Positions 1-64,000 of a stretch of 64,000 nt of DNA are shown here, one piece after another. The DNA is taken from contig NZ_CP034463.1 in assembly GCF_003955715.1 (NCBI RefSeq), positions 2,604,001 through 2,668,000 on the forward strand. The letters are read 5' to 3'. The notes beneath the pieces are model-generated. The model saw only the letters and a list, made by a program, of their open reading frames with translations, did no database searches and had not been told where the DNA came from. Numbering within the stretch: the first letter of the stretch is position 1; every line of letters begins with the position of its first letter. Made by a program: the position numbers and the translations under genes. The stretch comes from Streptomyces aquilus. Its GTDB lineage: Bacteria > Actinomycetota > Actinomycetes > Streptomycetales > Streptomycetaceae.

Positions 1-1
1 C

Positions 2-496
2 TGTCACGGGGCCGCGCTGGGATTGGTGCCCGAGGTGTACGAGGCCGGGCCCGCGGGCGATGTGCATGTCGAGGTGGTGTGGCATGTGCTGCCGGTGCGG
101 GAGGCGCCGCCGGCCGATGTGCCGTCGCTGGGTGAGGCGGAGCGGGAGCTCGCGGAGGCCCTTCGGGAGGCGACCGAGGTGCTGACGCGGCTGGATGTCG
201 CCGGGACGGGGCCGGTGGCGGAGGCGGCGATCGACGCGTACCGGGCGCGGGCCGAGCGGGGGCGGGAGGTGTTGGCACCGGGGTACCCGCCGCGGGCGGT
301 GCGGGTGCTGGAGCTTGCGCAGCGGGTGGGGTTGTTGATCTCCGTGGCGTATGAGAACGGGCACGGCGCTGCGGTGACGGCGGGCGAGATGGCGGCCCGG
401 GCGGAGGCGTTGCGGCCGGTGGAGCGGACCGCTCGGCGGGCGCAGGTCGCGGCGTACAACGCGTATGTGGAGGAGCGGGAGCGGGGGGTTCGCTGA
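2..496 (+). CDS. Hypothetical protein, C-terminal part only
   Basis: The reading frame is open from the first bases of the window and stops at 494-496, so only about 164 C-terminal residues are present and the true start lies upstream. The visible part is rich in Ala, Glu and Arg and is probably mostly alpha-helical. A helix-like stretch runs from 'GEAERELAEALREATEVL' to 'IDAYRARAERGREVL', and a short hydrophobic patch (VGLLISVAY) follows. I see no catalytic motif, signal peptide or membrane span and do not recognise the family. It faces the chaplin gene, and a strong stem-loop separates the two. Codon use is typical of the region, which supports a real gene. Confidence 0.7.
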   Translation, partial: CHGAALGLVPEVYEAGPAGDVHVEVVWHVLPVREAPPADVPSLGEAERELAEALREATEVLTRLDVAGTGPVAEAAIDAYRARAERGREVLAPGYPPRAVRVLELAQRVGLLISVAYENGHGAAVTAGEMAARAEALRPVERTARRAQVAAYNAYVEERERGVR

Positions 497-524
497 GCGG
501 AGCCAGGTACGACGTCATGACCAA

Positions 525-558
525 GGGCCCCTCAAGTCGCCGTTGACTTGAGAGGCCC
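525..558. terminator. Bidirectional stem-loop terminator
   Basis: An inverted repeat (about GCCCCTCAAGTC, loop gccgtt, GACTTGAGAGGC) lies between two convergent genes that end at 496 (+) and 578 (-). Its position and stem length suit termination from both sides. There is no long T tract, which is usual for Streptomyces. Confidence 0.75.
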
Positions 559-577
559 GATCGGCTCAGACCCGACG

Positions 578-817
578 TCAGTCGTTCGCGCCGGAGTTGC
601 CGAAGGCGGGGTTCAGGCCGGCGATGCCGTTGACCGTGTTGCCGACGACGTTGACGGGGACGTGGACCGGGACCTGGACGAGGTTGCCCGAGCCGACGCC
701 CGGCGACTTCACGGCCGCGCCGTCGGCACTCGCGTCGGCGACAGCGGCACCGGCGGCGGCACCCGTGGCGATACCGGCGACGGTGAGGGCCACGGCGGCC
801 TTCTTGGCGATGTTCAT
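578..817 (-). CDS. Short chaplin without cysteines
   Basis: This is a 79-residue secreted chaplin. A signal peptide (about residues 1-28, lysine-rich start then a hydrophobic run ending AVADA) is followed by a single chaplin domain with the hallmark GNLVQVPVHVPVNVVGNTVNG and LNPAFGN blocks. Chaplins assemble into amyloid fibrils on aerial hyphae and spores and lower surface tension. Most short chaplins carry two cysteines in this domain; here those positions hold other residues, as in ChpE. A good ribosome binding site (GCAGGAGGAA) sits before the ATG. It lies directly downstream of a second cysteine-free chaplin on the same strand. In S. coelicolor, as I recall, chpE stands alone, so this copy may be a local duplication. 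Confidence 0.93.
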   Translation of the reverse strand: MNIAKKAAVALTVAGIATGAAAGAAVADASADGAAVKSPGVGSGNLVQVPVHVPVNVVGNTVNGIAGLNPAFGNSGAND

Positions 818-939
818 GAGAAGCGTTCCTCCTGCGTTTGCGTGTCCGACCCGGCCGCGGGTCGTGCCTGATCAACGGGGAGGCGGGCGCGAACGGTACG
901 GGAATCCGACGTCAACTGCCCGTTCGGATCATTGGCACG

Positions 940-978
940 AAAAACTGACCGGCCTCCCGGGAGCGCCCGGGAGGCCGG
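940..978 (-). terminator. Intrinsic terminator after chpE
   Basis: A perfect 13-bp stem (CCGGCCTCCCGGG / CCCGGGAGGCCGG, four-base loop) is followed on the minus strand by a run of five T residues. This is a textbook factor-independent terminator for the gene ending at 1006. It lies between the two chaplin genes, so they are probably not one simple operon. Confidence 0.85.
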
Positions 979-1005
979 AGGTCACTGCCGCTCCTGAGGC
1001 GGAGG

Positions 1006-1248
1006 TCAGTGGTTGACGCCGAGGTTGCCGAACGCGGGGTTGAGGATGCCCACGACGTTCACGCTGTTGCCGACCGCGTTGACCGGGATGTGGATCGGGG
1101 CCTGGACGAGGTTGCCCGAGGCGACGCCCGGCGAACCCACGGCCTTGCCGTCGGCGTGCGCGTCGGTGGCGGAGGCCATCCCGGCACCGGCGGCGATCAG
1201 TCCGCCGGCCACCATCGTCACGGCCGCTGCCTTCTTCAGGTTCTTCAC
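1006..1248 (-). CDS. chpE: Chaplin ChpE
   Basis: This is an 80-residue secreted chaplin. The GTG start at 1248 is chosen because GGAGGG precedes it by a few bases; reading further upstream gives a non-signal, cysteine-containing extension that looks untranslated. The signal peptide (VKNLKKAAAVTMVAGG... to about residue 27, ASAT) leads into one chaplin domain with GNLVQAPIHIPVNAVGNSVN and LNPAFGNLGVNH. It lacks both cysteines found in other short chaplins, which is the known signature of ChpE. ChpE is a surface-active amyloid protein of aerial hyphae and, in S. coelicolor, is made earlier than most chaplins. It has its own terminator downstream at 940-978. Confidence 0.93.
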   Translation of the reverse strand: MKNLKKAAAVTMVAGGLIAAGAGMASATDAHADGKAVGSPGVASGNLVQAPIHIPVNAVGNSVNVVGILNPAFGNLGVNH

Positions 1249-1404
1249 TTCTGAGCCCTCCTGGTGATCGCCGCGGCAGTCGCCGCAGCACGCACTGGAG
1301 AACGGTGGAGATCCACGAAGGATGCGCCGTCCGGGTGACATTCCCACGACGGTATGAATCTCACTCCGGAGCGGAACCCTCCGTATTGCCGACCGCGTGG
1401 TGGA

Positions 1405-2046
1405 TCAACCGGTCACTCCATGACGTACCGCCCACAGCGCGGCCTGGGTGCGGTCCGCCAGGTCGAGTTTCATCAGGATGTTCGAGACGTGGGTCTTGAC
1501 CGTCTTCTCGGAGAGGACGAGGGCGCGGGCGATCTCGCGGTTGGAGCGGCCGTCGGCGATCAGGCCGAGCACCTCGCGCTCCCGCTCCGTGAGCGAACCC
1601 GCCCGGCCCTGCCCGGAGTTGGCCTCCTCCTGGGAGAGCAGGGCGCCCGCGACCTCGGGCTGGAGCAGGATGTGGCCGGCGTGGACGGAGCGGATGGCGC
1701 CGGCGAGGGCGTCGGGGTCGACGTCCTTGTAGACGTAGCCGGCGGCTCCGGCGCGCAGGGCCGGGATCACCGTGCGCTGCTCGGTGAAGCTGGTGACGAT
1801 GAGCACGCGCGCGGGGTTGTTCAGTTCCCGGAGCCTGCGCAGCGCCTCGACGCCGTCCATGCCGGGCATCTTGACGTCCATGAGAACGACGTCGGGCTTC
1901 AGCTCCTCGGCGCGGGCGACGCCCTCGGCGCCGTCCGAGGCCTCGCCGACGACCTCTATGTCGTCCTGTACTTCGAGGAACGTGCGCAGGCCGCGGCGGA
2001 CCACCTGGTGGTCGTCGACGAGCAGCACCTTGATTGCGTCAGCCAC
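1405..2046 (-). CDS. NarL/LuxR-family response regulator
   Basis: This 213-residue two-component response regulator has a receiver domain (about 5-120) with the acidic pair D11/D12, phospho-acceptor D57 in [11 protein letters not shown]85 and K107. A LuxR-type helix-turn-helix (about 145-207) starts [16 protein letters not shown] and contains the [24 protein letters not shown] recognition region. It starts with GTG and overlaps the last 8 bases of the upstream kinase gene, so the pair is translationally coupled. Its target genes cannot be told from the sequence; chpE lies just downstream on the same strand but behind a gap of about 156 bases. Confidence 0.95.
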
Positions 2047-3184
2047 CAGGGACCTCCATCTCGATCGTGGTGCCCTTGCCGGGCGCCGATTCCACGGTCA
2101 GCGCGCCGCCGACCCCGCTCGCCCGGTCCCGCATGGAGACCAGGCCGAGGTGGCGTCCCGCGCGGCGGGTCTGCGTCGGGTCGAAGCCGCTGCCGTCGTC
2201 GGTGACGCGCAGGACCGCTCCGCTGCCGCGGCGGGCCAGGGTCACGTCGACGTGGTCGGCCCCAGAGTGCCGCAGGGCGTTGTGCAGGGCCTCCTGGGCG
2301 ACGCGCAGAAGGGCTTCCTCCTGCGCGGCGGGCAGGGCGCGCACTCCGCAGCTGTCGAAGGTCACGCGCGCGGTGTGGGCACGGTCGAGGACCTGGATCT
2401 GGGTGCGGAGGGTGGCGACGAGACCGTCCTCGTCGAGGGCGGCGGGGCGCAGCTCGACCACGGCGGCGCGCAGTTCGTCGGCGGCCTCGGCGGCGAGGAC
2501 GGCGACCTGGTGCAGCTCGCCCTTGGCCCGTGCGGGGTCGCGGTCGACGAGGGCGGCGGCGGCCTGGGCGGTCAGGCGCAGGGAGAACAGCTTCTGGGCG
2601 ACCGCGTCGTGCAGTTCGTGGGCCAGCCGGGAGCGTTCCTCGGCGATGGTCAGTTCGCGGCTGCGCTCGTACAGGCGGGCGTTGGTGAGGGCGATGGCGG
2701 CGTGCTGGGCGAGGATGGAGAGGAGTTCCTCGTCCTCGGCGGTGAAGCCGCAACTGCCGTCCGGCTTCGGGCAGTTCTTGTTGGCGAGGAAGAGGGCGCC
2801 GATGACGTCGTCGCCGTCTCTGATCGGCAGGCCCAGGAAGTCGGACATGTCGGGGTGGGCCGAGGGCCAGCCCTCGAAGCGGGGGTCCTTGCGGACGTCC
2901 GCGAGGCGCTCGACCTTGGCCTCCCGGAGCATCGCGGCGAGGATGCCGTGCTGCCTGGGGAGCGGGCCGATGGCCTTCCACTGCTGGTCGCTGACGCCGT
3001 CGACGACGAACTGGGCGAAGCCGCCGTGGTCGTCGGGGACGCCGAGGGCGGCGTACTGCGCGTCGAGCAGCTCGCGGGCCGAGGCGACGATCGTCTTGAG
3101 GACGTCGCGCACCTCCAGATGCCTGCTCATGGCCAGCAACGCGGAGCTCACCGCGGCCAGACCGGACCTGGGGCCTTGACTCAT
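2039..3184 (-). CDS. GAF-domain sensor histidine kinase (NarX/DesK type)
   Basis: This 381-residue kinase is probably cytosolic because no membrane span is evident. An N-terminal GAF domain (about 20-172) is followed by a HisKA_3 dimerisation helix with [11 protein letters not shown], where H192 is the likely phosphorylated histidine. A C-terminal HATPase domain contains [13 protein letters not shown] (N box), DDGSGFDP (G1 box) and GLVSMRDRA / GKGTTIEM (G2 region). It phosphorylates the response regulator encoded immediately downstream. The signal sensed by the GAF domain is unknown; the fragment [10 protein letters not shown] holds two cysteines that could bind a cofactor, but this is speculation. 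Confidence 0.93.
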
Positions 3185-3385
3185 GCCCTCACGGTACCGG
3201 CGGGGTGTGACAGTCCGTATCCGACCTGTGGCGGCGGCTGCCTAGGGCGGTGGGCCTAGGGCCAAGGGCCCGGACCGGGGGCTTAGGGCGAAGGGCCCCA
3301 CCTGTTCGCGACCCGCGTCCGACGCGCGCGGGGCCGTCGCGTTCCTACGTTGAGGCCACGACAAGTGACGACGAGGGGACGTGTC

Positions 3386-4084
3386 ATGCCGGTAGCGATC
3401 ATCACGGGGGCCTCGCGGGGGCTGGGGCGGGCGCTCGCCGAGGCGCTGGCCGCGCGGGGCTGGGATCTGGTGCTCGACGCCAGGAACGCCGAAGTGCTGC
3501 GGAAGACGGCGGCCGACGTCGGGGCGTACGGCACGCGCGTGACGGCGCTGCCGGGCGACGTCACGGACGCCGGGCACCGGGCCGCGCTGGTGGCGGGGGC
3601 GCGGGAGCTCGGCGGTCTCGATCTGCTGGTGAACAACGCCGGGGTGCTGGGCGCCGAGCCCTTGGTGCCGCTCGGCGAGCACTCCCTGGACGGCTTCCGC
3701 ACGGCCCTGGAGGTCAACGTCGTGGCGCCGCTGGGGCTGCTCCAGGAGGCGCTGCCCGAGCTGCGCGTGGCTCCCTCGGGCGCGGTCGTCAACGTGAGCT
3801 CGGACGCGGGCGCGGAGGCGTACCGGACCTGGGGGGCGTACGGGGCGACGAAGGCGGCGCTGGACCAGCTGTCGGCGGTGCTGGCGGTCGAGGAGCCGGC
3901 GCTGCGGGTCTGGTGGGTCGATCCGGGCGGCATGCGCACCGACATGCTGGCCGCCGCCGAGCCCGACGAGGACCTGTCGGGGACGCCGGCGCCCGCGGAC
4001 ATCGCCCCCGCCTTCATGCGGCTCCTCGACCGGCGTCCGGCAAGCGGCCGGTACACGGCCGGCGCGCTGCTGGAGGCACGGTGA
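3386..4084 (+). CDS. Short-chain dehydrogenase/reductase
   Basis: This 232-residue classical SDR has a nucleotide-binding GASRGLG at 8-14, NNAG at 83-86 and a catalytic set S138/S139, Y152 and K156 (YGATK). The ATG at 3386 is preceded by GAGGGGAC; an upstream in-frame ATG at 3350 would add an Arg-rich tail without a ribosome binding site. Its TGA overlaps the GTG of the next gene (GTGA), so it is coupled to the QueA-like protein. The substrate is not evident. Alone, such an SDR would be called a generic oxidoreductase; the coupling suggests a shared pathway or complex. Confidence 0.9.
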   Translation: MPVAIITGASRGLGRALAEALAARGWDLVLDARNAEVLRKTAADVGAYGTRVTALPGDVTDAGHRAALVAGARELGGLDLLVNNAGVLGAEPLVPLGEHSLDGFRTALEVNVVAPLGLLQEALPELRVAPSGAVVNVSSDAGAEAYRTWGAYGATKAALDQLSAVLAVEEPALRVWWVDPGGMRTDMLAAAEPDEDLSGTPAPADIAPAFMRLLDRRPASGRYTAGALLEAR

Positions 4085-5199
4085 CCCTGGCGCTGCGTGT
4101 CCCGGAGGAGCTGTCGGCCCGTGTCCCCGCCGAGCAGCGCGGCCCGGGCCTGGACCGGGACGCCGTACGGCTGCTGGTGTCACGCGGTACGGAGGTGTCG
4201 CATCACGCGTTTGCGGGGCTGCCGTGTCTGCTGCGGGCCGGTGACCTGCTGGTCGTGAACACCTCACCGACGCTGGCGGCGGCCGTGGACGGGCGGATCG
4301 GGCACGCGCGCGTGGTGGTGCACTTCTCCACGCGCGGGGACGACGGCCGCTGGGCGGTCGAGCTGCGGGAGCCCGACGGGCGGGGCACCACGCGCGCGCG
4401 TGCGGGAGGGCCCGCGGGGACGGAGGTGCGGTTGCCCGAGGGGGTGCGGCTGACGTTGGAGGAGCCGCTGAGCGCGCGGGGCGAGCGGCTGTGGTGGGCG
4501 CGGGTGGCCGGGGCGGGGGTCCCCGGGCTGCTGCGGGAGTACGGGCGGCCGATCCGTTACTCCTACACGGAGCGCGACCAGCCGCTGTCCGCGTATCAGA
4601 CGGTGTTCGCGCTGCCGCAGCCCGGCGGGGCCGGCAGTGCGGAGATGCCGAGCGCGGCGCGGCCCTTCACGGCGCGGCTGGTGGCGGAGCTGGTGAGCCG
4701 GGGGGTGCGGTTCGCGCCGATCACCCTGCACACGGGCGTGGCGTCGGCGGAGGCGCACGAGCCGCCGTATCCGGAGCGGTTCGCGGTGCCGGAGGCGTCG
4801 GCGCGGCTGATCAACGCGGTGAAGGCGGGGGACGGCCGGGTCGTCGCCGTGGGGACGACCGCGGTGCGGGCCGTGGAGTCGGCGGCCGGTGCCGACGGGG
4901 TCGTACGCGCGCGTGAAGGGTGGACCGACCTCGTGGTGACCCCGGAGCGCGGTGTGCGGGTCGTGGACGGGCTGCTGACCGGGCTGCACGAGCCGGAGGC
5001 CTCGCATCTGCTGATGCTCCGGGCGGTGGCCGGAACGGCGGCGGTCGAGCGCGGTTACGAGGAGGCGGTGCGCGGGCTCTACCTGTGGCACGAGTTCGGG
5101 GACGTGCATCTCCTCCTCCCGGAGGAGGCCGGGACAGGGGACCTCACGCAGAGCATTGCTTCAGCAACTGCCGGTGAGACTGTTACGGGTCCGATGTGA
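4081..5199 (+). CDS. QueA-family S-adenosylmethionine:tRNA ribosyltransferase-isomerase-like protein
   Basis: This 372-residue protein has the QueA fold signatures: LRAGDLLVVNTS near residue 55, EYGRPIRYSYTE, AYQTVFALPQPG, the conserved SAARPFTARLVAEL block, VRFAPITLHTG and the C-terminal LLTGLHEPEASHLLML. True QueA transfers and isomerises the ribosyl group of S-adenosylmethionine onto 7-aminomethyl-7-deazaguanine in tRNA during queuosine synthesis. The start is the GTG at 4081 overlapping the SDR stop. No other queuosine gene is seen in the window, and the N-terminal part diverges from E. coli QueA as I remember it, so the substrate may differ. A stem-loop terminator follows at 5263-5292. 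Confidence 0.85.
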   Translation: MTLALRVPEELSARVPAEQRGPGLDRDAVRLLVSRGTEVSHHAFAGLPCLLRAGDLLVVNTSPTLAAAVDGRIGHARVVVHFSTRGDDGRWAVELREPDGRGTTRARAGGPAGTEVRLPEGVRLTLEEPLSARGERLWWARVAGAGVPGLLREYGRPIRYSYTERDQPLSAYQTVFALPQPGGAGSAEMPSAARPFTARLVAELVSRGVRFAPITLHTGVASAEAHEPPYPERFAVPEASARLINAVKAGDGRVVAVGTTAVRAVESAAGADGVVRAREGWTDLVVTPERGVRVVDGLLTGLHEPEASHLLMLRAVAGTAAVERGYEEAVRGLYLWHEFGDVHLLLPEEAGTGDLTQSIASATAGETVTGPM

Positions 5200-5262
5200 G
5201 CCCGCGCATAGGGCGCACATCACGTACGAAGGTCAATAGGAGATAAACAGGTGCGCGGTGAG

Positions 5263-5292
5263 CGGGACAGACGTTCCTGTCTGTCCCGTTTT
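5263..5292 (+). terminator. Intrinsic terminator after the QueA-like gene
   Basis: A 10-bp stem CGGGACAGAC / GTCTGTCCCG with a 6-base loop is followed directly by TTTT. It ends the SDR-queA-like transcript and insulates the downstream transglycosylase gene. Confidence 0.85.
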
Positions 5293-5379
5293 GCCCTTCC
5301 CTGATCCACTATCCAGGATCGTACGTCACACCTTTGCCACACATTTTTGCGGCCGCTAAGAATGGCTGCCGTCGCTCAG

Positions 5380-5402
5380 CGCCGCGGGTTCCGCCCGCGG
5401 CG
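5380..5402 (+). promoter_or_regulatory. Leader hairpin upstream of the transglycosylase gene
   Basis: A perfect 9-bp stem CGCCGCGGG / CCCGCGGCG with loop ttccg ends in TTTG, 55 bases before the ATG at 5457. It may be an attenuator or an mRNA-stability element. I looked for the conserved c-di-AMP (ydaO) riboswitch blocks known in front of some Streptomyces muralytic genes and did not find them. Confidence 0.4.
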
Positions 5403-5456
5403 TTTGTGCCGCAAGGACGCAGAGCGACTCCGCGCTATTCGAAGAGGTCCACTCGC

Positions 5457-6197
5457 ATGTCGCAGAACCCCACCCGTGGTCATAGTCGCGCGCTGACGAA
5501 GCGCCACAAGATCGCCATCGCCGGTGTCGCCACGCTCGGCGCCGCCGCCCTCGCGTTCTCCGCGGTGCCCAGCAACGCGGACACGACCACGAGCGAGGCC
5601 GCCTCCTCGGCCAAGGTCGCCTACAGCTCCGAGCAGCTGAAGGACCTCCAGTCCGGCGTCAGCGAGCAGCTCGCCGCGACCAGCCTGCAGGCGCAGGCCG
5701 CCGAGGCCGCCGCCGCGAAGAAGGACGCCGTGGAGGCCGCGGCGAAGAAGAAGGCTGCCGCCGAGGCCGCCGCCAAGAAGAAGGCCGCGCAGAAGGCCGC
5801 CCAGGAGCGCAAGGCGAAGGAGGCCGCGAGCCGGTCCGCCAAGCGTGCCACGGTCAAGGCCGCCCCCAAGGCCTACGCCAACAACCTCGACGGCTGGATC
5901 AAGCACGCCCTCGACATCATGGACGACAAGGGCATCCCCGGTACGTACAACGGTCTGTACCGCAACATCATGCGGGAGTCCTCGGGCAACCCGAGCGCCA
6001 TCAACAACTGGGACATCAACGCGATCAACGGCACCCCGTCGATCGGTCTGCTGCAGATCATCAAGCCGACCTTCGACGCGTACCACGTCGCGGGCACGTC
6101 CTGGAGCCAGTACGACCCGGTCGCCAACATCGTCGCCTCCGCGAACTACGCGGCCGACAAGTACGGCTCGATCGACAACGTGAACAGCGCGTACTGA
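5457..6197 (+). CDS. Secreted lytic transglycosylase (SLT domain)
   Basis: This 246-residue exported cell-wall enzyme starts at the ATG at 5457, with GAAGAGG upstream. A signal peptide (about 1-41, KRHKIAIAGVATLGAAALAFSAVPSNA) is followed by a long Ala/Lys/Glu-rich coiled region (about 55-138) with repeats of the form EAAAKKKA. The C-terminal SLT-like domain (about 143-246) has catalytic Glu174 in IMRESSGNPSAINNWD and the conserved GTPSIGLLQIIKPTFDAY block. It should cleave the glycan strand of peptidoglycan between MurNAc and GlcNAc. The charged coiled region may attach the protein to the wall or set its reach. It ends at a strong bidirectional terminator shared with the convergent transporter gene. 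Confidence 0.92.
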   Translation: MSQNPTRGHSRALTKRHKIAIAGVATLGAAALAFSAVPSNADTTTSEAASSAKVAYSSEQLKDLQSGVSEQLAATSLQAQAAEAAAAKKDAVEAAAKKKAAAEAAAKKKAAQKAAQERKAKEAASRSAKRATVKAAPKAYANNLDGWIKHALDIMDDKGIPGTYNGLYRNIMRESSGNPSAINNWDINAINGTPSIGLLQIIKPTFDAYHVAGTSWSQYDPVANIVASANYAADKYGSIDNVNSAY

Positions 6198-6245
6198 GGC
6201 CGCGCGGACCTCTCGTACACCGCTGCTCGCCGCATCGCTCGAGCA

Positions 6246-6289
6246 CGCCGAAGGGCGGCACCCATCTGACGGGGTGCCGCCCTTCGGCG
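6246..6289. terminator. Bidirectional terminator
   Basis: An 18-bp perfect stem (arms at 6246-6263 and 6272-6289) with an 8-base loop lies between two convergent genes ending at 6197 (+) and 6304 (-). Confidence 0.9.
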
Positions 6290-6303
6290 TCGTACGACCG
6301 CGA

Positions 6304-8850
6304 CTACTTGCGCATGACCTCCGGCTCGTGGCGGCGCAGGAAGCGGGCCACGAGGAAGCCGCAGATCACGCCGAGGACGATCAGGGCGACCATGTCCATG
6401 CCCCAGGCGCCGACGCTGTGGGCCCATAGCGGGTCGTCGCTGTCGCCCTTTGCCGGCGGGCTGATCTTGTTGAAGTCGAGCGTGGCGCCCGCGGCGGCGA
6501 CCGCCCAGCGCGACGGCATCAGGTAGGACAGCTGGTTGACGCCCACCGAGTTGGCCAGCGGGAACAGGCAGCCGGTGAAGACGACCTGGACGATCGCGAA
6601 CATGACCAGCAGCGGCATGGTCTTCTCGGCGGTCTTCACCAGGGCCGAGATTATCAGGCCGAACATCATCGCGGTGAAGCCCAGCGCCATGATCGGGATG
6701 CACAGTTCCAGCAGGATCTGGCTGCCGAAGATCAGGCCCTTGTCCGGGATGGTGCGGCTGGAGAAGCCGATGATGCCGACCAGCAGCCCCTGGAGCATGG
6801 TGACCAGGCCGAGCACGAAGACCTTGGACATCAGGTACGCCGAGCGGGACAGGCCGGTGGCCCGCTCGCGCTCGTAGATGACCCGTTCCTTGATCAGCTC
6901 ACGGACGGAGTTCGCGGCGCCGGCGAAGCAGGCGCCCACCGCGAGGATCAGCAGCACCGTCAGGGCCGTGCCGTTGGCGACGGGCTTGCCGGTGCTCGGA
7001 TTGATCTCCGTGTTGACCAGCAGGTCCTTGCCGGAGTCGATGAGCAGGCTCACCGAGCCGAGGACGAGCGGCAGGATGATCGACAGGGCCAGGAAGCCCT
7101 TGTCGGAGGCGATCACCGACACATAGCGGCGCACCAGCGTGCCGAACTGCGACATCCAGCCCTGTGGCTTCGGCGGCTTCATCGCCTGCATCGGCGGCAT
7201 CTGTACGGACTGCGGCGCAACGGCGTCGATGTCCGCGGCGTACATCTGGTAGTGCTGCGAGCCCTTCCAGCGTCCGGCCCAGTCGTAGTCGCGGTAGTTC
7301 TCGAAGGCGGAGAAGACGTCGGCCCAGCTGTCGTAGCCGAAGAAGTTCAGCGCCTCCTCGGGCGGGCCGAAGTAGGCGACCGCACCGCCGGGAGCCATCA
7401 CGAGGAGCTTGTCGCAGATCGCCAGCTCGGCCACCGAGTGGGTGACGACGAGGACCGTGCGGCCGTCGTCGGCGAGGCCGCGCAGCAGCTGCATGACGTC
7501 GCGGTCCATGCCCGGGTCGAGGCCCGAGGTGGGCTCGTCCAGGAAGATCAGCGACGGCTTGGTGAGGAGCTCCAGGGCCACCGAGACGCGCTTGCGCTGG
7601 CCGCCGGAGAGGGAGGTGACCTTCTTCTCCTTGTGGATGTCCAGCTTCAGCTCGCGCAGCACCTCGTCGATACGGGCCTCGCGCTCGGCGCCGGTGGTGT
7701 CGGCGGGGAAGCGGAGCTTGGCCGCGTACTTGAGGGCCTTCTTGACGGTCAGCTCCTTGTGCAGGATGTCGTCCTGCGGGACCAGACCGATGCGCTGACG
7801 CAGCTCGGCGAACTGCTTGTAGAGGTTCCGGTTGTCGTAGAGGACGTCGCCCTGGTTGGCGGGCCGGTAACCCGTCAGCGCCTTGAGCAGCGTCGACTTG
7901 CCGGAACCGGACGGTCCGATGACCGCGATCAGCGACTTCTCCGGGACGCCGAAGGAGACGTCCTTGAGGATCTGCTTGCCGCCGTCGACCGTGACCGTCA
8001 GGTGCCGGGCCGAGAAGGAGACCTCACCGGTGTCGACGAACTCCTCGAGCCGGTCGCCGACGATACGGAACGTCGAGTGACCGACACCGACGATGTCCGC
8101 CGGACCGAGCAGCTGCGAGCCGCCCTTGGCGATCGGCTGGCCGTTGACGTACGTGCCGTTGTGCGAGCCCAGGTCGCGGATCTCCATGCGGCCGTCGGGC
8201 GTCGAGCGGAACTCGGCGTGCAGACGGGAGACCTGGAGGTCGGAGACGACCAGTTCGTTCTCCAGGGCACGACCGATGCGCATGACGCGGCCGATCGAGA
8301 ACTGGTGGAACGTGGTCGGGCTGCGGTCACCGTAGACCGGCGGCGCCCCCGCGCCGACGCCGGGTCCGCCCTGCTGCGGCGGGATGTTCGCGGCGGGCTG
8401 CTGCGGCTGCTGCCAGCCGGCCTGCGGTGCCTGCTGCGCCGGTGGCTGCTGGTGAGGCGCCTGCTGCTGGGGCGCCTGGGCCCAGCCCGGGCCGGCGCCC
8501 TGCGCGGCGTACGGCTGCTGCTGGGGCTGCGGCGTGACAGCCACCGCGGCGCCGGAGACGCTCACGCGCGGTCCGTCGGTCGCGTTGCCGAGATGCACCG
8601 CCGTGCCAGGGCCGATCTCCAGCTGGTGGATCCGCTGGCCCTGCACGAAGGTGCCGTTGGTCGAGCCGTGGTCCTCGATGACCCAACTGCGGCCGCTCCA
8701 GCTGATCGTGGCGTGACGCCAGGACACCCTGGCGTCGTCCAGCACGATGTCACCCTGCGGATCGCGTCCGAGGGTGTAGGGCCTGGACGGGTCGAGCGTC
8801 CAGGTACGTCCATTCAATTCCAGTACGAGTTCCGGCACTCCATGCCCCAT
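6304..8850 (-). CDS. FHA-domain ABC transporter (ATPase fused to permease), Rv1747-like
   Basis: This 848-residue inner-membrane half-transporter carries two forkhead-associated phosphothreonine-binding domains. FHA1 lies at about 10-95 (TLGRDPQGDIVLDD, HGSTNGTF) and FHA2 at about 180-260 (MRIGRALENELVVSD, SHNGTYVNG). They are separated by a Gln/Pro/Ala-rich linker at about 105-170. An ATPase domain follows with Walker A GPSGSGKST near 311, signature LSGGQRKRVSV near 412, Walker B SLIFLDEPTSGLD near 430 and an H-loop VVTHSV. The C-terminal part (about 590-835) is an ABC2-type permease with about six membrane spans. The order matches mycobacterial Rv1747, whose activity is governed by Ser/Thr kinase phosphorylation read by its FHA domains. 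The substrate is unknown. It is divergent from the membrane protein at 9076. Confidence 0.93.
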   Translation of the reverse strand: MGHGVPELVLELNGRTWTLDPSRPYTLGRDPQGDIVLDDARVSWRHATISWSGRSWVIEDHGSTNGTFVQGQRIHQLEIGPGTAVHLGNATDGPRVSVSGAAVAVTPQPQQQPYAAQGAGPGWAQAPQQQAPHQQPPAQQAPQAGWQQPQQPAANIPPQQGGPGVGAGAPPVYGDRSPTTFHQFSIGRVMRIGRALENELVVSDLQVSRLHAEFRSTPDGRMEIRDLGSHNGTYVNGQPIAKGGSQLLGPADIVGVGHSTFRIVGDRLEEFVDTGEVSFSARHLTVTVDGGKQILKDVSFGVPEKSLIAVIGPSGSGKSTLLKALTGYRPANQGDVLYDNRNLYKQFAELRQRIGLVPQDDILHKELTVKKALKYAAKLRFPADTTGAEREARIDEVLRELKLDIHKEKKVTSLSGGQRKRVSVALELLTKPSLIFLDEPTSGLDPGMDRDVMQLLRGLADDGRTVLVVTHSVAELAICDKLLVMAPGGAVAYFGPPEEALNFFGYDSWADVFSAFENYRDYDWAGRWKGSQHYQMYAADIDAVAPQSVQMPPMQAMKPPKPQGWMSQFGTLVRRYVSVIASDKGFLALSIILPLVLGSVSLLIDSGKDLLVNTEINPSTGKPVANGTALTVLLILAVGACFAGAANSVRELIKERVIYERERATGLSRSAYLMSKVFVLGLVTMLQGLLVGIIGFSSRTIPDKGLIFGSQILLELCIPIMALGFTAMMFGLIISALVKTAEKTMPLLVMFAIVQVVFTGCLFPLANSVGVNQLSYLMPSRWAVAAAGATLDFNKISPPAKGDSDDPLWAHSVGAWGMDMVALIVLGVICGFLVARFLRRHEPEVMRK

Positions 8851-9075
8851 GAGTAGTCCCCCGAGTTACCCCCAACACAGGGAGTCTAGGGATGTCGAAC
8901 ATCGTCGGGAACTATTTCAGGCTCGGCCCCCTGACCGAAAGTCGGGCCTTGTGAAGACCACGTACGTACGCATCGACCCGTCCCGTTGACGGGGTTGAAA
9001 CCGACCCGGAGAGTGGTAATCCACGCGAGGGGGACATGCGCGGTAATCGCCGCGCCGCGGATCGGGGGGTCTGCC

Positions 9076-11697
9076 ATGAGTGCGTCCACGCACGTCGAGA
9101 CCACGAAGTACGGCGCGAAGCTGCCATGGGGAGACATCCTGCTGACCGCGATCGTCGCCGTGAGCTGGGCGTTGATCGGCATGGCCGGTGTCGCGGCGCT
9201 CGGGCTGCATCTGCTGGGCGCGGACGCGACGGCCTCGCTGGGCCCGATGACCGCGGCGGTGGTGGCGCTTGGGGCGGGTGGTTCGGTGACGCCGTCGGGC
9301 GATGTGTCCGCATTCGGACTGACCGGCGCGGAGGCGGCGACCGCCATCGAGATCACGCCACTGGGGGTGAGCCTGGTCGGCGCGCTCCTTTTGTCATGGT
9401 TCTTCCTACGGTCCCTGCGGTCGGCGGGAGTTGTGATCGCACCGGGCGAACTCCTCGCGCGCGCGGGCGCGGTGGTCGTCCTCTTCGTGGCCACGCTGGG
9501 TGGGCTGGCCTGGGCGGGGCACGACGTCATCACGATCGACGGCGGCGCGCTCGGGCTCGACAAGCTGCCCGGTGGCGGGGGCGGGGGCGGGGGCGGCGGC
9601 CTGAAGATCCCCGGGCTCGGTGACGTCGGGGACATCGGAGGGCTGCTGCCGGACAAGATCGGCAACCTGGTCGACGCGAAGGCGGCGGTCGGCTTCACGG
9701 TGGACACGGTGCCGACGCTGCTGGGCGGGCTGGGCTGGTCGGCGGGCATCCTGCTGATCGCCCTGCTGGCGTCCCGCCGTACGCCGTTGCCGCGCGGCTG
9801 GGAAGCCCTGCACCGGATGGTCCGCCCAGCGGTGTCGGCCCTCGTCACCGTGCTGCTGGTCGCGGTCGCGGCGGGGCTCGCGGCGGCGGCGTACGCGGCG
9901 ATCGGCGACGGCCACCCGAAGCGGATCGCGGGCGCGGCCCTGCTGGGCACGCCCAACGGCACCTGGCTGGGCATCCCGATCGGCCTGTTCGTCCCGTGGG
10001 ACGGCCGCGCGACGGGCCCCCTGACCGCTTTCCTCCCCGCCCCCCTGGACGACCTGCTCAGCTCCGAACGCGACGAGTCCGTCTCCCTCTCCCGCCTCGC
10101 CGAACTCGACGGCCGGGTCTGGCTGTTGGCGGTCGCGGCGGCCGTGATGATGCTGCTGGCGGGGGTTCTGGCGGCGGTGCGGACGCCGGTCGGGGTGGTG
10201 GTGAAGGAAGCGGCTGCGGGTTCGGGCGCGGATGCCTCGTACGTACGTGATCCGGGCGCCCTCGGCTTCGCCGGGCGCTGTGCGCTGCGGTTGGGCTTGG
10301 TGACGGCGTTGGCGCTGCCGTTGCTGGCCTGGCTGACGGAGGTGTCTGTGGACGCCTCGCTGTCGGTCCTGGGCTTCGACGCGTTCGGCGCCGGCATCGA
10401 ACTCCACGGCCACCTCGGCATGGCCCTGCTCCTGGGCGCCCTGTGGGGCGCGGGCGCGGGCGCAGCGGGGGCCTTGCTGGCCAGGGCGACGGGGGCGGCT
10501 GGGCAGCGGGCGGCTGCGTTGGCACTGGGTGACTTGGCGGGGGTTGCGGGGGGTTCGGGGGGCGGGGGTGGCGCTGGGGTCCCGTGGGATTCGGGCGGTG
10601 GGGGTGGCTCTGGGGTCACGGTGGGTTCGGGCAGTGGGCCGGGGGCGTATGCCGGGCAGTCGGGGGGTGGGCCGCAGGGGGCCGGATCTTGGGCTGGGCC
10701 GCAGGGGGGCGGCTCCTGGGCTGGGCCGTATGCGGGTGAGGGCGGAGTCTCGGGGGTGAGCGGCGGCGCCGGGGCGGTGGGGGCCGGTGCGGGTGGGGCG
10801 TGGTCGCGTGAGGGGGAGGCGGGGGCGTGGCCGCGTGAAGGTCAGGCCGAGCCTTGGTCGCGTGAAGGCGAGGCCGCGCCTTATGCCGGTAAGGGCGGGG
10901 CGCGGTCGCGCGGAGATGAGGCCGGGCCGTACGCCGGTGAAGGCGGGGCCGGGCCGTACGCCGGTGAAGGCGGGGCTGCGCCCGCGGGTCAGGGTGGGGG
11001 TTCGCATCCGGGGTGGGGTGGGGCTTCGGGTTCTGGCGCGGGTCGGGGGGCGGCTTCCGGGGCGGGGTCGGGTGAGGCCTCGGCTTCTGGGGCGGGGCAG
11101 GGCGGAGCCTCCGGGGAGGCTGGGCCGTATGTGCCGGGTACGCCGTCGTATCGGCCGCCGAATCCCGACACCAATCCGTACCTGCGCGTACCGGAGGAGC
11201 TGCGAGGCCCGGAGGACGCACGGCCGCCCGACGCGCGGGGAGCAGGTGTGGCCGACGCCCCGCCAGGAGGGTCGCGGCCGCCATACAGCTCACCGCCCGG
11301 AGCCTCACAACCCCAGCACGGCTCACCACCCGAAGCCTCGCAACCCCACTACGGCTCACCACCCGAAGGCTCACGACCGCAGTACGGCTCACCGCCCGGA
11401 CGGGGACGCCCCCGTCCCGGCGAGCCCGGCGGTGACGCCGGTCAGCCTGGCGGGTGGGCCGGTGACCGGGGGCAGGCCGGTGGTCGGCCCGATGACTCGC
11501 GCAGGTCCGACGACGGGAACCCTGGCGACGAGTCGCCCCCCGCCGGGGACGACGTGTACGGCGCGCCCACCATGGTGCGGCCGATGCAGCCGCCGCCCTC
11601 GCGGAAACCGCCGTCGGCGCCCGGTGAGGGGGCACCGCCGCCGCCTCCGCCGCCCCCGCCTCCTCCCCCGCCCGGCAGGCCCAAGGGGCGGAGGTGA
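9076..11697 (+). CDS. Large membrane protein with repetitive Gly/Pro-rich tail (streptophobe-type)
   Basis: This 873-residue protein starts at the ATG at 9076, chosen for the GGGGGG before it. The first half (about 1-500) holds around eight hydrophobic segments, for example LTAIVAVSWALIGMAGVAAL and VLLVAVAAGLAAAAYAAI, with a run of glycines (about 165-174) in an external or cytosolic loop. The second half (about 505-873) has no membrane span. It is a low-complexity tail rich in Gly, Ala, Ser and later Pro, with degenerate repeats such as AGPYAGEGG and YGSPPE, a polyproline run near the end and a basic tip GRPKGRR. The layout resembles proteins annotated as the streptophobe family; the function is unknown. 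It is divergent from the FHA-ABC transporter, so a shared promoter region and role are possible. Confidence 0.8.
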   Translation: MSASTHVETTKYGAKLPWGDILLTAIVAVSWALIGMAGVAALGLHLLGADATASLGPMTAAVVALGAGGSVTPSGDVSAFGLTGAEAATAIEITPLGVSLVGALLLSWFFLRSLRSAGVVIAPGELLARAGAVVVLFVATLGGLAWAGHDVITIDGGALGLDKLPGGGGGGGGGGLKIPGLGDVGDIGGLLPDKIGNLVDAKAAVGFTVDTVPTLLGGLGWSAGILLIALLASRRTPLPRGWEALHRMVRPAVSALVTVLLVAVAAGLAAAAYAAIGDGHPKRIAGAALLGTPNGTWLGIPIGLFVPWDGRATGPLTAFLPAPLDDLLSSERDESVSLSRLAELDGRVWLLAVAAAVMMLLAGVLAAVRTPVGVVVKEAAAGSGADASYVRDPGALGFAGRCALRLGLVTALALPLLAWLTEVSVDASLSVLGFDAFGAGIELHGHLGMALLLGALWGAGAGAAGALLARATGAAGQRAAALALGDLAGVAGGSGGGGGAGVPWDSGGGGGSGVTVGSGSGPGAYAGQSGGGPQGAGSWAGPQGGGSWAGPYAGEGGVSGVSGGAGAVGAGAGGAWSREGEAGAWPREGQAEPWSREGEAAPYAGKGGARSRGDEAGPYAGEGGAGPYAGEGGAAPAGQGGGSHPGWGGASGSGAGRGAASGAGSGEASASGAGQGGASGEAGPYVPGTPSYRPPNPDTNPYLRVPEELRGPEDARPPDARGAGVADAPPGGSRPPYSSPPGASQPQHGSPPEASQPHYGSPPEGSRPQYGSPPGRGRPRPGEPGGDAGQPGGWAGDRGQAGGRPDDSRRSDDGNPGDESPPAGDDVYGAPTMVRPMQPPPSRKPPSAPGEGAPPPPPPPPPPPPPGRPKGRR
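10921..10974 (+). repeat. 27-base in-frame tandem repeat
   Basis: Two identical 27-base units (10921-10947 and 10948-10974) encode AGPYAGEGG twice within the low-complexity tail of the membrane protein. Degenerate copies (PYAGKGG, PYAGEGGVSG) lie nearby, which suggests growth by slippage while keeping the reading frame. Confidence 0.85.
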
Positions 11698-11820
11698 CTC
11701 CGCGAGGGGCGTGAGGCGGTGCGTAAGATCCGCTCCACCTGAAGGACACCGAGTGTTCCCTGTCCGCCAGGCGGACCTCAGGGGCGGAAGGCACTGCGTG
11801 CCGGATACGGTGGGTACACC

Positions 11821-13032
11821 ATGAGCGCTTCGCAGACCTCCGACGTACCCACTCTTCTCGTCAAGATCTTCGGCAAGGACAAGCCGGGCATCACGGCCGG
11901 TCTCTTCGACACCCTCGCCGCCTACTCGGTCGACGTCGTCGACATCGAGCAGGTCGTCACCCGTGGCCGGATGGTGCTGTGCGCGCTCGTGACCGAGCCG
12001 CCGCGCGGGCTCGAGGGCGATCTGCGGTCGACCGTCCACAGCTGGGCGGAGTCGGTGAAGATGCAGGCGGAGATCATCTCCGGCCTCGGTGACAACCGCC
12101 CCCGTGGCCTCGGCCGCTCCCTGGTCACCGTGCTCGGCCACCCGCTCACCGCGGAGGCCACGGCCGCGATCGCGGCCCGGATCACCAAGGCCGGCGGCAA
12201 CATCGACCGTATCTTCCGGCTCGCCAAGTACCCGGTGACGGCCGTGGAGTTCGCGGTGTCCGGTGTCGAGACCGCGCCGCTGCGCACCGCGCTGGTGACC
12301 GACGCCGCCGCACTCGGCGTGGACGTCGCCGTCGTCGCGGCGGGCCTGCACCGGCGCGCTCAGCGGCTCGTCGTCATGGACGTGGACTCCACCCTCATCC
12401 AGGACGAGGTCATCGAGCTCTTCGCGGCGCACGCCGGCTGCGAGGACAAGGTCGCCGAGGTGACGGCGGCCGCGATGCGCGGGGAGCTGGACTTCGAGCA
12501 GTCCCTGCACGCGCGCGTGGCCCTCCTGGAGGGGCTGGACGCGTCCGTCGTCGAGAAGGTGCGCAGCGAGGTACGGCTGACGCCCGGCGCCCGCACCCTC
12601 ATCCGCACCCTCAAGCGCCTCGGTTACCAAGTCGGCGTCGTCTCCGGCGGGTTCACCCAGGTCACCGACGATCTGAAGGAACGGCTCGGGCTGGACTTCG
12701 CCCAGGCCAACACCCTGGAGATCGTCGACGGCAAGCTGACCGGGCGGGTCACCGGCGAGATCGTGGACCGGGCCGGGAAGGCGCGGCTGCTGCGCCGGTT
12801 CGCCGCCGAGGCGGGGGTGCCGCTGTCGCAGACCGTGGCCATCGGCGACGGGGCCAACGACCTGGACATGCTGAACGCGGCCGGCCTCGGCGTCGCCTTC
12901 AACGCCAAGCCGGTGGTGCGGGAGGCCGCGCACACCGCGGTGAACGTGCCGTTCCTGGACACGGTCCTCTACCTGCTCGGCGTCACCCGCGAAGAGGTCG
13001 AGGCGGCGGACATCCACGACGAGCTGCTCTGA
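11821..13032 (+). CDS. serB: Phosphoserine phosphatase with N-terminal ACT domains
   Basis: This 403-residue enzyme catalyses the last step of serine synthesis, O-phospho-L-serine to L-serine. The N-terminal 175 residues form two ACT-like domains (KDKPGITAGLFDTLAAYSVDVVDIEQV and the second beginning SLVTVLGHPLTAEATAAI), which usually sense amino acids. The C-terminal HAD phosphatase domain has the nucleophile motif DVDST at 187-191, SGGF in motif II, and GDGANDLDML in motif IV with the metal-binding aspartates. The length fits the long actinobacterial SerB (mycobacterial SerB2 type). An 18-base tandem repeat starts at its stop codon, and a 17-bp stem terminator follows. Confidence 0.97.
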   Translation: MSASQTSDVPTLLVKIFGKDKPGITAGLFDTLAAYSVDVVDIEQVVTRGRMVLCALVTEPPRGLEGDLRSTVHSWAESVKMQAEIISGLGDNRPRGLGRSLVTVLGHPLTAEATAAIAARITKAGGNIDRIFRLAKYPVTAVEFAVSGVETAPLRTALVTDAAALGVDVAVVAAGLHRRAQRLVVMDVDSTLIQDEVIELFAAHAGCEDKVAEVTAAAMRGELDFEQSLHARVALLEGLDASVVEKVRSEVRLTPGARTLIRTLKRLGYQVGVVSGGFTQVTDDLKERLGLDFAQANTLEIVDGKLTGRVTGEIVDRAGKARLLRRFAAEAGVPLSQTVAIGDGANDLDMLNAAGLGVAFNAKPVVREAAHTAVNVPFLDTVLYLLGVTREEVEAADIHDELL

Positions 13033-13066
13033 CACCTCCGGACCGTCCGACACCTCCGGATCATCC
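13031..13066 (+). repeat. 18-base tandem repeat beginning at the serB stop codon
   Basis: Two units with consensus GACACCTCCGGAyCrTCC (13031-13048 and 13049-13066) abut each other. The first includes the last two bases of the serB TGA. It is one of several gene-end repeats in this window. Confidence 0.7.
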
Positions 13067-13105
13067 GGCGAGGGCCCGGCACCTCCGCGGTGCCGGGCCC
13101 TCGCC
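13067..13105. terminator. Bidirectional terminator serB/sixA
   Basis: A 17-bp perfect stem (13067-13083 and 13089-13105) with loop TCCGC lies between convergent genes ending at 13032 and 13124. Confidence 0.9.
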
Positions 13106-13123
13106 GTCATGACTCGGCGGGGA

Positions 13124-13642
13124 TCATTCCGACGGTGCCCAGTAGTCGAGGAGGGTGGCCACACCCGGCTCCAGGCTCTTCCAGGAACCGGTGAAGGACA
13201 GGACCGCGAACGCGGCGGCGGGGAAGCCGCGGCGGCTCATCCGCTCGCGGGCGTCGCCCTCGGCCGAGCCCGCCAGGATCTCGGCGAGACCCTGCACCCC
13301 GGGGTTGTGGCCGATCAGGACGACGTTCTGGGAGTCGTCCGGGGTCTCGTTGAGCACGGCGATGAGCTCGCCGGGAGAGGCCTCGTAGACCCGCTCCTCA
13401 TAGACGGTTTTCGGCCGGTGCGCGAGTTCGTGCACGGCGAGCTTCCATGTCTCACGGGTCCGGATCGCTGTGGAGCACAGGGCCAGGTCGAGGGTGATGT
13501 CGGAGTCGGCCAGCTTCCGCCCTGCCACGGCCGCGTCCATGCGTCCCCGCTCGGCAAGCGGTCGCTCATGGTCGGACACCTGTGGCCAGTCGGCTTTCGC
13601 ATGCCGGAAAAGGACAATCCTGCGGGGTTCTGCGACGCTCAT
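13124..13642 (-). CDS. SixA-type phosphohistidine phosphatase (histidine phosphatase superfamily)
   Basis: This is a 172-residue cytosolic protein of the phosphoglycerate-mutase-like superfamily. The catalytic motif is RHAKA with nucleophile H14; the second histidine is H112 in LIGHNPG, and CSTAIRTRETW supplies the phosphate-binding arginine. The RHAKA variant and short length fit SixA, which removes phosphate from histidine phosphotransfer proteins. In actinobacteria the natural substrate is uncertain. The gene is convergent with serB. Confidence 0.9.
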   Translation of the reverse strand: MSVAEPRRIVLFRHAKADWPQVSDHERPLAERGRMDAAVAGRKLADSDITLDLALCSTAIRTRETWKLAVHELAHRPKTVYEERVYEASPGELIAVLNETPDDSQNVVLIGHNPGVQGLAEILAGSAEGDARERMSRRGFPAAAFAVLSFTGSWKSLEPGVATLLDYWAPSE

Positions 13643-13742
13643 GGGACCCAGCTTCGCATGAAACAGGCCATGGGGCGCAGGGAGTTGACAGGCGGCCGCG
13701 ACGGTGCCTGACGATCACCGCGGGCCGGGGAATCCGGGCCGG

Positions 13743-13949
13743 TCAGCGCGCGGCCAGCTGCTGTATGCGCTCGAAGAGATGGGTGATCGCCGGGTCGCCC
13801 GCGGCGGCCTGTGCGTCGGCCGGGTTGAGTATCAGGGCGAGCAGGGTGATGAAGGCGAGCGTCGGCAGGGCGAGGGCCCACCAGGGCAGCCGGATGTCGG
13901 CGCGACCCCGGGTCGCCGGGTGGGGCGGGGTGTGCGATGGGGCCGACAT
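13743..13949 (-). CDS. Small single-span membrane protein
   Basis: This 68-residue protein is read from the ATG at 13949, which has GGAGG seven bases upstream; the longer open frame upstream lacks coding character. A polar, proline-containing N-terminus (MSAPSHTPPHPATRG) precedes one hydrophobic span (about 22-42, WWALALPTLAFITLLALIL). A short C-terminal helix, PAITHLFERIQQLAAR, could be amphipathic and peripheral. No family is recognised. It lies on the same strand downstream of a second microprotein and an MFS gene. Confidence 0.7.
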   Translation of the reverse strand: MSAPSHTPPHPATRGRADIRLPWWALALPTLAFITLLALILNPADAQAAAGDPAITHLFERIQQLAAR

Positions 13950-14124
13950 GGGTGCCTCCGCGTCTCTCCGAGTGGGCCGGTGGTCCGCTCGGTCGCGGCC
14001 ACATCTCGAAGGTACGGATCCGGCGGCCCCCAACCCATCCGGTGATCCACCCAGTTGCCCCTGAGACACACCCCCTAGGGGACGGGGGGATAACCCCACC
14101 CCTGCCCCCGGGAGGCGGACGGGT

Positions 14125-14241
14125 TCAGGGCGAGGCGATCGTCGCGATGACGGCGATGATCACGAAGATGGCGAGGAACGAGCCGAAGACGAGCAGCATC
14201 TTCTTCTGGCCGTTCTGGGGGTTCGGGTCGAGCACTGGCAT
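14125..14241 (-). CDS. 38-residue membrane microprotein (SGM_5486 family)
   Basis: The frame reads MPVLDPNPQNGQKKMLLVFG and then SFLAIFVIIAVIATIASP before TGA, so it is a soluble Pro/Asn-rich head followed by a single membrane span. The sequence matches my memory of the Streptomyces SGM_5486 'transporter-associated' microprotein family, which is conserved almost residue for residue. It sits 48 bases downstream of the MFS transporter on the same strand, which fits a small partner or stabiliser of that transporter. It is too short for most gene callers. Confidence 0.85.
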   Translation of the reverse strand: MPVLDPNPQNGQKKMLLVFGSFLAIFVIIAVIATIASP

Positions 14242-14289
14242 GCGGCAAGTCTCGCACCCCCGTCCGCCGGCAACCCCGTGGGGGTGGCG

Positions 14290-15687
14290 TCAGCGGACCG
14301 CCTCCTCCTCGACCGTGCGATCGCGTCCGGCCAGCACGCCGACGACCATCTGCGGGATCATCAGCCCGGCCATGAGGGCGATCGGCAGCCCCCAGCCGCC
14401 GCTGTGCTGGTAGAGCACGCCGACGAGGAGCGGCCCGGGGATGGAGATGAGGTAGCCGGTGCTCTGCGCGAAGGCGGACAGCTGGGCGACGCCCGCACCG
14501 CTTCTGGCCCGCATCCCGACCATGGTGAGGGCCAGCGGGAAGGAGCAGTTGGAGATGCCGAGGAGCAGGGCCCAGGCCCAGGCTCCGGCGGCGGGCGCGA
14601 GGTACAGCCCGGCGTAGCCCACGAGGCCGCAGACGCCGAGCACGAGCACGATCGGGCCCTGCTGCGGCAGCCGGGTGGCCACGCGCGGGATGACGAAGGC
14701 GAGCGGTACGCCCATCACCATCGTGACGGCCAGCAGCAGTCCCGCCGTGCTCGCGGGCACGCCCGCGTCCCGGAAGATCTGCGGCATCCAGCCCATCGTG
14801 ATGTAGGCGGCGGTGGCCTGGAGGCCGAAGAAGACGGCGAGCGCCCAGGCGGTGCGGCTCCGGGTGATCCGCAGCGCGGGCTGCGCCTCACGCGCGGACG
14901 CCTGCCCGGCGGGTGCCGCCCCCTGCTGCCGTGCGCCGCCCTCCTGCCGTACGCCGTCGTCCTGCCGTGCACCGCCCTCCTGCCGTACGCCGTCGTCCTG
15001 CCGTGCGCCGCCCTGCTGCCGTACGCCGTCGTCCTGCCGTGCACCGTCCCGCTGCCGTACGAACGGGAGCCACGGCAGTACGGCGACGGCGGCCAGGCCC
15101 GCCCACACCGCGAGCCCGGTCTGCCAGCTGCCGCCCAGCAGGTCGGTCACCGGCACGGTCGCCGCGGCGGCCGTGGCGGTGCCGAGGGCCAGGGCCATCG
15201 AGTACAGGCCGGTCATGGAGCCGACCCGGTCGGGGAACCAGCGCTTGACGATGACCGGCATCAGGACGTTGCTGACGGCGATGCCCATGAGGGCGAGGGC
15301 GCTGGCGGCCAGGAAGCCGGCGGTGCCACCGACGTAGGGCCGGATCAGCAGGCCCGCGGTGATGGCGGCCATGCCGGCGCAGACGACCGCGCCCGGGCCG
15401 AAGCGGCGGGCGAGGCGTGGGGCCATGACGCCGAAGACGGCGAAGCACAGCGGGGGCACGGAGGTGAGGATCCCGGCGACGCTGCCGCTCATGCCGAGTC
15501 CGTCGCGGACCTCCTCCAAGAGGGCGCCGAGGCTGGTGATGGCGGGACGGAGGTTGACGGCGGCCAGCACGATGCCGAGCACGAGCAGTCGTGTCGTCCA
15601 CGCGCGCGTGGACGGTTCGGGAGTCTCGCCGGTCGCCGAGCTTCGTATGTGCGGGGACGTCGTCGTCCGGGTTTCCTCGCTTGCCAT
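14290..15687 (-). CDS. MFS transporter, CynX/NimT type
   Basis: This membrane transporter of about 465 residues has twelve predicted spans in two halves. The first half starts LVLGIVLAAVNLRPAITSLG, the typical CynX/NimT signature; family members move cyanate or 2-nitroimidazole-like small molecules. The central cytosolic loop (about 210-260) has an unusual in-frame 12-residue repeat (RQEGGARQDDGV). I chose the ATG at 15687 (MASEETR); in-frame ATGs at 15696 and 15699 are alternatives, and none has a strong ribosome binding site. It is divergent from a FadR-type regulator, and a palindrome lies between them, so it is probably regulated by that protein. Confidence 0.88.
   Translation of the reverse strand: MASEETRTTTSPHIRSSATGETPEPSTRAWTTRLLVLGIVLAAVNLRPAITSLGALLEEVRDGLGMSGSVAGILTSVPPLCFAVFGVMAPRLARRFGPGAVVCAGMAAITAGLLIRPYVGGTAGFLAASALALMGIAVSNVLMPVIVKRWFPDRVGSMTGLYSMALALGTATAAAATVPVTDLLGGSWQTGLAVWAGLAAVAVLPWLPFVRQRDGARQDDGVRQQGGARQDDGVRQEGGARQDDGVRQEGGARQQGAAPAGQASAREAQPALRITRSRTAWALAVFFGLQATAAYITMGWMPQIFRDAGVPASTAGLLLAVTMVMGVPLAFVIPRVATRLPQQGPIVLVLGVCGLVGYAGLYLAPAAGAWAWALLLGISNCSFPLALTMVGMRARSGAGVAQLSAFAQSTGYLISIPGPLLVGVLYQHSGGWGLPIALMAGLMIPQMVVGVLAGRDRTVEEEAVR
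14926..15060 (-). repeat. 36-base tandem repeat in the MFS gene
   Basis: Three full 36-base units (14926-14961, 14962-14997, 14998-15033) and a partial fourth (15034-15060) encode RQEGGARQDDGV-type repeats on the minus strand. Because 36 is a multiple of three, changes in copy number alter the loop length without breaking the frame. Confidence 0.9.
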
Positions 15688-15701
15688 GCCGTCCATCATA
15701 G

Positions 15702-15716
15702 AATCATTGGATGATT
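15702..15716. promoter_or_regulatory. Candidate operator for the FadR-type regulator
   Basis: The inverted repeat AATCAT-TGG-ATGATT is markedly AT-rich for this genome. It lies between the divergent MFS gene (start about 15687) and the GntR/FadR gene (start 15770). The position suits binding by the adjacent regulator to control both genes. Confidence 0.6.
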
Positions 15717-15769
15717 GGTTGTCCATCCCCCGGGCGTCTCCCGGCGCCCGTCCCGTGCGAAGGTGTGCC

Positions 15770-16459
15770 ATGCCTCTGAGCCATCCCCGTCGATCGGCGC
15801 TGTCCGAGCAGGTCATCGCCGCGCTGCGGCAGCAGATCACCACCGGTGAGTGGCCGGTCGGCTCGCGCATCCCGACCGAGCCGGAGCTGGTCGAGCAGCT
15901 CGGGGTGGCCCGCAACACGGTCCGTGAGGCCGTCCGCGCGCTCGCGCACAACGGCCTGCTGGACATCCGCCAGGGCTCCGGCACGTACGTCGTGGCGACC
16001 AGTGAGCTGGCCGGGGTGATGCAGCGCCGGTTCGCCGACGCCGACCCCCGGCACATCGCCGAGCTGCGTTCCACGCTGGAGTCGTCCGCCGCGAAGCTGG
16101 CCGCCGGGCGGCGTACGGAGAAGGACCTCAAGCAGCTGGACGCGCTCCTCGTACGCCGTGAGGAGGCCTGGGAGGCGCGGGACAAGGAGGCCTTCGTGGC
16201 GGCGGACGCGACTTTCCACCTGGCGGTGGTGTCGGCGTCCCACAACGACGTCATGACGGCGATGTACGCGGATCTGGGAGAGGTGCTGCGGGACTGGCTG
16301 CGCGACGACGTCGGCGAGGAGATGACGCCGGAGTCGTATCTGGACCACTCGGGGGTGGTGGACGCGATCCGCGCGGGCGACGCGGAGGCTGCCGCGGCGC
16401 AGGCGGCGGGCTATCCGTTCCAGTGCCGGCCGGGGCTGTTCACTTCTTCTGGCGGCTGA
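15770..16459 (+). CDS. GntR-family (FadR subfamily) transcriptional regulator
   Basis: This 229-residue regulator has an N-terminal winged helix-turn-helix (about 8-75) with the GntR signature SRIPTEPELVEQLGVARNTVREAVRALAHNGLL and the wing RQGSGTYV. A C-terminal helical FCD ligand-binding domain (about 95-215) carries the typical DATFHLAVVSASHN and DHSGVVDAIRAGDAEAA blocks, which hold metal- or ligand-binding histidines. It probably represses the divergent MFS transporter and itself. The last codons and the stop lie inside the first copy of a 30-base tandem repeat, so the final residues (FTSSGG) may be recent. Confidence 0.92.
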   Translation: MPLSHPRRSALSEQVIAALRQQITTGEWPVGSRIPTEPELVEQLGVARNTVREAVRALAHNGLLDIRQGSGTYVVATSELAGVMQRRFADADPRHIAELRSTLESSAAKLAAGRRTEKDLKQLDALLVRREEAWEARDKEAFVAADATFHLAVVSASHNDVMTAMYADLGEVLRDWLRDDVGEEMTPESYLDHSGVVDAIRAGDAEAAAAQAAGYPFQCRPGLFTSSGG

Positions 16460-16500
16460 CCCACACCGATCACTTCTTCTGGTGGCTGACCCACACCGAA
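16441..16500. repeat. 30-base tandem duplication spanning two convergent stop codons
   Basis: Units 16441-16470 and 16471-16500 differ at only two positions. The first unit contains the fadR-type stop (16457-16459), and the unit boundary carries the stop of the opposing gene (16470-16472). With a single copy the two genes would overlap at their 3' ends, so the duplication appears to have separated them. Confidence 0.9.
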
Positions 16501-16805
16501 CGGACTTCCTTCCAGCAGCGGCCGTCGAGCCGTACGGTCTGCGCGGGCCCGGCCTCCACGGGGGCGCCGTCGCTGTCCACGTCCCACCAGCGGTCGCACT
16601 CGATGTGCAGCCGGACCAGGTCGACGTCGGGGTAGGGGTTGTGGCAGTAGGCGGTCACACGGGAGCCGGTGATCTTGCTGTAGCACGCGGCGCCGAACAG
16701 GTCCGGTGCGGTGTCCTCGCGCGCGTGGGGCGACGCTTCGTGCGGCAGGGACATCAGCAGAACGGCTGCGACGGCTATCGGGGCCAGGCTGCGGGACAGG
16801 CGCAC
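16470..16805 (-). CDS. Small secreted protein with four cysteines
   Basis: This 111-residue protein starts at GTG 16805, with AGGAGG upstream. A signal peptide (about 1-26, LSRSLAPIAVAAVLLMSLPHEA) is followed by a mature domain of about 85 residues with four cysteines (C41, C54, C70, C97) that could form two disulfides. It also carries a WWDVDSDG motif that looks like a surface or calcium-like loop. It ends VWVSHQKK. I do not recognise a family. The last codons are duplicated in tandem downstream of its stop. Confidence 0.82.
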   Translation of the reverse strand: MRLSRSLAPIAVAAVLLMSLPHEASPHAREDTAPDLFGAACYSKITGSRVTAYCHNPYPDVDLVRLHIECDRWWDVDSDGAPVEAGPAQTVRLDGRCWKEVRSVWVSHQKK

Positions 16806-16905
16806 AAGGGGACCTCCTCGGCCGTGCTGGGGAGGGAAGCGGTGAACGCGTAATCCAGAGTGCCCAGTTGTGCCGCCCGCCCGCCCGGCCGGGTGGGCCG
16901 AACGG

Positions 16906-16941
16906 GTGAGGGCCCGCGTTCCGGAGAACGCGGGCCCTCAC
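16906..16941 (-). terminator. Terminator of the fabG-fabI operon
   Basis: A 16-bp perfect stem GTGAGGGCCCGCGTTC / GAACGCGGGCCCTCAC with a 4-base loop begins 14 bases past the fabI stop. Confidence 0.88.
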
Positions 16942-16954
16942 ACCGTAGGAAAGA

Positions 16955-17731
16955 TCATGCACCGATGGCGTGCAGACCGCCGTCGACGTGGACGATCTCG
17001 CCGGTGGTCTTCGGGAACCAGTCGCTCAGCAGGGCGACGACGCCCTTGCCGGCCGGCTCCGGGTCCTCCAGCTTCCACTCCAGCGGGGAGCGGCTGTCCC
17101 AGACGGCCGCCAGCTCGGCGAAGCCCGGGATGGACTTGGCGGCCATGGAGCCGATCGGACCGGCCGAGATCAGGTTGCAGCGGATGTCGTGCTTGCCGAG
17201 GTCACGCGCCATGTAGCGGTTGGTGGCCTCCAGGGCGGCCTTGGCGGGGCCCATCCAGTCGTACTGGGGCCAGGCGAACTGCGCGTCGAAGGTGAGGCCG
17301 ACGACGGAGCCGCCCTCGGTCATCAGCGGCAGCAGCGCCATGGTCAGCGACTTCAGGGAGAAGGCGGAGACGTGCATGGCGGTGGCCACGGACTCGAACG
17401 GCGTGTTCAGGAAGTTGCCGCCGAGCGCGTCCTGCGGCGCGAAGCCGATGGAGTGCACGACACCGTCGAGCTTGTCGCCCAGGTGCTCACGGACCTGGCT
17501 CTCCAGGCGGGCGAGGTGCTCGTCGTTGGAGACGTCGAGCTCCAGGACCTTGACCTTCTCCGGCTGAGGCAGCTTCTTGGCGATGCGCTCGGTGAGGGTC
17601 GGCCGCGGCCACGCGGTGAGGATGATCTCCGCGCCCTGCTCCTGGGCCAGCTTGGCGGTGTGGAAGGCGATGGAGGACTCCATCAGCACACCGGTGATGA
17701 GGATCTTCTTGCCCTCGAGGATTCCAGCCAT
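16955..17731 (-). CDS. fabI: Enoyl-[acyl-carrier-protein] reductase (NADH)
   Basis: This 258-residue enzyme catalyses the last reduction of each fatty-acid elongation cycle. It has the FabI/InhA signature: GVLMESSIAFHTAKLAQEQGAE for nucleotide binding, S94 in VVHSIGFAPQ, and the active-site Y157-(2)-M160-(3)-K164 in YDWMGPAK. The residue spacing matches mycobacterial InhA closely, the target of isoniazid adducts and triclosan. It starts at the ATG at 17731, four bases after the fabG stop, so the two form one operon as in S. coelicolor (SCO1814-SCO1815). Confidence 0.97.
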   Translation of the reverse strand: MAGILEGKKILITGVLMESSIAFHTAKLAQEQGAEIILTAWPRPTLTERIAKKLPQPEKVKVLELDVSNDEHLARLESQVREHLGDKLDGVVHSIGFAPQDALGGNFLNTPFESVATAMHVSAFSLKSLTMALLPLMTEGGSVVGLTFDAQFAWPQYDWMGPAKAALEATNRYMARDLGKHDIRCNLISAGPIGSMAAKSIPGFAELAAVWDSRSPLEWKLEDPEPAGKGVVALLSDWFPKTTGEIVHVDGGLHAIGA

Positions 17732-17735
17732 GGTG

Positions 17736-18440
17736 TCAGTGACCCATTCCCAGTCCGCCGTCAACCGGGATGACGGCTCCAGTGATGTACGAGGCGTCGT
17801 CGGAGGCGAGGAACCGCACCGTCGCGGCGATCTCCTCCGGCTGCGCGTAACGGCCGAGCGGCACGGACTGCACGATGTTCGCGCGCTGCTCTTCGGTGAG
17901 CACCTTGGTCATGTCGGTGTCGACGAAGCCGGGGGCGACGACGTTGAACGTGATGTTGCGCGAGCCGAGCTCCCGCGCGAGCGAGCGCGCGAAACCGACC
18001 AAGGCGGCCTTGGAGGCGGCGTAGTTGGCCTGCCCCGGACCGCCGTACAGCCCGACGACCGACGAGATCAGGACGACGCGGCCCTTCTTGGCGCGCAGCA
18101 TGCCGCGGTTGGCACGCTTGACGACGCGGAAGGTGCCGGTGAGGTTGGTGTCGAGGACGGACGTGAAGTCCTCCTCGGACATCCGCATCAGGAGCGTGTC
18201 CTTGGTGATGCCGGCGTTGGCGACCAGGACCTCGACCGGGCCGTGCTCGGCCTCGATCTCCTTGTAGGCCTGCTCCACCTGTTCGGTGTCGGTGATGTCG
18301 CACTTGACGGCGAGGAAGCCGGCCGGTGGCTCGCCCGAGCGGTACGTGATCGCGACCTTGTCGCCGGCGTCGGCGAAAGCGCGGGCAATGGCGAGGCCGA
18401 TGCCCCGGTTGCCTCCGGTGACGAGAACCGAGCGGCTCAA
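17736..18440 (-). CDS. fabG: 3-oxoacyl-[acyl-carrier-protein] reductase
   Basis: This 234-residue SDR carries out the first reduction of fatty-acid elongation. Motifs are GGNRGIG at 9-15, NAG at 75-77 and the catalytic S127, Y140, K144. The start is a TTG at 18440 preceded by AAAGGGTGA; the open frame upstream is Arg/Ser-rich and lacks a ribosome binding site. It is divergent from the tldD gene and is followed four bases later by fabI. Confidence 0.96.
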   Translation of the reverse strand: MSRSVLVTGGNRGIGLAIARAFADAGDKVAITYRSGEPPAGFLAVKCDITDTEQVEQAYKEIEAEHGPVEVLVANAGITKDTLLMRMSEEDFTSVLDTNLTGTFRVVKRANRGMLRAKKGRVVLISSVVGLYGGPGQANYAASKAALVGFARSLARELGSRNITFNVVAPGFVDTDMTKVLTEEQRANIVQSVPLGRYAQPEEIAATVRFLASDDASYITGAVIPVDGGLGMGH

Positions 18441-18681
18441 CGGATCACCCTTTCGATAGCGGTCTGAATACCCGCCCGAACACCTGGATGACAGGCGGCT
18501 TCCTGGGAAATCTATCGGTCCCCGGCCTCCGGCGGACAATCGGGCAGCGACAGTGGCTAAGGGGACTCACTGTCGGGTCTCTACAGAAGGACGCGCGCTC
18601 CGGTCGGAAACGTATGGTCCCTGGACCCGCCCACGCGACATGATCGGAGTCCACAGGTCACGACAGCAGGGAGATACCTCG

Positions 18682-20205
18682 GTGCCTCATACCATCGACG
18701 AAGCCTTCACAGCGCTTCCGCTACGCGCCCTCGCCGACGCCGCGCTGGCACGCGCGCGTGCGCTGGGTGCCGAGCACGCGGACTTCCGGTTCGAGCGGGT
18801 GCGCAGCGCGTCCTGGCGGCTGCGGGACGCCAAGCCCGCCGGGTCCTCGGACACCACCGACCTCGGGTACGCGGTGCGGGTCGTGCACGGTGGGACCTGG
18901 GGATTCGCGTCCGGCGTCGATCTGACCATGGACGCGGCGGCACGGGTCGCCTCGCAGGCGGTGGCCATGGCGAAGCTGTCCGCCCAGGTGATCAAGGCGG
19001 CCGGTTCCGACGAGCGGGTCGAGCTGGCCGACGAGCCGGTGCACGCCGAGAAGACGTGGATCTCGTCGTACGAGATCGATCCGTTCACCGTGCCCGACGA
19101 GGAGAAGGCCGGGCTGCTCGCGGAGTGGAGCGCGCGGCTGCTGGCGGCGAACGGGGTCAACCACGTCGACGCCTCGCTGCTCACCGTCCATGAGAACAAG
19201 TTCTACGCCGACACCGCCGGGACCGTGACCACCCAGCAGCGGGTGCGGCTGCACCCGGCGCTGACCGCGGTGTCGGTCGACGAGTCGAGCGGCGAGTTCG
19301 ACTCGATGCGGACCATCGCGCCGCCGGTCGGCCGGGGCTGGGAGTACCTCACCGGCACCGGTTGGGACTGGGACAGCGAGCTGGCCCAGATCCCCGAGCT
19401 GCTCGCCGAGAAGATGCGGGCGCCGAGTGTCGAGTCCGGGGTGTACGACCTGGTCGTCGACCCGTCCAACCTGTGGCTGACCATCCACGAGTCCATCGGC
19501 CACGCCACCGAGCTGGACCGCGCCCTCGGTTACGAGGCCGCCTACGCCGGTACCTCCTTCGCCACTTTCGACCAGCTCGGCAAGCTGCGCTACGGCTCCG
19601 ACCTGATGAACGTCACCGGTGACCGCACCGCCGAGCACGGCCTGGCGACCATCGGGTACGACGACGAGGGCGTCGAGGGCCAGTCCTGGGACCTGGTGAA
19701 GGACGGCACGCTCGTCGGCTACCAGCTGGACCGGCGCATCGCGAAGCTGACCGGCTTCGAGCGCTCCAACGGCTGCGCGTTCGCCGACTCCCCCGGCCAT
19801 GTGCCGGTGCAGCGCATGGCCAACGTGTCCCTGCGGCCCGACCCGGCCGGCATGTCGACCGAGGACCTGATCGGCGGCGTCGACCGCGGCATCTACGTCG
19901 TCGGCGACCGCTCCTGGTCCATCGACATGCAGCGCTACAACTTCCAGTTCACCGGCCAGCGCTTCTTCAAGATCGAGAACGGCCGGATCGCCGGCCAGCT
20001 GCGGGACGTCGCCTACCAGGCGACCACCACCGACTTCTGGGGCTCCATGGCCGCCGTCGGCGGCCCGCAGACCTACGTCCTCGGGGGCGCCTTCAACTGC
20101 GGCAAGGCCCAGCCGGGCCAGGTCGCCGCCGTGTCGCACGGCTGCCCGTCGGCCCTCTTCAAGGGCGTCAACATTCTGAACACCACCCAGGAGGCCGGTC
20201 GATGA
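18682..20205 (+). CDS. tldD: TldD-type zinc metalloprotease subunit
   Basis: This 507-residue protein starts at GTG 18682, with GGGAG upstream. The catalytic zinc motif HExxxH is at 269-273 (HESIGH), followed by ATELDRALGYE. TldD pairs with TldE to form a heterodimeric protease that threads unfolded peptides; in E. coli it matures microcin B17 and degrades CcdA. It overlaps tldE by an ATGA, so the two subunits are translationally coupled. The native substrate in Streptomyces is unknown, and no peptide precursor gene is visible beside it. Confidence 0.93.
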   Translation: MPHTIDEAFTALPLRALADAALARARALGAEHADFRFERVRSASWRLRDAKPAGSSDTTDLGYAVRVVHGGTWGFASGVDLTMDAAARVASQAVAMAKLSAQVIKAAGSDERVELADEPVHAEKTWISSYEIDPFTVPDEEKAGLLAEWSARLLAANGVNHVDASLLTVHENKFYADTAGTVTTQQRVRLHPALTAVSVDESSGEFDSMRTIAPPVGRGWEYLTGTGWDWDSELAQIPELLAEKMRAPSVESGVYDLVVDPSNLWLTIHESIGHATELDRALGYEAAYAGTSFATFDQLGKLRYGSDLMNVTGDRTAEHGLATIGYDDEGVEGQSWDLVKDGTLVGYQLDRRIAKLTGFERSNGCAFADSPGHVPVQRMANVSLRPDPAGMSTEDLIGGVDRGIYVVGDRSWSIDMQRYNFQFTGQRFFKIENGRIAGQLRDVAYQATTTDFWGSMAAVGGPQTYVLGGAFNCGKAQPGQVAAVSHGCPSALFKGVNILNTTQEAGR

Positions 20206-21602
20206 GCTCTCGTACGAACAAGCCGCACGAGATCGTCGAGCGCGCCCTGGAGCTGTCCCGCGCGGACGGCTGTGTCGTCATCGCCGACGAGCAGTCCACG
20301 GCCAACCTGCGCTGGGCCGGCAACGCGCTCACCACCAACGGCGTCACGCGCGGGCGCACGCTCACCGTCATCGCGACCGTCGACGGCAAGGAGGGCACCG
20401 CCTCGGGTGTCGTCTCCCGGGCCGCCGTCACCGTGGACGAGCTGGAGTCGCTGGTGCGGGCCGCGGAGGCCGCCGCGCGCGGGGCCGCGCCCGCCGAGGA
20501 CGCGCAGCCGCTCGTGACGGCCGTACCGGCCTCCCCCGACTTCACGGACGCGCCCGCCGAGACGTCCTCCGCCGTCTTCGCGGACTTCGCCCCGGCGCTC
20601 GGTGAGTCCTTCGCACGCGCGCGTGCGGGCGGCCGGGAACTGTACGGTTTCGCCAACCACGAGCTGGTCTCCAGCTACCTCGGCACCTCCACCGGTCTTC
20701 GACTGCGTCACGACCAGCCCAACGGCACGCTCGAGCTGAACGCGAAATCCCCGGACCGTACGCGCTCGGCGTGGGCGGGCCGCTCCACGCGGGACTTCAA
20801 GGACGTCGACCCGGCCGCGCTGGACGCCGAGCTCGCCGTACGCCTGGGCTGGGCCGAGCGCAAGCACGACCTGCCCGCCGGGCGGTACGAGACGCTGCTG
20901 CCGCCGACCGCCGTCGCGGACCTGCTCATCTACCAGATGTGGTCGGCGTCGGGCCGGGACGCGTTCGAGGGCCGCACGGTGTTCTCCAAGCCGGGCGGCG
21001 ACACCCGGACCCGGCTCGGCGAGAAGCTCACCGACCTGCCGCTGACGCTGCGCAGCGACCCGAACGAGCCGGGTCTGGAGTCCGCGCCGTTCGTGCTCGC
21101 GCACTCCTCCGGCGGGGACTCCTCGGTGTTCGACAACGGGCTGCCGCTGACGGCCACCGAGTGGATGCGCGAGGGCGAGCTGAGCAACCTGCTCACCAGC
21201 CGGCACAGCGCCGGGCTGACCGGGCTGCCGGTGGCGCCGGGCATCGACAACCTGATCCTCGACGGCGGCGACGACCGGTCCCTGGAGGAGATGGTCGCGA
21301 ACACCGAGCGCGGGCTGCTGCTGACCTGCCTGTGGTACATCCGCGAGGTCGATCCGGCGACCCTGCTGCTGACCGGGCTGACCCGGGACGGCGTCTATCT
21401 CGTCGAGAACGGCGAGGTGACCGGCGAGGTCAACAACTTCCGGTTCAACGAGTCGCCCGTGGATCTGCTGGGCCGGGCCACCGAGGCCGGGCGCACGGAA
21501 AAGACGCTGCCGAGGGAGTGGAGCGACTGGTTCACTAGGGCTGCGATGCCGGCCCTGCGGGTGCCGGACTTCAATATGAGCTCTGTCAGTCGGGGCGTAT
21601 AA
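20202..21602 (+). CDS. tldE: TldE/PmbA-type protease partner
   Basis: This 466-residue partner of TldD has the same fold but lacks the HExxxH zinc site, as expected for TldE. Recognisable blocks are AGNALTTNGVTRGRTLTV near the N-terminus, TAVADLLIYQMWSASGRDAFEGRTVF in the middle and RHSAGLTGLPVAPGIDNLIL near residue 335. Its ATG overlaps the tldD stop. It is followed 56 bases later by tyrS, with a possible promoter in between. Confidence 0.92.
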   Translation: MSSRTNKPHEIVERALELSRADGCVVIADEQSTANLRWAGNALTTNGVTRGRTLTVIATVDGKEGTASGVVSRAAVTVDELESLVRAAEAAARGAAPAEDAQPLVTAVPASPDFTDAPAETSSAVFADFAPALGESFARARAGGRELYGFANHELVSSYLGTSTGLRLRHDQPNGTLELNAKSPDRTRSAWAGRSTRDFKDVDPAALDAELAVRLGWAERKHDLPAGRYETLLPPTAVADLLIYQMWSASGRDAFEGRTVFSKPGGDTRTRLGEKLTDLPLTLRSDPNEPGLESAPFVLAHSSGGDSSVFDNGLPLTATEWMREGELSNLLTSRHSAGLTGLPVAPGIDNLILDGGDDRSLEEMVANTERGLLLTCLWYIREVDPATLLLTGLTRDGVYLVENGEVTGEVNNFRFNESPVDLLGRATEAGRTEKTLPREWSDWFTRAAMPALRVPDFNMSSVSRGV

Positions 21603-21658
21603 CCTCGTAGCCGGTAGTCACTCGGCTGCCCGAAGATCATCAAGGAGACGCGAGAACC

Positions 21659-22927
21659 GTGACGGACATCGTCGACGAGCTGAAGTGGCGTGGGCTGATC
21701 GCCCTCTCCACTGACGAGGACGCATTGCGCAAGGCGTTCGCGGACGGTCCCGTCACGTTCTATTGCGGCTTCGACCCGACCGCGCCCAGCCTGCACCTCG
21801 GCAACCTCGTGCAGATCCTGACGATGCGCCGGATCCAGGACGCGGGCAACCGTCCCCTGGGCCTGGTCGGTGGTGCGACGGGTCTGATCGGTGACCCGAA
21901 GCCGAACTCCGAGCGCACGCTCAACGCCCCGGACATCGTCGCCCAGTGGGTCGAGCGGCTGCGCGCGCAGATCGCCCCGCTGCTGGACTTCGAGGGGCCG
22001 AACGCCGCGGTCATGGTGAACAACCTGGACTGGACGCAGGGCCTGTCGGCCATCGAGTTCCTGCGGGACGTCGGCAAGCACTTCCGGGTCAACAAGATGA
22101 TCGCGAAGGAGGCCGTCTCCCGGCGGCTCAACTCCGACGCGGGCATCAGCTACACCGAGTTCAGCTACCAGATCCTCCAGGGCATGGACTTCCTGGAGCT
22201 GTACCGGCGCTACGGCTGCACGCTCCAGACCGGCGGCAGCGACCAGTGGGGCAACCTCACCTCGGGCACCGACCTGATCCATCGGGTCGAGCCGGAGGCC
22301 GTGGTGCACGCGCTGGGCACTCCGCTGATCACCAAGGCCGACGGCACCAAGTTCGGCAAGACGGAGTCCGGCACGGTCTGGCTCGACCCCGAGATGACCA
22401 CGCCGTACGCCTTCTACCAGTTCTGGCTGAACGCGGACGACCGGGATGTCTCCAAGTTCCTGCGGATCTTCAGCTTCAAGTCCCGTGCGGAGATCGAGGA
22501 GCTGGAGAAGGCGACCGAGGAGCGTCCTCAGGCCCGTGCCGCCCAGCGCGCGCTGGCCGAGGAGCTGACGACGCTGGTGCACGGCGCCGACCAGACGGCG
22601 GCCGTGATCGCCGCGTCCAAGGCCCTCTTCGGTCAGGGCGAGCTGGCGGAGCTGGACGACAAGACGCTGGCGGCGGCGCTGTCCGAGGTGCCGCACATCC
22701 AGGTCGCCGAGCTCGGTCTCGTCGTGGACCTGTTCGCCGAGGTCGGTCTCGTGGCCAGCAAGTCGGCGGCGCGGCGGACCGTGAAGGAGGGCGGGGCCTA
22801 CGTGAACAACGTCAAGGTCGCGGCCGAGGACGCGGTGCCCGCCAAGGAGGACCTGCTCCACGGACGGTGGCTGGTGCTGCGGCGCGGGAAGAAGAACCTG
22901 GCGGCGGTCGAGGTGACCGGAGCGTAG
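21659..22927 (+). CDS. tyrS: Tyrosyl-tRNA synthetase
   Basis: This 422-residue class I synthetase charges tRNA-Tyr. The HIGH motif appears as HLGN at 46-49 ([10 protein letters not shown]) and KMSKS as KFGKT at 231-235, the bacterial TyrRS forms. The tyrosine pocket includes [14 protein letters not shown] and [10 protein letters not shown]-terminal S4-like RNA-binding domain (about 350-420) has [21 protein letters not shown]. It starts at GTG 21659 after AAGGAGACG. A strong bidirectional terminator follows. Confidence 0.98.
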
Positions 22928-22932
22928 TCGGC

Positions 22933-22973
22933 ACGAAGGGGGCGGCTCTCATCGAGAGAGCCGCCCCCTTCGT
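22933..22973. terminator. Bidirectional terminator after tyrS
   Basis: An 18-bp perfect stem (22933-22950 and 22956-22973) lies between convergent genes ending at 22927 and 22990. Confidence 0.92.
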
Positions 22974-22989
22974 CGTACGCGCTGTCCTG

Positions 22990-23268
22990 TCACGCCTGCT
23001 GTTTGCGCTTGCCCAGCGTCGCCATGTACAGCATGTCGCCCACGCCCACGATGATGATCGCGGCGATCAGCTGGAAGGCGTGGCGGCTCCAGTCGATGCC
23101 GGAGGTGGCGTCGACGCCCGCCCAGCGGGCGATGGCGTTGCCGACGAGGGCGCCCAGCATGCCGAAGATGGTCGTCAGCCAGAGCGGACTGTGCTGCTTG
23201 CCCGGGATGATCGCCTTCGCGATCAGGCCCAGGACGAATCCCACGATGATCGCCCACAACCAGCCCAT
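22990..23268 (-). CDS. GlsB/YeaQ/YmgE-family stress membrane protein
   Basis: This 92-residue membrane protein has three hydrophobic segments: MGWLWAIIVGFVLGLIAKAI, LTTIFGMLGALVGNAIA, and FQLIAAIIIVGVGDMLYMA. The first two match the conserved GlsB (transglycosylase-associated) family core GxxIGxIAkxixPG. The start at 23268 has AAGGAGG five bases before it. Members are stress-induced in many bacteria, but the mechanism is unknown. Confidence 0.9.
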   Translation of the reverse strand: MGWLWAIIVGFVLGLIAKAIIPGKQHSPLWLTTIFGMLGALVGNAIARWAGVDATSGIDWSRHAFQLIAAIIIVGVGDMLYMATLGKRKQQA

Positions 23269-23512
23269 GGCTGCCTCCTTGTACGGCTCGACGTGAGCAT
23301 TACCGTCAGTGTCGGCCCATGCGCCGTACGCCGCATGTCGAGGCGCCCGTACGTGTCGAAGCGCAGGTCGTTCGCCTTCGTGAGAGGTGCCCCGGTCTCG
23401 TAGGCGTCGCAGGTGCGGCGTAACGTAGGACGTGTCCGGGCCCGGTTCTCGTGCCGGGAGCGGAGTGGGAACGGGCCGGGGAGAGTCCGATGCGGGCGGA
23501 TGGTGGAATGTG

Positions 23513-23908
23513 ATGCGGAAGCAGCATGCAGGCGGCGCCCAGGTGTTCCGGATCACCGGAGCCCGTGCGGGCCTCCAGGAGGACGTGCGCGGCCGGCAGC
23601 GGCGGTACGTGATCTCGATGGCGGTGCGCACGCTGTCGGTGATCCTCGCGGCCACCCTGTGGAACGTCGAACGGCACGTCGCGATCGTCGCGTTGGTGCT
23701 GGGGGCGCTGCTTCCCTACATCGCGGTGGTGATCGCGAACGCGGGGCGGGAGAACGCGCCGGGTCTGCCGTCCACCTTCGTGGCTGCTCCGCTGCGTCCG
23801 ATGATCTCTCCGCCGCGGGCCGACGCACCCTTCGCGGAACCCGTCCCGGAAGACGCCGCGAGCGGTCCGGCGGCGGGTGTGCGGAGCGAGCCTCACGAGC
23901 GGATGTGA
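23513..23908 (+). CDS. DUF3099-type membrane protein
   Basis: This protein of about 131 residues starts at the ATG at 23513, with GGTGGA upstream; a GTG three bases earlier is possible. The N-terminal VFRITGARAGLQEDVRGRQRRYVISMAVRTLSV block and the following spans (about 45-62 LSVILAATLWN, 70-92 ALVLGALLPYIAVVIAN) fit DUF3099 proteins, short actinobacterial two-span membrane proteins of unknown role. The C-terminus is acidic and proline-rich and probably cytosolic. Confidence 0.82.
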   Translation: MRKQHAGGAQVFRITGARAGLQEDVRGRQRRYVISMAVRTLSVILAATLWNVERHVAIVALVLGALLPYIAVVIANAGRENAPGLPSTFVAAPLRPMISPPRADAPFAEPVPEDAASGPAAGVRSEPHERM

Positions 23909-24055
23909 CGCTCGGCGGAGGGCCCGCAACCGGACGTCACCTCCGGACCAAGCTCAAGAAAAGCTCAGATCAATCATGTTGTTCCAGTGCCGGGCGGCGG
24001 GTTACCCGTGACATACTTCCTACGCGCTCCGCATCCCCCGTCGGAGCGACAGACC

Positions 24056-24091
24056 GACGCCGGGCAGCTCCCCCCGTGGCTGCTCGGCGTC
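24056..24091 (+). promoter_or_regulatory. Stem-loop in the leader of a small zinc-protein gene
   Basis: A 13-base stem GACGCCGGGCAGC / GCTGCTCGGCGTC (one G-U pair) with a 10-base loop lies 33 bases before the GTG at 24124. It could end transcription from the upstream gene or act as a leader element; the sequence cannot decide. Confidence 0.4.
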
Positions 24092-24123
24092 GCCTTGTTC
24101 AGCGCAGTTTGTGAGACGGACCA

Positions 24124-24345
24124 GTGAGTGAAGAGACCGCGCCGATCTGTTCGGCGAAGGGGTGCCGGGCCGACGCGGTGTGGGTGCTCGCGTGGAACAA
24201 CCCGAAGATCCACACGCCGGAGCGCAGGAAGACCTGGCTGGCGTGTGAGGAGCATCGGGAGCATCTGTCCCAGTTCCTCGGAGTGCGGGGGTTCTTGAAG
24301 GACGTGGTCCTTCTGAAGGAATGGGAAGCCCCCGAAGGCGCCTAG
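24124..24345 (+). CDS. Small putative zinc-binding protein
   Basis: This 73-residue protein starts at GTG 24124. Cysteines and histidines fall in a zinc-ribbon-like pattern: C9-x4-C14 at the start and C41-x2-H44-x2-H47 later (LACEEHREH). Conserved aromatic blocks are AVWVLAWNNPKIHTPERRKTW and FLGVRGFLKDVVLL. Homologues are sometimes mislabelled acetone carboxylase in actinobacteria, but nothing here supports an enzyme. Its TAG stop shares the palindrome CTAG with the stop of moaA on the other strand. Confidence 0.8.
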   Translation: MSEETAPICSAKGCRADAVWVLAWNNPKIHTPERRKTWLACEEHREHLSQFLGVRGFLKDVVLLKEWEAPEGA

Positions 24346-25331
24346 CCGCCGATCGCCGACATCGGTCGGTCCGGCTGGACGAACGTAGGGTCGTCCAGGC
24401 CCGCGCCCGCCTTCTTGCCCCACATCGCCGTCCGCCAGATGCTCGCTATCTCCTCGTCCGGGGCGCCCGAGCGCAGGGCCGCGCGGAGGTCCGTCTCCTC
24501 CTGGGCGAACAGGCAGGTGCGGATCTGGCCGTCGGCCGTGAGGCGGGTGCGGTCGCAAGCCGCGCAGAACGGGCGGGTGACCGAGGCGATGACACCCACC
24601 ACGTGCGGGCCGCCGTCGACGATCCAGCGCTCCGCCGGGGCCGAGCCGCGCTTCTCCGAGCCTTCCTCGGTGAGCTCGAAGCGGGTGCGCAGGGAGGTGA
24701 GGATGTCCCCTGCCGTGATCATGCCGTCGCGCTTCCAGCCGTGCTGGGCGTCCAGGGGCATCTGCTCGATGAAGCGCAGTTCGTAGTCGTGCTCGACGGC
24801 CCAGGCGAGGAGGTCGGGGGCCTCGTCCTCGTTGAGCCCCGGCATCAGGACCGAGTTGACCTTCACCGGGGTCAGGCCGGCCTCGCGGGCGGCGTACAGG
24901 CCCTCGATGACGTCCTTGTGGCGGTCCCGGCGGGTGAGGGTCTTGAAGACGTCCGGGCGGAGGGTGTCGAGGGAGACGTTGACCCGGTCCAGGCCCGCGG
25001 CCTTCAGGGCCGCCGCGGTGCGCTTGAGGCCGATGCCGTTGGTCGTCAGCGACATCTGGGGGCGGGGTGCGAGGGCCGCGACGCGCTCCACGATGCCGAC
25101 CAGGCCCGGGCGCAGCAGCGGCTCGCCGCCGGTGAAGCGGACCTCCTCGATACCGAGGGAGGTGACCGCGATGTCGATCAGGCGGACGATCTCGTCGTCC
25201 GTGAGGAGGTCGGGCTTGGCCAGCCACTGGAGGCCCTCTTCGGGCATGCAGTACGTACAGCGCAGATTGCACCGGTCGGTCAGTGACACGCGCAGGTCGG
25301 TGGCCTGCCGGCCGTAGGTGTCGATGAGCAC
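24342..25331 (-). CDS. moaA: GTP 3',8-cyclase MoaA (molybdenum cofactor)
   Basis: This 329-residue radical-SAM enzyme catalyses the first step of molybdopterin synthesis. The N-terminal cluster CxxxCxxC is C21, C25, C28 (DRCNLRCTYC). The C-terminal [4Fe-4S] cluster cysteines lie in FCAACDRTRLTADGQIRTCLF, and the essential C-terminal Gly-Gly is present (SAIGG). GTG 25331 with GAGGGGG upstream is the likely start; an in-frame ATG lies 48 bases earlier. No other moa gene is in the window. Confidence 0.96.
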   Translation of the reverse strand: MLIDTYGRQATDLRVSLTDRCNLRCTYCMPEEGLQWLAKPDLLTDDEIVRLIDIAVTSLGIEEVRFTGGEPLLRPGLVGIVERVAALAPRPQMSLTTNGIGLKRTAAALKAAGLDRVNVSLDTLRPDVFKTLTRRDRHKDVIEGLYAAREAGLTPVKVNSVLMPGLNEDEAPDLLAWAVEHDYELRFIEQMPLDAQHGWKRDGMITAGDILTSLRTRFELTEEGSEKRGSAPAERWIVDGGPHVVGVIASVTRPFCAACDRTRLTADGQIRTCLFAQEETDLRAALRSGAPDEEIASIWRTAMWGKKAGAGLDDPTFVQPDRPMSAIGG

Positions 25332-25450
25332 GTGGGCCCCCTCCCTCGTCGCGGAACACTGCGGATCATCGCGGATCATTCATTTTCCGTCACTTGCGAG
25401 CCTACGTGACCGCACTGACATCGACAGTGCCCGATCCCACGAGGTACGAC

Positions 25451-25484
25451 GCGGCCGCGTCGTAGGGAACTACGACGCGGCCGC
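25451..25484 (-). terminator. Terminator downstream of the acetate symporter
   Basis: A 14-bp stem GCGGCCGCGTCGTA / TACGACGCGGCCGC with loop GGGAAC lies 24 bases past the symporter stop. The left arm also sits in an 18-base palindrome (ACGACGCGGCCGCGTCGT), so alternative folds are possible. Confidence 0.85.
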
Positions 25485-25507
25485 TCGGAGGATCGCCCCA
25501 GGGGGAC

Positions 25508-27127
25508 TCAGTGGGCGCCGGTGCCGGTCAGGGACCGGACCTCCAGCTCCGCGTACTTGCCGGCGTCGGGCTCCTCCTTGGACAGGACGGTGCCCAGGAA
25601 GCCCATGAGGAAGCCGAACGGGATGGAGATGATGCCCGGGTTCTTCAGCGGGAAGTAGGCGAAGTCGACGTCCGGGAACATCGCCTTCGGGTCGCCGGAG
25701 ACCACCGGGGAGAACAGCACCAGGCCGGTGGCGACGATCAGACCGCCGTAGATCGACCACAGGGCGCCCTGGGTGGTGAACCGCTTCCAGAACAGGCTGT
25801 AGAGGATCGTCGGCAGGTTGGCGGACGCGGCGACCGCGAACGCCAGCGCGACCAGGCCGGCCACGTTGAGGTCGCGGGCGAGGGCGCCCAGGCCGATGGA
25901 GACGATGCCGATGAAGACGGTCGCCCAGCGGGCCGCGCGGACCTCTTCCTTGCCGGACGCCTTGCCCTTGCGGATGACGTTGGCGTAGATGTCGTGCGCG
26001 AACGAGGACGAGGAGGCGAGGGTCAGACCCGCCACCACCGCGAGGATCGTCGCGAAGGCCACCGCGGAGATCGTGGCCAGCAGGATCGCGCCCCACGCCG
26101 AGTCGACGCCGCCCAGATGGAGCGCGAGGAGTGGCGCCGCCGTGTTGCCGGACGGGTTGGACTCGATGATCTCGTCCTGCGAGATCAGGGCCGCGGCGCC
26201 GAAGCCGAGGGCGATGGTCATCAGGTAGAAGCCGCCGATGATGCCGATGGCCCAGTTCACGGACTTCCGGGCGGCCTTGGCGTTGGGCACCGTGTAGAAG
26301 CGGATCAGGATGTGCGGCAGGCCGGCGGTGCCGAGGACCAGGGCGATGCCGAGCGAGATGAAGTCCAGCTTGGAGGTGCCGGTCGCGCCGTACTGGAGGC
26401 CGGGCTCCAGGAAGGCGGTGCCCTTGCCGCTGTTCTCGGCGGCCTTGCCGAGCAGGTCGGAGATGTTGAAGTCGAACTTCAGCAGCACCAGGAACGTGAT
26501 CAGAATGGTGCCGCTGATCAGCAGCACCGCCTTGACCATCTGGACCCAGGTGGTGCCCTTCATGCCGCCGATGGAGACGTACACGATCATCAGGAGGCCG
26601 ACGAGGGCGACGATGCCGATCTTGCCCGCGTCGGAGGTGATGCCGAGCAGCAGCGAGACGAGGACGCCGGCGCCGGCCATCTGCGCGAGCAGGTAGAAGA
26701 TCGAGACGACGATCGTGGAGGTGCCGGCCGCGGTGCGGACCGGGCGCTGGCGCATGCGGTACGCCAGGACGTCGCCCATCGTGTAGCGGCCGGAGTTCCT
26801 GAGCGGTTCGGCGACCAGCAGCAGGGCGACGAGCCAGGCGACCAGGAAGCCGATGGAGTACAGGAAGCCGTCGTAGCCGAACAGCGCGATGGCGCCGGCG
26901 ATGCCGAGGAAGGACGCGGCCGACATGTAGTCGCCGGAGACCGCGAGGCCGTTCTGGAAGGCGCTGAACTGGCGGCCGCCGGCGTAGAAGTCGGCGGCGT
27001 CCTTGGTCTGGCGGCCCGCCCAGACGGTGATGACGAGGGTCGCGAGGACGAAGACGGCGAACAGGCTGATGATCAGCGGCCGGTGCTCGCTGGCCTCGCC
27101 TGCGGCCAGGGTGATCGCGGGGCTCAT
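25508..27127 (-). CDS. Sodium:solute symporter, cation/acetate type (ActP-like)
   Basis: This 539-residue membrane protein of the sodium:solute symporter family has about 13 spans. Motifs include GRQTKDAADFYAGGRQFSAFQNGLAVSGDYMSAASFLG near residue 45, the conserved SxSFxG-type core, YVSIGGMKGTTWVQMVKAVLL and GTAGLPHILIRFYTVPNAKAAR, all typical of ActP/MctC-type acetate, propionate or pyruvate uptake. It starts at the ATG at 27127, overlapping the stop of the DUF485 gene by four bases. DUF485-ActP is the standard gene pair. A terminator follows at 25451-25484. Confidence 0.93.
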   Translation of the reverse strand: MSPAITLAAGEASEHRPLIISLFAVFVLATLVITVWAGRQTKDAADFYAGGRQFSAFQNGLAVSGDYMSAASFLGIAGAIALFGYDGFLYSIGFLVAWLVALLLVAEPLRNSGRYTMGDVLAYRMRQRPVRTAAGTSTIVVSIFYLLAQMAGAGVLVSLLLGITSDAGKIGIVALVGLLMIVYVSIGGMKGTTWVQMVKAVLLISGTILITFLVLLKFDFNISDLLGKAAENSGKGTAFLEPGLQYGATGTSKLDFISLGIALVLGTAGLPHILIRFYTVPNAKAARKSVNWAIGIIGGFYLMTIALGFGAAALISQDEIIESNPSGNTAAPLLALHLGGVDSAWGAILLATISAVAFATILAVVAGLTLASSSSFAHDIYANVIRKGKASGKEEVRAARWATVFIGIVSIGLGALARDLNVAGLVALAFAVAASANLPTILYSLFWKRFTTQGALWSIYGGLIVATGLVLFSPVVSGDPKAMFPDVDFAYFPLKNPGIISIPFGFLMGFLGTVLSKEEPDAGKYAELEVRSLTGTGAH

Positions 27128-27480
27128 GCGCCGCCCTCCATCCGGGACTTGATCGCCTCGGCCTTGGGGTCGAGCTTCGCGGCGGCGTGCCGCGAGTACC
27201 ACCAGGCGATGAGGAACGTGGTGATGAACTGGGCGAGGCCGAACACGAAGGCGACGTTGATGTTGCCGAACAGCTTGGTGCCCATGAAGTCGCCCGCGAA
27301 GTTCGACAGCAGGACGTACAGCAGGTACCAGGCGATGAAGCCGACGGTCAGGGGGAAGGCGAAGTTGCGGTAGGAGCGGCGCAGTTCACCGAACTCCGCG
27401 CTCTGCTGCACCGCGGTGAACTCCTCGGTGCTGGGGAGTTTGTGTTGCTCTGTCGAGGGGGGCGGTGCGTCGGTAGCCAC
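27124..27480 (-). CDS. DUF485 membrane protein, symporter partner
   Basis: This protein of about 118 residues starts at GTG 27480, chosen because GAGGAG lies seven bases upstream; an in-frame ATG at 27564 would give 146 residues but lacks a clear ribosome binding site. The DUF485 core includes FGELRRSYRNFAFPLTVGFIAWYLLYVLLSNFA and a second span NVAFVFGLAQFITTFLIAWWYSR. Proteins of this family (YjcH in E. coli) are encoded with acetate symporters and probably help their assembly or function. Four-base overlap with the symporter gene. Confidence 0.9.
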   Translation of the reverse strand: MATDAPPPSTEQHKLPSTEEFTAVQQSAEFGELRRSYRNFAFPLTVGFIAWYLLYVLLSNFAGDFMGTKLFGNINVAFVFGLAQFITTFLIAWWYSRHAAAKLDPKAEAIKSRMEGGA

Positions 27481-27807
27481 GGAGTCTCCTCGCGTTGCGG
27501 GCGCTGTTGCCACGGCGGACGGGGGCTGTTCGGGGGTGGGGGACGGGTTCGGTACGACGGACATGGGCGGCTCTGTTCCTCGCGGTTCGTCAGGGGGCTC
27601 GATCGTCCTCGTGCTCCCTGCCCAAGGTCACGGCGGCACGCGAGGACCGGTTCAACTGGGTTTGCTTCTTCTTGAAGTCATCTCGGGAAGGTCATTGCTG
27701 GCCAGTGACTGCGAGAGATAACTTCGGGCCTGCACCACCCGTCATGTACCTGCCCGAGCACCACCTGTGTCTCGGGCGGTTTCGTTTCCGGATGATGTGG
27801 AGACCCC
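27481..27807. promoter_or_regulatory. Divergent promoter region with leader stem-loop
   Basis: This 327-base stretch separates the DUF485 gene (-) from the first subtilisin gene (+). If translation of the former starts at the upstream ATG, 84 bases of it are coding. Near the subtilisin gene, a stem GCCCGAG (27752-27758) / CTCGGGC (27771-27777) is followed by GGTTTCGTTT, about 30 bases before the ATG. This looks like a weak terminator in a leader and so a possible attenuator. I see no other clear motif. Confidence 0.45.
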
Positions 27808-29337
27808 ATGTCCCGTCTGCGTTCCAGACGTCGGCTCGCCCTTGCCGTACCCGTCGTGCTCTCGCTGACCGCCTCGCTCGGCTTCCTGCCGGCGGCCGCG
27901 TCGGCCGCCCCCTACGCGGAGCCCACCGCGCAGACAGCGGACGCACCGAACCTGTCGTACGTCGTCAACACCAAGGTGGACCGTTACACGATCGCGTCGG
28001 TCAAGAAGGCGATCGCGGCGGCCGGCGGCACGGTCGTCATCACGTACGACAAGATCGGCGTGATCGTCGTCCACTCCGCCAACCCCGACTTCGGGCCCCA
28101 GATACGCAAGGTCCGCGGCGTGCAGTCGGCGGGCGCGACCCGCACCTCGGCGCTGACTCCGGCCGGCACCACGGACGAGGGCGCGGTGCAGCCGCTCACC
28201 AAGGAGCAGGCCGAGAAGGTCGAGAAGGCCTCGGCCGCCGAGGCCGGGAGCGAGCCTCTCGAGGCCGACCAGTGGGACCTGCGGGCGATCGGCGCCGACA
28301 AGGCCGCGCAGATCAACCCGGGCAGCAAGAAGGTCACCGTCGCCGTGATCGACACCGGCGTCGACGACACCCACCCGGACATCGCCCCGAACTTCTCCGC
28401 GTCCCAGTCCGCCAACTGCGACGGCGGTGTCCCCGACACCACCGAGGGCGCCTGGCGGCCGTACACCGCGGACGACTACCACGGCACCCACGTGGCCGGT
28501 GAGATCGCCGCCGCCCGCAACGGCATCGGTGTCGCCGGTGTCGCGCCCGGTGTGAAGGTCGCGGCCATCAATGTGACCGACCCGAGCAACGGTCTCTTCT
28601 ACCCGGAGAGCGTCGTCTGCGCGTTCGTGTTCGCCGCCGACCACGGCGTGGAGATCACGAACAATAGCTACTACGTTGATCCATGGCTGTACAACTGCCT
28701 TGACGACCCCGACCAGCGGGCCATTGTTGATTCGGTCAACAGAGCGTCCCTCTACGCTCAACACAAGGGCACGCTCAACCTGGCGTCGGCGGGCAACTCC
28801 AACGACGACCTCGACTCCGACGCCCTCGTCGACGACTCCAGCCCCGACGACTCCACGCCGGTCACCCGCACCGTCGACCCGCACGAGTGCTTCGACGTGC
28901 CGACCATGCTGCCGGGTGTCGTCACGGTCAGCGCGACGGGCGTCAACAACCTCAAGTCGTACTACTCGTCGTACGGTTACGGCGTCGTCGACATCGCGGC
29001 CCCGGGCGGCGACCGGCTCTACCAGATCCCGGACACCCCGTCGAAGAACGGCCGCATCCTGTCGACGCTGCCGAACAACTCGTACGGATTCCTCCAGGGC
29101 ACCTCGATGGCGTCCCCGCACGCCGCGGGTGTCGCCGCGCTGCTGAAGTCGACGCATCCGTGGGCGACTCCGGCGCAGCTCCAGGCGCTGATGAAGGCGC
29201 AGGCCGACAACCCGGGCTGCCCCGCCTCCTACGACCAGGACGGCGACGGCACGCAGGACGCGACCTGCGTGGGCGGCAAGCGGGTCAACGGGTTCTACGG
29301 CTTCGGCATCGTGAACGCGCTGCGCGCGGTCAAGTAA
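27808..29337 (+). CDS. Secreted subtilisin-like serine protease (S8), copy 1
   Basis: This 509-residue exported protease has a twin-arginine-containing signal peptide (about 1-33, RSRRRLALAVPVVLSLTASLGFLPAAASA). An I9-type propeptide (about 50-150, LSYVVNTKVDRYTIASVKKAIAAAGG) precedes the S8 domain. The catalytic triad is D182 (VIDTGVDDTHPD), H225 (YHGTHVAGE) and S433 (GTSMASPHAAG); the oxyanion asparagine is in TNNSYY. A DPDQ/DQDGDG element near the end may bind calcium. Codons for about residues 285-320 (28660-28766) are unusually AT-rich for this genome. A close paralogue follows directly downstream. Confidence 0.95.
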   Translation: MSRLRSRRRLALAVPVVLSLTASLGFLPAAASAAPYAEPTAQTADAPNLSYVVNTKVDRYTIASVKKAIAAAGGTVVITYDKIGVIVVHSANPDFGPQIRKVRGVQSAGATRTSALTPAGTTDEGAVQPLTKEQAEKVEKASAAEAGSEPLEADQWDLRAIGADKAAQINPGSKKVTVAVIDTGVDDTHPDIAPNFSASQSANCDGGVPDTTEGAWRPYTADDYHGTHVAGEIAAARNGIGVAGVAPGVKVAAINVTDPSNGLFYPESVVCAFVFAADHGVEITNNSYYVDPWLYNCLDDPDQRAIVDSVNRASLYAQHKGTLNLASAGNSNDDLDSDALVDDSSPDDSTPVTRTVDPHECFDVPTMLPGVVTVSATGVNNLKSYYSSYGYGVVDIAAPGGDRLYQIPDTPSKNGRILSTLPNNSYGFLQGTSMASPHAAGVAALLKSTHPWATPAQLQALMKAQADNPGCPASYDQDGDGTQDATCVGGKRVNGFYGFGIVNALRAVK

Positions 29338-29357
29338 CCGCGGCCGGGCAGCCCCGT

Positions 29358-29400
29358 ACAGCACCCGCACGGTCCGCAGCACAGCACCCGCACGGTCCGC
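29358..29400 (+). repeat. 20-base direct repeat between the two protease genes
   Basis: ACAGCACCCGCACGGTCCGC occurs at 29358-29377 and again at 29381-29400, a 23-base period. It lies 20 bases after the first protease stop and just ahead of the second gene, so it could hold a binding site or be a slippage product. Confidence 0.85.
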
Positions 29401-29438
29401 TCGTACCGCTGGTACCGCGAACGAACTGGAGATCCTGA

Positions 29439-30950
29439 ATGACAGCGCCTCACCCGCGCTTCCGCCGTGTGATGGCCGTCCCGGTCGGGATGGCCATGGC
29501 GACGGCTCTCGCGTTCCTGCCGAACGTCACGGCGTCGGCGGCGGAGGAGTCCCCGGCCGCCGAGGCGACAGCGCTCAGCTATGTCGTCAACGTCAGCCCC
29601 GGGCACGGGCCTTCGAAGCACGTGAAGAAGGCGATAGCCGACGCCGGCGGCACGATCCTGACGTCGTACGACCAGATAGGCGTCGTCGTCGTCCACTCGG
29701 CGAACCCCGACTTCGCGAAGATCCTGCGCACCGTGCCCGGGGTCCAGTCGGCCGGCAACACGCGCAACGCGCCGCTGCCCGCCCAGTCGACGACCGACGT
29801 GGGCACCCCGAAGATGCTCGACGCCGAGGACCTCGCGGCCGTCCAGGCCGCCGAGGGGCAGGACCCGCTGGAGCCGTTGCAGTGGGACCTGCCCGCCATC
29901 AAGGCGGACAAGGCGCACGAGAAGTCGCTCGGCAGCAGCAAGGTGACGGTCGCCGTGATCGACACCGGCGTCGACGACACCCACCCGGACATCGCGCCGA
30001 ACTTCGACCGGTCCGCGTCGGTCAACTGCGTGACGGGCAAGCCCGACACGACCGACGGGGCGTGGCGGCCGACCACGGGCGAGAGCCCGCACGGCACGCA
30101 CGTCGCCGGTGAGATAGCGGCCGCCAAGAACGGCGTGGGCATGACGGGTGTCGCGCCCGGCGTGAAGGTGTCCGGCATCAAGGTGTCCACGACGGCCGGC
30201 TACTTCTACACGGAGGCCGTGGTCTGCGGCTTCGTGTGGGCGGCCGAGCACGGCGTCGACGTCACGAACAACAGCTATTACACCGACCCGTGGTACTTCA
30301 ACTGCAAGAACGACCCGGACCAGAAGGCGCTCGTCGACGCCGTCTCGCGGGCCTCGCGGTACGCGGAGAAGAAGGGCGCCGTCAACGTCGCGGCGGCCGG
30401 CAACGAGAACTACGACCTCGCCGCCGACGAGATCACCGACCCGGTCTCCCCCAACGACGCCACGCCCTCGGACCGGGTCATCGACCCCTCCGAGTGCTAC
30501 GACATCCCGACCCAGCTGCCGGGTGTCGTGACGGTCGCGGCGACCGGCGCGAAGGGCGTCAAGTCGTCCTTCTCCAACCACGGTCTGGGCGTCATCGACA
30601 TCGCCGCTCCGGGCGGCGACTCGACCCGCTTCCAGACCCCCGCCCCGCCGGCCACCAGCGGCCTGATCCTGGGCACGCTGCCGGGCGGCGGCTGGGGCTA
30701 CATGGCCGGTACGTCGATGGCCACGCCGCATGTCGCGGGCGTGGCGGCGCTCATCAAGTCGACGCACCCGAAGGCCCCTCCGGCCCTGGTGAAGGCCCTG
30801 CTGTACGCGGAGGCCGACGCCACGCCGTGCACCGACCCGTACGACATCGACGGCGACGGCAAGGTCGACGCGGTGTGCGAGGGGCCGAAGAACTACAACG
30901 GCTTCTACGGCTGGGGTACGGCTGACGCACTGGACGCGGTCACCAAGTAA
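29439..30950 (+). CDS. Secreted subtilisin-like serine protease (S8), copy 2
   Basis: This 503-residue tandem paralogue of the preceding protease has a signal peptide (about 1-34, RRVMAVPVGMAMATALAFLPNVTASA). The I9-type propeptide contains LSYVVNVSPGHGPSKHVKKAIADAGG. The S8 domain has D175, H218 and S426 (GTSMATPHVAG), and its active-site blocks are nearly identical to those of copy 1. Its codons are uniformly GC-rich, unlike the AT-rich patch in copy 1. The propeptide binds and inhibits the catalytic domain until secretion. The two genes are 101 bases apart on one strand, so co-transcription is possible. A terminator follows. Confidence 0.95.
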   Translation: MTAPHPRFRRVMAVPVGMAMATALAFLPNVTASAAEESPAAEATALSYVVNVSPGHGPSKHVKKAIADAGGTILTSYDQIGVVVVHSANPDFAKILRTVPGVQSAGNTRNAPLPAQSTTDVGTPKMLDAEDLAAVQAAEGQDPLEPLQWDLPAIKADKAHEKSLGSSKVTVAVIDTGVDDTHPDIAPNFDRSASVNCVTGKPDTTDGAWRPTTGESPHGTHVAGEIAAAKNGVGMTGVAPGVKVSGIKVSTTAGYFYTEAVVCGFVWAAEHGVDVTNNSYYTDPWYFNCKNDPDQKALVDAVSRASRYAEKKGAVNVAAAGNENYDLAADEITDPVSPNDATPSDRVIDPSECYDIPTQLPGVVTVAATGAKGVKSSFSNHGLGVIDIAAPGGDSTRFQTPAPPATSGLILGTLPGGGWGYMAGTSMATPHVAGVAALIKSTHPKAPPALVKALLYAEADATPCTDPYDIDGDGKVDAVCEGPKNYNGFYGWGTADALDAVTK

Positions 30951-30965
30951 GGGCACGCGTGCGTG

Positions 30966-30996
30966 AAGGGGTCGGGGACCGGGTCCCCGGCCCCTT
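30966..30996 (+). terminator. Terminator after the protease pair
   Basis: A stem AAGGGGTCGGGGA / TCCCCGGCCCCTT (one G-U pair) is followed by T and G residues, 15 bases after the stop at 30950. Confidence 0.8.
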
Positions 30997-31021
30997 TGCG
31001 TGTGGGGGATGATCTACGGCC

Positions 31022-31543
31022 ATGGATGTGTACGAAGATCCCGCGACGTGGGCGCCTGAACGGTCCAGGTCCAAGGGGCAGTTGACAGCCCGATTCGTTC
31101 TCACGGTCCTGTACACCCCTGTGCAGATCGTGCTGTGGCTCGCGGCCCTGGCGGCCTTCCTGGTCGTCGGGCTGGTCACGGAGATCATCACCGTGCTCAG
31201 CACCTCGTACGAACAGGGCTTGTTCAAGGCCATGGACCGGGTGCTGGACCCGCTGGCGAAATGGCCCTCCTGGTGCGTGAGTTGGCCGGAGCTGCGACAT
31301 GAGGGCGACACCGCCTACTACAGGGCGCGGGTGGAGAAAAGGGTCGGTCGCTGGACCAAGCGAGCCTCTGTCCCGCGCAAGCCCGGTAAGCCGCGGCCTC
31401 CGGTCGAGTGCGCGATACCGGTGCGCGACTACCGCGGCGTCGGCGGCTGGTACGTCGCCCAGGTCGCCCTCGCTCAGGGCTGGGAGCTGCGGCCCAGCGA
31501 CGTGCGCAAGGAGGTGCGGCTCTGGTGGTCCGCCGCGTCATGA
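31022..31543 (+). CDS. Hypothetical membrane protein
   Basis: This 173-residue protein is not recognised. One long hydrophobic stretch (about 24-58, FVLTVLYTPVQIVLWLAALAAFLVVGLVTEIITVL) can form one or two membrane spans. The rest is a basic soluble domain with many Trp and Arg residues (KWPSWCVSWPEL, VGRWTKRASVPRKPGKPRPP, GGWYVAQVALAQGWEL). The last 40 residues resemble a small folded domain with alternating hydrophobic and polar residues. The ribosome binding site is weak. Codon use supports a real gene. Confidence 0.72.
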   Translation: MDVYEDPATWAPERSRSKGQLTARFVLTVLYTPVQIVLWLAALAAFLVVGLVTEIITVLSTSYEQGLFKAMDRVLDPLAKWPSWCVSWPELRHEGDTAYYRARVEKRVGRWTKRASVPRKPGKPRPPVECAIPVRDYRGVGGWYVAQVALAQGWELRPSDVRKEVRLWWSAAS

Positions 31544-31555
31544 GTTGATCACAGG

Positions 31556-31568
31556 TTGATTGAATCAA
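31556..31568. promoter_or_regulatory. 13-base palindrome before the CoA-transferase gene
   Basis: TTGATT-G-AATCAA is a perfect AT-rich inverted repeat 17 bases ahead of the ATG at 31586, in a region of about 75% GC. It may be an operator overlapping the promoter or 5' end of the transcript. No regulator gene is adjacent. Confidence 0.45.
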
Positions 31569-31585
31569 TACTGCATAGTGAAGTC

Positions 31586-32941
31586 ATGACTGACGTGGTG
31601 CGTGAGGGTGCTCTTCAGGCGCGGCTTCCCGTACGGGAGCTGGCGCACGCCTGCGTCGACGCGTGTGCGCGGGCCGCCGCTGAGCTGGCGGCGTTGAGGG
31701 CCGGGCTCGACACGGTGCCGGAGGTGTGGGTGGACGACGGGGCCGTCGCCACCGCGTTCACGAGTGAGCGGCATCTGTTGATCAATGGTCGGGCTCCGGT
31801 CAACTTCGCGCCCTTGTCGAGGTTCTGGCGGACCGCCGACGGATGGGTGCGCACCCACGCCAACTACCCGCATCACCGGGAGCGGCTGCTCAAGGTGATG
31901 GGACCGGCCGATTCCCTGGAGGCGGCGTTCGCCGAGCGGTCCGCCCTGGAGGTCGAGGACGCCGTGTACGCGGCCGGGGGCCTCGCCGTCGCCCTGCGGA
32001 CGCCCGAGGAGTGGGCGGTCCACGAACAGGCGGTGGAGCTGGCCAGACGGCCGCTCGTGGAGCGCGAGCGGCTCGACTCCGCCCCCGCGCGCGGGCTCGC
32101 GCCGATCGACGGCACTCCCCTGCTGCCCGCCGCCGGACTGCGGGTCCTGGACCTGACCCGGGTCATCGCGGGACCGGTCGCCACGCGCACGTTCGCCCTG
32201 CTGGGCGCCGACGTCCTGCGCATCGATCCGCCCCGGATGCCCGAGCTCCCGGACCAGCACGCCGACACCGGCTTCGGGAAGCGCTCCGCGACGCTGGACC
32301 TGACGGCTGACCGGGGTGCCTTCGAGGAGTTGCTCGCGGTGGCCGACGTGGTCGTCACCGGGTACCGGCCCGGCGCCCTCGACCGGTTCGGGCTGTCGGC
32401 GGAGGCGCTCGCCGAGCGGCGGCCGGGGATCGTCGTGGCACAGCTGTCGGCATGGGGCGCGTACGGGCCGTGGAGCGAGCGGCGGGGTTTCGACAGCCTG
32501 GTGCAGGTGGCGACCGGGATCGCGGCGGTCGAGGGGTCGCTGGAGCAACCCGGCGCACTGCCTGCGCAGGCGCTGGACCACGGGACGGGGTATCTGCTGG
32601 CGGCGGAGGTACTGCGGGCGGTGCGCGAGCAGTCGTACGACGGTGGCAGCCGGTTCGTGCGGCTGGCGCTGGCCCGGACGGCGCAGTGGCTGATGGAGGG
32701 GGTCCCGGACGGGTCCGCCGGGTGGCTCGGGGGGCTCGGCGCGACGGGTGTGGACACGCAGGAGACCGCTGGGCAGGGCGCGTCGGCCACCTACGACGGC
32801 CCGGACGCCTGGCTCGCCGAGGCCGACAGCGGCGTCGGGCGGCTGCGGTACGCCCGGTCGCCGGTGTCCTTCGTCGGCGGGCCGGGCGACTGGGCGCGGC
32901 CGCCGGGGCCCTGGGGTGCCGACCCCGCGCGGTGGGTGTGA
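31586..32941 (+). CDS. CoA transferase, family III (CaiB/BaiF)
   Basis: This 451-residue protein has the family III signature beginning LRVLDLTRVIAGPVATRTFALLGADVLRIDPP at about residue 182, DLTADRGAFEELLAVADVVVTGYRPGALDRFGL, and QLSAWGAYGPWSERRGFDSLVQVATGI. About 180 N-terminal residues precede the usual start of the domain and contain a partial, diverged second copy-like region (INGRAPVNFAPLSRFWRTADGWVRTHANYPHH), a layout seen in actinobacterial homologues. Enzymes of this family move CoA between carboxylic acids. The acid used here cannot be told. Confidence 0.88.
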   Translation: MTDVVREGALQARLPVRELAHACVDACARAAAELAALRAGLDTVPEVWVDDGAVATAFTSERHLLINGRAPVNFAPLSRFWRTADGWVRTHANYPHHRERLLKVMGPADSLEAAFAERSALEVEDAVYAAGGLAVALRTPEEWAVHEQAVELARRPLVERERLDSAPARGLAPIDGTPLLPAAGLRVLDLTRVIAGPVATRTFALLGADVLRIDPPRMPELPDQHADTGFGKRSATLDLTADRGAFEELLAVADVVVTGYRPGALDRFGLSAEALAERRPGIVVAQLSAWGAYGPWSERRGFDSLVQVATGIAAVEGSLEQPGALPAQALDHGTGYLLAAEVLRAVREQSYDGGSRFVRLALARTAQWLMEGVPDGSAGWLGGLGATGVDTQETAGQGASATYDGPDAWLAEADSGVGRLRYARSPVSFVGGPGDWARPPGPWGADPARWV

Positions 32942-33041
32942 GCGGTGGGCGGCCGGAAAACGTACTCCTGGGCGGAATGGCGTAGCGCCAGTTGTTTTTC
33001 TTGACTTGCCCTGTTCTGCGACGGCTGGTGAAGATCTTGAG

Positions 33042-34052
33042 GTGACCTTGATAAGACCCAGCACCGGGACGCCGGACGCCGGCGGACCGCTGCCGCGGCG
33101 GACCGGCACCGGTCGTGCCGTCGCCGTTCTCGTCCTGGTGGCCCTCGGGGCCCTGATACCCCTGCTCGGGCCGTCCGCCGCGCTGCACGGCACCGGGGAG
33201 GCCGCGGCGCCCGGTGACGGCGGCATCGCGCTGCTGCGGGCGGTGCTGTTCGCCGCACTGTGCGTTCCGGTGGGCGAGCTGTTCGTGAACCGGCTGGCCC
33301 GCGCGGTGCCCGGCGCTCCCCGGACCATGCCCCGCAGTTGGGCCGTGTACGCGGCGGGCGCCGGTTTCGTGGCCGCCCTGGGGCTGGCCTCGGTCGTGGC
33401 GACCGGGAACCTCGTGCCGCACAGCCTCGCCGAGATCGACGTGGGCGGCCTGTACGACTCCCGGGACGGCAAGCTCGCGCTCGTCGAGGTCAACGCGTTC
33501 CTCGTGGCGGGGCTGTGCGCCCGTTCGGCCCGCCCGGCCTCCCAGGCCTGGCCGCTGGCCGCGGTCGTGGTGGCGGAGGCGCTGCGGGCCCATCCGCCGA
33601 CCGAGCACGGTCCGCTGGTCGGGTCGGGGCTGACGCTCGTTCATCTGACCTGTGCGGCGCTGTGGGTGGGCGGGCTGCTGTACGCGCTGCGGACGCTCCG
33701 GGGGTGGGGGCCGTCGGAGGCGGGCTCGGCCCTGCTGGGGCTCTACGCGCGCGTGGCCGCGGTGCTGCTGGCCGCGATCACGGCGACCGGGGTGTGGAGC
33801 ACTCTGCGCCGGATGCCGCCGGAGACCGTCCTGGACCAGTTGACGTCGACCGCGTACGGGCGCGTGCTGCTCGCCAAGGTGCTGCTGGTTGTCGCGGTCG
33901 CCGCGCTCGCCCTGTGGGCGCGGCTCCGGCTGCGCCGGGCGCCCGACCCGCTGACCGCCTGCTCCCCCGCGCGGGCGGAGGTCGCCCTGCTGGGCGTGGT
34001 GGTCGTGGTGTCGGGACTGCTGACGGCGCTGCCGGTGCCGATCCGCTGGTGA
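33042..34052 (+). CDS. CopD-family membrane protein
   Basis: This membrane protein of about 336 residues has eight or nine spans. It carries CopD-like blocks such as SGLTLVHLTCAALWVGGLLYALRTL, ATGVWSTLRRMPPE and AYGRVLLAKVLLVVAVAALALWARLRLRR. CopD proteins sit in the inner membrane and are linked to copper import or resistance. The GTG at 33042 is a plausible but weakly supported start. The gene stands alone; no CopC-like partner is adjacent. Confidence 0.8.
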   Translation: MTLIRPSTGTPDAGGPLPRRTGTGRAVAVLVLVALGALIPLLGPSAALHGTGEAAAPGDGGIALLRAVLFAALCVPVGELFVNRLARAVPGAPRTMPRSWAVYAAGAGFVAALGLASVVATGNLVPHSLAEIDVGGLYDSRDGKLALVEVNAFLVAGLCARSARPASQAWPLAAVVVAEALRAHPPTEHGPLVGSGLTLVHLTCAALWVGGLLYALRTLRGWGPSEAGSALLGLYARVAAVLLAAITATGVWSTLRRMPPETVLDQLTSTAYGRVLLAKVLLVVAVAALALWARLRLRRAPDPLTACSPARAEVALLGVVVVVSGLLTALPVPIRW

Positions 34053-34054
34053 GC

Positions 34055-34118
34055 CTCGGGTCCGCGCGACGGACCTCAGGCGGTGACTCGGGTCCGCATG
34101 ACGGACCCCAGGTCGTGC
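34055..34118. repeat. 32-base tandem repeat between convergent genes
   Basis: Two units of 32 bases (34055-34086 and 34087-34118) with consensus CTCGGGTCCGC..GACGGACC..AGG lie directly after the copD-like stop. Each contains the hairpin GGTCCG / CGGACC, so the array may end transcription from both sides. Confidence 0.75.
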
Positions 34119-34125
34119 CGGAATC

Positions 34126-35169
34126 TCAGCCGGTGACCAGGACCTTCAACGCCGTGCGCTCGTCCATCGCCTTGTAGCCGGCCGGTACGCCCTCCATGCC
34201 GACGGTCAGGTCGAAGACGGGCGACGGGTCGATGCTGCCGTCCAGGATGTCGGGCAGCAGCTCGGGGATGTACGCGCGGACCGGCGCGACGCCGCCGCGC
34301 AGCGCGATGTTCCGGTCGAACATGACGCCCAGGTCGAGGCCCGTACCGCTGCCGTGCGGGACGCCGACCCAGCCGACGGTGCCGCCGTCGCGGGCGATGC
34401 CGACCGCCGTGCGCATGGACTGCTCGGTGCCGACGGCCTCGACGACGGCGTGCGCGCCCTGGCCGCCGGTGAGTTCACGGACGGCCTCGACGGCCGCGTC
34501 GCCGCGCTCGGCGACGACGTCGGTGGCGCCGAAGCGGCGGGCGATGTCGGTGCGGGCCTCGTGGCGGCCCAGCGCGATGATCCGCTCGGCGCCCAGCCGC
34601 TTGGCGGCGAGGACCGCGCACAGGCCGACGGCCCCGTCACCGACGACGGCGACCGTGGCACCCGCGCGGGCACCGGCGCCGAGAGCGGCGTGGTGGCCGG
34701 TGCCCAGGACGTCGGACAGGGTCAGCAGGGCGGACAGGAGGTGGTCGTCGGAAGCCGCCTCCTTGGGCAGCTGCACGAGGGTGCCGTCGGCGAAGGGCAC
34801 GCGCACGGCCTCGCCCTGGCCGCCGTCGTAGCCGACCGAGCCCCAGAAGCCGCCGTGCTCGCAGGAGGTGTTCAGGCCCTCGCGGCAGTAGTCGCAGACG
34901 CCGTCGGACCACATGAAGGGCGCGACGACCAGGTCTCCGCGCCGTACGGTGCCCACCTCGGAGCCCGTCTCCTCGACGATGCCGAGGAACTCGTGCCCGA
35001 TGCGCTGCCCCGGCTGCCGGGTGGCCTGCCCGCGGTACGCCCACAGGTCGCTGCCGCAGATGCAGGCGCGCAGCACGCGCACCACGGCGTCGGTGGGCAG
35101 CTGCACGACCGGGTCGGGCACGTCCTCCACGCGCATGTCGAAGGGGGCGTGGATGGTGGTGGCGCGCAT
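34126..35169 (-). CDS. Zinc-dependent alcohol dehydrogenase family protein
   Basis: This 347-residue medium-chain dehydrogenase has catalytic-zinc ligands C38 (CICGSD), H59 and E60 (GHE). A structural-zinc-like lobe CDYCREGLNTSC keeps three cysteines. The Rossmann motif is VVGDGAVGLCAVLAAKRLGAERII, which prefers NAD(P). The start at 35169 has AAGGACC upstream. It probably oxidises or reduces a small alcohol or aldehyde; the substrate is unknown. Confidence 0.92.
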   Translation of the reverse strand: MRATTIHAPFDMRVEDVPDPVVQLPTDAVVRVLRACICGSDLWAYRGQATRQPGQRIGHEFLGIVEETGSEVGTVRRGDLVVAPFMWSDGVCDYCREGLNTSCEHGGFWGSVGYDGGQGEAVRVPFADGTLVQLPKEAASDDHLLSALLTLSDVLGTGHHAALGAGARAGATVAVVGDGAVGLCAVLAAKRLGAERIIALGRHEARTDIARRFGATDVVAERGDAAVEAVRELTGGQGAHAVVEAVGTEQSMRTAVGIARDGGTVGWVGVPHGSGTGLDLGVMFDRNIALRGGVAPVRAYIPELLPDILDGSIDPSPVFDLTVGMEGVPAGYKAMDERTALKVLVTG

Positions 35170-35205
35170 GGCGAGGGTCCTTCTCGTCTGGGGTGGTACG
35201 TGCGC

Positions 35206-35877
35206 TCAGGGGGTGGTCGAGCGCACTTCACCGTACGCCGCCCCGGGCAGCCGTCGCTCGCCGAGTGCGCCGGTGACCAGCAGGGACTGCGCGGCGACAT
35301 AGGTGAGCATGATCCACAGGTCGGGGCGCGGCAGCTGGTCCCAGTCGGCGACTCCGCTCGCGATGAGCGTGTCGGAGAGGACGAAGAGCACACCGCCGAT
35401 CCCGGCCACACGGCCCATGCGGGCGGCGGCGAGGTACGCCATGACCGTGAGCAGGACGCTGTAGCCGGCGACGGGGACGCGCAGGTCGGCGGGGAGGTCC
35501 GGCCAGAGGGACTGGATCGTGGTCGCCAGCACGACGACGTAGATGACGGCGAGGAACCCGCCCCGCGCGCGTACCGTCGCGATGTCCGTGCCGTACTTCT
35601 GGAACAGGACGATGTAGCAGACGTGTCCGGCCGCGAAGGAGGCCATCCCCGCGAGGAAGGCCGGATCGGCGTCGAAGAGGAGCAGGACGTCGCCGCCCCA
35701 GCCGAGGAGCAGCGCGGCGATCAGGAGGCGGGGAGCGCCCCTGGAGGCCGCGTACGCGGCCAGGAGCGGCATCAGGAGCGGCTTGGCGACCATGTGCCCG
35801 ATGTCCCACCCGGCGGCCAGGGAGACGAGGTCCACGGCGGCGGCGAGGGCGAAGGCCCTGAGGAGGAGGCGTGTCAC
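35206..35877 (-). CDS. YhhN/TMEM86-family membrane protein (lysoplasmalogenase-like)
   Basis: This 223-residue membrane protein has about eight short spans. The start is GTG 35877, overlapping the stop of the upstream hydroxylase gene (GTGA). Family features are KPLLMPLLAAY, LLLGWGGDVLLLFDADPAFLAGMASFAAGHVCYIVLF and VLFVLSDTLIA, which carry the conserved Asp/His residues of the YhhN family. TMEM86 enzymes of this family hydrolyse the vinyl-ether bond of lysoplasmalogens. Tight coupling to a fatty-acid hydroxylase suggests a joint role in lipid tail or ether-lipid turnover. Confidence 0.88.
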   Translation of the reverse strand: MTRLLLRAFALAAAVDLVSLAAGWDIGHMVAKPLLMPLLAAYAASRGAPRLLIAALLLGWGGDVLLLFDADPAFLAGMASFAAGHVCYIVLFQKYGTDIATVRARGGFLAVIYVVVLATTIQSLWPDLPADLRVPVAGYSVLLTVMAYLAAARMGRVAGIGGVLFVLSDTLIASGVADWDQLPRPDLWIMLTYVAAQSLLVTGALGERRLPGAAYGEVRSTTP

Positions 35878-36740
35878 GCGGCGATGATCTCCTTGGCCGG
35901 CTCCGCGGCGGTAGCGGGTTTCCATCCCGGACCCCGGAAGAGGATCCCGGCACGATCACGCCACCTTCGGGCCGCCTTGATGTCCTTGGCGATCGACATG
36001 TACTCGTGGGTGGCGACCTTGATCGGGTTGAACGTGTTGATGTTCTTGGTCAACCCGTAGACAGGCCGGTCGGTCTCGGCGACGAACGAGCCGAAGAGTC
36101 GGTCCCAGACGATGAGGATGCCGCCGAAGTTGCGGTCCAGGTAACCGCCCTGCGAGGCGTGGTGGACCCGGTGGTGGGAGGGCGTGTTGAGGACGAACTC
36201 GAACCACCGGGGCATCTTGTCGATGCGCTCGGTGTGGATCCAGAACTGGTAGACGAGGTTCGCCGAGGAGCAGAACGCGAGGGCGGCCGGATGCACACCA
36301 GCGGCGATGAGCGGCACGTAGAACGGCCAGACCGTCAGCGAGGTCCAGGGCTGCCGCAGGGCGGTGGTGAGGTTGAACTTCTCGCTGGAGTGGTGGACGA
36401 CGTGGCAGGCCCACAGGATGCGGATGACGTGGTGGCCGCGGTGGGACCAGTAGTAGAAGAAGTCCTGCGCGAGCAGCATCAGCGGGACGGTCCACCACAG
36501 CACCGGGACGCGCAGGGGCGTGAGTTCGTAGACCGCGGTGTAGACCGCGACGATCGGGATCTTCCACAGGAAGTCGAAGACGAGGCTTCCCAGGCCCATG
36601 CCGACACTGGTCGCGGCATCCTTCGTCTCGTATCCGGCGGCGTCCTCGTCCGGGTGGACGCGCACGCTGATCATCTCGACCACGGTGAGCAGCACGAAGG
36701 CGGGTATCGACCACAGCACGACATCGGGCAGGTTCGGCAT
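35874..36740 (-). CDS. Fatty acid hydroxylase / sterol desaturase family protein
   Basis: This 288-residue membrane di-iron enzyme has about four spans. The histidine boxes are H100-x2-HH (HRGHH), H113-x2-HH (HVVHHSS) and HH-x2-HH at 189-194 (HHRVHH), which bind the two irons. It probably inserts oxygen into, or desaturates, a lipid chain; animal alkylglycerol monooxygenase is in the same superfamily. It is coupled to the YhhN-like gene by a GTGA overlap. An AT-rich inverted repeat lies 40-80 bases upstream. Confidence 0.92.
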   Translation of the reverse strand: MPNLPDVVLWSIPAFVLLTVVEMISVRVHPDEDAAGYETKDAATSVGMGLGSLVFDFLWKIPIVAVYTAVYELTPLRVPVLWWTVPLMLLAQDFFYYWSHRGHHVIRILWACHVVHHSSEKFNLTTALRQPWTSLTVWPFYVPLIAAGVHPAALAFCSSANLVYQFWIHTERIDKMPRWFEFVLNTPSHHRVHHASQGGYLDRNFGGILIVWDRLFGSFVAETDRPVYGLTKNINTFNPIKVATHEYMSIAKDIKAARRWRDRAGILFRGPGWKPATAAEPAKEIIAA

Positions 36741-36783
36741 GAGGGCACCGTAGAACCGCTGGTCGGCCGCGACCAGACGTTGT

Positions 36784-36820
36784 TACTCACAAGTATTACC
36801 GGCGGTACGCGCTTACTTGT
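36784..36820. promoter_or_regulatory. Candidate operator upstream of the hydroxylase gene
   Basis: TACT-CACA-AGTA (36784-36795) is a short AT-rich inverted repeat. A larger pair, ACAAGTA (36789-36795) and TACTTGT (36814-36820), has an 18-base spacer. Both lie in the promoter region of the hydroxylase-YhhN operon and could bind a TetR-type lipid regulator, but no such gene is adjacent. Confidence 0.45.
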
Positions 36821-36853
36821 TGGTGATCTCCGCCAAAGTCTGCACGGGCGGTT

Positions 36854-37564
36854 TCAGACTCCGGCCGCGCCCAGCAGCGTCCCCGCCGCGTAGGTGACGC
36901 CCATGGCCAGCGCGCCGCCCGCCACGTTCCGCAGCATCGCCCTGCCCGGGTCGGCCGCGCCGAGGCGGGCGCTGCTCCAGCCGGTGAGGACGAGGGCGGC
37001 GAGGACGGAGACCACGGTCACCGCGAGGCGCCAGCCGGCCGGGGGCAGGACCATCGCCAGGAGCGGGAGCAGGGCGCCCGCCGTGAACGCCAGGAAACTC
37101 GCCCAGGCGGCGTGCCAGGGGTTGGTCAGCTGGTCGGGGTCGATGCCCAGCTCCACGCGTGCGTGGGCGCGCAGGGCGTCCCGCGCGGTGAGCTGCTCGG
37201 CGGCCTCGCGGGCCACCTCCCGGGACAGCCCGCGTTCCTCCAGCAGCCCGGTGAGCTCCTCCAGTTCGGCCTCCGGCTGCTCGCGCAGTTCCCGCTTCTC
37301 CAGCGCCAGGGCCGCCTTCTCCGAGTCGCGCTGGGTGGAGACGGACACGTACTCGCCGGCCGCCATGGACATCGACCCGGCGAGCAGTCCGGCCAGGCCC
37401 GCCGTCAGCAGGGCGGAGCGGTCGTCGGTGGCGCCGGCCACGCCGACGACGAGGCCCGCGGTGGACACGATGCCGTCGTTGGCGCCCAGGACGGCGGCCC
37501 GCAGCCAGTTGAGCCGTGCTCCGAGGGCGCCGCCATGGGTCTCGTCATGCGTGGGTTCGGTCAC
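36854..37564 (-). CDS. VIT1/CCC1-family transporter
   Basis: This 236-residue membrane protein has the VIT family start NWLRAAVLGANDGIVSTAGLVVGVAGA and the conserved GSMSMAAGEYVSVSTQRDSEKAA metal-binding region. A cytosolic helical loop (about 85-140) and three further spans complete it. VIT/CCC1 proteins move Fe(II) or Mn(II) out of the cytosol. GTG start at 37564. No iron box is evident. Confidence 0.92.
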   Translation of the reverse strand: MTEPTHDETHGGALGARLNWLRAAVLGANDGIVSTAGLVVGVAGATDDRSALLTAGLAGLLAGSMSMAAGEYVSVSTQRDSEKAALALEKRELREQPEAELEELTGLLEERGLSREVAREAAEQLTARDALRAHARVELGIDPDQLTNPWHAAWASFLAFTAGALLPLLAMVLPPAGWRLAVTVVSVLAALVLTGWSSARLGAADPGRAMLRNVAGGALAMGVTYAAGTLLGAAGV

Positions 37565-37589
37565 AGAGGCGAGGATGGCACCGTACGTG

Positions 37590-38816
37590 TCACCAGACGC
37601 GTACCGACGCCCCCTTCGCGAACGCCGGGCTGGTCGCGTCCGCCGGCGGCTCGCCCAGCGGCTCGGCGATCTCCTCCACCGTCGGTCCCACCTTCGCCGC
37701 GATCGGGTCGAGGAGGTCGAGGTCGAAGCCGTACACGCGCGCGGCGTTGCCGCCGATCATCGCCGCGACCTCGTCGCGTGGCACGCGCGCGTAGGCGTTG
37801 CGCAGACCTTCGCGCGTGTACGGGTAGGTGCCCTCGTCGTGGGGGTAGTCGCTGCCCCACATGATCTTGTCGACGCCGATCCGGTCCCGCAGCGGCACCT
37901 CGTGCGGGCGCATGAAGCTGGCGCCGACGAAGCAGTTGTCGCGCCAGACCTGTGAGGGCGCGGCGCCCATGCGGGCGGCGAGTCCGGCGCCGAACTTGGA
38001 CTCCGCGGTGGAGGCCCTCGTCGCCGCCGCGACCAGGCGACCGTGGTAGTAGTCCAGCATCTCCAGCACGCCGGGTATCCAGCCCGAGCCCTGTTCGGTG
38101 AGGACCAGCCTCAGCTCCGGGTGGCGTCGGAAGGCGCCTCCGAAGACGAGGTGCCACAGCGCGCGGTGCGAGAACCAGGTCGTCTCGACCATGAAGACCG
38201 CGCGGGCGGCCGGTTCGTCGCCGAGCGGCGGGGACGCCGATCCCGCGTGGTGGTTGACGGGGACGCCGAGTTCCGCGCAGACCGCCCAGAGCGGGTCGTA
38301 CGCCGACGAGTACAGCTCGGGCAGGCCCGAGCCCGGCGGGGTGCCGGGGAGCAGGAGGCCGCCCTTCAGGCCCGCTTCGGCGGCCGACCGGACCTCCTTG
38401 ACGGCCTCCTCGACGTCGTTGAGGAGGATCTGGAAGACACCCGCGCGGCGACCGGGCGCGGCGGTGCAGAAGTCCGCGAGCCAGCGGTTGTGGGCGCGCA
38501 GACCGGCCCAGCGGCGCTCGAAGTCCTCCGCGGTGGGCGCGGGCGCCATGAGCGAGCCCGACGGGAAGAACGGCGGGACCGTGTTCGGGAACACCACCTC
38601 CGCGACGATCCCGTCCGCCTCCAGCTCCGCGAGCCGCCGCTCGGAGTTCCAGTTCCGGTCGGCGGTGTCGGCCAGCAGGTCCTCGTACGGGTTGACGTAT
38701 GTCGCCGCCCACGCGTCGAACTCGTCGTGGTACCGCTTCTCCAGGTAGGGCCGGTAGTCGAGCAGGTCGGCGCCCGCGTGGCAGTCGGCCGAGATCACCG
38801 TGTAGCGGTCGGTCAT
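37590..38816 (-). CDS. Amidohydrolase 2 family protein (second of pair)
   Basis: This TIM-barrel amidohydrolase-2 enzyme has 408 residues. It begins YTVISADCHAGAD with the metal-binding D/H near the N-terminus. Further metal-ligand blocks are VNHHAGSASP, FRRHPELRLVLTEQGSGW and IMWGSDYPHDEGTYPYT. Family members decarboxylate or hydrolyse carboxylate substrates, for example ACMSD. The ATG at 38816 overlaps the stop of the paralogue upstream. It is the last gene of the putative catabolic operon. Confidence 0.9.
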   Translation of the reverse strand: MTDRYTVISADCHAGADLLDYRPYLEKRYHDEFDAWAATYVNPYEDLLADTADRNWNSERRLAELEADGIVAEVVFPNTVPPFFPSGSLMAPAPTAEDFERRWAGLRAHNRWLADFCTAAPGRRAGVFQILLNDVEEAVKEVRSAAEAGLKGGLLLPGTPPGSGLPELYSSAYDPLWAVCAELGVPVNHHAGSASPPLGDEPAARAVFMVETTWFSHRALWHLVFGGAFRRHPELRLVLTEQGSGWIPGVLEMLDYYHGRLVAAATRASTAESKFGAGLAARMGAAPSQVWRDNCFVGASFMRPHEVPLRDRIGVDKIMWGSDYPHDEGTYPYTREGLRNAYARVPRDEVAAMIGGNAARVYGFDLDLLDPIAAKVGPTVEEIAEPLGEPPADATSPAFAKGASVRVW

Positions 38817-40096
38817 GAGGATGCCCCCAGGACAGGGAAGTCGTGGTCGGTCAGCCAGTGCCGGCCCACCTCGCGCGAGCGCGCCCAGGACGCCTCCACG
38901 GCCGTCTGGTCGGCACTCTGGCCGAGGTCGGCGGGGGTGGGGCCGATGCGGTGGGCGAGCGGGGTCAACTTCCGGACGTCGAAGCCGAAGGCGTCGGCCG
39001 CGGCGAGGCCCAGCATGCGGCGGGTCTCCGCGACCGGGATGTCGTGGAAGGTGCGCCGCAGCCACGCGCGCGTGTCGGGCCAGGTGCCCTCGGGGTGCGG
39101 GAAGTCGCTGCCCCACAGGATGTTGTCGACGCCGATCTCGTAACGCTGGGCGAGTTCGCGGCGCTTGGTGTTGGTGGCGCAGACGAAGACCTGCCGGTCG
39201 AGGTACTCGTGCGGCGGGCGCTTCAGTTCCTGGAACGGGGAGAGCTTCTTGCCGCCGTGCGCGCCGAGGTAGAGGCGGTCCATGAACCACAGCAGGTTCG
39301 GCAGCCACCAGCAGCCCGACTCCGCGACACCGAACCTGAGCCCGGGGTGGCGTTCGAAGACGCCGGACCAGAGCAGGAACCACAGCGGCCGGGCGGGCCA
39401 CCAGGTCACCTCGCTGACGTAGATGCCCAGGTGGTCGCCGTACTCGTGGCGCGGGGCCGCTCCCGAGTGGGTGAGCACCGGCATCGCGCACTCGGCGGCC
39501 GCCGCCCACACCGGGTCGTAACGGCGGTCGTGGTACGGCTCCTTGTCGACCCACATGGACGGGATCATCAGGGCGCCGAGGCCGGACTCCTTGGCGCGGT
39601 ACACCTCGGCGACGACCCGCTCGGTCGGGGCCGTGACCGGCAACAGGGCGACCCCGCAGTGCCGTTCGGGGTGTTCGGACACGAAGTCGGCCAGCCAGCG
39701 GTTGTGCGCCTGCGCGCCGGCCATGCCCAGCTCCGGGTCCTGGTCGCCGGAGAGCCCGAGGCCCACCCCGAAGGGCGCCGCCGTCTGGCTGTCGACCGCG
39801 TCGGCGTCCGGGAAGACGACCTCGGCGGCCACCCCGTCGCCGTCCAGCTCCTTGAGCCGCTGCGCGGTGTCCCAACCGCCGCGCAGACCCTCCTCGTTGT
39901 CCTGGAACCACTTGGTCGCGAACGCCTCGTTGCGGATGCCGAGCCGGGTCATCTCCTCCCGCCGCCGCTCGCGCCCGGCGAGGAAGTCGTCGAAGTCCCG
40001 GTGGAAACGGGCGTCCAGATAGGGCCGGTACTCCTCGGTGGGCAGCCCGGCGTGGCAGTCGGAGGAGATGATCAGATAGGGCTCCTGGTCGGTCAC
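38813..40096 (-). CDS. Amidohydrolase 2 family protein (first of pair)
   Basis: This 427-residue protein starts at GTG 40096 with GAGGGGG upstream. It has the same architecture as its downstream neighbour: YLIISSDCHAGLPTEEYRPYLD at the N-terminus, PVLTHSGAAP, RHPGLRFGVAESGCWWLPNLLW and ILWGSDFPHPEGTWPDT. The two share many aligned blocks and are surely paralogues, which could form a heteromer or act on successive intermediates. Four-base overlap with the second copy. Confidence 0.9.
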   Translation of the reverse strand: MTDQEPYLIISSDCHAGLPTEEYRPYLDARFHRDFDDFLAGRERRREEMTRLGIRNEAFATKWFQDNEEGLRGGWDTAQRLKELDGDGVAAEVVFPDADAVDSQTAAPFGVGLGLSGDQDPELGMAGAQAHNRWLADFVSEHPERHCGVALLPVTAPTERVVAEVYRAKESGLGALMIPSMWVDKEPYHDRRYDPVWAAAAECAMPVLTHSGAAPRHEYGDHLGIYVSEVTWWPARPLWFLLWSGVFERHPGLRFGVAESGCWWLPNLLWFMDRLYLGAHGGKKLSPFQELKRPPHEYLDRQVFVCATNTKRRELAQRYEIGVDNILWGSDFPHPEGTWPDTRAWLRRTFHDIPVAETRRMLGLAAADAFGFDVRKLTPLAHRIGPTPADLGQSADQTAVEASWARSREVGRHWLTDHDFPVLGASS

Positions 40097-40106
40097 GTCG
40101 ACCCCC

Positions 40107-40991
40107 TCAGTCGAGAATGAAGTTCTCCAGGTACGCCGGGTTCGCGCGGTCCAGCATCGACCGGGCACGCGCGCGTATCTGCGCGTCGCTGTGCTCGCTC
40201 GGCGGCAGCATCCAGAAGCGGTCCGCGCGGATGCCGTCGACGACGGTCTCGGCGACCTCCTCGACCGGCGTGAAGCGCACCTCCCGGCCCGCTTCCCTCA
40301 TCGCGGCCTCCCATTGGTCGAGGCTGCGGTACGGCGTCCTGCGGGGCCGCTCCTTGGCGTACCGCTCGGGGCGGTTGCGGTGCGACTCCCACAGGCCGGT
40401 GCGGAGCATGTGCGGTCCCGGGAAGAGCACCGAGGCGCCCACGCGCGCGTGCTCGGCCTTCAGATGGGCGTACAGGGACTCGGTCATCGTCACCACGGCC
40501 GCCTTGGTGACGGCGTAGACGGAGGCGGTGGGGAGCGGGGCGATGCCGCCGTCACCGGAGGATGTATTGACCACATGACCGGGTTGACCCGACTTGATCA
40601 TGTGGGGAACGAATGCCTGGACACCATGGAAGACGCCCCACACATTGACGGAGAACGCCCACTTCCAGTCGTTCGGTTCGTGCTCCCACATCCGGCCCTC
40701 GGCGCCCGAACCCACCCCGGCGTTGTTGCACAGCACATGGACGGCGCCGTACGTCTCGTAGGCGAAGTCGGCCAGCTCCATTACCTGTTCGCGCTCGCCG
40801 ACGTCCACCACGCGCGCGTGCACGTCGGCCCCGTCCGCGCGGAGCGCCGTGACGGCCGCGTCCAGCGCCGGTCGCTCGACGTCGGCGAGGACGACCTTCA
40901 GCCCCTCGGCGGCGAACCGGCGGGCCATCGCGAGACCGACACCGCTCGCGGCACCGGTGACGACGGCGACCTGACCCGGAAGAAGATCCAT
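40107..40991 (-). CDS. Short-chain dehydrogenase/reductase
   Basis: This 294-residue SDR has GAASGVG for nucleotide binding (13-19), NNAG in the middle, and a serine in NTSSGDGG followed by YAVTK as the catalytic Tyr-Lys pair. About 60 extra C-terminal residues (RTPYRSLDQWEAAMREAGREVRF...) beyond the classical fold are typical of actinobacterial degradative SDRs. The A of its ATG is shared with the stop of the decarboxylase-like gene (TGATG), so it is coupled. Its substrate probably belongs to the same pathway as the amidohydrolases. Confidence 0.92.
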   Translation of the reverse strand: MDLLPGQVAVVTGAASGVGLAMARRFAAEGLKVVLADVERPALDAAVTALRADGADVHARVVDVGEREQVMELADFAYETYGAVHVLCNNAGVGSGAEGRMWEHEPNDWKWAFSVNVWGVFHGVQAFVPHMIKSGQPGHVVNTSSGDGGIAPLPTASVYAVTKAAVVTMTESLYAHLKAEHARVGASVLFPGPHMLRTGLWESHRNRPERYAKERPRRTPYRSLDQWEAAMREAGREVRFTPVEEVAETVVDGIRADRFWMLPPSEHSDAQIRARARSMLDRANPAYLENFILD

Positions 40992-41788
40992 CAGGTGCTC
41001 CCCTCGGGCGGGCCGTCCAGCACCTGGGCCGGATCGTCGTAGCGCTGATGGACGTACGGCAGCAACGCCCGCGCGTCCACCCGTTCGACGACCTTGCCGC
41101 GCTGGTCGCTGGTCTTCTCGCCGATGGTGATCTCCACCAGCCTGCGCACCGGCAGGTCGGCCACCGGGTCGTACATCGACTCGCGCAGCACGACGTCGCC
41201 GGTGATCCGCTCCAGGCGGCGCACCTTCTCGTTGCGCAGACAGTGCACGAGGACCGGGTCGCCGTCGAAGCCCGAACCGTCCACCGCGGGAAGGAACTTG
41301 AAGTAGAAGTCCGTCTTCTGGGCGGGCTCCGGCAGCGGCAGCGCACCGGCGACCGCGCCGCGCACCTCCACGAAGGCGATGCCGTGCCGGGCGAGGAAGG
41401 CACGGACGACCAGGCCCTCACGCTCCACGACGACCTCGCCGAGCTTCTTGGGCTCGCCGAACACCTCGCGGCCGCCGATCAGGGCGCGCTCGTGGGTCAT
41501 CGGCATGACCAGGGGGTACCAGCCGTCGACGCCGTCATGGGCCGCCGCGACCGCGAACGAGCCCGCGCCGAGCGGGTATCCGGGCAGGTCGACCTTGCTG
41601 ATGTTGACCCGGGCCAGCGGCCGGGCCGAGGGCTTCAGGGGCGGCGGCAGGACCGCCGCGACCGCGTCCGGGTCGGTCTCCCAGACGGCCACCACCCCGG
41701 TGGACCAGATGTCGGGAAGCCGCGCGCTCGCGGTGCGCGCGGCGGCGATCTCCGCCTCGGTCCGCGCGCCGTACCGTACGCGTGCCAT
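40991..41788 (-). CDS. Acetoacetate decarboxylase family protein
   Basis: This 265-residue protein of the ADC superfamily has the Schiff-base lysine region kept as VFGEPKKLG (K114/K115), with MPMTHERALIGGREV before it and the core PLARVNISKVDLPGYPLGAGSFA. True ADC makes acetone and CO2 from acetoacetate; relatives act as aldolase-dehydratases or hydrolases on larger keto acids. It is the first gene of the operon and starts at the ATG at 41788, with AAGGG upstream. A perfect palindrome 33 bases before it is probably the operator. Confidence 0.88.
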   Translation of the reverse strand: MARVRYGARTEAEIAAARTASARLPDIWSTGVVAVWETDPDAVAAVLPPPLKPSARPLARVNISKVDLPGYPLGAGSFAVAAAHDGVDGWYPLVMPMTHERALIGGREVFGEPKKLGEVVVEREGLVVRAFLARHGIAFVEVRGAVAGALPLPEPAQKTDFYFKFLPAVDGSGFDGDPVLVHCLRNEKVRRLERITGDVVLRESMYDPVADLPVRRLVEITIGEKTSDQRGKVVERVDARALLPYVHQRYDDPAQVLDGPPEGST

Positions 41789-41820
41789 GCCGTACCGCCC
41801 TTCTTCTGATGGGCCGTCAC

Positions 41821-41837
41821 CTGTAACACAGTTACAG
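41821..41837. promoter_or_regulatory. 17-base operator palindrome for the TetR regulator
   Basis: CTGTAAC-ACA-GTTACAG is a perfect 7-base inverted repeat with a 3-base spacer in the 100-base region between the divergent ADC-like (-) and TetR (+) genes. TGTAAC...GTTACA half sites are typical of TetR-family operators that overlap promoters in actinobacteria. Confidence 0.8.
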
Positions 41838-41888
41838 CAGACCCTCCGCGGGGTAAATACGCGTGCACGCACGGGACTTGGGGGCACC

Positions 41889-42524
41889 ATGGCGAGAGCG
41901 TCGCTCACCAGGGACGACGTCCTGGACACGGCCGCGAACCTGGTGAAGCAGCACGGCCCCGAGGCGCTGACGATGCGCAAGCTCGCCGCCGAGCTGGGCA
42001 CCGCCGTCACCTCGATCTACTGGCACGTCGGCAACCGCGAGTCCCTGCTGGACGCCCTCGTACGGCGGACCGTGGCCGAGCTCGGCGAGATCAGGCCCGC
42101 CGGGCGCACCCCGGCCGAGCGGGTCGTGTCCGTGGCCCGCATCCTGCGCCGGCGGCTGCGCGAGCATCCGCATCTCGTCGCGATGGTCCACGAACGCGGC
42201 CTGACCGAGCGGATGTTCCTGCCCGCGCAGCAGGCGCTGGTGCGCGAGGTGCACGCGGCCGGGCTGCGGGGTGCCCGCGCGGCGGAGGCGGTGCGGGCCG
42301 TGCAGTTCCAGGTCGTGGGCTTCGTCCTCGTGGAGCGCAATCGTGAACGGGCGCCCGCGCAGCAGCCCACCGAGGACCGCTACGACGACCCCGCGCTCGC
42401 CCGCGCCTTCGCCCGTCCCGTCGACGAGGAACGGCTGTTCGTGAGGTCCGTACGCGCCCTCACGCAGTCGCTGCTCGACGGCGAGGAAGCCGCACGGAAG
42501 CAAGAAGAATCCGCCCGGAAATAA
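41889..42524 (+). CDS. TetR-family transcriptional regulator
   Basis: This 211-residue regulator has a helix-turn-helix (about 5-50) in LTRDDVLDTAANLVKQHGPEALTMRKLAAELGTAVTSIYWHVGNRESLLDALV. The C-terminal domain is a TetR_C-like ligand pocket (about 60-200). The start at 41889 has GGGGG upstream. It most likely represses the divergent ADC-SDR-amidohydrolase operon and itself through the palindrome at 41821-41837 and responds to a pathway intermediate. Confidence 0.93.
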   Translation: MARASLTRDDVLDTAANLVKQHGPEALTMRKLAAELGTAVTSIYWHVGNRESLLDALVRRTVAELGEIRPAGRTPAERVVSVARILRRRLREHPHLVAMVHERGLTERMFLPAQQALVREVHAAGLRGARAAEAVRAVQFQVVGFVLVERNRERAPAQQPTEDRYDDPALARAFARPVDEERLFVRSVRALTQSLLDGEEAARKQEESARK

Positions 42525-42681
42525 ATGGGTGGCGCCCGCCGCCACCGTCCTCCTACAGTCGTGATCGCGGGGACGGCTCCGCCGCGTGCTTCCTTCTCTC
42601 TTTCCTATGACAACGACAGCGCGCCCACTCTCCGTCCCCGCCTCTGAGACTTCTCTCCACCTTCCCCCAGGGGGCCTCCGC

Positions 42682-45510
42682 TTGTCCGTACTGTCGTCCG
42701 TGCTGCTCCGCCGCCTCCGTACCGTCTACGTCGACCAGGCCGGGCCGCGCCCGGGCGACCCGTCGACGGCGCCAGGGCTCGTCGCGCTCGAAGCCGAGCT
42801 GCTGGACCGGGGATTCGCGCCGACGGCGGAGCTGCACGCGGCGCTCGCCTGGCTGGGGCCCGCCGGGCTCGCGGACGCGGGCAAGCAGCTCGTCCGGCAC
42901 ATCGACGCCGAACTGGGCGCGGACCGCACCCACATGCCGATGTTCCGCAGCTTCCCGGCCTCGGTTCCTGACGACACCTTCCAGCTGTTCGTCGACCGGG
43001 TCTTCACGCTGTTGCTCCAGTGGCCGAAGCAGCCGTGCGTGCTGTGCGGCACGGTCGGCAGCGTGCACCCCGTGTCCCCGTGCGCGCATCTGGTGTGCCG
43101 GGAGTGCTGGGACGGCGCGGACTACGCGGGCTGCCCGATCTGCCACCGCCGGATCGACCGCGACGACCCCTTCCTGAAGCCCGCTCCACCGCTTCACGCG
43201 CGTGAAGTCGCCGTGGGCCCGCTGAAGTTGCTCGCGCTCGGCAAGGACTCCCGGGCGGACGCGGTGCGGGCGCTGCTGCGGCTGCTGGCCCGGCGGACCC
43301 CGCTGCCGCCGCAGGACCGCGACGACGTGAAGATCCTGCTGGCGCACGCACCGGCCGACCTGGGCTGGTTCCCCCAGGACATCCCGGTGCGCCAGACCAA
43401 GGCGCTGGCCCTCGGCATGCTGCTGCTCGACCGGCACACGCGCGTGACGGCCACCGAGCTGCTCGACACGCAGCTGACGACCGCGACGGACGTACTGCGG
43501 CTGCTGTGCGTGTGGTCCGGCGGCGACGGGGACCTGCTGAAGCCGCCGCGCATGCGCTCGGTCCCGCGCGCGCTGCGGCGCCGGCTGCTCGGCATCCTCG
43601 ACGGGCTGGCGATGCCGTCACTGGTCGAGGACGTGCTGCGGCACCCGGGCGCCTGGAAGCGCGCTGCCGAGATCCTGCACCCGTACGAGCAGCACGCGCG
43701 CCACCCGAAGGCCGCGCTCGCCTTCGCGGTCCTGCGCGCCACGGACGTCTCCGAGGGCGCCCTCGGCGAGGCGCTGCTGCGAACGGCCGCGGAGCATCCC
43801 GACGCGGTACGGGTGACACGGTGCGATGCGGCGGGGACGGCCGCGGAACAGACCGCAGAAGCGGGGGCGGCGGGCGGCGAACACACCGCCAGCGCGCAGA
43901 CGGCCACGGAACAGACCGCCACTGCACGGACCGCCGCAGCGGGGACGGGCGCTGAGCAGACCGTCGGCGCGCGGACGGCCACGGAACAACCCGCCCCAGC
44001 AGGAGCGGGGACGGGCGCTGAGCAGACCGTCGGCGCGCGGACGGTCGGCATCCGTGTCAAGCCCGCCACCTGGGCGGCACGCGTCGAACAGGCGCTACAG
44101 GAAGGCGACTTCGAGGCCGCCCTCGACCTGCTCGCCCAGCGCCCCGGCGAGCTGCTGCGCCGCCTCGACCATCTGCTGCGGCTGCGCGAACTCGACGTGC
44201 TGCCGCAGGAGCTCGGCGACGTACTGCGCCGGGTGCTGCCCAAGGCCGGCCCCGGGCCGCTGCTCGCCGTGCTCGGGCGGATGCGCATCCGCCATCTCCC
44301 GGGCGGGCGGCGGGTGTTCTTCCCGCGCGGTCAGGTGACGCACTCGTTCACGATCGACGACACGCGCGTGCCGCTGTCGCCGAAGGTGACGGACGCGGTC
44401 TGCGACCTGCTGGAGGCGGAGGCACTGCGACGCCTCGGCCGGCATGACGCGCCCCGTCTCGACCTGTCCGTGCTCGACTCGGCGCTCACCGGCCTCGCGG
44501 TGCCCGCCGCCGAGACCGCCGCCAGCAAGGCCCTCGTCACCGTCCCGCGCGGCAGCACGCAACCCCTGCCCGAGGGCCAGGTGCTGCGGCTCTTCCTGCA
44601 CTGGATGGAGCCCGCCAAGCAGCGCGTGGACCTGGACCTGTCGGTGGCGATGTACGACGCCGAGTGGAACTTCGCGGGCCTGTGCGACTACACGAACCTC
44701 GTCCATGAGGGCCGCTCGGCCGTCCACTCCGGCGACCTGGTGTCGGCGCCCGCGCCGGACGGGGCGACCGAGTACGTGGACCTCGACCTGGCCGCACTCG
44801 CGGAACGCGGTGTGCGCTACGCCCTGCCGGTCGTCTTCAGCTTCAACGACATCGCGTTCGACGAGCTCCTGGACGCCTTCGCCGGCTTCATGGCGCTGCC
44901 TTCCGCGGCCGAGGAGGACCGGAACGCGTCGTACGACCCGCGTACGGTCCGTCAGCGCTACGACCTGGTGGGCGACTCGCGCATCCACGTCCCGATGCTG
45001 GTCGACCTCGACCGCCGTACGTTCCTGTGGACCGATCTCCACCTCCCGGCCGACGAGGGCTTCCACAGCCTGTACCGGCACGGCGCCGACCTCGGCCGGG
45101 TCGCCCAGGACCTGCACCAGTACTTCGCGTCGGGCCGAACGACCCTGTGGGACCTGGCGGTGTGGCGGGCGGCCGCGCGCGGCGACGAGGTCGCGGTGAT
45201 ACGGCGCGCACCGCATCCGCGCGCCGTGGACGAACTGTGGCGCTACCGGCGGCACGAAGGAGAGGCGGACACCGCGTTCGCCGCGCGCGTGCGCGACCTC
45301 GAACCGCCCCAGGCGCGGCAACCCTCCGAGACGGCCGACGCCCTCGCGGGTGAAGCCGCGTCACACCGGCACGTGTTCCTCGCGCTCGTGCACGGGGGCG
45401 TGGCACCGGCGGGCGCGACCGGGTCGGCGTACCGGCTGCTGCCGGGGCCGGTCGACGGCTGCGGGCTCGAAGCGCTGGCGGCGGGGGATCTGGTGGCGGC
45501 GCTGGGCTGA
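42682..45510 (+). CDS. RING-finger and TerD-like domain protein (MXAN_6230/SCO0854 family)
   Basis: This large cytosolic protein has about 942 residues. I chose TTG 42682 because GGGGG precedes it and the codons upstream lack GC bias; ATG 42607 is an alternative. Residues 119-154 form a full C3HC4 RING pattern: C119, C122, C134, H136, C139, C142, C151, C154. Alpha-helical repeats follow (about 165-400), then a low-complexity Ala/Thr/Gly/Glu linker (about 405-455) and a further helical region. From about 640 to 740 there is a TerD-like domain (VDLDLSVAMYDAEW, GRSAVHSGDLVSAP, ATEYVDLDLAAL). RING domains bind zinc and in eukaryotes recruit E2 enzymes; TerD domains bind calcium in stress systems. 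I recall the family name but no known function. Confidence 0.87.
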   Translation: MSVLSSVLLRRLRTVYVDQAGPRPGDPSTAPGLVALEAELLDRGFAPTAELHAALAWLGPAGLADAGKQLVRHIDAELGADRTHMPMFRSFPASVPDDTFQLFVDRVFTLLLQWPKQPCVLCGTVGSVHPVSPCAHLVCRECWDGADYAGCPICHRRIDRDDPFLKPAPPLHAREVAVGPLKLLALGKDSRADAVRALLRLLARRTPLPPQDRDDVKILLAHAPADLGWFPQDIPVRQTKALALGMLLLDRHTRVTATELLDTQLTTATDVLRLLCVWSGGDGDLLKPPRMRSVPRALRRRLLGILDGLAMPSLVEDVLRHPGAWKRAAEILHPYEQHARHPKAALAFAVLRATDVSEGALGEALLRTAAEHPDAVRVTRCDAAGTAAEQTAEAGAAGGEHTASAQTATEQTATARTAAAGTGAEQTVGARTATEQPAPAGAGTGAEQTVGARTVGIRVKPATWAARVEQALQEGDFEAALDLLAQRPGELLRRLDHLLRLRELDVLPQELGDVLRRVLPKAGPGPLLAVLGRMRIRHLPGGRRVFFPRGQVTHSFTIDDTRVPLSPKVTDAVCDLLEAEALRRLGRHDAPRLDLSVLDSALTGLAVPAAETAASKALVTVPRGSTQPLPEGQVLRLFLHWMEPAKQRVDLDLSVAMYDAEWNFAGLCDYTNLVHEGRSAVHSGDLVSAPAPDGATEYVDLDLAALAERGVRYALPVVFSFNDIAFDELLDAFAGFMALPSAAEEDRNASYDPRTVRQRYDLVGDSRIHVPMLVDLDRRTFLWTDLHLPADEGFHSLYRHGADLGRVAQDLHQYFASGRTTLWDLAVWRAAARGDEVAVIRRAPHPRAVDELWRYRRHEGEADTAFAARVRDLEPPQARQPSETADALAGEAASHRHVFLALVHGGVAPAGATGSAYRLLPGPVDGCGLEALAAGDLVAALG
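43941..44044 (+). repeat. 38-base direct repeat in the RING-TerD gene
   Basis: An identical 38-base segment occurs at 43941-43978 and 44007-44044 (66-base period). Both encode GTGAEQTVGART in the low-complexity linker. Degenerate AEQTA/TEQTA units surround it. Confidence 0.85.
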
Positions 45511-45615
45511 GGATTCGAGGCCCGCTGGAAGAGCACTGAAGTGCCCGGCACCGGAACAGGGTTGCGGGGCGGGTGGGCGCGGGACTGTCAGTGGGGGCCC
45601 GTATCCTCAGGGACC

Positions 45616-46635
45616 ATGCTCGAAGACCGTACCGCCGAAGCGTCCTCCCCCACCCAGTGGCCGGCCGCGTATCCGAAGGGATACGCGGTCGTTGACGTGG
45701 AGACCACGGGACTGGCCCGCGACGACCGGATAATCTCCGCGGCCGTCTACCGGCTGGACGCGCGCGGTGAGGTCGAGGACCACTGGTACACGCTGGTCAA
45801 CCCGGAGCGCGACCCGGGCCCGGTGTGGATCCATGGTCTGACGAGCGACGTGCTGGAGGGCGCGCCCCTGTTCCAGGACATCGCCGAGGAGTTCTCGGCG
45901 AGGCTGGAGGGCCGGGTGCTCGTCGCGCACAACGCGGTCTTCGACTGGCAGATGATCGCCCGGGAGTACGCGCGCGCGGAGCGCGAGGCGCCGGTGCGGC
46001 AGCGGCTGTGCACCATCGCGCTGTCCAAGGAGCTGGCGCTGCCGCTGCCCAACCACAAGCTGGAGTCGCTGGCCGCCCACTTCGGCGTCGTCCAGCAGCG
46101 TGCGCACCACGCGCTCGACGACGCGCGCGTGCTGGCGGAGGCGTTCCGGCCGAGCCTCCGGGCGGCGGCCTCGCGGAGCATCCGGCTGCCGTTGCACGAG
46201 TGCCGGCCGCTGACGGAGTGGACGGACCGGGCGGTGCCCCGGCAGCAGGGCAGTAGCGGCGGCGTTGGCGGTGGCGGTGGGTACGGCGGCTACAGCAGCT
46301 ATCGGCCGACCAGTTGGCGCCCGGCACGCAAAAGGCCCGCATGCCCCTATCCCAACCCGGGGCGTTACGAAGAGGGCAAACCGCTCAAGCAGGGCATGCG
46401 GGTCGCGTTCTCCGGGGACACCTCGACCGAGCGCGACCTGCTGGAGGACCGCGCGATCGAGGCCGGGCTGCACGTCGCCACAAGCATCTCCCGCCTGACC
46501 AGCCTCCTCGTCACCAACGACCCCGACTCGGGCACGTCGAAGGTCGTCAAGGCCCGGCAGTACGGCACCCCGGTCGTCGACGAGGCGGCGTTCGGCCAAC
46601 TCCTGGGGAACGTGGCACCGGCGTCGGAAGGCTGA
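45616..46635 (+). CDS. DEDDh 3'-5' exonuclease with C-terminal BRCT domain
   Basis: This 339-residue protein has an N-terminal DnaQ-like exonuclease (about 20-180) with catalytic D27 and E29 (VVDVETTGL), D110 (HNAVFDWQM), H164 and D169 (HHALDDAR). A glycine/serine/tyrosine-rich linker (about 215-240) connects to a BRCT domain (about 258-335: GMRVAFSGDTSTERDLLEDRAIEAGLHVATSIS...SLLVTNDPDSGTSKVVKARQYGTPVVDE). The combination suits DNA repair or proofreading at damaged ends. It lies 105 bases downstream of the RING-TerD gene on the same strand. The last codons and stop sit inside a 36-base tandem repeat. Confidence 0.92.
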   Translation: MLEDRTAEASSPTQWPAAYPKGYAVVDVETTGLARDDRIISAAVYRLDARGEVEDHWYTLVNPERDPGPVWIHGLTSDVLEGAPLFQDIAEEFSARLEGRVLVAHNAVFDWQMIAREYARAEREAPVRQRLCTIALSKELALPLPNHKLESLAAHFGVVQQRAHHALDDARVLAEAFRPSLRAAASRSIRLPLHECRPLTEWTDRAVPRQQGSSGGVGGGGGYGGYSSYRPTSWRPARKRPACPYPNPGRYEEGKPLKQGMRVAFSGDTSTERDLLEDRAIEAGLHVATSISRLTSLLVTNDPDSGTSKVVKARQYGTPVVDEAAFGQLLGNVAPASEG

Positions 46636-46719
46636 CCGTACGCACGCGTGGCACCGGCGTCGGAAAACTGATCGCACGCACGCGTGGCACCGGCGTCGGA
46701 GAGACGACCGTACGGACGG
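46612..46719 (+). repeat. Three 36-base tandem repeats starting inside the exonuclease gene
   Basis: Units at 46612-46647, 46648-46683 and 46684-46719 each begin GTGGCACCGGCGTCGGA. The first carries the real stop codon (46633-46635), the second also reads VAPASEN then stop, and the third is open. The array is therefore a copied gene end. Confidence 0.9.
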
Positions 46720-46786
46720 GTGATTGCGCCGCGACTCGCCCGCCGCCCGCTCGCCCGCGCCGTACGGACAGCTCACCCTGTGGCGC

Positions 46787-47020
46787 ATGGCGACTTGCGA
46801 AGTTTGCGGCAACAACTACGGCATGACCTTCGAGGTGCACGCCCAGGGCGCGGTCCACGTCTTCGACTGCTTCTCCTGCGCGATCCACCGCATGGCCCCG
46901 ATCTGCGAGCACTGCCGGGTCCAGATCATCGGCCAGGGCGTCGAGGTCGAGGGCCACTGGTTCTGCGGGGCGCACTGCGCCCGCGCGGAGGGGAAGGTGG
47001 GCATCGTCGACCGGGTCTGA
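46787..47020 (+). CDS. Small zinc-ribbon / metallothionein-like protein
   Basis: This 77-residue protein is rich in metal ligands: CEVC at the start, then FDCFSCAIH, CEHC, and HWFCGAHC. These nine cysteines and several histidines could bind two or three zinc ions. The sequence type (MATCEVCGNNYGMTFEVHAQG...) recalls short actinobacterial metallothionein-family proteins. The ATG at 46787 has no strong ribosome binding site. Its role may be zinc storage or a regulatory zinc ribbon. Confidence 0.8.
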   Translation: MATCEVCGNNYGMTFEVHAQGAVHVFDCFSCAIHRMAPICEHCRVQIIGQGVEVEGHWFCGAHCARAEGKVGIVDRV

Positions 47021-47089
47021 CCACCGGGTCGACCGGATCCGGCACACCCCTGTGCGAACACCCCACGGCCCGAGTTGTACCGTCGTGGG

Positions 47090-47896
47090 GTGTACCGCTT
47101 CCTGTTGTCCCGGCAGTGGGTGATCCTCACGCTGGTCGCCCTCCTTCTCATCCCCACGATGATCAGGCTGGGCATCTGGCAGATGCACCGCTACGACGAG
47201 CGCACCGCCCGCAACCAGCTGGTCTCCGACGCGCTGGACGCGAAGCCGGTGCCCGTGGAGACGCTGACGTCCCCGGGGCACACCGTGACCAGCAAGGAGC
47301 GGTACCACTCGGTGACCGCGAAGGGTCGGTTCGACACCGACCACGAGGTCGTCGTCCGCCGCCGCACCAACTCCGACGACGAGGTCGGCTACCACGTCCT
47401 GACCCCGTTCGTCCTGAACGACGGCAAGGTGCTGCTGGTCAACCGGGGCTGGATCGCAGCGGACGGCCCGAGCCAGACCGCGTTCCCGAAGATCCCCGCT
47501 CCCCCGCGCGGCGAGATCACGGTCACCGGGCGGCTGATGCCCGACGAGACGACCGAGGCGAGCGGCATCAAGGACCTCAAGGGCCTGCCCGACCGCCAGA
47601 TCATGCTGATCAACAGCGCGCAGGAGGCGAAGCGGCTCGGCGCCGACGTCCTCGGCGGCTACATCGCCCAGACCGCGCCCGAGCCCAAGGGCGACATCCC
47701 GGAGCTGATGGGCAGCAAGCCCGGCATGGAGAACGCCGCGCTGAACTTCGCGTACGCCTACCAGTGGTGGCTGTTCGCCGCGGCCGTGCCGATCGGCTGG
47801 GTCGTGCTGGTGCGGCGCGAGACGCGGGACCGCCGGGAGAAGGCGGAGAAGGAGTCGGGCGCGGAGTCGGAGGAGACGGAACCGGCCGCGGTCTGA
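47090..47896 (+). CDS. SURF1-family cytochrome oxidase assembly protein
   Basis: This protein of about 268 residues has two membrane spans (about 8-28 and 230-250) around an extracytoplasmic domain. SURF1 motifs are WVILTLVALLLIPTMIRLGIWQMHRYDER near the N-terminus, VLLVNRGWIAADG in the middle and FAYAYQWWLFAAAVPIGWVVLVRRE near the end. SURF1 helps insert heme into cytochrome c oxidase. A TTG at 47075 and GTG at 47090 are possible starts; GTG gives the usual length. The C-terminus is acidic. Confidence 0.92.
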   Translation: MYRFLLSRQWVILTLVALLLIPTMIRLGIWQMHRYDERTARNQLVSDALDAKPVPVETLTSPGHTVTSKERYHSVTAKGRFDTDHEVVVRRRTNSDDEVGYHVLTPFVLNDGKVLLVNRGWIAADGPSQTAFPKIPAPPRGEITVTGRLMPDETTEASGIKDLKGLPDRQIMLINSAQEAKRLGADVLGGYIAQTAPEPKGDIPELMGSKPGMENAALNFAYAYQWWLFAAAVPIGWVVLVRRETRDRREKAEKESGAESEETEPAAV

Positions 47897-47969
47897 GGCC
47901 GGCCGTTCGAAATCACTCGGGCGGCTCCACCCCGGATTGTCCTGCCACCCCTCCGGGAACCCGCATCCC

Positions 47970-49757
47970 GTGCACCCCCGTATCGAGGACTACGCCCTCA
48001 TCGGCGACGAACAGACGGCGGCCCTGGTCGGCAAGGACGGCAGCGTCGACTGGCTGTGCCTGCCCCGCTTCGACTCGGCCGCCTGCTTCGCCCGGCTGCT
48101 CGGCGACGAGGAGAACGGACACTGGCGCATCGCGCCCCGCGACGGCCCGGACCGGTGCGCCCGCCGCGCCTACCGTCCCGGCACCCTCGTGCTGGACACC
48201 GACTGGGAGACCGACACCGGCTCGGTGCGGGTCACCGACCTGATGCCCCAGCGCGACCGCGCCCCCGACCTCGTACGCGTCATCGAGGGCCTCAGCGGCG
48301 AGGTCACCGTCCGCAGCACGCTCCGGCTGCGTTTCGACTACGGCTCGATCATGCCGTGGATGCGCAGGACCGACGGGCACCGGGTCGCCGTCGCCGGCCC
48401 GGACTCGGTGTGGCTGCGCAGCGAACCCGAGGTGCGCACCTGGGGCGAGGACTTCTGCACGCACTCGGAGTTCACCGTCAAGAAGGGCGAGAAGGTGTCG
48501 TTCGTCCTCACCTGGCACCCCTCGCACGAGCCGCGCCCGCCGCAGACCGACCCGCTCGACGCCCTGCGCGCCAGCGTCGAGGACTGGCAGGCGTGGTCGG
48601 ACCGCTGCCGCTACGACGGCCCCTACAAGGACATCGTCCTGCGCTCCCTGATCACGCTCAAGGCCCTCACCTACGCCCCGACCGGCGGCATCGTCGCCGC
48701 GGCCACCACCTCGCTGCCGGAGGAGCTGGGCGGCGTACGCAACTGGGACTACCGGTACTGCTGGCTGCGCGACTCCACGCTCACCCTCGGCGCGCTGCTG
48801 TCGGCGGGGTACCACGAGGAGGCCGAGGCCTGGCGCGACTGGCTGCTGCGCGCGGTCGCGGGCGATCCGGCGGACCTTCAGATCATGTACGGCGTCGCGG
48901 GCGAGCGGCGGCTGCCCGAGTTCGAACTGCCGTGGCTCACCGGCTTCCACGGCTCGGCGCCGGTACGGATCGGCAACGAGGCCGTGAAACAGCTCCAGCT
49001 GGACGTGTACGGCGAGGTCATGGACTCCCTCTCGCTGGCCCGGAGTTCGGGGCTGTCCACCAAGCCGCACATCTGGTCCCTCCAGTGCGCCCTGATGGAT
49101 TTCCTGCGCGGAGCGTGGCGGCAGCCCGACGAAGGGCTGTGGGAGGTGCGCGGCGGGCGCCGTCAGTTCGTCCACTCCAAGGTGATGGTGTGGGTGGCCG
49201 CCGACCGGGCCGTCCGCGCCCTGGAGGACAACCCCGTGCTGCACGGCGACCTCGACGGCTGGCGGAAGATGCGCGACGAGGTGCACCGCGAGGTGTGCGA
49301 GAAGGGCTTCGACGCCGAGCGCAACACCTTCACCCAGGCTTACGGTTCGAGCGAGCTCGACGCCTCCCTGCTCCTCATCCCCCGGGTCGGCTTCCTGCCG
49401 CCCGACGATCCGCGCGTGATCGGCACCGTCGACGCGATCCGCGAGGAGCTGGGCCACGGCGGCTTCCTGCGCCGGTACAGCACCGACGGCACGACGGTCG
49501 ACGGGCTGCCGGGCGACGAGGGCACGTTCCTGGTCTGCTCGTTCTGGCTGGCGGACGCCCTGCACATGACGGGCCGCACGAAGGAGGCCCGTGAGCTGTT
49601 CGAGCGACTCGTGGGGCTGGCCAACGACGTGGGGCTGCTGTCCGAGGAGTACGACCCGGCGCACGACTGCCACCTCGGCAACTTCCCGCAGGCGTTCAGC
49701 CACATCGGACTGGTGAACACCGCCCTCGCCCTGTTCGGGGACGAGGAGGCAGGATAG
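47970..49757 (+). CDS. Glycoside hydrolase family 15 protein
   Basis: This 595-residue cytosolic enzyme of the bacterial GH15 type starts RIEDYALIGDEQTAALVGKDGSVDWLCLPRFDSAACFARLLG, the signature of trehalase/glucoamylase-like proteins. A beta-rich N-terminal domain (about 1-215) precedes the (alpha/alpha)6 barrel, which includes LGGVRNWDYRYCWLRDSTLTLGALL and ends GFLPPDDPRVIGTVDAI...GLLSEEYDPAHDCHLGNFPQAFSHIGLVN, where the second catalytic acid lies. Mycobacterial relatives hydrolyse trehalose. The start is GTG 47970. It is followed six bases later by an SDR gene. Confidence 0.93.
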   Translation: MHPRIEDYALIGDEQTAALVGKDGSVDWLCLPRFDSAACFARLLGDEENGHWRIAPRDGPDRCARRAYRPGTLVLDTDWETDTGSVRVTDLMPQRDRAPDLVRVIEGLSGEVTVRSTLRLRFDYGSIMPWMRRTDGHRVAVAGPDSVWLRSEPEVRTWGEDFCTHSEFTVKKGEKVSFVLTWHPSHEPRPPQTDPLDALRASVEDWQAWSDRCRYDGPYKDIVLRSLITLKALTYAPTGGIVAAATTSLPEELGGVRNWDYRYCWLRDSTLTLGALLSAGYHEEAEAWRDWLLRAVAGDPADLQIMYGVAGERRLPEFELPWLTGFHGSAPVRIGNEAVKQLQLDVYGEVMDSLSLARSSGLSTKPHIWSLQCALMDFLRGAWRQPDEGLWEVRGGRRQFVHSKVMVWVAADRAVRALEDNPVLHGDLDGWRKMRDEVHREVCEKGFDAERNTFTQAYGSSELDASLLLIPRVGFLPPDDPRVIGTVDAIREELGHGGFLRRYSTDGTTVDGLPGDEGTFLVCSFWLADALHMTGRTKEARELFERLVGLANDVGLLSEEYDPAHDCHLGNFPQAFSHIGLVNTALALFGDEEAG

Positions 49758-49762
49758 GGGCC

Positions 49763-50518
49763 ATGGATCTTGGACTGAAGGACCGGGTGTACGTCGTCAC
49801 CGGGGCCACCCGCGGTCTCGGCAACGCGTCCGCGCGCGAGCTGGTCGCCGACGGGGCGAAGGTGGTACTGACCGGGCGGGACGAGAAGCGGGTCGCCGAC
49901 GCGGCGGCCGAGCTGGGGCCGAACGCCATCGGGCTGGCCGTCGACAACGCCGACCCGGAGGCTCCGGCCCGCCTGATCGCGGCCGCGCGGGAGAGCTTCG
50001 GCGGCTTCGACGGCATCCTGATCAGCGTGGGCGGGCCGGCGCCGGGCTTCGTCGCGGACAACACGGACGAGCAGTGGACCAGCGCGTTCGAGTCGGTCTT
50101 CCTGGGTGCGGTACGGCTCGCGCGCGCGGCGGCGGAGGAGCTGGAGGCCGGGGGTGTCATCGGGTTCGTGCTGTCGGGCTCGGTGCACGAGCCGATCCCG
50201 GGGCTGACCATCTCCAACGGGCTGCGGCCGGGGCTCGCCGGGTTCGCGAAGTCGATCGCGGACGAGCTGGGGCCGCGCGGGATTCGCGTCGTAGGCCTGC
50301 TGCCGTCGCGTATCGACACGGATCGCGTGCGTGAGCTGGATGGGCTGTCCGCGGATCCGGAGGCCACCCGTGCCGCCAATGAGGCGCGGATTCCGTTGCG
50401 GCGGTACGGGACGCCGGAGGAGTTCGGGCGTACGGCGGCGTTCTTGCTCTCCCCTGCGGCTTCCTATTTGACCGGCATCATGCTGCCTGTTGACGGGGGG
50501 ATGCGGCACGGCTTTTGA
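49763..50518 (+). CDS. SDR-family protein with altered active site
   Basis: This 251-residue SDR fold has GATRGLG (14-20) for cofactor binding and an intact C-terminal AAFLLSPAASYLTGIMLPVDGG. The usual catalytic Y-xxx-K is replaced by the segment ISNGLRPGLAGFAKS after VLSGSVHEPI, so neither the tyrosine nor the lysine is in its normal place. A group of SDRs with the SNxLRxGL pattern is known in databases and may use another proton donor or act as a non-enzymatic sensor. The gene lies six bases after the GH15 gene and is probably coupled. Confidence 0.88.
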   Translation: MDLGLKDRVYVVTGATRGLGNASARELVADGAKVVLTGRDEKRVADAAAELGPNAIGLAVDNADPEAPARLIAAARESFGGFDGILISVGGPAPGFVADNTDEQWTSAFESVFLGAVRLARAAAEELEAGGVIGFVLSGSVHEPIPGLTISNGLRPGLAGFAKSIADELGPRGIRVVGLLPSRIDTDRVRELDGLSADPEATRAANEARIPLRRYGTPEEFGRTAAFLLSPAASYLTGIMLPVDGGMRHGF

Positions 50519-50568
50519 GTGCGGGCCGGTGGGGGTTGATCGCGCAGTTCCCCGCGCCCCTAAAAGCC

Positions 50569-51156
50569 TTAACTCACCCTCTCTGCACGATGCTTGACCG
50601 CCTTCATGCGGACCTCCGCCGGCAGAGACTCCAGGCCCGCCGAGTTCCTCGCGTGCGTCAGGGCCTCCGTCGTCAGGTGGCTCAGTGCCGTCCCGGGGTC
50701 CACGTGCGGTTCCAGCAGGAGCCGTACGCGGGTCTCCGGGGCGTCGCGCCGGCCCGTCAGATGCACGTGGGCCTGGGAGACGCCGTCCAACCGCGTGGCC
50801 TCGTCGGCCAGTACGCCTTCCAGCGCCCGGCCGCGCAGGAGCGCGCCCTCGCCGTCGCCGGTGTCGATCAGGACCTCGGTGAGGCGGTGCCGGCGCAGGT
50901 TCGCGACCAGCCACCACAGGGCGAGCAGCACGAGAAGCGCGAGCACGCCGAGGACCGTCGGCCACCACCAGCCGGCGTCCCGCCAGCGGGTGCGTTCGGC
51001 GGTGTCGAGGAGTACGTCGTGACGGCTGTCGTGGATCCACCAGGAGGGCGGGTTCGCGCCCAGCCCCACGGCCAGCACCGCGCCGCCCACGACGACCAGC
51101 ACCAGCCCGATCAGGCCCAGCAGCACCCGATTGACGACCCTGAGCACGGCCCTCAC
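50569..51156 (-). CDS. amaP: AmaP-like membrane anchor for Asp23 proteins
   Basis: This 195-residue protein starts at GTG 51156. It has two N-terminal membrane spans (about 8-33, VLLGLIGLVLVVVGGAVLAVGLG, and 65-87, WWWPTVLGVLALLVLLALWWLV) and a soluble domain (about 100-190) with an Asp23-like segment AHVHLTGRRDAPETRVRLLLEPHVDPGTALSHL. AmaP in Staphylococcus anchors Asp23 to the membrane. It is the last gene of a five-gene operon and overlaps the gene before it by four bases. Confidence 0.85.
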   Translation of the reverse strand: MRAVLRVVNRVLLGLIGLVLVVVGGAVLAVGLGANPPSWWIHDSRHDVLLDTAERTRWRDAGWWWPTVLGVLALLVLLALWWLVANLRRHRLTEVLIDTGDGEGALLRGRALEGVLADEATRLDGVSQAHVHLTGRRDAPETRVRLLLEPHVDPGTALSHLTTEALTHARNSAGLESLPAEVRMKAVKHRAERVS

Positions 51157-51803
51157 CCCTTCTTCCCGGGCCGCCGCACGTGCAGCGACAGCGACGGCGG
51201 CCGGGCCAGCCCCAGCCCCCGGATCGCGTCGCCGAGCACGGCGTCCAGGTCGGCGTGTACGTCGTCCAGTTCACGGAAGTGCGCGACCGCGCTGACGTCG
51301 GCCTTGGCGCGGGACAGCCGGACCCGCACCGACTGCACACCGGCGACCTCGACGGCCCGGTCGCGCAGGACCAGGGCGGCGGCCTCGCGGTACAGGCCGG
51401 CCCGTACGTCGGCGTGGGTGCGCCGCATGGGCAGGACGCCGCGCAGGCCGGGGGTGGCGGCGAGGACGATCAGCCAGAGGCCGAGGGCGGCGGCGACGCC
51501 GGCGCCGACGAGGACCCAGGTGTCGTCCAGGGTCCGCTCGGCGAGCTGGGTCGCCAGTTCGCGGCGCCAGCGCATGGCCGGCTGTCCGGCGCGGACGGCC
51601 GCGATGTCGTAGAGGAAGAGTCCGGCGACGCCGAGGAGCAGCACCGCGGCGACGGCCGCGGGGACGCGCCGGGGCGACCAGAAACGGCCGCTGCCGCCGC
51701 TGCCTTCGAGGACCGGTGGTGGTGGTGCGGGGTCCGGTTCGGTCGGCTTCTCCAGAACCGGCAGTCGTTGCGTCGTGCCCTCGGAGCCCTGGGGCTCGCT
51801 CAT
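51153..51803 (-). CDS. DUF6286-type membrane protein of the Asp23 operon
   Basis: This 216-residue protein starts at the ATG at 51803 with GGGAGGA upstream. The N-terminal part is Pro/Glu-rich (TEPDPAPPPPVLEG) and cytosolic. Two membrane spans follow (about 47-66, VPAAVAAVLLLGVAGLFLYDI, and 97-117, LVGAGVAAALGLWLIVLA), with a soluble C-terminal domain (about 130-210) rich in alternating hydrophobic residues (VEVAGVQSVRVRLSRAKADVSAVAHF). That last domain resembles an Asp23-like fold. The stop overlaps the start of the AmaP gene by four bases. Confidence 0.78.
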   Translation of the reverse strand: MSEPQGSEGTTQRLPVLEKPTEPDPAPPPPVLEGSGGSGRFWSPRRVPAAVAAVLLLGVAGLFLYDIAAVRAGQPAMRWRRELATQLAERTLDDTWVLVGAGVAAALGLWLIVLAATPGLRGVLPMRRTHADVRAGLYREAAALVLRDRAVEVAGVQSVRVRLSRAKADVSAVAHFRELDDVHADLDAVLGDAIRGLGLARPPSLSLHVRRPGKKG

Positions 51804-52174
51804 CGCGTCCTCCCCTGTGCCGCGCCGTGCGCCGGGGTCAGATGCAGCCGCTCGACCTGGACCGCGACCTCCGACACCTCCATTCCCACCAACGCGCGTA
51901 CCCGCTCCACCACATGTCGACGCACCCGGGCGCAACGGGCGCCGATGTCGGTGGGGTAGCCGAGTTCGAGGTGGACGTGGACGCGCGCCGTGTCGTGGTG
52001 GACCACCACGGTGGCGTGCGCGGGCGCGGCCTCGTCCGGGACCTCCCCGATCACCTCGCGCGCCGCCTGCGAGGCGATCTTCGCCACGACCCGGTCGGCG
52101 ATCCGCGTCGCACCGCGTTCGCCGGGCGGTACGACGGTCAGGGGCCTGTGCAGCTCACCGGCCTCGGCGGTCAT
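51800..52174 (-). CDS. Asp23/Gls24-family envelope stress protein (second)
   Basis: This 124-residue cytosolic protein has the Asp23 core: GATRIADRVVAKIASQAAREVIGEV, HVHLELGYPTDIGARCARVRRHVVERVRALVGMEVSEVAVQVERLHL. Asp23 proteins gather at the membrane and link alkaline or cell-wall stress to the envelope in Gram-positive bacteria. The C-terminal tail (TPAHGAAQGRTR) is polar. It overlaps the small membrane gene upstream and the DUF6286 gene downstream, each by four bases, so the operon is tightly coupled. Confidence 0.9.
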   Translation of the reverse strand: MTAEAGELHRPLTVVPPGERGATRIADRVVAKIASQAAREVIGEVPDEAAPAHATVVVHHDTARVHVHLELGYPTDIGARCARVRRHVVERVRALVGMEVSEVAVQVERLHLTPAHGAAQGRTR

Positions 52175-52371
52175 CTGGGTCCCCGCCGGTCGCGGCGTTC
52201 GTCACGGGTGCGGAAGAAGTCGCCGATCTCCAGGTCTCCCTCCATGAAGCGGCCGACGACGAACCCGATCGCGCCCAGGGCCGCCACCAGCAGAAAGGCC
52301 CCGAACCCGCCGAAGTACCCGGCGAAGCCCAGCGCCATACCGGCGATCATGCCGACCACGGCCATGCTCAT
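52171..52371 (-). CDS. Small DUF2273-like membrane protein of the Asp23 operon
   Basis: This 66-residue membrane protein has two close hydrophobic segments: MSMAVVGMIAGMALGFAGYF and GAFLLVAALGAIGFVVGRFM. A short charged tail, EGDLEIGDFFRTRDERRDRRGPR, faces the cytosol. Such small two-span proteins (DUF2273) accompany Asp23 in Firmicutes operons. The start at 52371 has GAGGGGAG upstream. Its job may be to anchor or dock Asp23. Confidence 0.85.
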   Translation of the reverse strand: MSMAVVGMIAGMALGFAGYFGGFGAFLLVAALGAIGFVVGRFMEGDLEIGDFFRTRDERRDRRGPR

Positions 52372-52402
52372 GCCGCACTCCCCTCAGCCGTTCGGAGACC
52401 CT

Positions 52403-52867
52403 TCACTGGATCCGGGGCTCCGGCTCGTCGTCCTCTTCCTCGGGCAGTTTCACGTCGCTGACCGCGATGTTGACCTCGACGACCTCCAGGCCGGTCATCC
52501 GCTCCACGGCCGCGATGACGTTCTCCCGGACGGCCCGGGCCACGTCGGAGATCGACACGCCGTAGTCGACGACGATCTCCAGGTCGAGCGCGGTCTGCAC
52601 CTCGCCGACCTCGGCCTTCACGCCGCGTGTCACGGATTTCGAGCCGCCGGGCACCCGGTCGCGGACGGCCCCGAAGGTGCGGGAGAGCCCACTGCCCATG
52701 GCGTGCACGCCGAGGACGTCCCGGGCGGCCATCCCGGCGATCTTCTCCACGACCCCGTCGGCGATGGTGGTCCGTCCTCGGGTCGCCGGGTCACCGCCGC
52801 CGCGCTTGACGGCCTTGCGGGGCTGCGTGGCGGTCTCTACGTCGGGAGTCTGCGTCTGCTCTGTCAT
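52403..52867 (-). CDS. Asp23/Gls24-family envelope stress protein (first)
   Basis: This 154-residue Asp23 protein leads the operon. The core contains GRTTIADGVVEKIAGMAARDVLGVHAMG, ALDLEIVVDYGVSISDVARAVRENVIAAVERMTGLEVVEVNIAVSDVKLPEE. A polar, lysine-containing N-terminus (residues 1-30) precedes it, and an acidic tail (EEDDEPEPRIQ) ends it. ATG 52867 with AAGGG upstream is the start. It is divergent from the P10-family-type gene at 52955, with an 87-base promoter region between them. Confidence 0.92.
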   Translation of the reverse strand: MTEQTQTPDVETATQPRKAVKRGGGDPATRGRTTIADGVVEKIAGMAARDVLGVHAMGSGLSRTFGAVRDRVPGGSKSVTRGVKAEVGEVQTALDLEIVVDYGVSISDVARAVRENVIAAVERMTGLEVVEVNIAVSDVKLPEEEDDEPEPRIQ

Positions 52868-52954
52868 CGCCGTACATCCCTTTCGATCGTCGTCCTTCCA
52901 CCACCGTAAGTGGGGTTGCGTCCACGCGCGCCGGAGATGGGGCAGGCTGGAGCA

Positions 52955-53635
52955 ATGACCGACCGGTGGACACAGTCCGTACGGCATCAGCTCGGCCTCG
53001 GCAGGCTGCTGCCTTTGGGGGGCGCGCGCGACGGTGCGTGGATCGCGGAGGAGGCGGCCGAGGCGGTGCTGCGGCGTGCGGTACGGGGGGTGCGCGGCGT
53101 GCGCCTGGAGTCGCTGCGGATCGCGCTCGCCGATCCGGCGGCGGCGCACGAGCCCGTCGTACCGCCACCGCCGAGCGCCCTGCCGCCGGGGCCGTTGCGG
53201 ATCTCGGCGCAGTTCGCGGCGACCGCGCGGGAGCCGCTGCCGACGACGGCGGACCGGCTGCGGACGGGCCTGGCGACCGCAGCCACGGAGCTGCTGGGGC
53301 TGGTGGTGGCGGAGGTCGACCTGACGGTGACGGCGCTGCTGGACGAGGAGCCGGAGGCCGCCGCGGTACGGCAGCCCGAGCCGCCGTCGGCCGTGGTGGC
53401 CGACGATCCCGCGGCGGCCGCCGCCCTCGCGGTGCCCGGCGTCACGGGGATCACCGCCGCGCTGGGGCAGGCGGTGCGGAGCGAGGCGGCCCTGCCGCGA
53501 GGCCACGTCCGGGTGGAGGTCGCGGTCGACGCGGACCACCGGGCGCTGGACGTGGCCCGGGCGGTCCGCGAGCGGGTGGGGAAGGCGCTCCCCGGTCATC
53601 CGACGGTGGCGGTGCTGGTCACCGCGGTCGGGTGA
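52955..53635 (+). CDS. Asp23-neighbouring protein with two degenerate Asp23-like halves
   Basis: This 226-residue protein starts at the ATG at 52955 with GGAG upstream. Similar genes carry the odd label 'nucleopolyhedrovirus P10 family' in databases. Residues about 25-125 (AWIAEEAAEAVLRRAVRGVRGVRLESL...TTADRLRTGLATAATELLGLVVAEVDLTVT) and about 150-226 (AVPGVTGITAALGQAVR...RGHVRVEVAVDADHRALDVARAVRERVGKALPGHPTVAVLVTAVG) each follow the Asp23 strand-helix order, so I read it as a diverged tandem of two Asp23-like domains. It faces away from the Asp23 operon. Its stop lies in a 40-base tandem repeat. Confidence 0.8.
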   Translation: MTDRWTQSVRHQLGLGRLLPLGGARDGAWIAEEAAEAVLRRAVRGVRGVRLESLRIALADPAAAHEPVVPPPPSALPPGPLRISAQFAATAREPLPTTADRLRTGLATAATELLGLVVAEVDLTVTALLDEEPEAAAVRQPEPPSAVVADDPAAAAALAVPGVTGITAALGQAVRSEAALPRGHVRVEVAVDADHRALDVARAVRERVGKALPGHPTVAVLVTAVG

Positions 53636-53790
53636 CGGTGTGGGTCACCACGAGGTGGTCACCGCGGTCGGATGACGGTGTGGGTCACCACGAGGTGGTC
53701 ACCGCGGTCGGATGACGGTGTGGCTCGCCATGAGGTGTCACCGCGGTCGGGTGACGGTGTAGGTCACCACGAGGTGGTCACACTTTCGGG
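53619..53790. repeat. Tandem 40-base repeats with hairpins
   Basis: ACCGCGGTCG recurs at 53621, 53661, 53701 and 53740, marking three 40/40/39-base steps, and a degenerate fifth unit runs to about 53790. The first unit carries the stop of the upstream gene (53633-53635). Each unit can fold GGTGAC...GTCACC. The array sits between convergent genes and may also end transcription. Confidence 0.88.
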
Positions 53791-53796
53791 TGACGG

Positions 53797-54591
53797 TCAC
53801 TCGCCGATGCCGGCCAGGTCGCGCAGTCGGCGTGCCTGTGCGGCGCGCTCGGCGGCGCGCTGCTCGTCGTAGGTGCGGTCCTGGGCGCCGCGGAGCAGCG
53901 CCTTGGTCTCGATGACGGCGTCCCGCGGCGCGGCCAGCAGGGCGCCGGCGAGGTCGCGTACGGCGTCGTCGAGCTGGTCCCGGGGGACGGCGATGTTGGC
54001 CAGGCCGGTGTTGACGGCTTCCTCGGCCAGGACGAAGCGCCCGGTGGCGCAGATCTCCAGCGCACGGGCGTAGCCGACGAGCGAGACGAGCGGGTGGGTG
54101 CCCGTGAGGTCCGGGACCAGGCCCAGACCGGTCTCGCGCATGGCGAACTGCACGTCGTCGGCGACGACGCGAAGGTCGCAGGCGAGCGCGAGCTGGAAGC
54201 CCGCCCCGATGGCATGCCCCTGGACGGCGGCGATGGACACGACGTCGCTCCGCCGCCACCAGGTGAAGCCCTCCTGGAACTCCGCGATGGCGGCGTCGAG
54301 TTCGGCGTCACCACTGCGGGCGAGGTCGATGAACGACGGCTCGCCCTCGATCCCCTCCGGCGTGAACATCTGCCGGTCGAGCCCCGCGGAGAAGGACTTG
54401 CCCTCGCCGCGCAGCACGACGACCCGGACGGAGCCCGGCACCAGCCGACCCGCCTCGGCGAGCGACCGCCACAGAGCGGGGCTCTGCGCGTTGAGCTTGG
54501 CCGGGTTGGTCAGCGTCACCGTGGCGAGGGTGTCCTCGACGGTGAGCCGTACGCCGTCCTTGTCGAGCAGGGGAACGAGTTCCTGGCCCAT
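53797..54591 (-). CDS. Enoyl-CoA hydratase/isomerase family protein
   Basis: This 264-residue crotonase-fold enzyme starts at the ATG at 54591, with GGAGG upstream. Oxyanion-hole segments are FSAGLDRQMF and AIGAGFQLALACDLRV, and AMRETGLGLVPDLTG contains the candidate catalytic glutamate. It may hydrate or isomerise enoyl-CoA thioesters in beta-oxidation. It is the likely homologue of the gene next to gbn in S. coelicolor. It is convergent with the Asp23-like gene across the 40-base repeats. Confidence 0.92.
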   Translation of the reverse strand: MGQELVPLLDKDGVRLTVEDTLATVTLTNPAKLNAQSPALWRSLAEAGRLVPGSVRVVVLRGEGKSFSAGLDRQMFTPEGIEGEPSFIDLARSGDAELDAAIAEFQEGFTWWRRSDVVSIAAVQGHAIGAGFQLALACDLRVVADDVQFAMRETGLGLVPDLTGTHPLVSLVGYARALEICATGRFVLAEEAVNTGLANIAVPRDQLDDAVRDLAGALLAAPRDAVIETKALLRGAQDRTYDEQRAAERAAQARRLRDLAGIGE

Positions 54592-54657
54592 GGGGCGCCT
54601 CCGATGAGTGCGGTCATCCGCCGTGCCACACGGCACGGCTAAGTGACTGCACAGTAA

Positions 54658-54689
54658 CCACCCGGACGGTCAGCCGACCGACCGGGTGG
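54658..54689 (-). terminator. Stem-loop after gbn
   Basis: An imperfect inverted repeat, CCACCCGG...CCGGGTGG, with inner pairs CGGTC / GACCG, lies 31 bases past the gbn stop at 54720, on the minus-strand downstream side. Confidence 0.6.
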
Positions 54690-54719
54690 CCACCATCGAA
54701 GCCGAGGGGCCGCCCGGAA

Positions 54720-54941
54720 TCAGGACGACGCGGCCTTCTTGCCCCGGGTCGCGCCGCCACGCCCACGAAGCGTGACGCCCGACTCGCTGAGCATCCGGTG
54801 TACGAAGCCATACGAGCGGCCGGTCTCTTCGGCCAGCGCCCGAATGCTCGCACCGGAGTCGTACTTCTTCTTCAGGTCTGCCGCGAGCTTGTCGCGCGCG
54901 GCGCCGGTCACCCGGCTGCCCTTCTTCAGAGTCTCGGCCAC
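54720..54941 (-). CDS. gbn: Small nucleoid-associated helix-turn-helix protein Gbn
   Basis: This is a 73-residue basic protein starting at GTG 54941, with AGGAGG upstream. The sequence VAETLKKGSRVTGAARDKL, then a helix-turn-helix with SIRALAEETGRSYGFVHRMLSES, and a lysine/arginine tail GRGGATRGKKAASS fits S. coelicolor SCO1839 (Gbn) as I remember it. Gbn is described as a nucleoid-associated protein that recognises GATC-containing sites and influences development and antibiotic production. The length (73) and neighbours agree. Upstream DNA holds a dense cluster of GATC sites. An ABC-F gene lies upstream on the same strand. Confidence 0.82.
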   Translation of the reverse strand: MAETLKKGSRVTGAARDKLAADLKKKYDSGASIRALAEETGRSYGFVHRMLSESGVTLRGRGGATRGKKAASS

Positions 54942-55276
54942 CCGTGCCTCCTCATGGGAAGTGCGCTCTGGTCTCCTCATGATCACCCCTCCCGGGCTTC
55001 CTGGCCACCCATTCGGCAAGGTCCGTAAGACAAGGTTGTGACGACAGGAGCGCATCCCCACATGCGGAATCTGGGATTCCACGTCGGCGCGTTCGTACCG
55101 CCGAACGGGTTCATTTGTGAACGGGCAGGTCAGAGACGTGCGACGGCCGACCCCTTGTCGACAAAGGGATCGGCCGCGAAATGGATGTAGGACACACCCC
55201 GGTACGAGGAGATCTCACACAGATGATGGATCACCGGTAAGCCGAATGATCCATACGCCGTGGATCACGCATTCGA
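54942..55276. promoter_or_regulatory. Upstream region of gbn with GATC cluster and ABC-F terminator
   Basis: This 335-base stretch holds no gene. A stem-loop near 55145-55175 (GGCCGACCCCTTGTC / GACAAAGGGATCGGCC, imperfect) lies past the ABC-F stop on the minus strand and could end that transcript. GATC occurs at 55168, 55211, 55229, 55248, 55263 and 55275, with another at 55294 inside the ABC-F gene. ATGGATCA / TGATCCAT (55226-55253) form an 8-base inverted repeat. The cluster is a plausible binding region for Gbn itself. Confidence 0.6.
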
Positions 55277-56875
55277 TCAAGCCAGGGCGACCAGATCCGC
55301 GTAGTCGGCGCCCCACAGGTCCTCGACGCCGTCCGGCAGCAGAATGATCCGCTCCGGCTGGAGCGCCTCGACGGCGCCCTCGTCGTGGGTGACCAGGACG
55401 ACGGCGCCCTTGTAGGTCCGCAGCGCGCCGAGGATCTCCTCGCGGCTGGCGGGGTCGAGGTTGTTGGTGGGCTCGTCCAGGAGCAGCACGTTCGCCGACG
55501 AGACCACCAGGGTGGCGAGGGCGAGACGGGTCTTCTCACCACCGGAGAGGACGCCTGCGGGCTTGTCGACGTCGTCGCCGGAGAACAGGAAGGAGCCGAG
55601 CACCTTGCGGACCTCGACGAGGTCCATGTCGGGGGCGGCCGAGCGCATGTTCTCCAGGACCGTGCGGTCCGGGTCCAGGGTCTCGTGCTCCTGGGCGTAG
55701 TAGCCGATCTTCAGGCCGTGGCCGGGGACGACGGCACCGGTGTCCGGCTGCTCGGCGCCGGCGAGCAGCCGCAGCAGGGTCGTCTTGCCCGCGCCGTTGA
55801 GCCCGAGGATGACCACCCTCGATCCCTTGTCGATCGCCAGGTCGACGTCGGTGAAGATCTCCAGCGAGCCGTAGGACTTCGACAGTCCCTCGGCGGTCAG
55901 CGGGGTCTTGCCGCAGGGCGCCGGCTCCGGGAAGCGGAGCTTGGCGACCTTGTCGGAGACCCGGACCGCCTCCAGCCCGGCGAGCAGCCGGTCGGCGCGC
56001 TTGGCCATGTTCTGCGCGGCGACCGTCTTGGTGGCCTTGGCGCGCATCTTGTCGGCCTGCGAGTGCAGGGCGGCAGCCTTCTTCTCGGCGTTCTGCCGCT
56101 CGCGCTTCCTGCGCTTCTCGTCGGCCTCGCGCTGCTGCTGGTAGAGCTTCCAGCCCATGTTGTAGACGTCGATCTGGGCGCGGTTGGCGTCCAGGTAGAA
56201 GACCTTGTTGACGACCGTCTCGACCAGGTCGACGTCGTGGGAGATCACGATGAAGCCGCCGCGGTAGGTCTTGAGGTAGTCGCGCAGCCAGACGATCGAG
56301 TCGGCGTCGAGGTGGTTCGTGGGCTCGTCGAGGAGCAGCGTGTCCGCGTCCGAGAACAGGATGCGGGCCAGCTCGATACGGCGGCGCTGACCGCCGGAGA
56401 GGGTGTGCAGCGGCTGGCCGAGCACCCGGTCGGGCAGGTTCAGCGCGGCGGCGATGGTGGCGGCCTCGGCCTCGGCGGCGTACCCGCCCTTGGTGAGGAA
56501 CTCCGTCTCCTGGCGCTCGTACTGCTTGAGCGCCTTCTCGCGGGTGGCGCCCTGGCCGTTGGCGATGCGCTGTTCGTTCTCGCGCATCTTGCGGATCAGT
56601 ACGTCGAGACCGCGCGCGGAGAGGATGCGGTCGCGGGCGAGGACGTCGAGGTCGCCGGTGCGGGGGTCCTGCGGGAGGTAGCCGACCTCGCCGGAGCGGG
56701 TGATCTGGCCGGCGGCGGGGATGCCCTCACCGGCGAGGCACTTGGTGAGGGTGGTCTTCCCGGCGCCGTTGCGGCCGACCAGGCCGATGCGGTCGCCCTT
56801 GGCGACACGGAAGGTGGCGGACTCGATGAGGACTCGGGCGCCGGCGCGCAGCTCGATACCGGTGGCGGAGATCAC
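55277..56875 (-). CDS. ABC-F family ATP-binding protein
   Basis: This 532-residue cytosolic protein has two ATPase domains joined by a charged linker and no membrane span. Domain 1 carries GLVGRNGAGKTTLTKCL, LSGGQRRRIELARIL and LLLDEPTNHLD. Domain 2 carries ILGLNGAGKTTLLRLL, LSGGEKTRLALATL and LLLDEPTNNLD. The helical linker (about 240-300: READEKRRKRERQNAEKKAAALHSQADKMRAKATKTV) is typical of ABC-F proteins, which act on ribosomes in translation or antibiotic protection. GTG 56875 is the start. No antibiotic cluster is adjacent, so a housekeeping role is likelier. Confidence 0.94.
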   Translation of the reverse strand: MISATGIELRAGARVLIESATFRVAKGDRIGLVGRNGAGKTTLTKCLAGEGIPAAGQITRSGEVGYLPQDPRTGDLDVLARDRILSARGLDVLIRKMRENEQRIANGQGATREKALKQYERQETEFLTKGGYAAEAEAATIAAALNLPDRVLGQPLHTLSGGQRRRIELARILFSDADTLLLDEPTNHLDADSIVWLRDYLKTYRGGFIVISHDVDLVETVVNKVFYLDANRAQIDVYNMGWKLYQQQREADEKRRKRERQNAEKKAAALHSQADKMRAKATKTVAAQNMAKRADRLLAGLEAVRVSDKVAKLRFPEPAPCGKTPLTAEGLSKSYGSLEIFTDVDLAIDKGSRVVILGLNGAGKTTLLRLLAGAEQPDTGAVVPGHGLKIGYYAQEHETLDPDRTVLENMRSAAPDMDLVEVRKVLGSFLFSGDDVDKPAGVLSGGEKTRLALATLVVSSANVLLLDEPTNNLDPASREEILGALRTYKGAVVLVTHDEGAVEALQPERIILLPDGVEDLWGADYADLVALA

Positions 56876-57064
56876 GGACAGACTCCAGGGCGTGTGTATG
56901 ACGGTTGTGGGCGGCTGAGGACGTTCCCGCCGTCTAATGCGCGAGGAGAATGGCCATGGGCCAAGTCTAACGGGGGCGTGCAAGCACTTTTTCTGGGTGC
57001 GGGTGTTCGAGGTCCGCGGTCCGCTCCGGGTGCGGGTGCCGGAGCCGTGGATCACGATGACGGC

Positions 57065-57958
57065 ATGCAGTTCGACGACGACGCCAGACTGGACACCTCC
57101 GAGGTCCAGGACGTGCGCGGCAGCCGCATCCCCGGAGGCAGGGCGACCGTCGGCGGGGGCATCGCCGGGCTGATCGCGCTGCTGCTGGGGCTGTTCCTGG
57201 GGGTGGGACCCGACCAGCTGGGACTCTCCGACACCGGCGGTGACCAGCCCGCCGCCACGGCCTCCGGCCTCGCGCAGGTCCAGCAGTCCTGCCGTACCGG
57301 GCAGGACGCCAACACCCGGGACGACTGCCGGATGGTCGCGGTCGTCAACAGCGTGCAGGACTACTGGGACCAGGAGTTCGCGCGGCGCAGCGGCTCGTAC
57401 TCCCGCTCCCCCACCGTCTTCTTCAGTCAGCGGGTCGGTACGGCGTGCGGGTCGGCGACCTCCGCGGTCGGGCCGTTCTACTGCCCCGGCGACCGGAAGG
57501 TCTATCTGGACCTCGGCTTCTTCGACGAGCTGCGGTCGAAGTTCGGCGCGAGCGGCGGCGCCTTCGCGCAGGCCTACGTCGTCGCGCACGAGTACGGGCA
57601 TCACGTGCAGGACCTGATGGGCACGCTCAGCCGGTCCCAGGACGGGCGCACGGGCGCGAACAGCAACGCGGTCAGGGTCGAGCTCCAGGCGGACTGCTAC
57701 GCCGGGGTGTGGGCGCACCACGCGACCACCACGAAGGACGAGTCGACCGGGCGCCCCCTGATCACCAGCCTCACCGCCGCCGACATCACCGACGGTCTGG
57801 ACGCGGCGGCGGCCGTGGGCGACGACCGGATCCAGGAGCGGTTCCAGGGACGGGTGACGCCGGAGTCGTGGACGCACGGGTCGGCGGAGCAGCGGCAGCA
57901 GTGGTTCCGGACGGGGTACGAGAGCGGGGACATGGCGCGGTGCAACACCTTCAGCTGA
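57065..57958 (+). CDS. Neutral zinc metallopeptidase (YpfJ/KPN_02809 type)
   Basis: This 297-residue membrane-attached protease has a soluble N-terminus (MQFDDDARLDTSEVQDVRGSR), a single span (about 30-48, GGGIAGLIALLLGLFLGVG) and an extracytoplasmic domain. The zinc motif HExxH is H175-E176-H179 (VVAHEYGHHVQDL), and a third-ligand region follows as ELQADCYAGVWAH. The RGSRIPGG and VYLDLGFFDEL blocks are typical of this family (PF04228). GTG 57047 is a possible earlier start. It is divergent from the ABC-F gene. Confidence 0.93.
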   Translation: MQFDDDARLDTSEVQDVRGSRIPGGRATVGGGIAGLIALLLGLFLGVGPDQLGLSDTGGDQPAATASGLAQVQQSCRTGQDANTRDDCRMVAVVNSVQDYWDQEFARRSGSYSRSPTVFFSQRVGTACGSATSAVGPFYCPGDRKVYLDLGFFDELRSKFGASGGAFAQAYVVAHEYGHHVQDLMGTLSRSQDGRTGANSNAVRVELQADCYAGVWAHHATTTKDESTGRPLITSLTAADITDGLDAAAAVGDDRIQERFQGRVTPESWTHGSAEQRQQWFRTGYESGDMARCNTFS

Positions 57959-58064
57959 GCTGCCCTCTTGGGGATTCTCGCTGGTCAGGGACCGTTGTCG
58001 GTGGTCGCTGCAAGACTGGTCGTGAGTCAGATTTCCAGCATTTGATCACGAGGGAGTGATCGGC

Positions 58065-58478
58065 ATGGCAGGCACGAGCGGTGGGCGGCCCAGCATCTAT
58101 CCGACGCTGCTGTACGCGGACGCCAAGGCGGCGATCCGGCAGCTGACGGAGGCGTTCGGCTTCACCGAGCTGTCGGTGTACGAGGGTGAGGACGGCTCGG
58201 TGCTGCACGCCGAGCTGGTGCAGGGCAACGGCGCGGTGATGGTCGGCTCCAAGGGCCGCGGCGGTCTCTTCGACGCGGCGATGAAGGACGCGGGCACGAC
58301 CGGGGTGTACGTCGCCGTGGCAGACGTCGACGCACACCACCGGCACGCCGTGGAGCAGGGCGCGGAGATCCTGATGCCCCCGACGGACCAGGACTACGGA
58401 GCGCGGGACTACATGGCCCGGGACGTCGAGGGCAACATCTGGAGCTTCGGGACCTATACGCCGGAGATAGGCGGCTAG
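58065..58478 (+). CDS. VOC/glyoxalase superfamily protein
   Basis: This 137-residue single-domain protein is of the vicinal-oxygen-chelate fold, YhdN-/PhnB-like. It begins GRPSIYPTLLYADAKAAIRQLTEAFGFTELSVYEG and ends ARDYMARDVEGNIWSFGTYTPE, the typical VOC closing motif with a metal-ligand Glu/Asp. Members act in antibiotic resistance, dioxygenation or glyoxalase reactions. The ATG at 58065 has GAGGGAG upstream. The substrate is unknown. Confidence 0.9.
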   Translation: MAGTSGGRPSIYPTLLYADAKAAIRQLTEAFGFTELSVYEGEDGSVLHAELVQGNGAVMVGSKGRGGLFDAAMKDAGTTGVYVAVADVDAHHRHAVEQGAEILMPPTDQDYGARDYMARDVEGNIWSFGTYTPEIGG

Positions 58479-58497
58479 GCCCCTCTTCCCTCTCTTC

Positions 58498-59904
58498 CTA
58501 GCTCCGGCCCGTGTGTACCTGGAAGGCGGCCCGTCGGACCGCCTTGGCCAGGGCGGGGTCGGGGTGGGCGGCGGCGAGGGCGACCAGGACCTGGACGGTG
58601 CGGGGGTGGCCGACGGCCCGCACCTCGTCGAGCAGCATGGGCACGGTCGGCTGCACCGCGGACTCCAGGTGCCGCACCAGCAGGGGGGCCTCGCCGTGGT
58701 CGGCGACGGCGGCCGCGGTGTCGACCCACAGCCAGGTGGCCTCCTCCCGGGTGAGCACCTCGTGGGCGTCCTCCGGGTCGTGGCCGTCGTGCTCGGCGAG
58801 CCACAGCAGGGCGTACGGCCGCAGCGTCGGCTCGTCGGCCACGGCGCGGACGTCGGGCTCGGCGGGGGCGCCGACGACACGCAGCGCCTCGAAGGCGAGG
58901 CCGCGCAGCAGGGCGTCCTCGCCGCGGGCGGCGTCGAGGAGTTCGGTGACGGCGCTGCCGACGGGACGGGCGGCGAGCCAGGCCCGGTACTCGGCACGGG
59001 CGGCGTTGGGACGCAGCTGGGCGCAGCCGCGGAGCATCTCCTCGGCGACCACCTCGATGTTGCCGGCGGGGCTCTGCGCGGCGACGCAGATCTGCTCCAG
59101 CTTGACCCACACCGCCCAGCTGCCCAGCGGGGTGAGCGTGGCCTGGCCGTCGCCGTAGGTGAGGGCACCGACGGAGGCCAGGGCGTGCAGCGCCCAGTCG
59201 AGGAGCGGTTCGAGGGGGGCGTCCGCGGGCTGCGGCTGGGGCTGGGTGGCGGGGTCGGGCTGCGGGCCGTAGGGGATCTCGCAGCGCTCGGTGCGCAGCT
59301 CGGTGACGCGCTGCTCCAGGAGGTCCAGGAGCTGTTCCACGGGCACGGGGCCGGCGGAGAGCTGGAGGAAGGAGAGCACCTGCGGCATGGCCGAGACGAC
59401 CTCGGCGACGGCGGCGGGCTCGTGGTCCGCGGGTTCGGGATAGGCCAGCGACCAGGCGTCGAAGAGGGCGACCCAGCCGCGCAGGACGGCGCTGTCGTCG
59501 CGGTCCCAGGCGCGCAGGCGCCAGCCGGGGCGGGCGCTGTCGCCGTGCACCTCGACGAGGCCGGCGAGGCGGGCGGTGTCCCAGTCGGCGCGGATCTGAG
59601 CCGGGGTCAGGCCCAGGTCGGCGGCGGCCCGTTCGGCGGTCTCGTCGGAGAGGGTGGCCTTGCCGTCGGCTCGGCCGCCGTCCCGGCCGGGGCCCAGGGC
59701 GGCGTCGGCCCAGTGGGCGACGCGGGCCGCGCCGGCGAGGCCGGAGCGAGCCATTCTGGCCAACTCGGCCTGTGCCGGGGTGCCCTCCGGGGGGCGGGGT
59801 GCGGGGCGGCGCGAGCGCCGCTGGTTCATCGCTCGGGGGGCGGCGGCCAGGGGTCGCGTGCGGACGAGTCGAAGCCTGGAGTCGCGCGGGATACGGGACG
59901 TCAC
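58498..59904 (-). CDS. Hypothetical protein
   Basis: This soluble protein of about 468 residues starts at GTG 59904 with GGAAGA upstream; ATG 59829 is an alternative. A basic N-terminal segment (PRDSRLRLVRTRPLAAAPRAMNQRRSRRPAPRPP) precedes a mostly alpha-helical body with helical-repeat-like patterns such as SAVTELLDAARGEDALLRGLAFEALRVVG and ATWLWVDTAAAVADHGEAPLLVRHLE. Near the start TLSDETAERAAADLGLTPAQI resembles a small helical domain. I do not recognise a family. Its high codon bias supports a real gene. Confidence 0.78.
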   Translation of the reverse strand: MTSRIPRDSRLRLVRTRPLAAAPRAMNQRRSRRPAPRPPEGTPAQAELARMARSGLAGAARVAHWADAALGPGRDGGRADGKATLSDETAERAAADLGLTPAQIRADWDTARLAGLVEVHGDSARPGWRLRAWDRDDSAVLRGWVALFDAWSLAYPEPADHEPAAVAEVVSAMPQVLSFLQLSAGPVPVEQLLDLLEQRVTELRTERCEIPYGPQPDPATQPQPQPADAPLEPLLDWALHALASVGALTYGDGQATLTPLGSWAVWVKLEQICVAAQSPAGNIEVVAEEMLRGCAQLRPNAARAEYRAWLAARPVGSAVTELLDAARGEDALLRGLAFEALRVVGAPAEPDVRAVADEPTLRPYALLWLAEHDGHDPEDAHEVLTREEATWLWVDTAAAVADHGEAPLLVRHLESAVQPTVPMLLDEVRAVGHPRTVQVLVALAAAHPDPALAKAVRRAAFQVHTGRS

Positions 59905-60062
59905 GGGTGCAGTCTTCCGGTTGACGGTCCGAAAACCCAAACGGAATGTAACGGCGGGCTACGGGGATGGCCAACGCACAGGTCGCGGCGGGCGGTCGGG
60001 GACCGGGATCAGGCCAGTGGTACGGCCTTAAACGGAACCTTCGCGACCGGTGGCGGACACCG

Positions 60063-61190
60063 TTACATCAGCGGTGTCAGGAAACGGCGGAGCGCCTCTT
60101 CGTAGCCCGCCGGGTCGGCGTTCCACATGGCTCCGTGCGGGGCCTGCGGGACGGTGTGGAGGGCGACGAGGTCGGGGCGGGTGGCGGCGAGGCGGCGGGA
60201 GAGGGCCCAGGGGGCGACGGTGTCGTCCGGGCCGTGCAGGATCAGGGTGGGCACCTTGAGCAGGTCGGGGTCGACGGCTTCGGCGAGGCGGTCGCCGTGC
60301 AGTCCGGTGCGGCCCTGGGCGGCACGGACGGCGAGGGGCAGCAGGGCGCCCGGGGTGCGGCGGGCCGAGGCGAGGGCGCGCAGGGTGGTCTCCCAGCTGA
60401 GCACCGGGGAGTCCAGGATCAGGCCCCTGATGCGCTCGCGGACGCCGGAGTGGGCGGCGGCGCGCAGGGCCATGGTGGCGCCGGTGGACCAGCCGAGCAG
60501 GACGACGTTCCGGGCGCCGTTGCGCAGGGCGTGGCGGATCGCGGCGTCCAGGTCGCGCCACTCGGTCTCGCCGAGGTGGTTGAGGCCGTCGGGCTGCCGG
60601 GGGGCGCCGAGGTCACCGCGGTAGCCGAGGGCGAGCACCGGGAAGCGCCGGTCGACGAGGAACTGCATGACGTTCATGGAGAGTTCGCGGGTGGTGCCGA
60701 GGCCGTGGACGGCGATGACCCAGGTGTCGCGGACGCCGGGCACGGACCACGCGGGCAGGGTGCCGAGTTCGCCGGGGATCTCGACGTCGGCGTGGTCGAG
60801 GCCGAGGGCGGAGCGTGGGTCGCCGGTGTGGAGCTGGGGGGTGAACCACACCTTGGCGCCGGGTTCGAGGGTGCCGTGCGTGACGCGTTCGAGACGGCGT
60901 ACGACGGTGTCGGCGGAGTGGGACGCGGTGCCGAGGACGGGGCCGACGACCGCGTGGACGTCGTCGCCCGCGAGGCCGTACGTGCCGGGGCGCAGGGCGG
61001 CGAGGTCGCGGGTCAGGGCGATCTGGCCGGCGGCCGTGGCGTGCACGGTGAGCCGGGGTTCGCTGGGCAGGGGCCGGCCCGGGGGCGCCTTGAGAGCGGC
61101 ATCGCTGGCGAGCCGCCCGGCGGCGACGCTCGCGGCTCCGGCGGCCAGGGCCACGGTGACGGCGGCGGCCGCCGCTTTGACAGTGCGCAC
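60063..61190 (-). CDS. Membrane-attached or secreted alpha/beta hydrolase
   Basis: This 375-residue protein starts at GTG 61190. A hydrophobic N-terminal stretch (about 1-30, AAAAAVTVALAAGAASVAAGRL) may be a signal anchor. The hydrolase fold follows, with the nucleophile elbow GWSTGA (S235), an oxyanion segment VIAVHGLGTTREL, an acid in LHGPDDTVAP (D320 or D321) and histidine H350 in APHGAMW. It is probably an esterase or peptidase of the cell envelope. The roughly 110 residues between the N-terminus and the fold are not recognised. Confidence 0.87.
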   Translation of the reverse strand: MRTVKAAAAAVTVALAAGAASVAAGRLASDAALKAPPGRPLPSEPRLTVHATAAGQIALTRDLAALRPGTYGLAGDDVHAVVGPVLGTASHSADTVVRRLERVTHGTLEPGAKVWFTPQLHTGDPRSALGLDHADVEIPGELGTLPAWSVPGVRDTWVIAVHGLGTTRELSMNVMQFLVDRRFPVLALGYRGDLGAPRQPDGLNHLGETEWRDLDAAIRHALRNGARNVVLLGWSTGATMALRAAAHSGVRERIRGLILDSPVLSWETTLRALASARRTPGALLPLAVRAAQGRTGLHGDRLAEAVDPDLLKVPTLILHGPDDTVAPWALSRRLAATRPDLVALHTVPQAPHGAMWNADPAGYEEALRRFLTPLM

Positions 61191-61581
61191 CCGTCCAGTG
61201 TCCGGGTGGAGCGGGGCGGGGGCCAGTGGGAGGGCGGGTGAGGGTGACGTCCGAGGCGAGCGGGGGCGCGTTGCCGGCGGCGCGGGCGGGGTCGGGGCGT
61301 CGGGCCGGGGCGCTGTGGCGGGGCGCTGTGAGGGCGGGCCGCCCGTGGGGGCGGGGCGACGTGAGGGCGGGAGGCCGTCGGGCGGGGTGCCGTCGCGGCG
61401 GAGTGGCGTCCCGGATGAGGTGCCGTCACCGCGGAATGGCGTCCCGGACGGGGCGCCGTTGGGGCCGGGCGCCGTCCCGGCGGAGCGCCGTCGTAGGCGG
61501 GCGGGCTCGCGGTCGGGCCCCTCGTACCGGGCGTAATCGCCATGGGGCTCAGGAGCCGTCGATGTCCAGGGCGGTCGTCCG
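61191..61581. other. Intergenic GC-rich stretch with degenerate repeats
   Basis: This 391-base stretch lies between the hydrolase start (61190) and the aldolase stop (61582) on the minus strand. It is built of degenerate units such as GGCGGGGTGCCGTC, GGCGTCCCGGATGAG and GGCGTCCCGGACGGG. An open frame in which these read as PGRHSAVTAPHP-like repeats exists on the minus strand but shows no start or coding bias. I see no gene here. Confidence 0.55.
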
Positions 61582-62313
61582 TCAGCGGCGCTGGCCGTAC
61601 CCCCGCAGCTTCTCCCCCGCCTCGGCGACCTGTTCCGGGGACAGCAGGCTCGGGGTCAGGCCCGGCACCGAGGATGCCGTCAGCCACAGGTGGCACATCC
61701 ACTCCAGCTGGGCGGTGCGGTCGAAGGCCTGGTCGAGGGTGTCGCCGTAGGCGATCGTGCCGTGGTTCTGGAGGAGGCAGGCGGTGCGGTCGGCGAGGGC
61801 GTGGAGCATGTTCTCGGCCAACTCCTCGGTGCCGTACGTCGCATACGGGGCAACCCGGACGGCGCCGCCGAGCGCGCCGGACATGTAGTGGACCGCGGGG
61901 AGCTCCGGCACGAGCGTGGAGACGGCCGTCGCGTGGACGGCGTGGGTGTGGACGACGGCGCGGGCGTCGGTGGAGCGGTGGACGGCGAGATGCATGGGCA
62001 ACTCGCTGGTCGGGACCAGCGTGCCGAGGACCTGCCGCCCGTCGAGGTCGACGCCGGTGACGTCGTCCGGTGTCAGCCGGTCGTACGGCACTCCCGACGG
62101 CGTGACCAGCACGGTGTCGCCGACGCGGACGGAGACGTTGCCGGAGGTGCCGACGACGAGTCCGTCGGTGACGGTGCGGCGGGCGGTGGCGACGAGGCGC
62201 TCCCAGGCGCGGGCCTCCTCCTCGCGCACACCGCGCCCCCACGGTTCGCCCACGGTCCGCGCGTCCTCCCCGGCGTCCCGTCCGTCCCGCTGCTCCTGCC
62301 GCTGCTCAGCCAT
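61582..62313 (-). CDS. Class II aldolase/adducin family protein
   Basis: This 243-residue cytosolic enzyme has candidate zinc ligands and acid as in L-fuculose-phosphate aldolase: E104 (PTSELPMHLA), H122 and H124 (AVVHTHAVHATA), and H184 (QNHGTIAYG). GNVSVRVGD (59-66) is the phosphate-binding loop. The first 30 residues (MAEQRQEQRDGRDAGEDARTVGEPW) are extra and polar. Likely an aldolase or epimerase on a sugar phosphate; the substrate is unknown. Confidence 0.88.
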   Translation of the reverse strand: MAEQRQEQRDGRDAGEDARTVGEPWGRGVREEEARAWERLVATARRTVTDGLVVGTSGNVSVRVGDTVLVTPSGVPYDRLTPDDVTGVDLDGRQVLGTLVPTSELPMHLAVHRSTDARAVVHTHAVHATAVSTLVPELPAVHYMSGALGGAVRVAPYATYGTEELAENMLHALADRTACLLQNHGTIAYGDTLDQAFDRTAQLEWMCHLWLTASSVPGLTPSLLSPEQVAEAGEKLRGYGQRR

Positions 62314-62511
62314 GTCGCGATCCTGCCAGGCGGGGCTCCGGCGCACCGCCGGGCCGGGTCACTTTAGGGCGGAGGCATAGCGTCCGGAAGTGCGCATATA
62401 CGGATACATCCCCCTCTTGCGCAGCTTGGCCAGACATCACCGAGCGTTCCCTGATCTTCCAGTAATCTCGCTGCCTGATTTGTCGTGCACGTCGCCATTC
62501 CGGGGGGAAAT

Positions 62512-63261
62512 ATGGCTCGTGATCGCAAACCGTCCCGCCACCGCGCCCGCGTCCTCGCGGCCTCCGTGGCCGCGCTCACCCTCTCGGGAACCGCACTGGC
62601 CGAGTTACCGGCCGCGGCGGCGGGCAAGCCGAAGGGGCACGACGTCTCCTCGCACCAGAAGGACGTCGACTGGCAGAGCGCGAAGAACAAGGGCGCCAGG
62701 TTCGTCTACGTCAAGGCGACCGAGGGCCGGACCTATCTCAACCCGTACTTCGACCAGCAGTACACCGGATCGCGCGACGCGGGACTCCTCCGCGGGGCGT
62801 ACCACTTCGCGCTGCCGAACAAGTCGTCGGGCAAGGCGCAGGCACAGTACTTCGTGAACCACGGCGGCGGCTGGAGCGCGGACGGCTGGACCCTGCCGCC
62901 GGCGCTCGACATCGAATACAACCCGTACGACGGCAAGCACCGGTGCTACGGCCTGAAGAAGGCCGCGATGGTCAGCTGGATCAAGTCCTTCAGCAGCGAG
63001 GTCAAGCGGCTCACCGGCCGGCGTCCGGTGATCTACACGACCGCCCACTGGTGGAACGTCTGCACCGGCGGCAGCGCTTCCTTCGCCCGGAACCACGCGC
63101 TGTGGGTGGCCCGTTACAACACCGCGGACGCCGGAGCGCTGCCGCGCGGATGGTCGTACTGGACGATCTGGCAGTACGACAACAGCGGCAGCCTGCCGGG
63201 TGATCAGAATCTCTTCAACGGCTCCGCGGCACAGCTGAAGAAGTTCGCCCGGGGCTCGTGA
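62512..63261 (+). CDS. Secreted GH25 lysozyme (muramidase)
   Basis: This 249-residue exported enzyme starts at the ATG at 62512, with CGGGGGGAA before it. The signal peptide (about 1-37, RVLAASVAALTLSGTALAELPAAAA) is followed by a GH25 barrel. Catalytic residues lie in GHDVSSHQKDVDW (D44) and ALDIEYNPY (D133, E135). GH25 enzymes cut the beta-1,4 bond between MurNAc and GlcNAc in peptidoglycan. Two cysteines (KHRCYGL and WNVCTGG) may form a disulfide. Confidence 0.94.
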   Translation: MARDRKPSRHRARVLAASVAALTLSGTALAELPAAAAGKPKGHDVSSHQKDVDWQSAKNKGARFVYVKATEGRTYLNPYFDQQYTGSRDAGLLRGAYHFALPNKSSGKAQAQYFVNHGGGWSADGWTLPPALDIEYNPYDGKHRCYGLKKAAMVSWIKSFSSEVKRLTGRRPVIYTTAHWWNVCTGGSASFARNHALWVARYNTADAGALPRGWSYWTIWQYDNSGSLPGDQNLFNGSAAQLKKFARGS

Positions 63262-63345
63262 CCGTGCGGCGCACGGGCCGTGCGGCGGACGTCGGCGACA
63301 TCGGAGGGAAAACCCTCGGTTCCGGACACCGTGCGGCCCGCCTCA

Positions 63346-63378
63346 GTTCATCTTCCGTTCACCCTGGTTACCTACGTT
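63346..63378 (+). promoter_or_regulatory. Candidate PHO box (PhoP binding site)
   Basis: Direct 11-base units GTTCATCTTCC (63346-63356) and GTTCACCCTGG (63357-63367) are followed by a degenerate unit, TTACCTACGTT. They fit the Streptomyces PhoP direct-repeat pattern beginning GTTCACC. The site lies 38 bases before the ATG of a phosphate transporter. Confidence 0.75.
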
Positions 63379-63415
63379 CAACGAGCCAATGACGCTCGAA
63401 CGATTGCCTGGGTAA

Positions 63416-64000
63416 ATGGAAAACTTCTCGCTGATCCTCGCGATTGTGGTGGTAACCGCACTCGCGTTCGATTTCACGAACGGTTTTCACGACACCGCCA
63501 ACGCGATGGCCACGACCATCTCGACCGGTGCGCTCAAGCCCAAGGTCGCGGTGGCCATGTCCGCCGCGCTCAACCTTGTGGGCGCCTTCCTCTCCGTGGA
63601 GGTCGCCAACACGATCTCCAAGGGTCTCGTCGACGAGAGCGGCATACGTCCAGAGGTGATCTTCGCGGCCCTGGTGGGCGCGATCCTCTGGAACCTGCTG
63701 ACCTGGCTGGTCGGACTCCCCTCCAGCTCCTCGCACGCCCTCATGGGCGGTCTGATAGGCGCCACCATCGCTTCGGCGGGCACGGGCGCGGTCCACGGTG
63801 ACGTCCTGGTCACCAAGGTCCTGATCCCGGCGATCGCGGCCCCGCTGGTCGCGGGCATCGCGGCCATGCTGGCCACGCGGCTCTCCTACTCCCTCGGCAA
63901 GAAGGCGGACGGCAAGTCGGCCGCCAAGGGCTTCCGCGCGGGCCAGATCGCCTCGGCCGGCCTGGTGTCCCTCGCCCACGGCACGAACGACGCGCAGAAG
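63416..64000 (+). CDS. pitH2: Low-affinity inorganic phosphate transporter, PiT family (partial)
   Basis: The first 195 codons of a PiT transporter run to the window edge. It starts MENFSLILAIVVVTALAFDFTNGFHDTANAMA, with the PiT signature FTNGFHDTAN in the first span, then GAILWNLLTWLVGLPSSSSHALMGGLIGATI and a second signature copy starting SLAHGTNDAQK at the edge. It moves phosphate with a cation. From synteny it would match S. coelicolor pitH2 (SCO1845), which is reported as phosphate-regulated. A candidate PHO box lies upstream. Confidence 0.92.
   Translation, partial: MENFSLILAIVVVTALAFDFTNGFHDTANAMATTISTGALKPKVAVAMSAALNLVGAFLSVEVANTISKGLVDESGIRPEVIFAALVGAILWNLLTWLVGLPSSSSHALMGGLIGATIASAGTGAVHGDVLVTKVLIPAIAAPLVAGIAAMLATRLSYSLGKKADGKSAAKGFRAGQIASAGLVSLAHGTNDAQK

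Follow-up and report, generated by a model that had tools for sequence, protein, structure and literature searches.

Ro60 is a ring-shaped RNA quality-control protein, and solved Ro60/Rsr proteins of the TROVE family (PDB 9l5y, 9kop, 2nvo, 1yvp) resemble in fold the predicted model of a 942-residue protein encoded by Streptomyces aquilus, which differs from them in carrying a TerD insert and an added RING finger. The RING shares its eight-ligand C3HC4 pattern with Cbl-family and other RING E3 ligases and with Pfam Prok-RING_4; unlike the ligases, the S. aquilus protein has no linked E2 or ubiquitin-like protein (Ubl) that we could find, and its RING is optional in the wider family. The TerD domain is related to TerD itself (PDB 2kxt, 3ibz, 2qz7; the title of 2kxt names Ca2+ binding) and to SAV2460 (2qng), but here it is embedded in a large protein and falls below the Pfam cut-off. 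The family as a whole already has a database name, NF041916, which cites the RING but not the TerD domain, the Ro60-like fold or a function. No description of MXAN_6230/SCO0854 family proteins turned up in the parts of the literature that were searched, and an earlier one may exist. What is probably new is the way the parts are combined: a scaffold resembling Ro60, TerD inserted into it, and a RING that is optional.

The window analysed here is a stretch of 64,000 nucleotides of S. aquilus DNA, and the gene and its parts are collected in Table 1. The start codon of the reading frame is uncertain, with TTG at 42682, GTG at 42586 and GTG at 42700 as the candidates. An NF041916 whole-protein score of 1102.1 bits, against a cut-off of 600, makes the protein a full-length member of the family; PADLOC gave no match for it at E<=1. 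The insert within the helical body is rich in Ala, Thr and Gln and is missing from the 13 other sequences of alignment A1. The product of the downstream gene, named from its sequence, we take to be DEDDh exonuclease-like.

Table 1. Features of the 942-residue protein and the gene downstream, in window positions
Feature	Residues	Position	Strand	Remark
ORF, 942 aa		42682..45510	+	NF041916 'MXAN_6230/SCO0854 family RING domain-containing protein'
C3HC4 RING finger	116-165	43027..43176	+	Pfam PF14447, 5.3e-21
Helical-repeat (HEAT-like) body	187-585	43240..44436	+	Ro60/TROVE-like in predicted model
Insert	391-451	43852..44034	+	low-complexity, pLDDT <50
Strand, proposed vWA-like strand 1	595-599	44464..44478	+	DxSxS metal motif missing
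TerD domain	618-811	44533..45114	+	fold search
C-terminal alpha/beta part	797-942	45070..45507	+	proposed rest of vWA-like domain
DEDDh exonuclease-like gene, downstream		45616..46635	+	next gene in 13/22 Streptomyces RING loci

The initial annotation had given the family name, read residues 119-154 as a full RING consensus and placed a TerD-like domain at about residues 640-740. The name is right, as the family score shows, and both domains are borne out. The RING region matches PF14447. Of 80 loci, 78 have all eight zinc ligands with RING spacing, and two are contig fragments that lack the region; loss of ligands in close homologues, which the annotation had raised against its own reading, is not seen in any of these loci where the region is present. 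The 80 are the best of 178 genome-contig loci found by patterns from the TerD region, so the RING played no part in their selection. Another sample, which includes some of the same genomes, has 22 Streptomyces RING loci, and every one keeps the ligands; two alignments, one of 14 sequences and one of 48, show no variation at any of the eight. Most of the 80 loci come from Streptomyces, with others from Actinacidiphila, Micromonospora, Goodfellowiella, Solirubrobacter, Embleya, genera of the Streptosporangiales, and Myxococcus and its relatives, plus one labelled Deltaproteobacteria and one labelled Comamonas; we take the RING-form loci to belong to the Actinomycetota and Myxococcota. The member on the contig labelled Comamonas sp. 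KCTC 72670 shares neighbours with the Myxococcus loci, and the label may be wrong.

The nearest solved sequence relatives of the RING are those of the Cbl family (E 0.0014 with the single sequence, 2.3e-5 with a profile). In the predicted model the region has strands at residues 116-118, 125-131 and 136-139 and a helix at 140-144, within a block of pLDDT 84-93 (residues 111-170). The fold search used the full-length model, which barely tested the RING region, and RING chains are absent among the matches listed.

The same search recovered the TerD beta-sandwich fold over residues 618-811, and the acidic motifs DLDLS and HSGD are invariant across 14 diverse members. Pfam PF02342 has no match in the protein at E<=1, and among five relatives tested it appeared in one, at 10.8 bits against a cut-off of 25.3. 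The body of the protein, as predicted, probably resembles Ro60, and the structural alignments to Ro60 extend to residues 940-942. No sequence or profile similarity to TROVE proteins was detected for the 942-residue protein, nor any match to Pfam TROVE (PF05731). The vWA metal motif DxSxS is absent from the aligned stretch of 23 sequences; a Streptomyces TROVE protein carries VDRSGSM. There was no Y-RNA-like Rfam match in nine loci or in positions 38000-50000 of the window. In the window's own genome a TerD-domain gene and a genuine TROVE gene are separated by about 3.4 kb (L190:4625-5833, 9233-10747), and in a second genome by about 1 kb.

The RING is clearly not a fixed part of this architecture. 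An alignment of 23 relatives included three sequences of the RING form, and no others in it have the full RING; 12 have no zinc site and two Deinococcus sequences are ambiguous. The remaining six, from Variovorax, Vibrio, Hymenobacter, Segatella, Deinococcus KNUC1210 and phage SCTP-2, have half a zinc site (C-x-H plus C-x2-C, with C-x-C in place of C-x-H in Vibrio and SCTP-2); Hymenobacter and Segatella are both Bacteroidota. All 23 have a TerD-like core that can be made out, although in XacN1 and WXIN it has degenerated. Streptomyces itself offers a second example. NF041916 matched above its cut-off in 24 of 121 sampled genomes, and at least 27 others carry a paralogue of about 723 residues, the B form, which lacks the RING in 21 of 21 aligned sequences and keeps both flanks. 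Two B forms tested against NF041916 scored 340-362 bits, matching over the N-terminal region, body and TerD domain, and databases label related proteins either hypothetical or 'TerD family protein'. One genome has a B form and, at the syntenic position, what is left of the RING gene, running into the exonuclease in a single reading frame (L086:7620-9272). Across the wider family, judged by these alignments, the RING is an optional, dispensable module. None of the 121 genomes holds both forms intact, against 5.4 expected (P 0.001, from 24 genomes with the RING form and at least 27 with the B form). A claim of mutual exclusion was nonetheless dropped, because protein lists name both forms in three Streptomyces: S. 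hiroshimensis (P0071, P0296), NRRL S-237 (P0069, P0256) and NPDC096097 (P0067, P0238).

Relatives also occur in large phages and on plasmids. A Foldseek search of viral models returned four phage proteins, BFVD A0A248SJK3, A0A8S5LVH0, A0A291I9M6 (LpeD) and H6SUA9 (IBB35), at E 1.5e-23 to 9.2e-21, covering most of the model with TM scores of 0.43-0.49 on the query; the first, at 844 residues, equals the SCTP-2 homologue in length. In PHROGs the protein matches phrog_33734, of unknown function, at E 3.2e-42. These phage proteins share the fold over most of the model but mostly lack the RING, which is missing in nine of ten aligned, SCTP-2 with its half site being the tenth. With tblastn at E<=1, the 942-residue query found 12 phage records, the weakest (E 0.05) a plain terD gene, and a RING-less query found 13; an uncultured phage of 485 kb matched the RING-less form with 99% coverage and 46% identity. 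The Variovorax protein found 16 phage records at E<=0.01. Two plasmid searches at E<=0.001 gave 33 and 36 records, some of the 36 matching plain TerD proteins only. On one Deinococcus plasmid the homologue lies near vWA and MoxR genes, and on another near a caspase-family gene and the DISARM gene drmD.

No conserved operon was found around the homologues. Genes at the loci were called by a purpose-written composition script rather than a standard tool, and the neighbour set comprises 149 proteins of 60-900 residues. They are encoded no more than three genes away from the homologue at 30 loci chosen from the 80, one per similarity cluster, with L165, L166 and parts of L163 and L164 left out; L165, examined separately, has RlaP. 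The set spans 222 Pfam families, the commonest in four proteins and 24 in at least two. The exonuclease gene does not adjoin the RING gene in nine of the 22 Streptomyces loci, and its position looks like lineage synteny within part of the genus.

Against this flat background, a minority of RNA-repair neighbours is telling. Two RlaP genes directly follow the Nonomuraea homologue, the first overlapping it by 4 bases. RlaP is next or next but one to the homologue, within a tRNA/tmRNA array, in the related phages RpAliso and RcXuper (counted once), and lies 1.4 kb away in phage XacN1. Phage Weasels2 has tRNAs and RtcB near its homologue, the Variovorax homologue is divergent from a gene group containing rtcR, an RNA ligase lies 3.2 kb from the Vibrio homologue, and RtcB is 3.2 kb away in Actinacidiphila; both RtcB cases could well be due to chance. 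Chance RlaP adjacency is estimated at about 0.04 (80 loci, two flanking genes, two copies in 8000 genes). All told, an RNA-repair protein marker was found at 8 of 143 loci, and at 2 of the 80 genome-contig loci, with queries drawn from these same loci. Co-occurrence of RlaP by genome is uninformative, since 27 of 28 Streptomyces genomes have one to three stretches matching it. Five other downstream genes, from Planobispora, S. nanshensis, Micromonospora, Solirubrobacter and Pyxidicoccus, matched no RNA-repair family. Six of ten phage loci contain tRNAs, compared with none of the nine bacterial loci scanned, and no tRNAs are annotated in two further 49-kb stretches, away from the homologue, of the RcXuper and Weasels2 genomes. 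At three phage loci a tmRNA gene lies 0.6-1 kb upstream of the homologue (L203:3216-3632, L210:2875-3181, L201:808-1108).

The Ro60-like predicted body, taken with the few RNA-repair and tRNA neighbours, points to RNA surveillance or repair over ubiquitin tagging. We tentatively favour, at a little under an even chance, a free-standing Ro60 (Rsr)-like scaffold for RNA surveillance or repair that carries RING and TerD modules. In such a protein a damaged or misfolded small RNA, for instance a tRNA, would sit in the helical-repeat body, itself closed or curved, and the vWA-like C-terminal part would have lost its metal motif and received the TerD domain instead, an insertion suggested by the model. 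Like TerDs already characterised, this TerD domain may respond to Ca2+ or another ligand. The RING would be an extra zinc module to which a partner docks, perhaps so that the protein can dimerise, or so that an E2-like or non-ubiquitin partner can bind.

The main rival, which we hold unlikely, is a Ter-type scaffold for stress or phage response without any role for RNA: TerD would detect Ca2+ or a signal resembling a nucleotide, and the body would serve to build a complex, either beneath the membrane or of proteins. The firm TerD fold in the model argues for it, as do the invariant acidic motifs and the fact that it is the TerD-like core, not the RING, that runs through all 23 aligned relatives. 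One homologue, in Deinococcus, has a TerB gene 1.8 kb away, and jumbo phages are reported to use Ter modules (PMC7824862). However, no Ter family is among the 24 Pfam families found in at least two neighbour proteins, and such a scaffold explains neither the extended match to the Ro60 fold nor the neighbouring RNA-repair genes. Still less probable is a RING that serves solely as a structural zinc knuckle, stabilising or dimerising the scaffold and recruiting nothing. The six relatives that keep one possible zinc site, and the 12 that keep none, are what such a knuckle would lead one to expect, but retention of eight ligands in all 78 loci with the region, across Actinomycetota and Myxococcota, suggests that selection acts on a surface of the RING and not on its fold alone.

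The initial annotation had also offered "a scaffold or a ligase-like stress system", of which the scaffold is plausible and the ligase poorly supported. The search for E2s covered the UQ_con and Prok-E2_B families. Prok-E2_B matched nowhere, controls included, and so gives no information; UQ_con matched in one of 28 Streptomyces genomes, that of the window itself, and in none of 14 controls, the match being confirmed by a domain scan of the operon. This E2 lies about 0.7 Mb from the RING gene in an operon of FtsH-vWA-MoxR type (L168, L169; G000:C1 ~1939878-1954964) with EAD1, YukD-like, UQ_con, ThiF, fvmJAB_N, bpMoxR, fvmX2 and fvmX3, the first three domains forming a Ubl-E2 protein. The operon fits the FtsH ternary systems described in PMC7159879, and no link between it and the RING gene was found in this analysis. 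An E3 ligase with a linked ubiquitin system was accordingly rejected as the best reading. That the RING binds the E2 of a bacterial ubiquitin-like system, with TerD and the repeats selecting targets, is improbable: the full cross-brace ligand set, the Cbl-family relatives, the E1, Ubl-E2 and JAB-type genes in the same genome and what we take to be two marks of E2-binding RINGs, a leucine inside the first pair of cysteines and the proline of CPxC, speak for it, but only one of 18 RING-carrying genomes searched has a UQ_con E2, that one unlinked, the survey of neighbours found no E1, E2 or Ubl family in two or more of the 149 proteins, relatives that retain the remainder of the protein have lost the RING or half of it, and the tryptophan directly after C6 is presumably a departure from usual RING spacing.

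A wider reading, which we consider unlikely, is an unrecognised class of Ro60-like ribonucleoprotein hubs, with a TerD sensor inserted in the vWA-like part and an optional partner-recruiting RING. Such hubs would range over Actinomycetota, Myxococcota, Pseudomonadota, Deinococcota, Bacteroidota, Bacillota and large phages, and would couple the sensing of a conflict signal to the capture and repair of cleaved tRNA. The mostly RING-less phage versions, some beside the phage's own tRNA, tmRNA and RlaP genes, might then help phages survive tRNA-cleaving defences of the host.

Should the RNA scaffold reading hold, a named bacterial RING family without a function would gain a testable job in RNA quality control. 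It would also mean that one protein unites TerD with a Ro60-like scaffold, stress modules otherwise separate, and that a conserved scaffold can gain or lose a zinc RING although no ubiquitin system lies next to it.
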